Source: Eggerthellaceae bacterium
GTDB lineage: Bacteria > Actinomycetota > Coriobacteriia > Coriobacteriales > Eggerthellaceae
Reading direction: 5' to 3'
Assembly: GCA_017511465.1 (NCBI GenBank)
Contig: JAFWJU010000016.1
Coordinates: forward strand, 1-35,387
Length of the DNA: 35,387 nucleotides
In this document: in pieces, positions 1 to 35,387 of the stretch
How positions within the stretch are numbered: position 1 is the first letter of the stretch
Layout of the letters: each line of letters begins with the position of its first letter
Position numbers and translations under genes: made by a program
The notes under the pieces: model-generated
The model's database searches: none
Seen by the model: the letters and a program-made list of their open reading frames with translations, nothing else
Told to the model about the DNA's origin: nothing

Positions 1-832
1 GAATGGCATCATGCAGCTGAGACAGCAGGTATGACGAGATGATTTCCGCTGCATCGGCGCCGATGCGGGCTTCGGGTATCACCGCCACCAAGACCTTGCC
101 CTCGTTCACGATGCGGCGCATGTCGATGGTCGACGGCCCTGGCCCGAACATGTGGCGCAGCGCTTCGCTGCCCGTGATGCGCTCGACTTTTGCCAAGAAC
201 CACTGGACGGCATCTTCGTGGTCGCTCGACCGCCGTGCGCTGGCCTCGGTGCGCCAAAGTGTGCGCAGGTCCTCGTCGTCGCAGCAATCGAGGCAATACC
301 TGACATAATCGGGGTCGGTGTACAGCCTGCCGAGCAGGGCCAAGTGCGGTTCGTCAGGGAATCTCGGATGAAGCATCAGCTGCAGCCCCGTTCGCACGAA
401 CTGCTTGAACCGCGTTCCCGCCCATTGGTAGTATTCGCCCGTCGTCAGCAGCTCAATTGAATCGGCTATCGCCTTGTCGACAGCATCGGGGTCGTTCCTG
501 TCCACGGCAAGCGGATTCAATCGCGGCAGATACGCCGTGTTCGACGCGTCGATGAGGTACACATCGTTCATCCGGTCTTCGGGCACCCACGTTAAGGGGT
601 ACACCGCGTCTTCCTCGTGAGCCGCTATGATCGCCAATCCCGCACCGCTGCGGATGTCTTCGCGTTCCATCTGCAATACGTGATTCGACTTTCCACTGCC
701 CGTGCGCCCGATGACAATCGTGTGGCGGAAACGATCTTCGTTGAACTGGAACACCTGTTGCCCGGTATCGACGCGATTTCCAAGCGTGACGCCCAGGCTG
801 ATGTTGTTGAAATCCTTTGACCATTCGTTCAT
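1..832 (-). CDS. HerA/TraG-like P-loop ATPase, N-terminal part (runs off the window)
   Basis: The first 277 codons are visible; the gene continues past base 1. A Walker A motif GRTGSGKS lies at about residues 42-49, following a beta-strand HTIVI. Further on come VYLID near residue 91 and GKVLVAVIPE near residue 235, followed by an AAEIISSYLLSQLHDA helix. That order is typical of HerA/DUF87 and TraD/TraG-type DNA-translocating ATPases used in conjugation or DNA processing. The start at 832 was chosen because AGGAG lies 7 nt upstream; an in-frame ATG at 838 sits too close to it. A mobile element or conjugative module may lie beyond the left edge, but nothing inside the window proves it. The family is fairly secure, the exact role is not. 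Confidence 0.75.
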   Translation of the reverse strand, partial: MNEWSKDFNNISLGVTLGNRVDTGQQVFQFNEDRFRHTIVIGRTGSGKSNHVLQMEREDIRSGAGLAIIAAHEEDAVYPLTWVPEDRMNDVYLIDASNTAYLPRLNPLAVDRNDPDAVDKAIADSIELLTTGEYYQWAGTRFKQFVRTGLQLMLHPRFPDEPHLALLGRLYTDPDYVRYCLDCCDDEDLRTLWRTEASARRSSDHEDAVQWFLAKVERITGSEALRHMFGPGPSTIDMRRIVNEGKVLVAVIPEARIGADAAEIISSYLLSQLHDAI

Positions 833-1043
833 GGGCATGCTCCTTTCTTCGAGCTCTCTCGAAAACAGCCGCGAAAGCGCAACGGCACGTCCGGCCTTTC
901 ATTTCGCTATTCCTCTGTCAAGGAGCCAAAAGGCGTTGGTGCGCAGCGCAACCAAGCGCGGGGCGCACGAAACCAAGCCTTTATCCATTCGAGATTGATT
1001 TGGAAGCCGCCTTGACGCGAAGGCGGCCCTTTGAGCAGTGATT

Positions 1044-1072
1044 ATCCTACGCGCGCGGGCACGCGCATGCAA
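1044..1072 (-). promoter_or_regulatory. Possible promoter of the HerA-like ATPase gene
   Basis: On the minus strand TTGCAT (1072-1067) and TAGGAT (1049-1044) are separated by 17 nt, which fits a housekeeping sigma factor. The spacer is very GC-rich and the leader would be about 200 nt, so this is tentative. Confidence 0.3.
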
Positions 1073-1123
1073 TAAACGGTTCTGTAACGGCACAGGACAA
1101 GAGCGAAGTCGCCCGAAAAGGAA

Positions 1124-1147
1124 TCGCCCCTGCATGTGCAGGGGCGA
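1124..1147 (-). terminator. Hairpin terminator after the lipoprotein gene
   Basis: A perfect 11-bp inverted repeat (1124-1134 and 1137-1147) with a 2-nt centre lies 21 nt past the stop codon of the leftward lipoprotein gene. On the minus strand it is followed by ATTCCTTTT, a weak U-tract. Confidence 0.6.
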
Positions 1148-1168
1148 CTTGGAAAGGGAATGGCGTCT

Positions 1169-2668
1169 TTAGCTGGCTGACTTGCTTGAAGACGAGCTGC
1201 TGCCAGACGGCTTGTCAGGAGGCGTGCCGCCACTCGAAGGGCCACCACTCGAAGAGCCGCCGCCGAAACCGTCGGGGGGAGTACCGCCGTGGCTACCAGA
1301 GGATGTCACGACGTGCTCGATCGCCGTGCCCGTGGATGCCGCGCCAGCCGTGTAGGCCTGGCCATCGACATACAGCGTGTGACCGTTCAAGTCGATGGAA
1401 TCGGCATCGCATGTCAGGCTCTTGACGTACGAGTCGCCGGTGAGCACCCACTTCGAGCCGCCGGTGAGTTCCACGTACACGTCGCCAGCTGCGCCGTCGG
1501 AGTTGATGGCGCCTTCGAATGTCGACGAATCGGCCAGATACAGGTTGAGGTTGGAGACATCGTCGACGATCATGTCGCCGTCAATCGTCTGATTCGAGGC
1601 TTTCAGCGTCACCTGACCGCAGTTCGAGCCTTCGGAACCCCAACCGGCTGCTGCAGCGCGCAGGAACACGCCGTCGCCGTTATTGACGATGTTCGCGTTG
1701 TCCAGCGCAATCGTCGCGATCGTGTTGTTCACGAAGAACACGTCACCGTTCGCATTCGTCAGGCTTCCGCCGTCCATGGTAAACGAAGCCTCGCCGGTTG
1801 CCGCATCGCCCGACATGGACTGGTAGATCATCACAGCCTGGTAGTATGCGGACTTGTCGCTGTTCTTGGTGTTGTTGTCAGCTACGAGATCGGAATCGAT
1901 CAACGTCACGGAGTTCTTGCCCTCTACCACAACGCCCTGCGATGCGGTCGACTCGAGATAGGCATTGTTCACGGTGATGTCGGCAGTCGAGTAGATGACC
2001 GGCGAACCCGTGCCGCTCGTTGCGTACACGCCGCCGTCGACATTAACGGTTCCGCCACCGCGATCAGACCGGATGGCCGCCGACGAGTTGCCGCTCGTCA
2101 AAATACGCAGGTTCTTCGCGTTCATCGTGCCGCCGCCCGTGGTCATCAGGCCACCAGAGCAATTGCCGGACGTCTCGATGACCGAGTCGGAGATGTTGAC
2201 CGTCGTGCCCTCGCCGTAGCTGAACACGCCATTGGCATGCGTGCCGTCTGACTCCAGCACGATTTGCGTCAGATCCAGCGTCGCCCCGTCAGTGGCGAAC
2301 ACTGTCGCATTGTCTCCGTAGAAGTCCGCTTCATCACCGCTGTTGGAATCGCCGGTCTTTTCGACTGCGACGTTCGAATAGCTGTCGGTCGTTCCACTTG
2401 CCTCGATAGCGTGTTCGCCATCGACCGAGTTGGCAAGCGTCTCGTTGGTTGTGATGTCGCTCTTTTCAGGGGCGGTGCCACCAGAGGGATTGGGCAGCTC
2501 GTTGCTCGAGGCACTGCTCGACGCACTGCTCGGTGCGGCGCTCGATGCGCTCGACGCGCTGGCCGACGTGCCGCTTGCGCCACATGCGGTCAACGTCAGC
2601 GCCAAGCACGCGCACACGATTGCCGCAACGATGCCCGATAGTCTCGTTTTCGAATTTACAGTTTCCAT
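1169..2668 (-). CDS. Surface lipoprotein with beta-helix-like repeats
   Basis: Predicted 499-residue secreted lipoprotein. A basic N-terminus, a hydrophobic segment and the lipobox-like LTAC put the lipidated Cys near residue 29. A Ser/Ala-rich linker follows, then about 330 residues of short irregular repeats rich in Gly, Asn, Asp, Thr and Val (patterns such as GTTVNISDS, GGTVNVDGG), as in right-handed parallel beta-helix surface proteins. A block near residue 425 (WVLTGDSYV ... LNGHTLYVDG) resembles a C-terminal motif of adhesin-like or carbohydrate-binding proteins. The tail is low-complexity Gly/Ser/Pro. ATG at 2668 was chosen because AAGGA lies 7 nt upstream; a GTG two codons earlier is too close to it. 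It stands alone, between the 58-bp repeat cluster and a terminator. Binding target unknown. Confidence 0.8.
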   Translation of the reverse strand: METVNSKTRLSGIVAAIVCACLALTLTACGASGTSASASSASSAAPSSASSSASSNELPNPSGGTAPEKSDITTNETLANSVDGEHAIEASGTTDSYSNVAVEKTGDSNSGDEADFYGDNATVFATDGATLDLTQIVLESDGTHANGVFSYGEGTTVNISDSVIETSGNCSGGLMTTGGGTMNAKNLRILTSGNSSAAIRSDRGGGTVNVDGGVYATSGTGSPVIYSTADITVNNAYLESTASQGVVVEGKNSVTLIDSDLVADNNTKNSDKSAYYQAVMIYQSMSGDAATGEASFTMDGGSLTNANGDVFFVNNTIATIALDNANIVNNGDGVFLRAAAAGWGSEGSNCGQVTLKASNQTIDGDMIVDDVSNLNLYLADSSTFEGAINSDGAAGDVYVELTGGSKWVLTGDSYVKSLTCDADSIDLNGHTLYVDGQAYTAGAASTGTAIEHVVTSSGSHGGTPPDGFGGGSSSGGPSSGGTPPDKPSGSSSSSSKSAS

Positions 2669-2700
2669 AACCACATCCTTCCGTCTTGCAGGATGCGATA

Positions 2701-2735
2701 ACTATATTCCGCTTTGCTTAAAAATTGCTTAAAAA
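2701..2735 (-). promoter_or_regulatory. Candidate promoter with an 11-bp tandem repeat at the -35 position
   Basis: On the minus strand a -10-like TATAGT (2706-2701) lies 33 nt upstream of the lipoprotein start. Seven nt further upstream are two perfect head-to-tail copies of TTTTTAAGCAA (2735-2725 and 2724-2714), which cover the -35 region. No good -35 hexamer is seen. An 11-bp direct repeat at this place is the geometry used by OmpR/PhoB-type activators; that is inference. Confidence 0.4.
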
Positions 2736-2770
2736 AGGCCGTACGCCCCTCTTCGCTTTCGCGTTATCTT

Positions 2771-3043
2771 GCACAACTGGCGATTCTGCCAGGGCGCCCA
2801 ACACTTCCGATTCTTCCCGACAGCGAAATCGAGCACTTCCTCCATTACTGTCCATTTCGAAAATCTCGATGACAGATTTCCCAGAAGTGCGTGGAAATCG
2901 ATCCCTCGAAGTGCGCACAACTGGAGAATCCGTCCAATAACGGCTCGAAAGCCGCGCACTTCCGTCAATTCTGTCAGTGAAAAATCTGAAATGGACGGAT
3001 TTCCCAGAAGTGCGTAATTGCATGGACGGGAATGCCCGAAGTG
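2771..3043. repeat. Cluster of a 58-bp near-palindromic repeat and half copies
   Basis: Two full 58-bp units are present. One lies at 2833-2890; the other, at 2956-3013, aligns without gaps when reverse-complemented. Each begins GCACTTC and ends GAAGTGC, and carries internal GTCC and GACAG blocks. Partial units begin at 2771 and 2915 (both GCACAACTGG) and at 3022-3043 (ATGGACGG...CCGAAGTGC). The cluster fills most of the 404-bp gap between the lipoprotein and MFS genes, where no coding sequence is credible. A third full unit is at 35276-35333. All copies are intergenic. They could be a mobile palindromic repeat family or multiple binding sites for a regulator; the sequence does not decide. 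Confidence 0.75.
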
Positions 3044-3072
3044 CGGGGTGAAACTAAAAGGAACCAGAACCG

Positions 3073-4239
3073 TTACCGGGCTTTCTCGCGACGCATGCGA
3101 ACAGTCAAGTACACGAACACGATGCCGTACATCGCGACAAAGGGCAACATGGTCCAGAACAAGCCGTCAGTACCTACCATGTCGAGCGATACTCCCCCGA
3201 TGAGCGGGCCAACCGCATAACCGATATCGCCGCCGAGGTAGTACATTGACATGGCGACGCCCGTGCGCTCGGGTTCTTGCTTGCCGCATTCTGCCTGAAG
3301 CGACGGGAGCACGCCGCCTGTCCCGCCTGCTTTGACGAATCCAGCCAGCAACATGACCCACAACTGTTGCGACACAGCCAACAAAATGAGCGCGGCAGCC
3401 TCGAATACCACGGCAGGCAGGAACGTCACCTTGATGCCGTGCTTGTCAGCCATCTTGCCCCAGAACGGACGCGTGACGAACAGCGCAATCGAATTGACCG
3501 CGAAGAATGCGGCAGCGCCCACAATGCCGCGTGCGTCGGCTACGATGACGATGTAGGTGGTTACAACCGACCAGATGATGGAGATGAGGCACATGATGAG
3601 CGCATAAGGAATGCAACGTACGCTGAAAAAGCTCGAAAGCGTCAATCGTTTGCGCACCTGACTTGCGTCCCGATTCGGTAACTCGCCTCCCCGCAGGAAC
3701 AAGCCCATCACGAAACCAACAGCTGCCATCGCGCATGCCGTTAAGAACATGACGCGGAACCCGAATTCATCGCTGAGATACACTCCCAACAACGGCCCCA
3801 CCACGGAACCGAACACATATGCAGTTCCGAACCATCCCATGCCCTCGCTTCGGCGTGATTCGGGAAGCGAGTCGATGGCCATGGCTGATATGGCCGTTCC
3901 GAACAGCGCGTAGAACAACCCGTGGACGGCGCGCAGGACCAGCAGGAGCTCGAAAGTCGGCACGAACGCATAGCCCAATTGCGCTAGGCAGCTGACCGCG
4001 AGCGCAGCAATGAGTATACGTTTTCGGCCAACGCTATCGGACAGCACACCGCTTATCGGCCGTGCCACTATCGAAACGACGGCGAACATCGTTGCAGCCA
4101 AACCCGAAAGCGCCACGATGACGCCCTGCTCGAGAGCGTATTTCGCAATGACAGGCGCCACCATGTAATACGTGAGCATGTCAACCGTTTGAACGGCTAT
4201 CAGAAGAATGAATCCCTTTGTCCACAATCGATCTGTCAT
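3073..4239 (-). CDS. Major facilitator superfamily transporter
   Basis: A 388-residue integral membrane protein with about twelve hydrophobic segments, the usual MFS length. The loop after the second segment carries the family's motif A (GVLSDSVGRKR, near residue 64), and a related sequence (GKMADKHGIK) recurs at the start of the second half. This supports a two-bundle secondary transporter driven by an ion gradient. The sequence recalls multidrug or small-metabolite exporters, but substrate cannot be read. The start ATG is preceded by GAGGG. A small unknown gene lies 21 nt upstream on the same strand and is probably co-transcribed. Confidence 0.9.
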   Translation of the reverse strand: MTDRLWTKGFILLIAVQTVDMLTYYMVAPVIAKYALEQGVIVALSGLAATMFAVVSIVARPISGVLSDSVGRKRILIAALAVSCLAQLGYAFVPTFELLLVLRAVHGLFYALFGTAISAMAIDSLPESRRSEGMGWFGTAYVFGSVVGPLLGVYLSDEFGFRVMFLTACAMAAVGFVMGLFLRGGELPNRDASQVRKRLTLSSFFSVRCIPYALIMCLISIIWSVVTTYIVIVADARGIVGAAAFFAVNSIALFVTRPFWGKMADKHGIKVTFLPAVVFEAAALILLAVSQQLWVMLLAGFVKAGGTGGVLPSLQAECGKQEPERTGVAMSMYYLGGDIGYAVGPLIGGVSLDMVGTDGLFWTMLPFVAMYGIVFVYLTVRMRREKAR

Positions 4240-4260
4240 ATGCCCTCATTAGTCTATGCG

Positions 4261-4539
4261 CTAAGCTGGATCGGCAGAGTTAAGGTACAAAGCGCAGGCC
4301 TGCAGTTCTTGAATCAATTCGCGCGTGACAGGCTTGGCAGGCTTTTCACCTGCCTGCAACTGTTCATCGAGCACGAGGCACGAGCGAATGAACTGCTCGT
4401 GTTCGGGCGTGATCATCCTGAGCTCGCGGGCTGCTTCGAAACCATCCTCGAGGTCATTCGAGTGCGCAACGCGACGCAAATGCAGGATCACCAGTACGAC
4501 CGTGCCATGGAACTGGTATTCGAGAGAAACACCTGACAT
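4261..4539 (-). CDS. Small protein of unknown function upstream of the MFS gene
   Basis: A 92-residue soluble protein that I do not recognise. It starts with a hydrophobic strand (GTVVLVILHLRRV) and continues as predicted helices with a charged middle (PEHEQF, QAGEKPAKP). No metal-binding or catalytic motif is visible. GGAG lies 9 nt before the ATG. The gap to the MFS start is 21 nt, so the two are probably one transcription unit. The composition is protein-like, and the opposite strand offers nothing better. Confidence 0.6.
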   Translation of the reverse strand: MSGVSLEYQFHGTVVLVILHLRRVAHSNDLEDGFEAARELRMITPEHEQFIRSCLVLDEQLQAGEKPAKPVTRELIQELQACALYLNSADPA

Positions 4540-4647
4540 TGCCTATTACTCCAAGCGATTGCTTGCCGCTTTGCTTGCTTGTATTGTACGCATTTCTCAT
4601 ACCTGAAATCTCAACTATGAAATCGGCGATTTAGGTTCGGTTAACTG

Positions 4648-4696
4648 TTGACAAAAAAACTGACAATTTTCCTTTCAGGACCGTTTTGGGTATCCT
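4648..4696 (+). promoter_or_regulatory. Possible promoter region of the thioredoxin-like gene
   Basis: An AT-rich stretch contains a consensus -35 TTGACA (4648-4653) and a -10-like TATCCT (4691-4696). They are too far apart to pair directly, so the exact promoter is unclear, but this is the only AT-rich, promoter-like segment before the gene. Confidence 0.3.
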
Positions 4697-4729
4697 GACA
4701 TTGGCGACGATTTGCACATGGGGGGCTGT

Positions 4730-5080
4730 ATGGTTTACGAGATCACAGACGAGAACTTCGAGCAAGAAGTAGTTAACAGCGCCGTTCCGTGCGTCATCGA
4801 GTTCACGGCGGGCTGGTGCACCTGGTGTGACGAGATGGTCCCAACGTTCGAGGGGTTGGCGGAAAAGTTCGGCGACAGCGTGAAGTTCTGCCTTGTCAAC
4901 ACCGACTTGCAGAAGAGCCTGCGCATCAAGTTCGCAGTCGCCGCCTTCCCCTACATCGTGTACGTGGCTGACGGCATGAAGACCCCGCTGTTCGACGAAG
5001 TCGTGACAGCTGAGAGGCTCGAAGAGCGCATCAAGTTCGTGTTGGAGGGCGGCAGCGCTCCTACAACGCGCCCGCTTTAA
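4730..5080 (+). CDS. Thioredoxin-like protein
   Basis: A 116-residue cytoplasmic thioredoxin-fold protein. The redox motif WCTWC places the two active-site cysteines at residues 30 and 33. A Phe-Pro-Tyr at 73-75 supplies the usual cis-proline facing the active site. No signal peptide is seen. The CTWC centre differs from the CGPC of classical thioredoxin, so its redox potential and partners probably differ. The ATG at 4730 is chosen because a G-run sits just upstream and the fold begins there; upstream TTG (4712) and ATG (4718) would only add a short unrelated extension. The stop overlaps by 4 nt the 3' end of the convergent small gene. Confidence 0.85.
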   Translation: MVYEITDENFEQEVVNSAVPCVIEFTAGWCTWCDEMVPTFEGLAEKFGDSVKFCLVNTDLQKSLRIKFAVAAFPYIVYVADGMKTPLFDEVVTAERLEERIKFVLEGGSAPTTRPL

Positions 5081-5361
5081 GCTTCGGCACCGCCTTCAGA
5101 ATCGGAATCGGCGACTTGGGCTTCCACGCTGGGAAGCTCGAAATCATCTGCTCCGTCGGGATGCAGGCGTGCGAACTCGTTAGCAAGAACCTCGACAGTC
5201 GCTTCTTTGCGTTTGCACATGAACAGCGGGCCGCCGTGATAGCGGCGGATAATCTTGCTCGTGCAGAGCGGACGGCATGAAATGCAGGCGACGTCCGCGA
5301 TGGAGTGGTCGCCCAAATCCTCTTCATGCATGGCGAACTGTTCGATGTTAGGATCAACCAT
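5077..5361 (-). CDS. Small Cys-motif protein coupled to the dehydrogenase gene
   Basis: A 94-residue protein I cannot assign. Its core has CISCRPLC at about residues 29-36 and a further Cys in FMCKRK near residue 54, which might bind a metal or an Fe-S cluster. The C-terminal third is acidic. The start ATG overlaps the stop of the upstream dehydrogenase gene by one base (TGATG), so translation is likely coupled. The same frame stays open far upstream, but that part is antisense-like shadow of the dehydrogenase; the residues resembling a protein begin at this ATG. Confidence 0.65.
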   Translation of the reverse strand: MVDPNIEQFAMHEEDLGDHSIADVACISCRPLCTSKIIRRYHGGPLFMCKRKEATVEVLANEFARLHPDGADDFELPSVEAQVADSDSEGGAEA

Positions 5362-6335
5362 CACTTGCTCCCGGAATCCTCGCGATCCCATTCCTCGACG
5401 ACCTTGGTCATCTGAATAACGCGGCGGCTGCGTTTCGCAGCGTATTCGCCGGCATCGTCGTACTTTAGCACTCCTTCGCCAACGCGCACGCCCGTCTTGC
5501 CTTCGGCAACGAGCTTCTCGCCCAGCGGCAGGGTATCGGTGTCGTTGCACAACGACGCAAGCACGCCACCACGGGCAACTGTCATGGGGATGTTCAAGCC
5601 GACGAAATCCCACAGCTCCAACGGACCCTCGAATCCAAACCGCAAGCCATGCGTGTACTTGATGGCGTCTTCGGCATCGGCGGCATCAATCCAGCCTTGG
5701 TCGATCATGTAGTACAACTCGCGGTTGATGACCGTGGCCAAGCGATTGACGATGAACCCGGGTACGAACACGTTCAGCACCGCCGGCTTGCGACCGACGG
5801 CAACCAGCAACTGGCGCATGCGCTCGACCACATCGTCCGACGTCTTGGGGCCTTTGACGATCTCGACGAGCTTCATCAGATGCGGCGGATTGAACCAGTG
5901 TGCGATGACGAGGCGTTCCATGTGCTCGACCGTGCCCTCGCACACCGAGAACACGTCCATGCCCGACGTGTTCGACGCAAGGATGCAGTCAGCGCGGCAA
6001 TTGTCGCTAAGCATGCCGTACAGTTCGCGTTTGAAATCGGGGTTCTCGATGATGGTCTCGAACACGACGTCGAGTTGCGGGGCGATTGATGGAATCTCAT
6101 CGGTCAGGATGGGATGCAGGTTCTCGTGCAATGCGGCCTCGTACGCGTCGTCAGCCATGCCCTCGGCCCTCAGCACGGCAACTGCCTCGCCGATGCGCCC
6201 GAGCGCTTGGTCGAGCGTCTCCTGATGGCGGCTGGACATGTACGTCGTGTACCCGCGCGCCGCGAACACGTGCGCAATGCTGTTTCCCATCGTGCCTGCG
6301 CCGGCAACGAGGATGATCGGTTTATCGTTTGCCAT
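5361..6335 (-). CDS. 3-hydroxyacyl-CoA dehydrogenase family oxidoreductase
   Basis: 324 residues, the two-domain 3-hydroxyacyl-CoA dehydrogenase fold. The NAD-binding loop GAGTMG is at residues 12-17. SNTSG at 121-125 and the catalytic-type His in IAHWFNPP (His146), with Glu158 behind it, match the family's active site. The C-terminal helical domain starts after VPGFIVNRL. The family oxidises a secondary alcohol to a ketone with NAD; members act on hydroxyacyl-CoA, hydroxyacids or sugar acids, and the substrate here is not readable. The ATG has AAAGGA at good distance. It lies 18 nt downstream of an SDR gene, which suggests the two act in one catabolic pathway. Confidence 0.85.
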   Translation of the reverse strand: MANDKPIILVAGAGTMGNSIAHVFAARGYTTYMSSRHQETLDQALGRIGEAVAVLRAEGMADDAYEAALHENLHPILTDEIPSIAPQLDVVFETIIENPDFKRELYGMLSDNCRADCILASNTSGMDVFSVCEGTVEHMERLVIAHWFNPPHLMKLVEIVKGPKTSDDVVERMRQLLVAVGRKPAVLNVFVPGFIVNRLATVINRELYYMIDQGWIDAADAEDAIKYTHGLRFGFEGPLELWDFVGLNIPMTVARGGVLASLCNDTDTLPLGEKLVAEGKTGVRVGEGVLKYDDAGEYAAKRSRRVIQMTKVVEEWDREDSGSK

Positions 6336-6353
6336 CGCGGTTCCTTTCCCGTT

Positions 6354-7193
6354 TTAATCCAGGCCGTCTTCGAGACCGTATACGTGAATCTTACCCGTAG
6401 TTTGGCCGCTGACCTCCAGCACGAGCCCCGTCACATAACTTGACTGGTCGGTAACCAAGAACTCCATGCCGTTGGCGCAATCCTCGACGGTGCCAAAACG
6501 GCGCAAGCTGGAAACATGGGCGCGTTTCTTGCCGGCTTCGGTACCGTAAATCGACGCGACAAGGCGACCGGTTGCGATATAACCAGGCGCCAAGCAGTTG
6601 ACGTTAATGCCATACTTGCCCAGGTCTTCAGCCAAGTACTTCGTGAACAATATGATGCCTGCTTTGGCGATGGAATATGGCACGTAATCGCCGCCATCGT
6701 GAACGCCGATGCCGCCAATCGACGCCAACGTCACGATCTTGCCCTTGCGGTTCTTCTTCATGTAGGGAGCCACGGCGTTCGTCGTGTACGTGGTGGCATG
6801 CAGGTTGCGGTTGATGATCTGATGGTACAGCTCCCAATCGAGCGTGGAAGCGGCAGTTTGCTCGTACGTGCCACCACCGCCGCCGCAATTCGCGATGCAG
6901 ATGGTCGGGTCGCCTAATTCCTCTGCCACGCGCTTTACCGCTGCCTCGACAGCGGGTTGATCGGTGCAATCGCATTCAATCCCAATGGAGCGCACGCCGC
7001 GGGCAAGGCATTCATCGACTGTCGTATCGGCAGTCATGAGCGCTTCTTCTGCTTCGAATTGTTTGTACGAATGCAGGTCGATGTCGATGATGGCTACGTC
7101 GGCGCCCAAATCGGCCAACCTCAGTGCCAACGCGCGGCCAATGCCCCGTGCGGCTCCCGTGACAATTGCGACTTCTCCCGAAAGCTTGCCCAT
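6354..7193 (-). CDS. Short-chain dehydrogenase/reductase
   Basis: 279-residue classical SDR. The cofactor motif TGAARGIG is at 12-19, and an acidic IDID after strand 2 favours NAD(H). NCGGG near 102 replaces the usual NNAG. Ser148, Tyr163 and Lys167 (YSIAK) form the catalytic set. The segment between strand 2 and the GIECD strand is somewhat longer than usual. The start was set at 7193 because a near-perfect AGGAGG is placed 5 nt upstream; the frame stays open further upstream without support. It is first in a three-gene operon with the hydroxyacyl-CoA dehydrogenase homologue. Substrate unknown; steroid or other alcohol oxidation is possible but unproven. Confidence 0.88.
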   Translation of the reverse strand: MGKLSGEVAIVTGAARGIGRALALRLADLGADVAIIDIDLHSYKQFEAEEALMTADTTVDECLARGVRSIGIECDCTDQPAVEAAVKRVAEELGDPTICIANCGGGGGTYEQTAASTLDWELYHQIINRNLHATTYTTNAVAPYMKKNRKGKIVTLASIGGIGVHDGGDYVPYSIAKAGIILFTKYLAEDLGKYGINVNCLAPGYIATGRLVASIYGTEAGKKRAHVSSLRRFGTVEDCANGMEFLVTDQSSYVTGLVLEVSGQTTGKIHVYGLEDGLD

Positions 7194-7330
7194 TTTTTCC
7201 TCCTGACCGAATGCTTCCAACGGTTCATGATATGCGATACAAGCAGATGCAGTGGCCTTGCCCATGTCAAACAGTTTTCACCAGACGTTACGATATGCCT
7301 GACGGATACGATTATCGCGTTGCGGCAATC

Positions 7331-7339
7331 TGCTAGGAT
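7331..7339 (+). promoter_or_regulatory. Extended -10 candidate for the small rightward gene
   Basis: TGCTAGGAT fits an extended -10 element (TGN followed by a TATAAT-like hexamer), 62 nt upstream of the start at 7401. No clear -35 is seen. Confidence 0.35.
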
Positions 7340-7400
7340 GTGAGCAACGCCAAACCATGGCAACACTACGCGCATGCGAACCTGAAGAAGGGAACCTCCC

Positions 7401-7724
7401 ATGGCAGATACGCTGATGGACAGCACGAACCCAGTTGAGAGCTGCGAGATTCCAGAGGTTGACTGGAGCGCGCTTGACGGAAGCTACGACGAGGTGGTCT
7501 CCCGGCTCGGGAACGACGTCATGTGGATACGCTTTTTCGCCGTGCGCCCATGTTGTCCCGCACCGGGTGAAGGCACCGCTCGCAAGTATATTGGCGAGCT
7601 TAAAAAACGCATCGACCAGCGCCAAGACCTAACTGACGATCAGCGTGCCACGCTCAGTGGCATAGCCGACGAGCGCCTTGCCTGGTACATCAAGCGATTC
7701 GTCAAGAACAGGCCCAAAGCCTGA
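7401..7724 (+). CDS. Small soluble protein of unknown function
   Basis: A 107-residue protein I do not recognise. The N-terminus is acidic, a Pro/Cys turn (RPCCPAPGEG) sits near residue 50, and the C-terminus is basic and helical (LAWYIKRFVKNRPKA). No signal peptide or membrane segment. An AAGGG ribosome-binding-site-like sequence lies about 9 nt before the ATG. It is transcribed divergently from the SDR operon and ends just before a hairpin shared with the convergent phosphoesterase gene. Confidence 0.6.
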   Translation: MADTLMDSTNPVESCEIPEVDWSALDGSYDEVVSRLGNDVMWIRFFAVRPCCPAPGEGTARKYIGELKKRIDQRQDLTDDQRATLSGIADERLAWYIKRFVKNRPKA

Positions 7725-7743
7725 CATCCGAACCCTGGGTGGC

Positions 7744-7774
7744 ATAATAGCCGCGCTCAGCACGCGGCCATTAT
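7744..7774. terminator. Hairpin between convergent genes
   Basis: A 12-bp inverted repeat with one mismatch (7744-7755 and 7763-7774, 7-nt loop) fills the 52-nt gap between two convergent genes. The arms end in ATAAT/ATTAT, which gives only a weak U-tract on each side. It probably works as a bidirectional terminator. Confidence 0.5.
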
Positions 7775-7776
7775 CG

Positions 7777-8868
7777 CTAGAATTGGTAAATCGCCTCTTC
7801 GAGCGATGAGTATTCGCGGTTCAGGAAGTCGCGCATGCGGAAGCGGATGCACGTCGTCCACACCGTGACCTCCCAGCCGAGCGACCCATATGTGCTGATG
7901 TCCGCCTCACCCGACTCGTCATCGTCGATATCGTCGATGCAGTAGGCGACCGACCCCGTGCCCACATACAACGGATCTTCGCCTTCAAGCTGCACGGTAT
8001 CGGGCAGCGCATGCGTATGCCCCGTGAAGAAGATGACGTTGGGATGCTTCTTCAGGCAATCGTGCAGGTTTTCGTTGTCCTCGTCCGAAAGCGACCACTC
8101 ATGCCCGAAATCGCCCGGTTCGGTATTGCGCACAGTCTGGTATAGCGGCTCGTGCATGAACACGAACGAAAGCTGCTTGTTATCCAAATCGGCGTCGAGC
8201 ATGGAGTCCATCCATTCGATTTGCTCATCCGAAATGCCGAAATGCGCCCAATTGTCACTGGGATAGCTGTCGGGACCCAGGACTATGAGATGCACGTTAT
8301 TGATTGTGCGGTCATAGTACGGGTGCACTTGATCGGAAATGCCCGCCTGCTCCCTGAACAGGTCGGTGAGGTTCGAAACGGGTTGAGCGCCCTCAGTCGA
8401 ATCATATTGGTCGTGATTGCCGATGACCAATACGAAGTCGTCGGGGAACTTGAAGCCCGATGCCTCGGCCAACTCGGCAAACTTCGCATACTGCTCAGGC
8501 GTGCCGCTGTTCGTAATATCGCCGACGACGATGATCGCATCGTTATCGGGGCAAAACTCGGCAATGTCCTCGAACATGTTCTGCACGCGGTCGACGTAAG
8601 GCTGGTAATCCAGCGTCATATGAGTGTCGCTGACTACGATGAACTTGGCGAGGGCCTCGCTCTCGTCGGGGGTCTCCTCGATCCTCTGGGCCCTGTTCAT
8701 CGCGTTTTGGTATTGCGGCCCGCCGTTCGTCATGTGCCCTCGTTCGGTAGCCGTAGTAGTACTTGTCGAGCTCGTCGAGCAGCCACCGAAAAGCGCAGCG
8801 CCGATTGCAGCCCCTGTTGCGGCGGTCGTGATTTGGACGAATCTCCTGCGGGTGATGTCGGCGGCCAT
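7777..8868 (-). CDS. Tat-exported lipoprotein metallophosphoesterase
   Basis: 363 residues. The N-terminus has a twin-arginine signal (TRRRFVQI) followed by a hydrophobic stretch and a lipobox ending at Cys30, so the enzyme is probably exported folded and lipid-anchored outside the membrane. The calcineurin-like two-metal site is complete: SDTH (80-83), GDITN (116-120), GNHD (150-153), a later HEP, and GHTH near residue 270. The family hydrolyses phosphomono- or diesters; the substrate is not evident. GAGGAGG lies just before the ATG. It is downstream of the feo genes on the same strand, but the 73-nt gap leaves co-transcription open. Confidence 0.9.
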   Translation of the reverse strand: MAADITRRRFVQITTAATGAAIGAALFGGCSTSSTSTTTATERGHMTNGGPQYQNAMNRAQRIEETPDESEALAKFIVVSDTHMTLDYQPYVDRVQNMFEDIAEFCPDNDAIIVVGDITNSGTPEQYAKFAELAEASGFKFPDDFVLVIGNHDQYDSTEGAQPVSNLTDLFREQAGISDQVHPYYDRTINNVHLIVLGPDSYPSDNWAHFGISDEQIEWMDSMLDADLDNKQLSFVFMHEPLYQTVRNTEPGDFGHEWSLSDEDNENLHDCLKKHPNVIFFTGHTHALPDTVQLEGEDPLYVGTGSVAYCIDDIDDDESGEADISTYGSLGWEVTVWTTCIRFRMRDFLNREYSSLEEAIYQF

Positions 8869-8941
8869 GGTTCCCTCCTCGCTGGCGGGCTTTCACATGA
8901 CCTTATTCTACTTGAGATGCTGCAAGTTAAGGAGCGTGCGT

Positions 8942-9181
8942 CTACCGAAGGGGTTTATAGGTGGGCTGCAGGTTGTTGCGAGCGGCAGCACAGTCCTTGC
9001 AGGAAGAGCATCCATCGCAGCTGGCCGAGCACATAAGACCGCTCAGGTCCAAGTCGTCATCATGCTTGTCGCCCGTATCGCAACAGCCACCGCGCGATTT
9101 CTTCTTGAAGAACGTCGCCTTCACCGCCAGCGCGAGCACCGCCACGACGATTGCGAGGATTATCCAACTCGCAAGGTTCAC
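8942..9181 (-). CDS. FeoB-associated Cys-rich membrane protein
   Basis: 79 residues with one N-terminal membrane helix (about 4-24), a basic KKK stop and a Cys-rich cytoplasmic tail. The tail holds GGCC, then MCSASCDGCSSCKDC, seven cysteines in all. Size, topology and position right after feoB fit the family of FeoB-associated Cys-rich proteins, which are thought to assist ferrous iron entry, perhaps by taking over the metal at the cytoplasmic face. It starts with GTG, with AAGGAAG upstream. A strong hairpin separates it from feoB. Confidence 0.85.
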   Translation of the reverse strand: MNLASWIILAIVVAVLALAVKATFFKKKSRGGCCDTGDKHDDDLDLSGLMCSASCDGCSSCKDCAAARNNLQPTYKPLR

Positions 9182-9202
9182 CTACACCGCTTCCTTTCGC
9201 GA

Positions 9203-9233
9203 ATGGGGCGCAAAGCCACGCTTTGCGCCCCAT
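9203..9233 (-). other. Intercistronic hairpin between feoB and the Cys-rich gene
   Basis: A perfect 13-bp inverted repeat (9203-9215 and 9221-9233, 5-nt loop) just after the feoB stop. On the minus strand no U-tract follows, so it is more likely an mRNA-stabilising or attenuating structure than a full terminator. Confidence 0.5.
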
Positions 9234-9245
9234 GCCAATTCGTTT

Positions 9246-11957
9246 TTACTCTTCAGCCGTGGCAACCTGCAGTTTGGCAGCGCTTCGCTTTCCAGCCGGA
9301 CGGAACAGCCCGAACAGGATCAATGCCAACAGAACGATGGCCACAACCGTCCAGATGTCGAATGCGCCAAGGATGAACACCTTGCCAAGCTGGAAGATGA
9401 TGAGCGACACCACGTAAGCGAACCCGCATTCCCAACCGATGGCGGCCCAGAACCACTTGTTGAAACCGCCCATCTCGCGCTTGATGGCGCCCATCGCCGC
9501 AAAGCACGGCGCGCATAGCAGCTGGAACGTCATGAACGAGAACGCCGCCACCGGAACGAGCGCCGCGGAGCCATTTGCAATCGCGAGCGACTGCATAAAC
9601 TCGCCCGACCAAGCCAGCTCGCCGCCGCCGAAAACGACCGCCATGGTGCCGATGACGTTCTCCTTGGCGATGAGGCCCGTGATGACCGTCGATGCAGACT
9701 GCCAGTTGGCAAACCCGAGCGGCGCGAAGATCCATGCGAACGCGTTGCCGAAGTACGCCAGGAACGAGTAGTCCATCAAGTCCTCGCCAACCCACATGAA
9801 CTGACCCTCGTAGATGCCGTATCCCGAGAGGAACCACACGACAACCGTGGCGAGCAAGATGATGGTGCCGGCTTTCTTGATGAACGACCAAGCGCGTTCC
9901 CACATGCTGCGCAGCAAGTCGACGAAGCGCGGCAAGCGGTACTCGGGAAGCTCCATGATATAGGGAGCGGTCTCGCCCATGAACGGCTTGGTCTTCTTCA
10001 GGATGATACCCGAGATGACAATGGCGGCGATGCCCATGAAGTACGCGGTCGGGCCGACCCACCACACACCGCCGAACACTGCCGTGGCGATGAGGGCGAT
10101 GATGGGCAGCTTGGCCGAACACGGCATAAACGTGGTCGTCATGATGGTCAGATGACGCGCCGATTCCGATTCGATCGTGCGTGAAGCCATGACGCCCGGA
10201 ACACCGCAGCCCGTGCCGACGATCATGGGGATGAACGTCTTACCCGATAAGCCGAAACGGCGGAACAGGCGGTCCAAGATGAACGTGACGCGGGCCATGT
10301 AGCCGCAACCCTCGAGAATCGCCAGCAGGAAGAACAGGATCATGATCTGCGGGACGAAGCCGAGCACGGCGCCCACGCCGGCGACGATGCCGTCCATGAT
10401 CAGGTCGTACAGCCAATCGGCGCAGCCAACCGCTTCAAGCGCGCCGCCGATGAGCGCCGGGATACCGGGAACCCATAGGCCGTACGCGCTGTGATCCTCG
10501 GGAGCAGCAACCTGGATGCCCTGAGGCACGGCCTCGCCGGATTCTTCGTCAACAGCCTCGCCGTCAAACTGGTAGATGACCGCTTCGGCAGCGCCCTCCC
10601 TGCCCTCTGAGGCGATTTCGTCATTGCGGGCGTCGGCAAGCGCCTGGGCTTTTGCCTCGTTCTCTGCGCCCATGTACACGAAGTAATCGGTTTCGAAGGC
10701 CTCTTCTTCGTCGACGACGTTGTATTCGGCGATGACGCCGGCTTTCGAAGCCTGCGACTCGAATTCCTTCAAGGCAGCCTGGGCCCCAGCCGATTCGGGA
10801 TCGGCCTCGAAGTCCTCGCCAAGCGCCTCCACCACATCCTCGGGCGGCTCGGCCAAGAAGTTGGCGGCGACCAAATCGGTTTCGACTCCCTTTTCTGCCG
10901 CCGCGTCAAGGAAGTTCGCAATGGCTTCCTGGGCCTCGTCATACGGCTCGGCAGCCTCGTCATAAGCAGCTTGGGCGCCTGCATCCGGATTGACGATGGC
11001 CACGGGATCGAGGTACCAACCATCGCCGAACACGCCATCGTTAGCCCAGTCAGTCGCAACCGTGCCGACCGTCGAGATGGAAATGTAGTAAATTGCCGCG
11101 ATGATCACCACGAAAATGGGGATTGCAAGCACGCGGTTGAGCACCACGCGGTCGATTTTCGCCGTCGCGCTCTTATTGCCCTCGGGGCGCACCTGCACGT
11201 TGGGCATGAAGGCGGTCAGGAAGTTGTAACGCTCGTTGGCGACGACAGCGTCAGCCTTGTCGCCGAAACGGGCTTCGACGGCGCGCACATGGGTGTCCAA
11301 GTCGCCGATCTCGCCAATATCGGCGATGACCTTGCTATCGCATTCGAGGTATTTAATGGCGTAGAAACGACGCAGATGCGCGGGCACGTTTTCGGGCAGG
11401 TCGTACTCGAGATGTTTGATCAGCTGCTCCAAATCGTCGGAAAACGGGATCGCCTTAGGAGCCTTGCCGTCCTTTGCAGCTTTGAGGGCGGCGTCCATGA
11501 CGTCGTCGATGCCGTCACCGCGGAGCGCCGAAACCTCCACCACGGGCAAGCCCAGCTTTTCCGCGAGCAATGCGGAGTTGATCTGATAACCGCGCTTGGC
11601 CACGATGTCCATCTGGTTGAGCGCCACGACGACCGGCACGCCGAATTCCATCAGTTGCGTGGTCAGGTACAGGTTGCGCTCGAGGTTCGACGCGTCGACG
11701 ATGTCCACGATGACATTCGCGCTACCGGCAGCCAGATAATCGCGCGCGATGATTTCCTCGCTGGAATACGGCGTGAGCGAGTAAATGCCCGGCAAGTCGA
11801 CGATTTCGACATCCTTATCCCATTTGAGGGTGCCGGTCTTGCGCTCGACGGTGACGCCCGGCCAGTTGCCGACGTACTGGTGATTGCCGGTCAGCTGGTT
11901 GAACAGCGTCGTCTTACCCGAGTTCGGATTGCCGACCAAGGCGATGGTTGTTGACAT
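9246..11957 (-). CDS. feoB: Ferrous iron transporter FeoB, with large acidic insertion
   Basis: 903 residues, longer than the usual 650-780. The N-terminal G domain has GNPNSGKT (9-16), DLPG (54-57), NQMD (114-117) and SALRGDG (143-149), followed by the helical GDI region and a first membrane segment at about 271-297. The canonical core follows from about residue 510, including LEGCGYMAR, MIVGTGCGVPG and the later segments of the two Gate repeats. Between the first and second membrane segments sits an unusual stretch of about 190 residues (308-495) rich in Ala, Glu and Asp, predicted outside the cytoplasm. FeoB moves Fe(II) across the membrane, with GTP hydrolysis regulating or driving it. 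The gene lies between feoA and the Cys-rich partner. Confidence 0.95.
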   Translation of the reverse strand: MSTTIALVGNPNSGKTTLFNQLTGNHQYVGNWPGVTVERKTGTLKWDKDVEIVDLPGIYSLTPYSSEEIIARDYLAAGSANVIVDIVDASNLERNLYLTTQLMEFGVPVVVALNQMDIVAKRGYQINSALLAEKLGLPVVEVSALRGDGIDDVMDAALKAAKDGKAPKAIPFSDDLEQLIKHLEYDLPENVPAHLRRFYAIKYLECDSKVIADIGEIGDLDTHVRAVEARFGDKADAVVANERYNFLTAFMPNVQVRPEGNKSATAKIDRVVLNRVLAIPIFVVIIAAIYYISISTVGTVATDWANDGVFGDGWYLDPVAIVNPDAGAQAAYDEAAEPYDEAQEAIANFLDAAAEKGVETDLVAANFLAEPPEDVVEALGEDFEADPESAGAQAALKEFESQASKAGVIAEYNVVDEEEAFETDYFVYMGAENEAKAQALADARNDEIASEGREGAAEAVIYQFDGEAVDEESGEAVPQGIQVAAPEDHSAYGLWVPGIPALIGGALEAVGCADWLYDLIMDGIVAGVGAVLGFVPQIMILFFLLAILEGCGYMARVTFILDRLFRRFGLSGKTFIPMIVGTGCGVPGVMASRTIESESARHLTIMTTTFMPCSAKLPIIALIATAVFGGVWWVGPTAYFMGIAAIVISGIILKKTKPFMGETAPYIMELPEYRLPRFVDLLRSMWERAWSFIKKAGTIILLATVVVWFLSGYGIYEGQFMWVGEDLMDYSFLAYFGNAFAWIFAPLGFANWQSASTVITGLIAKENVIGTMAVVFGGGELAWSGEFMQSLAIANGSAALVPVAAFSFMTFQLLCAPCFAAMGAIKREMGGFNKWFWAAIGWECGFAYVVSLIIFQLGKVFILGAFDIWTVVAIVLLALILFGLFRPAGKRSAAKLQVATAEE

Positions 11958-12061
11958 GACTTTACCACTCCTCTCGAGGGAGGCCTCTCCGTGCGGCTCT
12001 TCGCCGCTTCTTACCTTGTGATTTGCGTGCTAGGCGGATGCGCCCGAGCTTGGCTGTTCCG

Positions 12062-12286
12062 TTATGCCGGCTGCACCACGATGCTCGCAGCGTCGGACTT
12101 GCGCAGCGACAGCTGGTAGCCACGCACAGTTAGCTCGATGGGGTCGCCGAGCGGCGCGATCTTGTCTACCGTAACGTGCGCACCCTCGGTAATGCCCATG
12201 TCCAAGATGCGCCGGCGAATCTCGCCGGTGTCGCCGAGCTTGCTGACGGTGCATGTACTGCCGACGGCAACTTCGTCTAATGTCAT
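12062..12286 (-). CDS. feoA: FeoA, SH3-like partner of FeoB
   Basis: 74 residues with the FeoA beta-barrel pattern: TLDEVAVGSTCTV, then GEIRRRILDMGITEGAHV and a C-terminal ELTVRGYQLSLRKSDA. FeoA is a small cytoplasmic protein that supports FeoB-dependent ferrous iron uptake. The start at 12286 follows a perfect GAGGAGGAG ribosome binding site; the frame extends 13 codons upstream but through the leader that carries the promoter. First gene of the feo operon; a 104-nt spacer separates it from feoB. Confidence 0.92.
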   Translation of the reverse strand: MTLDEVAVGSTCTVSKLGDTGEIRRRILDMGITEGAHVTVDKIAPLGDPIELTVRGYQLSLRKSDAASIVVQPA

Positions 12287-12313
12287 GGTCTCCTCCTCAA
12301 TAACGTTCTGTTT

Positions 12314-12343
12314 AAGGTTAACCATTGGTAACTCTTATGTCAA
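12314..12343 (-). promoter_or_regulatory. feo operon promoter with a possible metal-repressor operator
   Basis: On the minus strand TTGACA (12343-12338) and TAACCT (12320-12315) are exactly 17 nt apart, upstream of the feoA ribosome binding site. The -10 overlaps the palindrome GGTTAACC (12316-12323). This resembles half of a DtxR/IdeR-type box (TTAGGTTAG...), which would let an iron-bound repressor block the promoter. The promoter call is strong, the repressor assignment is inference. Confidence 0.65.
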
Positions 12344-12431
12344 CGAAAAATTTTCCTCGGTTTACTTTTTCGGCGTAAGCGGAAAGCCGAGCGAAGTGGA
12401 ACACGAGACGCGGTTTGATCCCCTTTTTGCG

Positions 12432-12437
12432 TACAAT
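12432..12437 (+). promoter_or_regulatory. Possible -10 of the dipeptidase gene
   Basis: TACAAT, 36 nt upstream of the start codon. No convincing -35 lies 16-18 nt before it. Confidence 0.3.
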
Positions 12438-12472
12438 GGCCTCAAGCGATTCAATACGAAAGGCAATGCGCA

Positions 12473-13132
12473 ATGGAACCCGATTTCAAGGCAATGGCGG
12501 AAAAAGACCCCTCGGGATTCGTGCTACTGGCAGACCACGTGCCGGGAATCATCCAGGAGATTCGCTATTACTCGACGTACAACTTCATCGGCGACCGCAT
12601 CGACGGATACGAGGAACCATGCGCGCTGATGACGGTGGAAGCCGCACGCGCCCTCAAGGCCGTCGCCAACGAGGTGGCGGTGCAGGGCTTGCGCCTTAAG
12701 GTCTTCGACGCATACCGTCCGGCCACGGCAGTCAAGCATTTCGTGTTATGGGGCATCGAGGATCTCGACCTGCGCATGAAGCCGTTCTTCTACCCCGACC
12801 TGGACAAGGAAGACCTGTTCGTGAAGGGCTACATCGCCAGCCAGTCGAGCCACAGCAGGGGCAGCACCATCGACCTGACCCTGTTGGACATGACCACCGG
12901 CAAAGAGCTCGACATGGGAAGCCCCTTCGATTTCTTCGGCGAGATATCGCATCCCGATTACCGCAGCATCACCGACGATCAATACGACAACAGGATGCTC
13001 TTGCAACGGACCATGATGCGCCACGGCTTCGTGCCGATCGATTGCGAATGGTGGCACTTCACGCTGGCAGACGAACCGTATCCCAACACGTACTTCGACT
13101 TCCCGGTTTCGTCGCAGTACCTCAGGCGCTAG
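12473..13132 (+). CDS. VanX-family D-Ala-D-Ala dipeptidase
   Basis: 219-residue cytoplasmic zinc peptidase of family M15D. All family residues are present: Arg82 in DAYRP, the SSHSRGS block with His127 and Asp134 as zinc ligands, the catalytic Glu182 and zinc His185 in EWWHF, and the C-terminal DEPYPNTYFDFPV, very like VanX of resistance clusters. The reaction is hydrolysis of D-alanyl-D-alanine. No vanH, vanA, vanR or vanS lies nearby, so a role in cell-wall dipeptide recycling is as likely as glycopeptide resistance. Only a weak AAGG precedes the start. Its 3' end overlaps the convergent operon end by 11 nt, with no terminator between. Confidence 0.9.
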   Translation: MEPDFKAMAEKDPSGFVLLADHVPGIIQEIRYYSTYNFIGDRIDGYEEPCALMTVEAARALKAVANEVAVQGLRLKVFDAYRPATAVKHFVLWGIEDLDLRMKPFFYPDLDKEDLFVKGYIASQSSHSRGSTIDLTLLDMTTGKELDMGSPFDFFGEISHPDYRSITDDQYDNRMLLQRTMMRHGFVPIDCEWWHFTLADEPYPNTYFDFPVSSQYLRR

Positions 13133-14144
13133 CGGGCGACGCGGACGCGTTGTCAGCCGCCGGAAGCTTCGGCTTTGGCGGAACAGCCTGATACAGCAGC
13201 TCGAGGAACACGAAGAGCGACCCCATCCCCACCAAAAGCCCGTCGAGCTTGGTATCGCCCGCGCGCTTCATCAGCTTCTCGAGCGCAGGAAGCAGCTGCC
13301 AAACGCCCCATGTGGCGATGATGGAATAGAACAGGGAGTTCTGCAGGCACACCTGTCCCATGAAGTTGTACTTCATGTCGCGGTAGTCCCAAAGCTCGTA
13401 ATTGCGGTTCGCAACCATCCCCGTGCCGAAGTCGACAGATGTGCAGGCAACCTGGTTGACTAGAAAGCTCGCCCCCATGGCAAGGGGCTTGCTCAATGCA
13501 GCTGGAACCGGGCTGGAAGCCAAAGCAGCCTCAATTGCATGCTTGGCAGGGACGAGCAACGAATCCGCAAGCACGGCAGCCGTGCCTTCTGCCGGGAAGG
13601 GGAACAGCCATTGGTCCCAAAGCATATGATTGCCCCGGTCATAGCCGCCCTTGAATATGCCGTATTTGATGCCGGTGCAAAACAGCATCTCGACCCAGTG
13701 GCCTAGCATAGAAAACGTCATGAAGTACAAGCCCAGCTTACGAGCCCGCGGATAAAACCCAGCCGAAAGCAGGGGTCCCCGCAGCGTGGGCAGCGCGCCT
13801 TTTCGCCGCTTGTACTCAGAAAACACGCCCAAACCCACCAACGCAACCGATTCGACGGCGTGCGCGATGGGCATGACCTTGTTGAACGCCTTTTCCTTAA
13901 GCGAGTCCTTGCTCCACGTACGCGTGACGTACGAGCCTTTCGATCGCTTGTTCAGCACGCCGAGGGCGACAGTGCCCACGGCGGTGGCGGCAGCAACCGG
14001 CAACGCGGCTGGCGAGCGCCTATGTGCAAGCCAAGTGCTCATCGCCGTTCCGATAGTGCTTGCCCCCACGCGCCAGAAGCTCGCGTCGTACGGTAGCTTG
14101 TCAGGATCGGAAGCCGCTGCATATGCATACCAAGATCCCAACAT
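13122..14144 (-). CDS. CmpB-type multi-pass membrane protein (paralogue 4, end of the operon)
   Basis: 340 residues with several membrane segments. It shares with three genes upstream a signature in fixed order: SMLGHWVEMLFC, YDRGNHMLWDQWLFPFPAEG, then CTSVDFGTGM, LWDYRDM and NFMGQVCLQNS. This is the pattern of the family called 'putative ABC-transporter type IV' (CmpB), whose biochemical role is not known. This copy is the most diverged at its N-terminus (two short hydrophobic segments and a basic KRRKG stretch) and has a Pro/Ala-rich tail. AAGGAGG lies about 7 nt before the ATG. No ATP-binding domain is present, so the family name should not be read as proof of ABC transport. Confidence 0.8.
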   Translation of the reverse strand: MLGSWYAYAAASDPDKLPYDASFWRVGASTIGTAMSTWLAHRRSPAALPVAAATAVGTVALGVLNKRSKGSYVTRTWSKDSLKEKAFNKVMPIAHAVESVALVGLGVFSEYKRRKGALPTLRGPLLSAGFYPRARKLGLYFMTFSMLGHWVEMLFCTGIKYGIFKGGYDRGNHMLWDQWLFPFPAEGTAAVLADSLLVPAKHAIEAALASSPVPAALSKPLAMGASFLVNQVACTSVDFGTGMVANRNYELWDYRDMKYNFMGQVCLQNSLFYSIIATWGVWQLLPALEKLMKRAGDTKLDGLLVGMGSLFVFLELLYQAVPPKPKLPAADNASASPASA

Positions 14145-14208
14145 CAGGCCGCCTCCTTCGACTCTCGCAAGATTCCCTTAAACCTTGTCCTTAAACATCC
14201 GACTACCG

Positions 14209-15300
14209 CTAGATTTGCCATCCGCCGAACGCTGCGGCGATGTCGAAGAAGTACAGCATGGCCAAGAACAGGTACATGCCCAGCAACCCGAACGCAAGGG
14301 CGTTGGCGACGCCTCGCGGCATGCGGCGCAAGCCCTTGTCCATGAGAGGATAAAACACCCACACGATGAGCGTGGCCGCGATGCTGTAGACCATCGAGTT
14401 CTGCAGGCACACTTGCCCCATGAAGTTGAAAGGCAATGCGCGGTAATCCCACAGGCTGTAATCTTGGTTGGCGACCATGCCGGTCGTGAAGTCGATGCAG
14501 GTGCAAACCGCCGCGTTGAGCAGGAAGCTGAGCAGCACGGCGAGCCACACGCGACCGCCCGTCTTCTTCAGCAGCCAGCGCGCTGCCGGGTGCAGCGCGA
14601 TGACGATCATGACCGCCGCCGCGCCTTCGGCCGTGAACGGGAACAGCCACTGGCTCCAGAGCATGGCGTTCGTGGGGTCGTAATCGCCCATGAAGACGCC
14701 GGCCACGATGAGTTGGCAGAACAGCATTTCGGCCCAATGGCCCAGCATCGAGAACGAGACGAAGTAGATCATCAGGTCGCGCCAGAACGTGCGCGTGCGG
14801 ACGCGTTCGCGTAGCGGCTTGTCCCAGCTGTGGCCTTCGGCTGCCCCGGGCGCCAGGTCGGGCGGCTTGCAAAGCACGCGCTTAGCCTGGGGCGAGAGCA
14901 TGAGGTATGCAGCGACCGCAACGGCGCCCGCGTATTCCATGGCGGCAATGACCATCGTACCCGCCTGGCCGATGTACATCGCGAGCTCGTCCATCGCACC
15001 AAATGCTGCATGGTCGACCATTGCAAGCGTCGCACCCAAAAATGCCGTGATCGCGCCGACCACCCGCGCACTTCGGGCACGTTGCGACATGAGCCACATG
15101 GTCACCGTGCCACCCGCCATGAGCAGCAGAACGCGCACCATGCTGATATCGTATTCGAACATATGCGGCGAGCACAAAAACCCGAACACCAAGGTCAGGG
15201 CCATGGCAAAGCCGAAGTACGCCTGGCACAGGCGAATGCCGACCGGCAAACTGGCGGTTTCCGAAACGGTGGCTTTCGAAATAGTATGCGTTTCGATCAT
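14209..15300 (-). CDS. CmpB-type multi-pass membrane protein (paralogue 3)
   Basis: 363 residues, about eight membrane segments. The N-terminal half has four or five hydrophobic helices, then a basic loop, then the family core: SMLGHWAEMLFC, GDYDPTNAMLWSQWLFPF, CTCIDFTTGM, YSLWDYRALPFNFMG and QVCLQNSMVYS. The Asp/Thr/Gly and Trp-Asp-Tyr-Arg residues lie in or next to membrane helices in all four copies. The start at 15300 has AAAGG 9 nt upstream; the open frame reaches 27 codons further but without a ribosome binding site. It is preceded by 133 nt of spacer after the ATPase fragment, the largest gap inside the operon. Confidence 0.8.
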   Translation of the reverse strand: MIETHTISKATVSETASLPVGIRLCQAYFGFAMALTLVFGFLCSPHMFEYDISMVRVLLLMAGGTVTMWLMSQRARSARVVGAITAFLGATLAMVDHAAFGAMDELAMYIGQAGTMVIAAMEYAGAVAVAAYLMLSPQAKRVLCKPPDLAPGAAEGHSWDKPLRERVRTRTFWRDLMIYFVSFSMLGHWAEMLFCQLIVAGVFMGDYDPTNAMLWSQWLFPFTAEGAAAVMIVIALHPAARWLLKKTGGRVWLAVLLSFLLNAAVCTCIDFTTGMVANQDYSLWDYRALPFNFMGQVCLQNSMVYSIAATLIVWVFYPLMDKGLRRMPRGVANALAFGLLGMYLFLAMLYFFDIAAAFGGWQI

Positions 15301-15433
15301 GCAAGAACCTTTCAAGCGATTCCCTTGGTACTTGATACTCATCTTCAAGCGCCAAGAGCCTCGCCGAGGCCTTGCCGTCATCTCTTTGTTACCCGATTAA
15401 GACACGAAACGCGAAGCGCATGACGAAACGCGG

Positions 15434-16903
15434 CTATGCGCTTTGCTTTTCGGCTTGCTTACGGGCGATAACTTGCCGATAGATCCAGCTAATGGCAACG
15501 CTCAGCATTTGCAGCACGCCGATTTGCGCCAGCGTGAACACGATGCACAACACCAGGGCGCGCGGCGACAAGCTGTAGATATCGAACAGCTCCCACAAAA
15601 AACCGCAGCATATTATCAGGCCGATGACGCACACGACGAAGACGAGAACCCGGTACTTGGTCGGTGGCTGGATAAGATTCACCAAAATGAGGAATCCCAC
15701 CACCGAAAGCAGGTAGGTGCTCGCCGTGCTCACGTCGGCTTTCGATATGCCAAACAACTCCGCGAACAACATCATGTCCGCGATAGCGATAAACGAGGTG
15801 AGCGCAGCGGGTATCGCCCGCATGAGCACTGTGACGATGAAGCGTCCTTCCTGTTTTTTCTCGTTTGGCCCGAACGTCAACAGGAACGCCGGCAGGCCGA
15901 TGTTGAACAGCGAAATGAGCGACACCTGATTGGGCGTGAGCGGATACACGAAGGCGCCGAAGATGGCGAACAACGCCATCGAGAGCGAGAAGATGTTCTT
16001 GTACAGGAACAGGGTGGCCGAACGCGTGATGTTGTTGATGTCGCGCCTGCCCTCGCTGACGATCTGACGCATGTGCGAGAAATCGGAATCGAGCAGCACG
16101 ACCTGAGCCGCCTGGCGCGCCGCGTCGCTTCCCGTGCCCATGGCTATCGAGCACTCCGCCTTCTTCATGGCAAGAATGTCGTTCACGCCGTCACCGGTCA
16201 TGGCAACGCGCTTGCCTTCGGCTTGCAACGCCTCGACCAACTGCCTTTTCTGCTCGGGCTTCACGCGGCCGAACACAGTGTAATCGCGCACGGCCTGGGC
16301 GATCTTTTCGGGCGTGTCGAGCGTCGACGCGTCCACGTAGCGTTCTGCCCCTTCGATGCGGGCTTCAAGCGCAACCTTCGAAACCGTCAGGGGGTTGTCG
16401 CCCGATATGACCTTCACCTCGACGCCCTGGCGGGCGAATTCCTCGAACGTTTCGGGCGCGTTCTCGCGCACCCCGTTCGAAAGGGCCACGAACAGCAGGG
16501 GCTTCGCTTCGCCATCGTCAACCTCGACAAACGCCAGCACGCGCAACCCCGCGCCGGCGCGTTCCTCAATCGCCTCGCGACTTGCCTGCATGGCGGTTTC
16601 GGAAAGGATGAACTCGGGCGCGCCCAACCTCAGCGTTTTGCCGTCGACAACGACTTGCGAGTACTTGAGCTTCGACGTGAACGGCGTTACCTCGGCACCT
16701 TCGAATAACCAATTGGGGACTGTCCCCAATTGGTTATTCAGGCGTTCGCGGAGGGCGATCATCGTGGCGTTGGCATCGGGCACCGTGTTCGTGTAGCGCG
16801 CGAGCAAGCCAAGCGTCTCGTCGGCGTCTTCGAGGGCGGTTCCCGTAGCGTCGAACAGCTCGCGCACGCTCATCTTGTCGCCATGGCAACCACCAACCGC
16901 CAT
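15434..16903 (-). pseudogene. C-terminal half of a P-type cation ATPase, truncated
   Basis: The frame encodes 489 residues equal to the second half of a HAD-type P-type ATPase. It holds part of the nucleotide-binding domain (DANATM, TPFTSK, LGAPE), the P-domain hinge MTGDGVNDILAMKKA and DSDFSHM, and about six C-terminal membrane helices. The N-terminal membrane helices, actuator domain and the phosphorylated DKTGT loop are missing, so it cannot pump ions by itself. Its apparent start overlaps the upstream membrane-protein stop (TAATG), so it may still be translated. A 35-bp palindrome interrupts the nucleotide domain in frame. I read it as a decayed gene carried in the operon; a new role for the fragment cannot be excluded. 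Confidence 0.7.
16704..16738. repeat. 35-bp perfect palindrome inside the ATPase fragment
   Basis: Two 17-bp arms (16704-16720 and 16722-16738) around a single T, with GGGGAC/GTCCCC at the centre. It adds residues NNQLGTVPNWLF within the nucleotide-binding domain without breaking the frame. GGGGAC...GTCCCC palindromes are typical of REP-like elements mobilised by IS200-type Y1 transposases; no such gene is in the window. Confidence 0.75.
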
Positions 16904-17967
16904 TACCCGAATATCAGTCCGTCGGGACCCACGTGCACGTAGTACAGAACCTCGAGGAACAGGTAAAACGCGACGAAACCCACGAACAAGCCGTTGGCAT
17001 AGCGCGGCGGCATGCGATGCAGCCATTTGGCCATAAGCGGGTAGATCACCCACACGATGAAAGTGGCGGCCACCGAATACACCAGCGTGTTCTGCAACAC
17101 GATTTGCCCCATGAAATTGAACGGCAAGTCGCTGTAGTCCCACAGCTCGTAGTTCGCGTTGGCCGTGATGCCGGTCGTGAAGTCGATCGTGGCGCACACG
17201 AGCATGTTCACGAGGAAGCTGATGATCAGCGTCAGCCACACGCGCCCGCCGGTTTTCTTGAGCACCCATTCCTTGAACGGGAACAGCAACAACGCCACGA
17301 GCACCACAGCGATGCCCTCTGCCGGGTACGGGCACAGCCACCAGTCCCACAGTTGCGCATGCGTGAAGTCGTAATCGCCCATGACCACGCCCAGCACGAT
17401 AAGCCAGCAAAAACCGATTTCGGCCCAATGCCCGGCAATAGAGAACGTGCAGTAATAGATGACGAGGTTGCGCAGCCACGGCCACGTGAGGGGTTTCTCG
17501 TAGATGTTCTCGTCGGGGTCGTGCGTGGGCTTGGTCGACGGGTCCGAATGGTTGACGAACACCTCTTTGACATGGGGCGAGAACGCGAAATAGCCGATGA
17601 TGGACAGCGATCCGCCGAAATACAGCACGCCGCCCGCTATGAGCACGGGCCAGCTGACGACTGCTGCGATACGGTCGTATTCACCCCCGAATGCCATGTC
17701 GAGGACTGACAGGATGACGACGACGGTCATCGAGACGATGACGTACTTGCGCGTGGCATCGGAGCGTCTCTCGATAAGCCAGACCGAACGTGCGGCAGCG
17801 GCCATGACCACGAGAATGCGCAGCAGGGTGATGTCGTACTCGAAGGAACCCGCCGGCATCAGCAGCGCATAACCGAGCACCGTCACCATGACCAAAATGA
17901 AGTAGACCTCGATGATCCGCACGATCGGCCCGAGGCCTACTTTGCTCTGCGTACTTTCCGCACCCAC
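16903..17967 (-). CDS. CmpB-type multi-pass membrane protein (paralogue 2)
   Basis: 354 residues. Four N-terminal membrane helices, a cytoplasmic loop of about 45 residues, then the shared core: SIAGHWAEIGFCWL, GDYDFTHAQLWDWWLCPYPAEG, CATIDFTTGI, YELWDYSDLPFNFMG and QIVLQNT. The first Cys of the usual QVCLQN motif is Val here. It starts with GTG, with AGGG five nt upstream, 21 nt after the preceding gene. Its stop overlaps the start of the ATPase fragment. Closest in length and layout to paralogue 3, so the two probably arose by duplication around the ATPase fragment. Confidence 0.8.
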   Translation of the reverse strand: MGAESTQSKVGLGPIVRIIEVYFILVMVTVLGYALLMPAGSFEYDITLLRILVVMAAAARSVWLIERRSDATRKYVIVSMTVVVILSVLDMAFGGEYDRIAAVVSWPVLIAGGVLYFGGSLSIIGYFAFSPHVKEVFVNHSDPSTKPTHDPDENIYEKPLTWPWLRNLVIYYCTFSIAGHWAEIGFCWLIVLGVVMGDYDFTHAQLWDWWLCPYPAEGIAVVLVALLLFPFKEWVLKKTGGRVWLTLIISFLVNMLVCATIDFTTGITANANYELWDYSDLPFNFMGQIVLQNTLVYSVAATFIVWVIYPLMAKWLHRMPPRYANGLFVGFVAFYLFLEVLYYVHVGPDGLIFG

Positions 17968-17988
17968 GTGAGCCCTGCTAAAGACACC

Positions 17989-19788
17989 TTAAGCGGCAGC
18001 TGCCGAAACAGACGCTTCGCTTGCCTCCGCGCTAGCTGAAGACGACTCGCTTGACGATGCACTCGACGCGCCGCTTGACGCAATGACCGAAGACCAGATT
18101 TCTTCATCGGTTTCGGCAAGCTCACCCCTGATGACCTTGACGCTCGCATCGATCTTGTCGAGCTCTGCGGTGATGTTCGCTTTCTCCGCATCAGTCAAAT
18201 AGCCGGAATTGGCGACATCCTCGCGTTCCGTACTTGTCATGGTTCCCAAGAGGTCGAACGCGCTATCTATCTTGGTGCGCTCATCACGAATCTTTTCTTC
18301 CTCTTGTTGCACCGCTATCACCCCGGCTAATTCGGGATGCTTGTTCTGCTCATCGACTCCCGGCGGGTTGATGATGTACAGCGACCAGATAATGGCGCCG
18401 AACACGGCCACGACGACGAACACGATGTTCATGATGTCACGCGGCACGCGCGCAATCCAGCGTTCCAGCAAGGGGTACACCCACCAGGTGATGATGGCCG
18501 CCACCACGCCGAACGCGGTGGTGTTTTGCAGGCACACCTGTCCCATGATGTTGCAGAAGTTGTCGCGATAATCCCATAGCTGCAAATCGGCGTTCACGAT
18601 GAGGCCCATCGAGAACTCGATGAGCGTGCACAGCAAGGCGCCGGCGAAGAAGCTAATGACGTATGCCAGCACGCGCTTCTTGCCGGAGAATTTCTTCTTC
18701 AGCCACACGAAGAACGGATAGAGCACCAGCGCGATGATGACAACCGCCGCGCCCTCCATGGGGAACGGGTACAGCCAGTCGCGCCACAGCAAGGTGTTGG
18801 ACGGGTCGTATTCTCCCTGCACGATGCCAAGGATGATGAACTGGCACATGCCCATTTCCATCCAGTGCCCGATAACCGAGAACAGGATGAAGTACATGAT
18901 GAGGTTACGGTAGAACGGCCATCCGCGACGGTTGATGACGAAGTCTTCCTTCTCGAAATCGCCATCGTGTTTTGCGAAGTCGTTGACCAGCGTGGCCTTC
19001 ACGCGCTTCGAGAAGATGAAGTAGAACAGCAGGAAAATGTAGAATGCGCCGCTTGTCACCAACGCGATAAAGTTGAAATGGCCGGCCGCGATATCGACAA
19101 ACGCAGGCACCACGATGCCGATAGCCGCCATGGCAATGCAGAAGGGGCGGCCGATCTTGTAGCGGTTGATGAACATCCAGAAGGCAACGCCTTCGAGAAT
19201 GACCATGACCCAGTCCATCATAGTGGTGACGGTGTAGGTCATGGCATCGCGGGACGTCAGCATAAGCCACACGAGGTATACGGCGATATGGCAAGCAAAC
19301 AGGACTTGCACGACGCGCATGAAGCCCATCGTGTTGGGCGCGCTGAACTTGATGGCCTCGTAGGCGCGTTTAGCCGACTTCGTGGCGGCCGCATGGTCGG
19401 CCTTTGCCGCCCTACGAGCCTCGCGCTCCTTCTTGCGAGCAGCTTTGGCCTGCTCGCGATTACCGCTTTGCTCGGCAATGACGGTAATGCGGGCAGCCTC
19501 GTCGGCAGCCTCGTCGGCTTCCATGGCGACACCCACCATGGCAACTGCCTCGGCAGCATCGAGCTGCGCCATCTGCGTTATCTTGGCGCGCTCGGCCTTA
19601 CCCGTGGAATATGCGCTGTCGATGGCACGCTCGGCACCCTCAAGCGCCGCAAGCTTTGCGTCGAGGTCGTCATCGACAACTTCATCGTCAAGCGACGCTA
19701 GGCGCTCATCGATGTCATTGTCGGCAAGATCGCCTTCGTCGGGCATTTCGGGAACATCGGGCGTCTCGATGGGCTCGAGGTTTGTCAT
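17989..19788 (-). CDS. CmpB-type membrane protein with long cytoplasmic ends (paralogue 1)
   Basis: 599 residues, the largest of the four paralogues. The first 150 residues are soluble, very acidic at the start and then Ala/Lys/Arg/Glu-rich and likely coiled coil. Membrane helices follow from about 160, then the family core: SVIGHWMEMGMC, GEYDPSNTLLWRDWLYPFPMEG, CTLIEFSMGL, LQLWDYRDNFCNIMG and QVCLQNTT. The usual Asp in CxxIDF is Glu here. After the last helix comes a charged region of about 90 residues and a Ser/Ala-only tail. It begins 10 nt after the STAS gene, so the membrane genes and the partner-switch genes are one unit. Confidence 0.8.
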   Translation of the reverse strand: MTNLEPIETPDVPEMPDEGDLADNDIDERLASLDDEVVDDDLDAKLAALEGAERAIDSAYSTGKAERAKITQMAQLDAAEAVAMVGVAMEADEAADEAARITVIAEQSGNREQAKAARKKEREARRAAKADHAAATKSAKRAYEAIKFSAPNTMGFMRVVQVLFACHIAVYLVWLMLTSRDAMTYTVTTMMDWVMVILEGVAFWMFINRYKIGRPFCIAMAAIGIVVPAFVDIAAGHFNFIALVTSGAFYIFLLFYFIFSKRVKATLVNDFAKHDGDFEKEDFVINRRGWPFYRNLIMYFILFSVIGHWMEMGMCQFIILGIVQGEYDPSNTLLWRDWLYPFPMEGAAVVIIALVLYPFFVWLKKKFSGKKRVLAYVISFFAGALLCTLIEFSMGLIVNADLQLWDYRDNFCNIMGQVCLQNTTAFGVVAAIITWWVYPLLERWIARVPRDIMNIVFVVVAVFGAIIWSLYIINPPGVDEQNKHPELAGVIAVQQEEEKIRDERTKIDSAFDLLGTMTSTEREDVANSGYLTDAEKANITAELDKIDASVKVIRGELAETDEEIWSSVIASSGASSASSSESSSASAEASEASVSAAAA

Positions 19789-19798
19789 GTCGTTATCC

Positions 19799-20098
19799 CT
19801 ATTCGAAAGTGAGGATGTTGTCGAAACCGGTCATCTGGAACACGTCCATAACGTCGGGCACGACGTTCCTGAACACGAGCGAGCCGCCTGTTGCAGCGCG
19901 CTTCTGCATGGCGACGATCACGCGCAGCCCGGCCGACGACACGAACGAGCACTCCGCCATGTCGACGGCGATGTCGCTTACGCCCTTGTCGTACAGTTCG
20001 CCCACGAACTCTTCGAGCTCGGGCGACGTGTTGGTATCCAAGCGGCCCACGAGGGCGATGGCATACGGCTTGCCTTCTTCCAGTACCTTGATTTCCAT
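19799..20098 (-). CDS. STAS-domain anti-sigma factor antagonist (second copy)
   Basis: 99 residues, a single STAS domain. The conserved loop SFVSSAGLRVIV carries the serine that is phosphorylated in SpoIIAA/RsbV proteins. In partner switching, the unphosphorylated antagonist binds an anti-sigma kinase and releases its target; a PP2C phosphatase reverses the phosphorylation. AAAGGA lies 7 nt before the ATG at 20098; an upstream in-frame ATG has no support. It sits directly between the phosphatase/kinase gene and the first CmpB-type gene. Confidence 0.88.
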   Translation of the reverse strand: MEIKVLEEGKPYAIALVGRLDTNTSPELEEFVGELYDKGVSDIAVDMAECSFVSSAGLRVIVAMQKRAATGGSLVFRNVVPDVMDVFQMTGFDNILTFE

Positions 20099-20133
20099 TG
20101 ATCGTCCTTTCTCCTGCACTTAATACAAGCTTT

Positions 20134-22947
20134 TTACCACTTTTTCACTATCGTTACGACATTACTGCCACCTTCTCGCTCATAGCTCATTTCGTTAACA
20201 GATTTCTTGGCCATGAGAATACCCAAACCGCCGATGGGGACGTCCATGATGTTGTCAGGCGTCACCGCATCGGGCTTGGCAAGCGGGTCGAACGCGACGC
20301 CCTTGTCGATGATAACGACAGTGATGGACGGCGGGTCCGCAGTATAGGTCCTGTAAATCCTCACGATGCGCGGCACATCGGGTGCCGCATCGGCATAGGC
20401 GTACTTGCACACGTTGACGAACAATTCCTCGACGGCGATATCCAATTGGTTTTGGACGCGCTGGGGGCAAAGCCTGTTGTCGAGCTCCTCGTGCAGGAAG
20501 TCGTTAACCGTGTTTAGCTGCGCAAGCTCTGCTGGGACCTCGAGCACTCCCGTCACCTCGGGAGGCACGCCCACCTCGAGTGTGAGTATCGTGATATCGT
20601 CTGACTGCTCGGCGCCTTGCGCATAGGAAGCAACGTCTTTGCGTACAGATTCCAGCAGCTCGCGCGCGTGCAAGCGGTACCCTTCCTCCGCCACGGTCAT
20701 CAGCCTCTCTTCGCCATAAAGCTCTTCGTCGACGTTGAACGCTTCCGTCACGCCATCGGTGTACAGCAGGAACATATCGCCGGGCTTGCAGTCGACCGAA
20801 TGCGCGCGGTAGGTCATGTCGAACAAGCCGAGTACCGGACCCGACTTGTCGCGCATCCAACGCCAGCCACCTTCGCGTTGCCACAGCAGTGGTGGATTGT
20901 GGCCCGCATTCACATAGTCGACGTGCCCCGAGCCGTAATCGAGCACGCCCACCCAAGTTGTCACGAACATGCCCGCATCGTTACCGTCGACGAGCTGCCG
21001 GTTGGCCTCGGCCACCGCTTCGCCCAATTCCATGCCGCTTGCCACGAAATCGCGCAGCAACGCCTTGGCCCTCATCATGAACAATGCAGCTGGCACGCCT
21101 TTGCCCGACACATCGGCTACCACAAACCCGAGCTTGCCGGTTTTATCGTCGCAGTCATCGCCGATCAAGAAGAAGTCGTAGAAATCGCCCCCCACTTGCT
21201 TCGCCGCGTTCATGGACGCGTATATATCGAACTTCAAAACGTCCGGATAAGGCGGGAACGTGCGCGGCAACACGGCCTCTTGAATGGCGCGCGCCGTTGC
21301 CAGCTCGGCATCCATGCGCGTCTCAGCTTCGGCAATCCAGCCTTTCAGGGCGTCAACCGTGGTATTGATGCCATCCGAAAGCGAACCGAACTCGCGGGTG
21401 TCGTGGATATCGACACGAGCGTCCAAATCACCGTCGGTAACGCGTGCAAGAACGTCGTTCGTCTCGTCAACGCGACGCGCAACGACGCGGTTCAGCAATT
21501 GGGAAACGAGCGCGAACACGACGAGCAGCAGCACGAGCGCCGAGAGGGTCATCCAGACCATTACCGAGCTGCGCTTGGCGAACACCTGGTCAGAGGATTG
21601 TATCATGATGACTTTTTGAGTCGAAACCGCGCTGGATCCGTCGTTTTCCGTCGTTTGCTCTTGGGCTCCGGATTCCGCCAAAACCCCTTCGACGGCGAAT
21701 TCCTCGGCGTACACATACGCGATGAACGTACGCGTTTTCACGTTGATGATTCCCTCGAGGGCAGAATCCAGGGTTTTGGCATCCTCAAATACGACGCGTT
21801 GCATCTCCCCCGTTTGAATTGAGCGGTCAATAGCGTCGAGTACTTGCGTGCTGAATACGTTTTTGAGTTGCTGGGCAGTTGCAAAGCGATCGTCATTGGT
21901 TGCGAAGATGTAGTCATCGAGCGTGGTGATAACGGTTCCATCGTCTTTAACGGTATAACCCTTTAGCACCATGTCGTCTTGAAGGGTTTCGGTGAGCTTG
22001 TCGGTGATGCTGGTGTCAACCGTATCGTAGTCAACGTCGTATTGCTCGAAGACCCGCGAAATCAAATCAATTTGGGTGTTCGTCAATTTTAGCTGGTTTC
22101 CGATATAGCTCACTTCGCTCTTCAGGAGATCTTCTGCATCTCGAAGCTCGTCAACCGACGAAACCGCAAAGCTTGCAGCAGACATGACCATGAACGCAAG
22201 AGCCACCACGACGGCGAGCCACGTCCCGAACACGGTACGTAGCCCCGGGACGTCCACGCGCTCCCTAATCTTGCAAGCCACAAGATCGCCGGCAATACAC
22301 AACACGGCCATGACGAAAGCCGTCGACTGACCCTGCAGGCTCAAATCGCCCAGCTGTAAGGCCATGCCCACCGAAGCAGTCCGTATGCCGGCTTCGCTGG
22401 CATCAGGTCCCAATTCATTTGCAATGCTGATGACAAGCTGGATAAAGACGTTGATCGTGAATCCCACGCTGTACAGGAACGATACGATTATGCACACGAT
22501 GATGATGTAAATTGCGCGTTTGATCTTCGAAGAAGGATTGTTGCGCAATACGAATGCGAACAAGGCGCCCAACAGCAACCCGCACACGCTGAACATGACT
22601 ATGGATGTCATTGGATTGACGAACGTCAACTCGTAATGGTCGAGGGGGAAAACGTGGGCATGCAACAACAGCACGCTGCCCGTCATGAAACCGATCGCCA
22701 CGCCTGGCAGCGTGCCCAGCAGCAATGCGCCCAAAGCCACGACTTGCAGCAGCACGACCATGTACCCGACGGTTCCATCTGGCATGACCAAGTCCACGAA
22801 GCCCAATTGGGTGAACGTCAACGCAGCGCCCGCCACAGTGAGCACGATGGCGATCATCCACCTCAGCACGCGGCTGTCATTGGCCAGGACGCCACGCCAA
22901 CTTAAGATCCTCGCCTTTTTCTTCTTAGTTGCAGCTTCAGTTGCCAT
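20134..22947 (-). CDS. Membrane SpoIIE-type phosphatase fused to an anti-sigma-kinase-like ATPase domain
   Basis: 937 residues. Six membrane helices (about 30-265), an extracytoplasmic region of about 190 residues (270-460), a seventh helix (463-485) and a HAMP-like linker (485-540) precede the catalytic part. The PP2C/SpoIIE domain (about 565-790) has GGDFYDFF, ADVSGKGVPAALF, NAGHNPP, LLYTDGVTEA and QSDDITIL. A C-terminal HATPase domain (about 800-937) has EELFVNVCKYAY with the N-box Asn, DKGVAFDP and GGLGILMAKK, as in RsbW-type kinases. One protein could therefore both phosphorylate and dephosphorylate STAS partners, controlled by an outside signal. It is flanked by STAS genes on both sides. 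Confidence 0.9.
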   Translation of the reverse strand: MATEAATKKKKARILSWRGVLANDSRVLRWMIAIVLTVAGAALTFTQLGFVDLVMPDGTVGYMVVLLQVVALGALLLGTLPGVAIGFMTGSVLLLHAHVFPLDHYELTFVNPMTSIVMFSVCGLLLGALFAFVLRNNPSSKIKRAIYIIIVCIIVSFLYSVGFTINVFIQLVISIANELGPDASEAGIRTASVGMALQLGDLSLQGQSTAFVMAVLCIAGDLVACKIRERVDVPGLRTVFGTWLAVVVALAFMVMSAASFAVSSVDELRDAEDLLKSEVSYIGNQLKLTNTQIDLISRVFEQYDVDYDTVDTSITDKLTETLQDDMVLKGYTVKDDGTVITTLDDYIFATNDDRFATAQQLKNVFSTQVLDAIDRSIQTGEMQRVVFEDAKTLDSALEGIINVKTRTFIAYVYAEEFAVEGVLAESGAQEQTTENDGSSAVSTQKVIMIQSSDQVFAKRSSVMVWMTLSALVLLLVVFALVSQLLNRVVARRVDETNDVLARVTDGDLDARVDIHDTREFGSLSDGINTTVDALKGWIAEAETRMDAELATARAIQEAVLPRTFPPYPDVLKFDIYASMNAAKQVGGDFYDFFLIGDDCDDKTGKLGFVVADVSGKGVPAALFMMRAKALLRDFVASGMELGEAVAEANRQLVDGNDAGMFVTTWVGVLDYGSGHVDYVNAGHNPPLLWQREGGWRWMRDKSGPVLGLFDMTYRAHSVDCKPGDMFLLYTDGVTEAFNVDEELYGEERLMTVAEEGYRLHARELLESVRKDVASYAQGAEQSDDITILTLEVGVPPEVTGVLEVPAELAQLNTVNDFLHEELDNRLCPQRVQNQLDIAVEELFVNVCKYAYADAAPDVPRIVRIYRTYTADPPSITVVIIDKGVAFDPLAKPDAVTPDNIMDVPIGGLGILMAKKSVNEMSYEREGGSNVVTIVKKW

Positions 22948-22971
22948 GAAACCTTGCTTCTCGCTTTGCCA

Positions 22972-23274
22972 CTAGCGTTCGATGGTGAAAACTTCGGAAA
23001 GACCTGTCATGTCAAGCACTTCCAACACATCATCGCACGGATGCAGCAGCCGCATGACCCCGCCGTGTTTGACCGCAAGCTTGTCGGCCGTCACGAGCAC
23101 GCGCAATCCTGCCGAAGCGATGTAGCTGACATCCGTCAGGTCTATGTCCAAGTCGCGCACTTCAGCCGGCAGTCCTTCGACAACAACCGTCAAATCGGGT
23201 GAGGTTTGCACCGTTAGCTTGCCAGTTAACTCAATGCGGGCCTTGGTCCCATCTACAGTCGTCTTGACGTCCAT
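22972..23274 (-). CDS. STAS-domain anti-sigma factor antagonist (first copy)
   Basis: 100 residues with one STAS domain. TDVSYIASAGLRVLV contains the phosphorylatable serine, and the last third (LDMTGLSEVFTIER) matches the C-terminal helix and strand of the family. It starts 3 nt after the stop of the ABC permease/ATPase gene and ends 24 nt before the phosphatase gene, so exporter and switch are translated from one message. Similar to the second copy (both have VLEVLDMTGL/VMDVFQMTGF-type ends), probably a duplication. Confidence 0.88.
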   Translation of the reverse strand: MDVKTTVDGTKARIELTGKLTVQTSPDLTVVVEGLPAEVRDLDIDLTDVSYIASAGLRVLVTADKLAVKHGGVMRLLHPCDDVLEVLDMTGLSEVFTIER

Positions 23275-23277
23275 GCG

Positions 23278-25470
23278 TTACGCCTCCTTGTCCAACCGCT
23301 GCCGTTCAACCAACTCGGCGAAAATGCCGCCCTTTCCTATGAGCTCCTCGTACGAGCCTTCTTCGACAATCGTCCCCCCATCCACCACCAGGATGCGGTC
23401 GCAATGCTTCACGGTAGATAGGCGGTGAGCTACCACTATTCGCGTGCATTTTAGCGCATCGAGCGATTCGCTCACGTGCTTTTGCGTCTTGTTGTCAAGC
23501 GCGCTCGTAGCCTCATCTAACATGAGGATGCGACGCTTCCCGCACACGGCTCGCGCTATCATCAGCCTCTGGCGCTGGCCGCCCGAAACGCCGCCTCCGC
23601 CTTCTGTCACGAAGGTTTGCATTCCCATGGGCATCTTACGGATGTCGTCGGCAATGCCCGCAATCTCAGCCGCCTCCCAAGCGTCATCGATCGTCGCGGT
23701 CGGAGTCGATATCGTGATGTTGCTCGCTATGTCGCCCATGAAGAGCTTGCCATCCTGCATGACTACGCCAATATGCTGGCGCAAGCTGCGCAAATCGACT
23801 TTGGTGGCATCGTGTGGCCCATAGAAAATCGCACCGCGTTCGGGGGTCTCGAACCCCAGCAACAGGCGCATGATGGTCGACTTCCCGCAACCGCTCTTGC
23901 CGACAATGGCCACGTATTCGCCCGAACGCACCTTGAACGACAGGTTTTGCAATATGTACGGGCCGTTCTCGTCGTACCTAAACGAGACGCCCGAAACCTC
24001 GATTCCGCCGTTAAGCGATTCGACCGACGGTTTGTCCTCGGCAATTTCGGGCGTCGCTTGCATAACGGGCTCTACCGTTTCGAGCATGGGGCTGATTTGC
24101 GCTATTTGGCTAGCGGTTCCGGCAAGTGCCATTATGGCGGCAGTCACTTGGCCGTAAGCCACGTTGAATGCCATGTAATTGGGAACCGACACCCCCGAAC
24201 TGCCAGCCAGGTAGTAAATCGCTATGTTGCCCAAAAGTCCGACGAGTCCCACTATTGCAGGCAGTGCCCGTAAAAGGGTCGGACGGTTGTAGGCGGCACG
24301 GGCGTAGTCCGCATAACCATGCGCCCATTTGGCGAACGCGCGGTCCTCGGCACCCGCGAGCTTGATTTTCTGGATGCCGCTTAGAAGGGCCGTCACCGTG
24401 CCCGACAGCTTGACGCTCGCCGACATCGAATCGCGTTCGAAGCGCATGGTCGCAAACGTGACCAATACCGTGAACACCGCTTGGATGATCACGACGGCCA
24501 ATGCGGGAAGCGCGAGTGCCGACGCGTAAGCGCCGATTTGCACGATGTAAACCAGCGATAGCAAAGCCGAGAGACTCGAACCCAGGATGACCGCGGCGAG
24601 CGTCTGCGTCAGACGACGCACGTTAAACACGCGGCTCGCCAAGTCGCCCAACGAATACTGCTTGAAGAACGAGGGCGGCAAGGCCAAGACGCGCGCGAAG
24701 GTTGCCGCTTCGGTCACCACGTCGAGCTTGGTCGACACGCGGGCCATGACGAGGCTCCGACACGCGTTGATGAGCGCAGTCGATATGGCCACGCCGAGAA
24801 GCAGCGAAGCCACGGGTAAAATCAAACGCGCCTGGCCGGAAGGCGCCACCACGCCGTAGGCCACCTGGTTGGCCCATGCGGGAACCAACCCGATGAGCGT
24901 CACGGCTAAAGCCGCAATCACCACGAGCAGGTAATCGTTTCGGTCGAACACATGGAAGATGAACGCCATCAAGTCGCGCAACGACAGCGGTTTGGCGGGC
25001 AGCGGCCTGTAGAACAGCGTGGCATTCGTGCCGATGTGCGCAGCCACGTCGCGGGTCACCCTGACCTTGTTTCTGCTGACAGGGTCGAAGTAGTAGTATC
25101 CGCGAATGCCACGCGGGAGCAACGCGATGGCTTCGCCTGTATCCAAGTGGCCGACCATAGCCCCAAAGGCCTGCCTGTACCAGCCTGGTTCCAAGCGGAC
25201 GTTTCGGCGCATCGTGCCAGTCGGGCGGCAAAGCCACTCGATGCGCTCCTCGACATCGTTTATGTCCGGCGGCACCGATCCTGGCTCGACGCCAATGTAT
25301 TTCAAGCATGCCTTTGCGGCGCCATCGACCTGCTCGACGTCGTCCATGGTGAAGGCCGGCGCACGGCGGCTATCGGTTACACTTGCCGCAAGCTCTGCGT
25401 AGGCGCGCTCCGTCAGTTTGGCATCGAGCTTCGACCGCGCCTCGATTTGCGATTCCATCCACCTAGTCAT
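23278..25470 (-). CDS. NHLM-type export ABC permease/ATPase (second exporter subunit)
   Basis: 730 residues. The N-terminal 160 residues are a domain without a peptidase Cys: WLCRPTGTMRRNVRLEPGWY, then IALLPRGIRGYYYFDP and LFYRPLPAKPLSLRDL. This layout is typical of the second ABC subunit of NHLM (nitrile-hydratase-leader microcin) exporters. Six membrane helices follow, then the ATPase domain with GKSGCGKST (near 521), VSGGQRQRL, ILMLDEATSALD and the H-loop VVAHRLSTV. It probably pairs with the upstream peptidase-type ABC protein to export a leader-bearing peptide. Its start overlaps that gene's stop by 8 nt. Confidence 0.88.
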   Translation of the reverse strand: MTRWMESQIEARSKLDAKLTERAYAELAASVTDSRRAPAFTMDDVEQVDGAAKACLKYIGVEPGSVPPDINDVEERIEWLCRPTGTMRRNVRLEPGWYRQAFGAMVGHLDTGEAIALLPRGIRGYYYFDPVSRNKVRVTRDVAAHIGTNATLFYRPLPAKPLSLRDLMAFIFHVFDRNDYLLVVIAALAVTLIGLVPAWANQVAYGVVAPSGQARLILPVASLLLGVAISTALINACRSLVMARVSTKLDVVTEAATFARVLALPPSFFKQYSLGDLASRVFNVRRLTQTLAAVILGSSLSALLSLVYIVQIGAYASALALPALAVVIIQAVFTVLVTFATMRFERDSMSASVKLSGTVTALLSGIQKIKLAGAEDRAFAKWAHGYADYARAAYNRPTLLRALPAIVGLVGLLGNIAIYYLAGSSGVSVPNYMAFNVAYGQVTAAIMALAGTASQIAQISPMLETVEPVMQATPEIAEDKPSVESLNGGIEVSGVSFRYDENGPYILQNLSFKVRSGEYVAIVGKSGCGKSTIMRLLLGFETPERGAIFYGPHDATKVDLRSLRQHIGVVMQDGKLFMGDIASNITISTPTATIDDAWEAAEIAGIADDIRKMPMGMQTFVTEGGGGVSGGQRQRLMIARAVCGKRRILMLDEATSALDNKTQKHVSESLDALKCTRIVVAHRLSTVKHCDRILVVDGGTIVEEGSYEELIGKGGIFAELVERQRLDKEA

Positions 25471-27622
25471 TGCTCACCAACTCCGCATACGCGCCGCCAG
25501 CGGCGATGAGGCTCGAATGGGTGCCGCGCTCGACGATCTTGCCCTCGTCGAGCACGATGATCTCGTCACAATCGCGTATGGTCGAAAGCCTGTGCGCCAC
25601 GACGATGCACGTGATGCCCCGATCTCGGATATGCCGCATGACCTCGGCTTCGGTTTTCGCGTCGAGCGCGCTCGTGGCTTCATCCAAGATGATGACCGTG
25701 GGATCGGTGGCCAAAACGCGCGCAATCTCGAGACGTTGCAGCTGGCCACCCGAATAGTTACGGCCGTCGGGCAAGACGCGGTTGGAATACCCGCCTTCGC
25801 GACTGACGATGTCGTCGTGTATGCCGGCATCGCGGCAAGCGATGATAACCTCGTAGTCTTCGATTGACCGGTCCCACAGCTTGATGTTGTCTGACACCGT
25901 ATCGTCGAACGTGACGATATCCTGGTCTACAACGGCCAATGACCCGCGCAACACTGGCCTCGGGATATCGCCTATCGGGGCATCGTCGAACTTAACCGAG
26001 CCAGACCATGGCTCGTAAAGTCCGGAGACCAGTTTTGCGATGGTCGATTTCCCGCAACCCGAACCGCCCACGAGCGCCACCCATTGGCCGGGCTGCAGAT
26101 GCATGTCGAATCCCTCGATGAGCGGTGGCTCGAGCGGCGAGTATCCAAACGTCACGCCTTCGAGGTCGACTTTCCCGAACAGCTTCTCGCGATCGAGGGC
26201 CTTTGCGTCAACGGGGGGTTCGGAATCTTCGGGCACATCGGCCGGATAGCGCATGACGTCTTCGACTCGCTCCATTTGCGTCTGCATTTCCTGGACCATC
26301 TGCCCGAGGTTGATCATCTCGCTCACCGGCGCCATGAACGATGCCAGGAAGCCCGTGAACGCCAGCAGCGCACCCGGCGTGAACGCGTCCTCGATGATGA
26401 GCCAGATGCCCAAGACGAGCACGGCGATGTTGGCCATTTGCGCTACGACCTGCGGCACTGCGCCCAAGTACGAGTTGAGGCGCGTCGCATTCGTCGCAGA
26501 CTCGTTAGCGGCTGCCTGGTATCCTGCCCATCGGCCAAAATAACCGTTCTCGGCACCGGACGCCTTAATCGTCTCGACCATCTGGATGCCGCCGACGGTC
26601 GTTGCGTACAGCTTGCCCTCGTTCATGGCGCCCGCACGCGCGATGTTCACGCGTTTTCGGGAAATATAGCGGGCGATCAGCACGTTGAGTATCACCGTGA
26701 GCAAGCCCACCACGGTGAGCAGCACGCTGTAGTTCAGCATTATGGCCAGGTACAGCACGAGCATCACCGTGTTTATGAGCACGGGAGCCAGCTGTCCCAC
26801 CAGCGAAAACGCAATGGTCTCGTTCATGGCTTGCCGCTGCTGCAAATCGCCGACCATGCGTTGCGCGTAAAACCCGACCGGCAAATGCAGCAGATGGCGC
26901 ATGAACCGCGACGACGAGACGACGGCTATCTTTCCCTGGATGCGAACGAGATACACGGCATTGAGAATCGAAACGATGCCGGTCACAACGGCAAGCGCCA
27001 GCATCACCGCCGTCAGCGGAACGAGCCAATCGGGGTTATCTCCTGTAAGGATATGATCGAGGAACACCTGGCCAAGCGACGTGTTTACAATGGCGACAAT
27101 CGATGTGATAGCAGCTGTCAGCATGACGAACGCGATGGCAGGCGCAAGGCCTTCCAAGCGCTTGCGCGCAAAGGCAACCGTATTGGGTTTGCTGCCGCCT
27201 TCCTGGAAAGCGTCTGTCTTCTCGAATACAAGCGCGATTCCGGTAAAGCTTTGATTGAACTCGTCGATAGGCACCTTCACCTGGCCACGTGCCGGATCGT
27301 TTATGTACACGTACCTGCCTCTGAAGCCTCTTACGACCACGAAGTGGTTGAAGTTCCAGAACACGATGCAGGGGAACGGCTCCTTCTTGCGAAGCGCCTC
27401 GGTCGAGAACGTCATGCCTTTAGCCGTCAGCCCGTAACTGCGGGCAGCTTTCAGGATGTTCGAGGCCTTCGACCCATCACGCGACACGCCGCAATCGGCA
27501 CGCACCTTTTCGAGAGGCACCCATTTGCCGTAATACGCGAGAATCATCGTCAGGCAGGCGGCACCGCATTCCAGCGCCTCCATCTGCATGACTTGGGGGA
27601 CTTTTGGAACTCGTCCTGCCAT
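25463..27622 (-). CDS. NHLM-type C39 peptidase/permease/ATPase
   Basis: 719 residues. The N-terminal C39 domain has Gln13, Cys19 in ECGAACL, His93 in FNHFVVV and Asp109 in YINDPA, the full catalytic set that cleaves leader peptides after a double-glycine-like site. Six membrane helices span about 165-440. The ATPase domain has GGSGCGKST (near 515), YSGGQLQRLEIAR, VIILDEATSALD and VVAHRLSTI. Such proteins cut and export peptide substrates across the cytoplasmic membrane. It begins directly after the HlyD-like gene (TAA then ATG). The likely substrate is the 66-residue peptide encoded upstream. Confidence 0.92.
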   Translation of the reverse strand: MAGRVPKVPQVMQMEALECGAACLTMILAYYGKWVPLEKVRADCGVSRDGSKASNILKAARSYGLTAKGMTFSTEALRKKEPFPCIVFWNFNHFVVVRGFRGRYVYINDPARGQVKVPIDEFNQSFTGIALVFEKTDAFQEGGSKPNTVAFARKRLEGLAPAIAFVMLTAAITSIVAIVNTSLGQVFLDHILTGDNPDWLVPLTAVMLALAVVTGIVSILNAVYLVRIQGKIAVVSSSRFMRHLLHLPVGFYAQRMVGDLQQRQAMNETIAFSLVGQLAPVLINTVMLVLYLAIMLNYSVLLTVVGLLTVILNVLIARYISRKRVNIARAGAMNEGKLYATTVGGIQMVETIKASGAENGYFGRWAGYQAAANESATNATRLNSYLGAVPQVVAQMANIAVLVLGIWLIIEDAFTPGALLAFTGFLASFMAPVSEMINLGQMVQEMQTQMERVEDVMRYPADVPEDSEPPVDAKALDREKLFGKVDLEGVTFGYSPLEPPLIEGFDMHLQPGQWVALVGGSGCGKSTIAKLVSGLYEPWSGSVKFDDAPIGDIPRPVLRGSLAVVDQDIVTFDDTVSDNIKLWDRSIEDYEVIIACRDAGIHDDIVSREGGYSNRVLPDGRNYSGGQLQRLEIARVLATDPTVIILDEATSALDAKTEAEVMRHIRDRGITCIVVAHRLSTIRDCDEIIVLDEGKIVERGTHSSLIAAGGAYAELVSND

Positions 27623-28132
27623 TTACGCATTGCCCCCGAGAATGAGTCTGATAGGAGGAATCTGGTCGGTCGTTATGTTCACGGACAGCGGCACGCTGTC
27701 GGGCAAGTCGCTCGCATCGCCCTCGAACGTCACCTGATAGACCCAATCGCCATTTACAAGCGTGCTGACAAGGTAATCGCTTTTCATGATGCCATGGGCC
27801 TCGTCGCGAGATACGGGCACAGTCGCCACCTTCGCAACCGTCATCCCCTCTCCGTTAACGGACACGTTATCGCCAACATGGACCTTTGCCACATCTTCGG
27901 CAGTCAAGAAGCACATGGCGCGTCCATCTATTGAAACACCTGTTGCCGACACGTTGGTAGTGACAGCCCCGAAAACGCCCCATGCCAGCAATCCAACCAG
28001 CAACGCGATGCACGCAGCCAGGATCACCCACACGCTGGGGTTCGTCACGCGTACGTACTTGTCGAGGTCATCGGGGCTGCGGAGCTTGTCGGTCGCCGCA
28101 CGGTTGAATATTGGTTTGGTCATGTCGGCCAT
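27623..28132 (-). CDS. Short HlyD-like NHLM secretion protein
   Basis: 169 residues. A cytoplasmic N-terminus (DKLRSPDDLDKYVRVTNP), one membrane helix at about 32-54, then an extracytoplasmic beta-rich part (VHVGDNVSVNGEGMTVAKV). The N-terminal motif and position match the HlyD-family member of NHLM export clusters, which links the exporter to the outside. It is much shorter than the usual members and has no coiled-coil hairpin, in keeping with a cell lacking an outer membrane. The ATG at 28132 has AGAGGGG 6 nt upstream. A second in-frame ATG at 28123 overlaps the sigma-factor stop as ATGA. The gene overlaps the sigma gene by 13 nt. Confidence 0.75.
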   Translation of the reverse strand: MADMTKPIFNRAATDKLRSPDDLDKYVRVTNPSVWVILAACIALLVGLLAWGVFGAVTTNVSATGVSIDGRAMCFLTAEDVAKVHVGDNVSVNGEGMTVAKVATVPVSRDEAHGIMKSDYLVSTLVNGDWVYQVTFEGDASDLPDSVPLSVNITTDQIPPIRLILGGNA

Positions 28133-28668
28133 TGCATGCCCCTCTCAGCCGCCTCGCGCATCTTGGAAAGCGCGTTGGCGAGCTTTGTCGATACCGTAGA
28201 GGGATTCATTCCCAGCTTATTGGCTATATCCACATTCCGCATGCCGTCACGGTACTTCAGCAACACGAGCTCGCACTCTTCGTCGTCGATTGTCGCCAGC
28301 AACCGGCGTGCCAAGTCCTGGTCGTCGATGGCATCTTGTCCGCCCGAAATAGCTGAAGCCGATTGCGGTATCTCATCCAAAGTGATGGTCGTCTTTTCTT
28401 TTCGATAGTGCGAAGCCATGCAGTTCTTTGCTATTGCCAGAACCCACGTGGAAAACTTTGCACGCGTCGGGTCGTACGCTGCAAACGATCGAGCGGCTTT
28501 CAGAAACGCTTCGGCTACGACATCCTCGGCATCGGCGTCGCACGACATTCGGGCACGCACAAAGCCATATACGAGCCCGTAGCTTTCCAGATAAAGCCTC
28601 TCGAATTCGAGCTCGCGCGCGCTCTTTGCAGTAAACGATGCCCGTATAAGCCGCGGTTTTCCGTTCGT
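28120..28668 (-). CDS. Sigma-70 family RNA polymerase sigma factor, non-canonical start
   Basis: About 182 residues if read from 28668. Region 2 covers FERLYLESYGLVYGFVR, DAEDVVAEAFLKAARSF and FSTWVLAIAKNCMASHYRK; region 4 (CELVLLKYRDGMRNVDIANKLGMNPSTVSTKL) is a helix-turn-helix. It would direct RNA polymerase to its own set of promoters, probably including this operon. The conserved reading frame extends upstream of the first GTG (28560), which would cut off part of region 2, yet no ATG, GTG or TTG exists before an in-frame TGA. The best-placed codon is ACG at 28668, 6 nt after GGAAAGGG. Either a rare start, a mutated one, or a truncated product. Confidence 0.75.
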   Translation of the reverse strand, partial: TNGKPRLIRASFTAKSARELEFERLYLESYGLVYGFVRARMSCDADAEDVVAEAFLKAARSFAAYDPTRAKFSTWVLAIAKNCMASHYRKEKTTITLDEIPQSASAISGGQDAIDDQDLARRLLATIDDEECELVLLKYRDGMRNVDIANKLGMNPSTVSTKLANALSKMREAAERGMQWPT

Positions 28669-28788
28669 GAAAAGCCCTTTCCGTCAACGGAACACTAACC
28701 GTCAATTTTACTGCATAAATTAGGATAGAAAAACCTGATAAGGGCAGGATAATCGAATGAAACGAAAGCGAAGGGCGCCTGACGCGCG

Positions 28789-28989
28789 TCACATTTTCAG
28801 ACGAGCGTTAATGTCTCCGGCTGCGGCAATCAAATCGAGCTCGTCATCGTCGATGCACACGCCCTCGTTATCTGCGTCCAGAACAGACAGGCAACGCTCG
28901 AGCAGCTCGTCGCGAAAGGTTTCGGAGCTGGCGGGAAGCCCCTTTTCCAGTACTCGTTCGAGCATGCGCTCGAAATCCCAGTCTTCCAC
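28789..28989 (-). CDS. Candidate exported-peptide precursor with a C39-type leader motif
   Basis: 66 residues, strongly acidic and helical, beginning MEDWDFERML. Near the C-terminus it reads IDDDELDLIAAA followed by GDINARLKM. Set against double-glycine leaders, Ile46, Glu50, Leu51 and Ile54 fall at positions -12, -8, -7 and -4, and Ala56-Ala57 at the -2/-1 cleavage site. The released product would be about nine residues. Cysteines are at 33 and 45. The GTG start is preceded by a strong AAGGAGG. It lies 120 nt upstream of the sigma factor and the C39 exporter on the same strand. Precursor status is inference from motif and context; it could instead be an unrelated small regulator. Confidence 0.6.
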   Translation of the reverse strand: MEDWDFERMLERVLEKGLPASSETFRDELLERCLSVLDADNEGVCIDDDELDLIAAAGDINARLKM

Positions 28990-29120
28990 GTCGCCTCCTT
29001 CCGCGCTGACCGCTTTTACACGTATGCTACCTTATACGCGCCGTTTCGAGAATTCGTCTTGGCAAACGGGCGCGTAGAACGCGGCGGATGTTTGGAATCC
29101 GCCACATTGGCCGCAATGGG

Positions 29121-29150
29121 AAAGCCGCCGGCTTTTTCGCCGGCGGCTTT
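29121..29150 (-). terminator. Strong hairpin after the PASTA lipoprotein gene
   Basis: Perfect 12-bp GC-rich inverted repeat (29121-29132 and 29139-29150) with a 6-nt loop, 25 nt past the stop of the leftward PASTA gene. The A-rich and T-rich arm ends could serve termination on both strands. Confidence 0.7.
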
Positions 29151-29175
29151 CTTCAACCAACTGACAAGACAAGCT

Positions 29176-30648
29176 TTACTGGAGGAGCTTGGCGAATTTC
29201 AAGCCCTTACCTGCATCCTCCTTCTTGTCCTTCCAGATCAGCATGCCATCCTTGTTGATGGAGAACTCGGCGCTTCCGTCGGTGTACACCGTCTTGGGAT
29301 CGCCGCCGTCCTCGCTCACGAACTTGCTACCGCCATCGGAGCAAACCAGCTTATCGCCCTTGACCTTGACGGTGTATTTCCACGAATACGTCTCGCCAGA
29401 GCCCTGATCCCATTCGATGGTCACTATGACATCACTGCCGACGGTATCAACCTTCAGAGAGGCCTTGTCGTCTTGCCACGAACCCAAGTATTTTTCGATC
29501 TCTTCCGTTTCATGGGACCTCAAGGACACGTTAACGGTCGTTCGCGGTGTGACCTGCGTGCCCGCTGTAGGCGACTGGCTGACAACCGTGCCCTCGCTGC
29601 CGTCGGCGTCGAGCGCCAAATTCAGCGCGTCAGTTGCTTGCTCGGCAGCGGTAAGGGACATGCCGGTAAGGTCGGGGACTTCGACGTATTGCACTGGCGC
29701 GCTCAGCGTCACGGTGACAAGCGTGTTGGGAGCAACCTTCGTGCCTGCGGCAACGTCCTGCGACACCACAACGCCCGCCGGGTCACCGGTATAACGGGCC
29801 GCAAGACCCGCAGAATGCAGCGAGGCTTCAGCGTCGCTCCAAGAGAACGACATCACATCGGGAACTGTCACGTTCTCGACCGGTTTCGGGCCAAGCGACA
29901 CCTGGACGGACACGGTCGTGCCCTGCTTGACTTTTGAGTCCGCAGGCAGGGACTGGGCAATGACCTTGCCTTCGTCCACATTGTCGTTGTACGCCGTCGT
30001 GCTGTCGAATCCGAGCTTCGCATCCGAAATGGATTTCTTCGCATCATCGCGAGTCATGCCGACCACATTGGGAACCGTCGCCTCACCCGGGGCGGTGGCA
30101 ACCGTGAATGCGACCTTGGTGCCCTCTTTCACCTTGGTGCCCGCTGCAACGGATTGCTTGAACACGTGACCAGGCTGAACCTCGCTAGTCTCCTCGGGGT
30201 TCGAAGCCACGCCGACGAGGCCCACGTCGCTCAGTGCCTTCTCGGCATCATTTTGCGTCTTGTCCTTCAAGTCGGGCACGACTACGTCTTTGAGCTCCGC
30301 CTTGCCGGACGACACCACTAAATCGACCTTGGAATTGGCTTTCGCGTTTGTCAGGGGCTCGGGGGTCTGCGAGATAACGCTACCCAACGGAACCGTATCG
30401 GATGCCTCCTGCTTGATGGTTCCCACCTGCAGGCCAGAAGCGAGAACGGCCTTTTCTGCGTCGGCTTGCGTTAACGACACCACGTTGGGAACCGTGTACA
30501 TGACGTCTCCGGAAGCCGAACTGCCTGACCCCGATGTCGAGCCCTGCTGGTTCGAGCAGGAGCAGCTTGCGAGCGCGAGCGCGCCGACGACAAGCACGGC
30601 CGCTGCAACAAGCAGGAAGAGCCTCCGCCCTAGCGAAACCTTCTTCAT
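29176..30648 (-). CDS. Lipoprotein with five PASTA domains
   Basis: 490 residues. A signal peptide ends in a lipobox LASC (Cys29), followed by a Gly/Ser linker. Five PASTA repeats follow from about residue 45 to 385, each opening with a VPNVV/VPDL-type strand and a helix (TQADAEKAV, TQNDAEKAL, TRDDAKKSI, SWSDAEASL, LTAAEQATDAL). PASTA domains bind peptidoglycan fragments and beta-lactams. The last 100 residues (YLGSWQDD ... EFSINKDGMLIW) look like a separate beta-sheet domain that I do not recognise. PASTA repeats usually sit on Ser/Thr kinases or penicillin-binding proteins; here no kinase or transpeptidase is attached. The ATG at 30648 follows GGAAAGGA; the frame extends 27 codons further without support. 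Confidence 0.88.
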   Translation of the reverse strand: MKKVSLGRRLFLLVAAAVLVVGALALASCSCSNQQGSTSGSGSSASGDVMYTVPNVVSLTQADAEKAVLASGLQVGTIKQEASDTVPLGSVISQTPEPLTNAKANSKVDLVVSSGKAELKDVVVPDLKDKTQNDAEKALSDVGLVGVASNPEETSEVQPGHVFKQSVAAGTKVKEGTKVAFTVATAPGEATVPNVVGMTRDDAKKSISDAKLGFDSTTAYNDNVDEGKVIAQSLPADSKVKQGTTVSVQVSLGPKPVENVTVPDVMSFSWSDAEASLHSAGLAARYTGDPAGVVVSQDVAAGTKVAPNTLVTVTLSAPVQYVEVPDLTGMSLTAAEQATDALNLALDADGSEGTVVSQSPTAGTQVTPRTTVNVSLRSHETEEIEKYLGSWQDDKASLKVDTVGSDVIVTIEWDQGSGETYSWKYTVKVKGDKLVCSDGGSKFVSEDGGDPKTVYTDGSAEFSINKDGMLIWKDKKEDAGKGLKFAKLLQ

Positions 30649-30774
30649 TTTCGTTCCTTTCCCTTTATAAAGACGGACAGCTTTATGATAAGGCAAGAAC
30701 GACAGCGCATGGTGTTGACGAGAGCGCAATGGAACGGGCTCGGGTACATGACACCCTTTTCGAATGGCAATTCG

Positions 30775-33132
30775 CTAGATGTCTCGGGCCATGTCCATGA
30801 CGTCGTAGTAGCCGTTGAATTCCTCGACTCCCGTTGCCATGAAACCCTGGCTTTCCCAGAACGAGCGAGCCGACCCGCTCGCCTTCGGGCATTTAAGCTC
30901 GAGGTGGTCGTATCCTTGGGCTTTCATCGACGCGCGCACGTCGGCGAAGATGCTCGAGCCGACACCTTGTCCCTGCAGGTTCGCGTCAACCATGAACCAG
31001 CCGATGAACGCATCATCGGCTTCAGGATAACCGCATATAAGATCGAGCACGGCCACCAAGCCCTCGTCCTCGTCGTAGAAGCCGACGAAATGCGTCGAGG
31101 CTGCCGCCGCATCTTCTGAGCCTTTCGAGATGTCGCTCACGATCTCGGTCAGCCGCGACCGAGATGGCCGGATGCCTAACGAACGGTAGTATCTACCGTT
31201 CGTTCTGGCGAGGCTCACGACATCGGAGATGTCGGTTTCTGTTATCCGGCGCACGTCGTACGAGGTTCCCAGCGCCTGGATATCCAAACCTGGCGATTCA
31301 TCGCGGTTGATGACCTTGTCGAACTGAGTGTCGAAAAGCTCGCGGTAGACGCCTTCCATCGCCAGCAGCTCGTCATGGGTTCCCTGCTCGACGATGCGCC
31401 CGTCTTTCACGACCAAAATGCAATCGGCTTTGAGGATCGTCGACAAACGGTGCGCGATGACGATGCTCGTGCGTCCCACCATGAGCCGCTCGAGCGCCTG
31501 CTGAATCGCGTGTTCCGAAATCGAGTCGAGGGCGCTCGTGGCTTCGTCGAGGATAAGGATCTTCGGGTCTTTCAGGATGACGCGCGCAAGCGACAAGCGT
31601 TGCTTTTCGCCGCCGGACAGCTTAAGGCCGCGGTTGCCAACTGGGGTGTCGTATCCAAGCGGCTGCGCCGAAATGTAGTCGTGGATGTTCGCGGCCTTGC
31701 ACGCTTCCTCGATTTGCTCGAGCGTGGCGTCCTCGTTCGCATAGCGCAAGTTCTCGAGGATGGTGCCGTTGAACAGGTACGCCTCTTGCGTGACCATGCC
31801 GATCTGCTGCCGCAGGTACGTCAGGTCGAAATCGCGCACGTCGACATCCGCAACGGTGACCGACCCGCCCGATACGTCGTAAAGGCGCGGTATCAGATTG
31901 ACGACCGTCGACTTTCCGGATCCGCTGGGTCCCACGATGGCGTACATTGCGCCACCAGGCACCTCGAAGTCCACGTCTTCCAACACGAGGGACCCGGGCT
32001 CGTAGCCGAACGCCACATGGTTGTAGCGGATGGGCTTGCGTTCGACATCGGGCGTGGCCCCGTTTTCGGGCGAGACAATCGTGTTCTCGCGGTCGAGGTA
32101 GTCGAAGATGCGCGTGAACAGCGCGAGGGAGCGCGTGAATGTCACTTGCAGGTTGAGAATCGACTCAACCGGGCGGTACAGCCGGTTGACGAGCGCCACC
32201 ATGGCCGTGACGGTGCCCACCGTCAGCGTCGGGTCGAACTTCTCGATTATCAGCAACCCGCCTGCGAAGTAAATGAGCAACGGACCCAGTTGGGTGAACA
32301 TGCCCATGGCGACGCTGAACAGCGAACCCGACCTCGTCTCTTTCATCGAAAGGTCGGTGACTTCCTTGTTCACGCGCTCGAAATCCTCGAATGCGCGCTT
32401 CTCGCGGGTGAACATCTTCACGAGCAGCGATCCGCTTGCAGAAAGCGTCTCGTTGATGACCTGGTTCATCTCGTCGGTCTTGGCCTGGGTCTGCGTGGCG
32501 TACTTCAGGCGCGACTTGCCGGCCGACCGCGTGGGCAGGATGAGCAGAGGCAGCACCGCCAGCCCCACGATGGCCAACTTCCAGCTCATGGTGAACAACG
32601 CCACGAGCGTCGTGACGATGGTGGCTATGTTGCTGACCACCTTCGACAGCGTGCCGCTGACCACCGAGCTGACACCGCTGATGTCGGTGTCCATGCGGGT
32701 GATGATGTCGCCTTGCTTTTCGGTGGTGAAGAACGAATGCGGCATGTGCTGCAGATGGTCGTACATTTGGTTGCGCATGTCGTAGATGATGCGCTGGGAA
32801 ATCCATGCGTTGATATAGTTCTCGAGCACGCCTATGAGCTGGCTGGCAACCATGGCCGCCAGCGCGATGAGCAGCAGCTGCACAAGATAGCGCAAATCTT
32901 CGCCGACGAGCGCCTCGTCGACGATCATGCCCGTGACGATCGACGGCGCGAGCCCCACGATGGCGGCGATGATGATGGCGACGAACACCGCGGCAAACTG
33001 CAAGCCGTACGGCTTCAGGTACGAAAGGATGCGCACGAGCAAGCCCTTCGTCAGCTTGGGCATGTTCGCTTTCTCTTCATCGGTCAAGTATTGACCACCC
33101 GGGCCGCCTGGGCCCAATCGCGGTGCCGGCAT
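30775..33132 (-). CDS. ABC exporter fused to a GNAT acetyltransferase
   Basis: 785 residues. Residues 1-605 are a complete half-size ABC exporter of the multidrug/lipid type: six membrane helices, GPSGSGKST near 402, LSGGEKQRLSLAR, ILILDEATSALD and VIAHRLSTI. A linker leads to a GNAT domain at about 623-785, with YDVRRITETDISDVV, the acetyl-CoA-binding stretch MVDANLQGQGVGSSIF, then LELKCPKASGSARSFWESQGF. The two frames are one open frame with no stop between them. The transporter probably works as a homodimer; the acetyltransferase may modify the cargo or another small molecule. AAGGG precedes the ATG. It stands alone between the PASTA gene and the split gene at 33199. Confidence 0.9.
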   Translation of the reverse strand: MPAPRLGPGGPGGQYLTDEEKANMPKLTKGLLVRILSYLKPYGLQFAAVFVAIIIAAIVGLAPSIVTGMIVDEALVGEDLRYLVQLLLIALAAMVASQLIGVLENYINAWISQRIIYDMRNQMYDHLQHMPHSFFTTEKQGDIITRMDTDISGVSSVVSGTLSKVVSNIATIVTTLVALFTMSWKLAIVGLAVLPLLILPTRSAGKSRLKYATQTQAKTDEMNQVINETLSASGSLLVKMFTREKRAFEDFERVNKEVTDLSMKETRSGSLFSVAMGMFTQLGPLLIYFAGGLLIIEKFDPTLTVGTVTAMVALVNRLYRPVESILNLQVTFTRSLALFTRIFDYLDRENTIVSPENGATPDVERKPIRYNHVAFGYEPGSLVLEDVDFEVPGGAMYAIVGPSGSGKSTVVNLIPRLYDVSGGSVTVADVDVRDFDLTYLRQQIGMVTQEAYLFNGTILENLRYANEDATLEQIEEACKAANIHDYISAQPLGYDTPVGNRGLKLSGGEKQRLSLARVILKDPKILILDEATSALDSISEHAIQQALERLMVGRTSIVIAHRLSTILKADCILVVKDGRIVEQGTHDELLAMEGVYRELFDTQFDKVINRDESPGLDIQALGTSYDVRRITETDISDVVSLARTNGRYYRSLGIRPSRSRLTEIVSDISKGSEDAAAASTHFVGFYDEDEGLVAVLDLICGYPEADDAFIGWFMVDANLQGQGVGSSIFADVRASMKAQGYDHLELKCPKASGSARSFWESQGFMATGVEEFNGYYDVMDMARDI

Positions 33133-33198
33133 GGTTTTGCCCTTCGCCCATCGCGGTTGAAACCTGTGCTTCTATTGTAGTAAACCTGGCCCTGACCG

Positions 33199-34218
33199 TC
33201 ACACTAACAGTCCGGCATGAGCCAGGAAGTACAGCTTGGCAGGTTGCAGAACCCCTGTGCTCCAGCGCGCTTTCGCCCATTGGGGCTTGAGGACGAACGC
33301 GTATCTGCCCGTTTCGCCTTTTTCGAGCTCTACCTTTATTGCTCGCGCGAACGCAGCGTTGGCGGCAAGCTTCCACCGTCTATCAGCTGCTCCCCAGCTT
33401 TCCAACATGTTCAGGGCAAGCGCGGCAGAACCGTTTTCGAACGACGCGCGCACGTCTTCGGGCTGCTCGATGCCGAACTGGACGTCGATGGCGAACGTTT
33501 CGCCGATGTGCCCGTCATCGAAGACGTCGAATTGGAAGTCAACCGATTCGGAAGCAGCCTTCATGAGCGCGGAAACACGCTCGAGCATGGCGTCGTCGTA
33601 TGCGCTGAAGCCTATCTGGTCGAATGCCTCGGCAATGCGTTTGGGGTCTTCGGCGCACGTTCGCGTTTCGTCGCTGTCGAGGTAGCCGCAAACACGCAAG
33701 GGAGATCCCGCCCTGCCTCGGAACAAGCCGAGGAACGACAGCGGCTAACCCTGTGGCATGCGTCTTGCAAGGTCAAGGTACAGCGCAGCGCGATCCGGTT
33801 CGCCGATTGCCTTGCAAAACGGTTCGACAAGTTCCCAGTGTTGTCGTGGCTGGAAATGGACAGCTGCCCGAGGAAGATCGGAGTCTTTCACGTCAAGCTC
33901 GAAACCGCAGCTCACCTCTTCGACTTGCGATCCTTCGCTGGTATACCAGTCGATCAGCGGACCTGTTCCCCCAGCCGCCTTCGAGTCGATACGCGTTTCG
34001 GGCTCCAGCTCGCGATAGAGTGCGGTGACGTCGAGAAACGGATCGCCTATAAGAGGGAATTCCAAATAGACGCTGGGGAACTCCTCCCCGACCATGAACG
34101 GACGGGCCACCTTGCGGGCGCGGCTAAGGCACTCGCCGAAGAGCGCGTCTCCGCGTCCGTCGTCGGCGGCCTGAAGGCAAAGGGTCTCAAACGCATCTGG
34201 ATGACTGGGAATTTGCAC
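33199..34218 (-). pseudogene. Unknown-function gene split by an in-frame amber codon
   Basis: One continuous minus-strand frame of about 339 codons is broken once, by TAG at 33747-33745. It reads RMPQG, stop, PLSFLGLFRGRAG, with no frame change. A single base change from TGG (Trp) would explain it. The N-terminal part is 157 residues (GTG start at 34218, AGAGGA 6 nt upstream), the C-terminal part about 180. The protein looks soluble and mostly alpha/beta, with HWELVEPFCKAIGEPDRAALYLDLARRM in the middle. I do not recognise the family. A truncated homologue lies just upstream (34312-34640). Likely a recent pseudogene or a strain-specific mutation; stop-codon readthrough is less likely. Confidence 0.7.
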
Positions 34219-34311
34219 TGCACATCCTCTTAGTCAGACGTCTTAGACGGCAGAAACGTCCTGCGCTCCTGCTATAAGATACGCTTTCGCATCGAGCAGC
34301 TCGCCCGAGCG

Positions 34312-34640
34312 TCAGCGCAGCTTCACGAAATCAGGGTAGCAGAACAGCGCGCAGCTGCCGCCATCCCAAGCCACCCGCTTGGCGAACGTCGTATCCGCGA
34401 TTAGTTTCCAGCGCCCGTCCGCCAATCCGCATGCCTCGATGTGGCGCATGAGCTCGCCCGCAGCGCCTGTTGGGTTAAACGAGGGCCAGTTGCTCTTCCC
34501 CGGGGGGGCAGGCGAAACGCGCACTTACGCCGACTGTAGAGCCGAGAGAGCCGTCGGGCATGATGTCGAACTGGAACTCGAACCCGAACGGCGAGGCGGC
34601 AAGCTTTAGGCATAGCGGGATCACCGTGTCGCCGAACTCG
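34312..34640 (-). pseudogene. Truncated, frameshifted paralogue of the neighbouring gene
   Basis: Only the last 110 or so codons of a homologue of the gene at 33199-34218 remain. FGFEFQFDIMPDGSLGS matches SVDFQFDVFDDGHIGE, and LADGRWKLIADTTFAKRV matches AADRRWKLAANAAFARAI in the neighbour. The two parts are in different frames; the shift lies at a run of seven G (34502-34508). The 5' end meets the plus-strand gene head to head near 34625-34640. Remnant of a duplication followed by deletion. Confidence 0.65.
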
Positions 34641-34672
34641 CGCTCGTCAAGAACGCAGACGGCATCACGACC

Positions 34673-35161
34673 ATGAAGGAATGCTTTGGCATGAGATCCA
34701 TGGATGCCGGTCAGACCAGGGGCATCGTCATCGGGTCGCTCGTCGGCATTCTGGGTGGTCCGCTTGGCGTCCTGCTCGGAGCAAGCTACGGGGCAATCGT
34801 CGGCAGCACCGCAGACACAGCTGTCGCCCTTGACCAACTGTCCGCGGTCGAGATTCTTGCAGGCAAGATCTACGAAGGCGAAACGGCCATCATCGCGCTG
34901 GTACAGGAAGACGAGCCCGCATTCGACGCCGCGTTCGCCAAGTTCAACACCATCACCATGCGTTTCGACGCCGCCGACATCATTGACGACGTCGACCGCG
35001 CTTACGAGGTTCAGGCAGAATTGCAAAACCAGGCCATCGAGCAGCTGCGCGCAGACCGCAAGGCCGAGAAGGCCGCACGTCGCGAAGAGCGCCGCGAGGA
35101 GCTCAAGGCCAAGTTCGCTGAGTACGAGGCCGCGACCAACAGGTCGATGGGGATCGAATAA
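34673..35161 (+). CDS. Glycine-rich membrane protein, probably 5'-truncated
   Basis: 162 residues from the ATG at 34673. A Gly-rich hydrophobic hairpin (TRGIVIGSLVGILGGPLGVLLGASYGAIVGS) is followed by a soluble part and a charged C-terminal helix (KAEKAARREERREELKAKFAEYEA). This resembles the DUF1269-type stress-associated membrane proteins, but those start with a domain of about 50 residues before the hairpin. In this frame protein-like sequence (AELALVKNADGITT) continues upstream of the ATG until a stop at 34613, with no start codon. So the N-terminus has probably been lost at the junction with the opposed gene remnant. A shortened product may still be made. A strong terminator follows. Confidence 0.55.
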   Translation: MKECFGMRSMDAGQTRGIVIGSLVGILGGPLGVLLGASYGAIVGSTADTAVALDQLSAVEILAGKIYEGETAIIALVQEDEPAFDAAFAKFNTITMRFDAADIIDDVDRAYEVQAELQNQAIEQLRADRKAEKAARREERREELKAKFAEYEAATNRSMGIE

Positions 35162-35183
35162 CCGCATCGAACCGACGCGTTAT

Positions 35184-35220
35184 ACGGGGCGCCTTCCAAT
35201 GAGAAGGCGCCCCGTTTTTT
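35184..35220 (+). terminator. Rho-independent terminator
   Basis: Perfect 13-bp GC-rich stem (35184-35196 and 35203-35215), a 6-nt loop and a run of T to 35220, 22 nt after the stop of the plus-strand gene. Textbook form. Confidence 0.92.
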
Positions 35221-35243
35221 GTGCTCAGGCGCTGCGCGCTCTC

Positions 35244-35374
35244 GCACTTCTGGCCTTTTCGTCCACTCGCATCAAGCACTTCCGCCATTTCCGTCCATTC
35301 CTGATTTTTCGATGACAGCTTTGACGGAAGTGCGCGGTTTTTCGGCCATTTAGGGACAGATATTTCGGAAGTGC
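35244..35374. repeat. Second cluster of the 58-bp near-palindromic repeat
   Basis: A full 58-bp unit at 35276-35333 aligns without gaps to the unit at 2833-2890 and to the reverse complement of 2956-3013. A left half-unit starts at 35244 (GCACTTCTGG) and a right half-unit ends at 35374 (CGGAAGTGC). The cluster lies beyond the terminator at the window edge, again outside any gene, and may continue. Confidence 0.75.
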
Positions 35375-35387
35375 ACGATTCAGGGGC

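Follow-up and report, generated by a model that had tools for sequence, protein, structure and literature searches.

The systems closest to the locus described here are the Nif11-related leader peptides (TIGR03798, N11P) and the NHLM exporters (TIGR03794, TIGR03796 and TIGR03797) (Haft et al. 2010, PMC2887384). Two others invite comparison: the double-glycine signals of the ComC/ComAB type and the ECF sigma factors that have an autoregulated small partner. We analyzed a 35,387-nucleotide stretch of DNA from an Eggerthellaceae bacterium (contig JAFWJU010000016.1; hereafter the window), in which a gene for a 66-residue peptide resembles each of these systems in some respects and departs from each in others.

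Like the Nif11 peptides, the peptide has a hypervariable tail and the same type of exporter and, in relatives, the same ECF promoter; the leader ends, ELSDEELEAVAGG for Nif11 and ELDDxELELLAAA for the family to which our peptide belongs, stand in equal register. Unlike them, it carries Ala-Ala in place of Gly-Gly and an unrelated N-terminal leader domain, its family's tails are short and mostly without Cys, and its gene is tied to a sigma gene of its own. It gave no match to the TIGR03798 profile and received no family assignment in Pfam, NCBIfam or PADLOC. With the ComC/ComAB type the locus shares a C39-type leader, an exporter within the gene unit and, in some relatives, an adjoining kinase and regulator. 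However, in the window a sigma factor takes the place of the kinase, the leader is longer (57 residues), the relatives' kinases are of the LytS/His_kinase type (PF06580), and signaling is here something that we infer. As with ECF sigma factors and their partners, a small gene lies beside the sigma gene under an ECF-type promoter, but the Ala-Ala peptide is soluble, has a C39 leader and contains no recognized anti-sigma domain. We read the precursor as belonging to a new Ala-Ala leader family; in the literature searched we found no description of this peptide family or of this sigma regulation of secreted peptides.

The precursor and its leader

The peptide gene lies at 28,789–28,989 on the reverse strand, begins with GTG and encodes MEDWDFERMLERVLEKGLPASSETFRDELLERCLSVLDADNEGVCIDDDELDLIAAAGDINARLKM. 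The strong ribosome binding site reported in the initial annotation is found 5' of it as AAGGAGG at 28,994–29,000 (reverse strand), and the reading frame itself, its leader residues (Ile-12, Glu-8, Leu-7, Ile-4, Ala-2 and Ala-1) and its tail free of Cys, Ser and Thr are present exactly as described there. Because homologues exist in other genera, with 34 sequences that align, we regard the frame as a real gene. From the cleavage register and an AlphaFold2 model, residues 1–57 (28,819–28,989, reverse strand) are assigned to the leader, which ends in Ala-Ala, and the predicted mature peptide is the nine-residue GDINARLKM (28,792–28,818, reverse strand), the shortest of the family. The model, of moderate confidence (pLDDT 73, pTM 0.34) and used for secondary structure only, has helices at residues 3–15 and 21–39 and a leader helix at 48–57. 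Among the 218 short open reading frames of the window (40–110 residues) the positional leader pattern occurs in the peptide gene only, and it appears in 0.45% of shuffles of the precursor's own sequence. An Rfam scan of the window returned no RNAs.

Relatives of the peptide were found in the same genus and across the family Eggerthellaceae, in 22 of 138 family genomes (18 of them strong), and also in named contigs, many of which come from ruminant gut metagenomes and one of which is labeled Atopobiaceae. We aligned 34 sequences, 27 of family 1 and 7 of a second family, anchored on the cleavage site. In all 34, position -12 is Leu, Ile or Val, -7 is Leu, -4 is Leu, Val or Ile, and -2 and -1 are both Ala; position -3 varies among Ala, Ser, Thr and Asn, and none of the sequences has GG, GA or GS at -2/-1. 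Such invariance of type strongly supports the C39-leader reading with which the analysis began. Apart from the cleavage-site residues, this is the constraint pattern of the substrates of LahT150, a C39 domain for which -12, -7 and -4 matter and -3, -5 and -8 tolerate change (PMC6363468). The C39 cleavage sites described are GG, GA and GS, and Ala-Ala is not among them (PMC10885120). In a profile comparison with the Gly-Gly Nif11 leaders of the same genus, 14 columns align, the last of them being -1 (E 0.0055), and these final 14 residues are the only part of the Ala-Ala leaders that aligns.

Conservation does break at the proposed site, the information content falling towards background past +2, but the break is imperfect, as +1 is Gly in 26 of the 27 family-1 members; in the second family (n = 7) it is Glu, Gln, Met or Lys. 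The tails span 9–30 residues and in relatives include Ser, Thr and some Cys, with a low Cys content of 1.2%, so that the argument for signaling drawn from a tail lacking all three residues fails as a family trait. Taken as a whole, the comparison indicates that the small gene very probably encodes a short secreted peptide of a rumen bacterium.

The second Ala-Ala family (CDFPARESFREALL...LAAA) was seen at L028 (651–905) and at L117–L122 (L numbers are our locus labels). Its genes carry a promoter of the TGAAACGG type with a 12-nt spacer and in some genomes lie near a second exporter set with its own sigma paralogue (36–41% identical), which this promoter may match. A possible third and more divergent member (LSIEELGMLNAAGDPSVFWAKWGESGFQ; L039, 1091–1881, reverse strand) adjoins another sigma gene.

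Exporter, sigma factor and promoter

Five genes follow the peptide gene on the same strand. They encode an ECF sigma factor (Sigma70_r2, Sigma70_r4_2; 28,120–28,683); a short HlyD-like NHLM secretion protein of 169 residues (27,623–28,132), with a weak N-terminal match to TIGR03794 whose 45 bits fall below that profile's cut-off of 156, so that it is no full HlyD-like protein of this family; NHLM exporter subunit 1, a C39 peptidase-permease-ATPase (25,463–27,622; TIGR03796, 935.9 bits, cut-off 853.3) whose C39 triad is intact in sequence (Cys19, His93 and Asp109); exporter subunit 2 (23,278–25,470), borderline for TIGR03797 (709.3 bits, cut-off 709.4); and, 3' of the exporter genes, a HAMP-SpoIIE phosphatase-HATPase_c_2 protein (20,134–22,947). 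The last of these adjoins the cassette in some relatives too (L020, L061 and L115) and is a possible sigma-control element. The initial annotation had placed the peptide gene just upstream of a C39 exporter. It does lie on the same strand and to the 5' side, but the sigma and HlyD-like genes intervene and the distance is 1.17 kb. Between the peptide and sigma genes there is no strong terminator and no sigma-70 promoter, and the sigma, HlyD-like and exporter genes are probably co-transcribed with the peptide gene.

The order from peptide through sigma factor and HlyD-like protein to the two exporter subunits is retained in genera g1, g10 and g45, and in g19 up to the contig end. A C39 exporter is adjacent to the peptide in 14 of 27 family-1 loci and present in 17 of the 18 peptide genomes, the exporter gene of the eighteenth (G062) being cut by a contig end, so the expected company of peptide and exporter is borne out; the association across 138 genomes has a Fisher value of 8e-13, which shared ancestry inflates. 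The closest partner of the peptide is nevertheless the sigma factor; the link to the exporter is clear but less strong. Genes closely homologous to the window's sigma gene occur in all 18 strong-peptide genomes and in 19 of 138 overall, that is, in one extra genome (Fisher 1e-21, again inflated by shared ancestry), and such a gene lies within ~3 kb of the peptide in 22 of 27 family-1 loci. Locus counts were made by hand on one genome per species, and because most of these are fragmented metagenome-assembled genomes, absences of genes are uncertain. The idea of an exporter clade specific to Ala-Ala peptides was dropped, as exporters 74–79% identical occur without a nearby peptide (L029, L034 and L036).

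Several neighboring features were also noted. SpoIIE-type phosphatase genes adjoin NHLM exporters that have no sigma gene (L036, 3583–6796; L037, 6667–9977), and at L036 a STAS-like protein beside the phosphatase and NHLM genes suggests partner-switching control. Four CmpB-type (PF06541) membrane proteins are clustered at window positions 13,122–19,788 with a P-type ATPase-like frame between them, and relatives of these genes recur near the peptide cassette. The sigma frame is open and has no canonical start before region 2: no ATG, GTG or TTG precedes the conserved EFERLY region in the window (28,560–28,683, reverse strand) or at L016, L019, L021, L023 and L108. The region is conserved as protein despite the absent start codon in several genomes, and translation there probably begins at a non-canonical start or by some other mechanism.

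Upstream of the peptide gene is an ECF-type promoter (29,032–29,058, reverse strand) with a -35 element GACGAAT (29,052–29,058), a 13-nt spacer and a -10 element CGTATAA (29,032–29,038); it ends 42 nt from the start codon, and no match arose in 100 shuffles. Nearly all family-1 peptide genes have the family form, GACGGAA-13 nt-CGTATAA, ~45 nt to their 5' side, with the spacer fixed. Matches to the motif and to controls stand at 61:2 in the 19 sigma-positive genomes and at 16:30, i.e. no enrichment, in the 119 sigma-negative ones. There is strong sequence support for recognition of the peptide promoter by the sigma factor encoded beside the peptide gene, or by one closely related.

Within the genus, 18 of 34 motif matches lie just 5' of Nif11 peptides, against 0.013 expected, and seven lie 5' of genes of the Ala-Ala family. 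Since the motif precedes so many Nif11 peptides, the sigma regulon of some relatives would consist largely of exported peptides. The window's own genome contains a single strict match, the peptide promoter itself, and the Nif11 peptides encoded there lack the motif, so that no wider regulon is apparent in it. Nif11 Gly-Gly peptides are abundant genus-wide (e.g. L060, L173 and L175), with up to 26 hits per genome, and many carry the same ECF promoter as the Ala-Ala peptide. A PASTA-domain lipoprotein gene lies 5' of the operon (29,176–30,729, reverse strand), and its homologue at L182 sits behind this promoter as well.

Proposed role of the peptide and alternatives

We consider it somewhat better than an even bet (probability about 0.55) that the 66-residue product is a peptide precursor, expressed through the sigma factor, whose short tail is exported by the NHLM C39 exporter and most likely serves as an autoinducing signal. 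The precursors of this conserved family have a predicted two-helix N terminus, an amphipathic leader helix, the invariant Ala-Ala and a hypervariable tail. The neighboring sigma factor, or one closely related to it, would direct transcription of the gene from the ECF-type promoter, and the sigma factor, the HlyD-like protein and the two-subunit exporter, encoded 3' of it on the same strand, would be co-expressed. The C39 domain of the exporter would then bind the leader helix, cut after Ala-Ala and export GDINARLKM. Because the sigma factor would drive the peptide, and probably also itself and the exporter, the operon would act as a positive-feedback unit, with the peptide most likely setting the sigma regulon as an autoinducing signal. 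The regulon of some relatives would include many Nif11-type Gly-Gly peptides. Sigma-driven expression and exporter cleavage are the parts that the sequences support well. Counting against the reading as a whole are an Ala-Ala site outside GG, GA and GS, the near-invariant +1 Gly of family 1 and the lack of an apparent wider regulon in the window's genome.

Signaling is a plausible role and would be the likeliest one for the peptide. It is the better supported because the peptide has an obligate ECF sigma partner and a sigma-type promoter and because a histidine kinase and response regulator lie within the cassette in several relatives (L018, L022, L023/L024, L069 and L114). Against it, a cassette-type histidine kinase is missing from the window's genome, whose only match is a core kinase at 36% identity, and two kinase/regulator pairs elsewhere have no adjacent peptide. 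The notion that the kinase is essential to the cassette was dropped, given its absence from the window's genome. In most pairs of closer members the sensor halves of the kinases are less conserved (~43–52% identity) than the kinase halves (58–72%), though such a difference is usual in kinases anyway.

The main rival to an autoinducing signal is an export-coupled regulator: the N-terminal helices would restrain the adjacent ECF sigma factor, cleavage at Ala-Ala by the exporter, with loss of the tail, would inactivate the regulator, and exporter activity would be read out as sigma activity by a FlgM-like logic, with the tail largely a handle. Sigma/anti-sigma pairs are commonly transcribed from a promoter driven by their own sigma factor; here the sigma factor is the most faithful partner, its gene adjoining the peptide gene also at loci with no exporter nearby (L016, L017, L025 and L074), and no other anti-sigma gene was recognized in the cassette. 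The N-terminal FSxGTExFRDxLLxRCLxxL is moreover conserved beyond the needs of a recognition helix alone, and the tails share no common sequence. We still judge this unlikely, as a sigma gene is missing beside several peptide genes (the first copy at L020, and L113), one genome holds four copies, and a tail pattern, LPPxxET, is kept among three g10 species; Nif11 leaders, too, have conserved helical N termini yet are not anti-sigmas. That one protein is both inhibitor of the ECF sigma factor and exporter substrate, with a tail that also signals to neighbors, seems to us a long shot; if true, the leader half would restrain the sigma factor until the exporter's cut at Ala-Ala and release of the tail, and the freed sigma factor would report export through its activity and open a secreted-peptide regulon.

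A bacteriocin-like role is also unlikely. The tail could be a bacteriocin or a modified peptide (RiPP) under control of the sigma factor, as would be the Nif11 peptides that have the same promoter; with them the precursor shares leader register and hypervariable tail, and NHLM exporters have been described with modified peptides (PMC2887384). Yet the cassettes showed no maturation enzyme, the window's tail offers nine residues without Cys, Ser or Thr, the family's tails are poor in Cys where the Nif11 tails compared mostly contain it, and the peptide gene is bound to a regulator rather than scattered. The unusual Ala-Ala and the conserved +1 Gly would also suit a cytoplasmic protein with a coincidentally leader-like end. 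This we consider very improbable in view of the invariant -12, -7, -4, -2 and -1 around a free -3 (n = 34), the match to the Nif11 register and the linkage to the exporter.

Together these comparisons show the peptide gene, the exporter and the neighboring sigma factor as what appears to be one unit, which in some relatives would switch on many other secreted peptides. A leader family with an invariant Ala-Ala would escape genome mining based on Gly-Gly, and the pairing of the ECF promoter with its sigma factor predicts a secreted-peptide regulon of rumen Eggerthellaceae.
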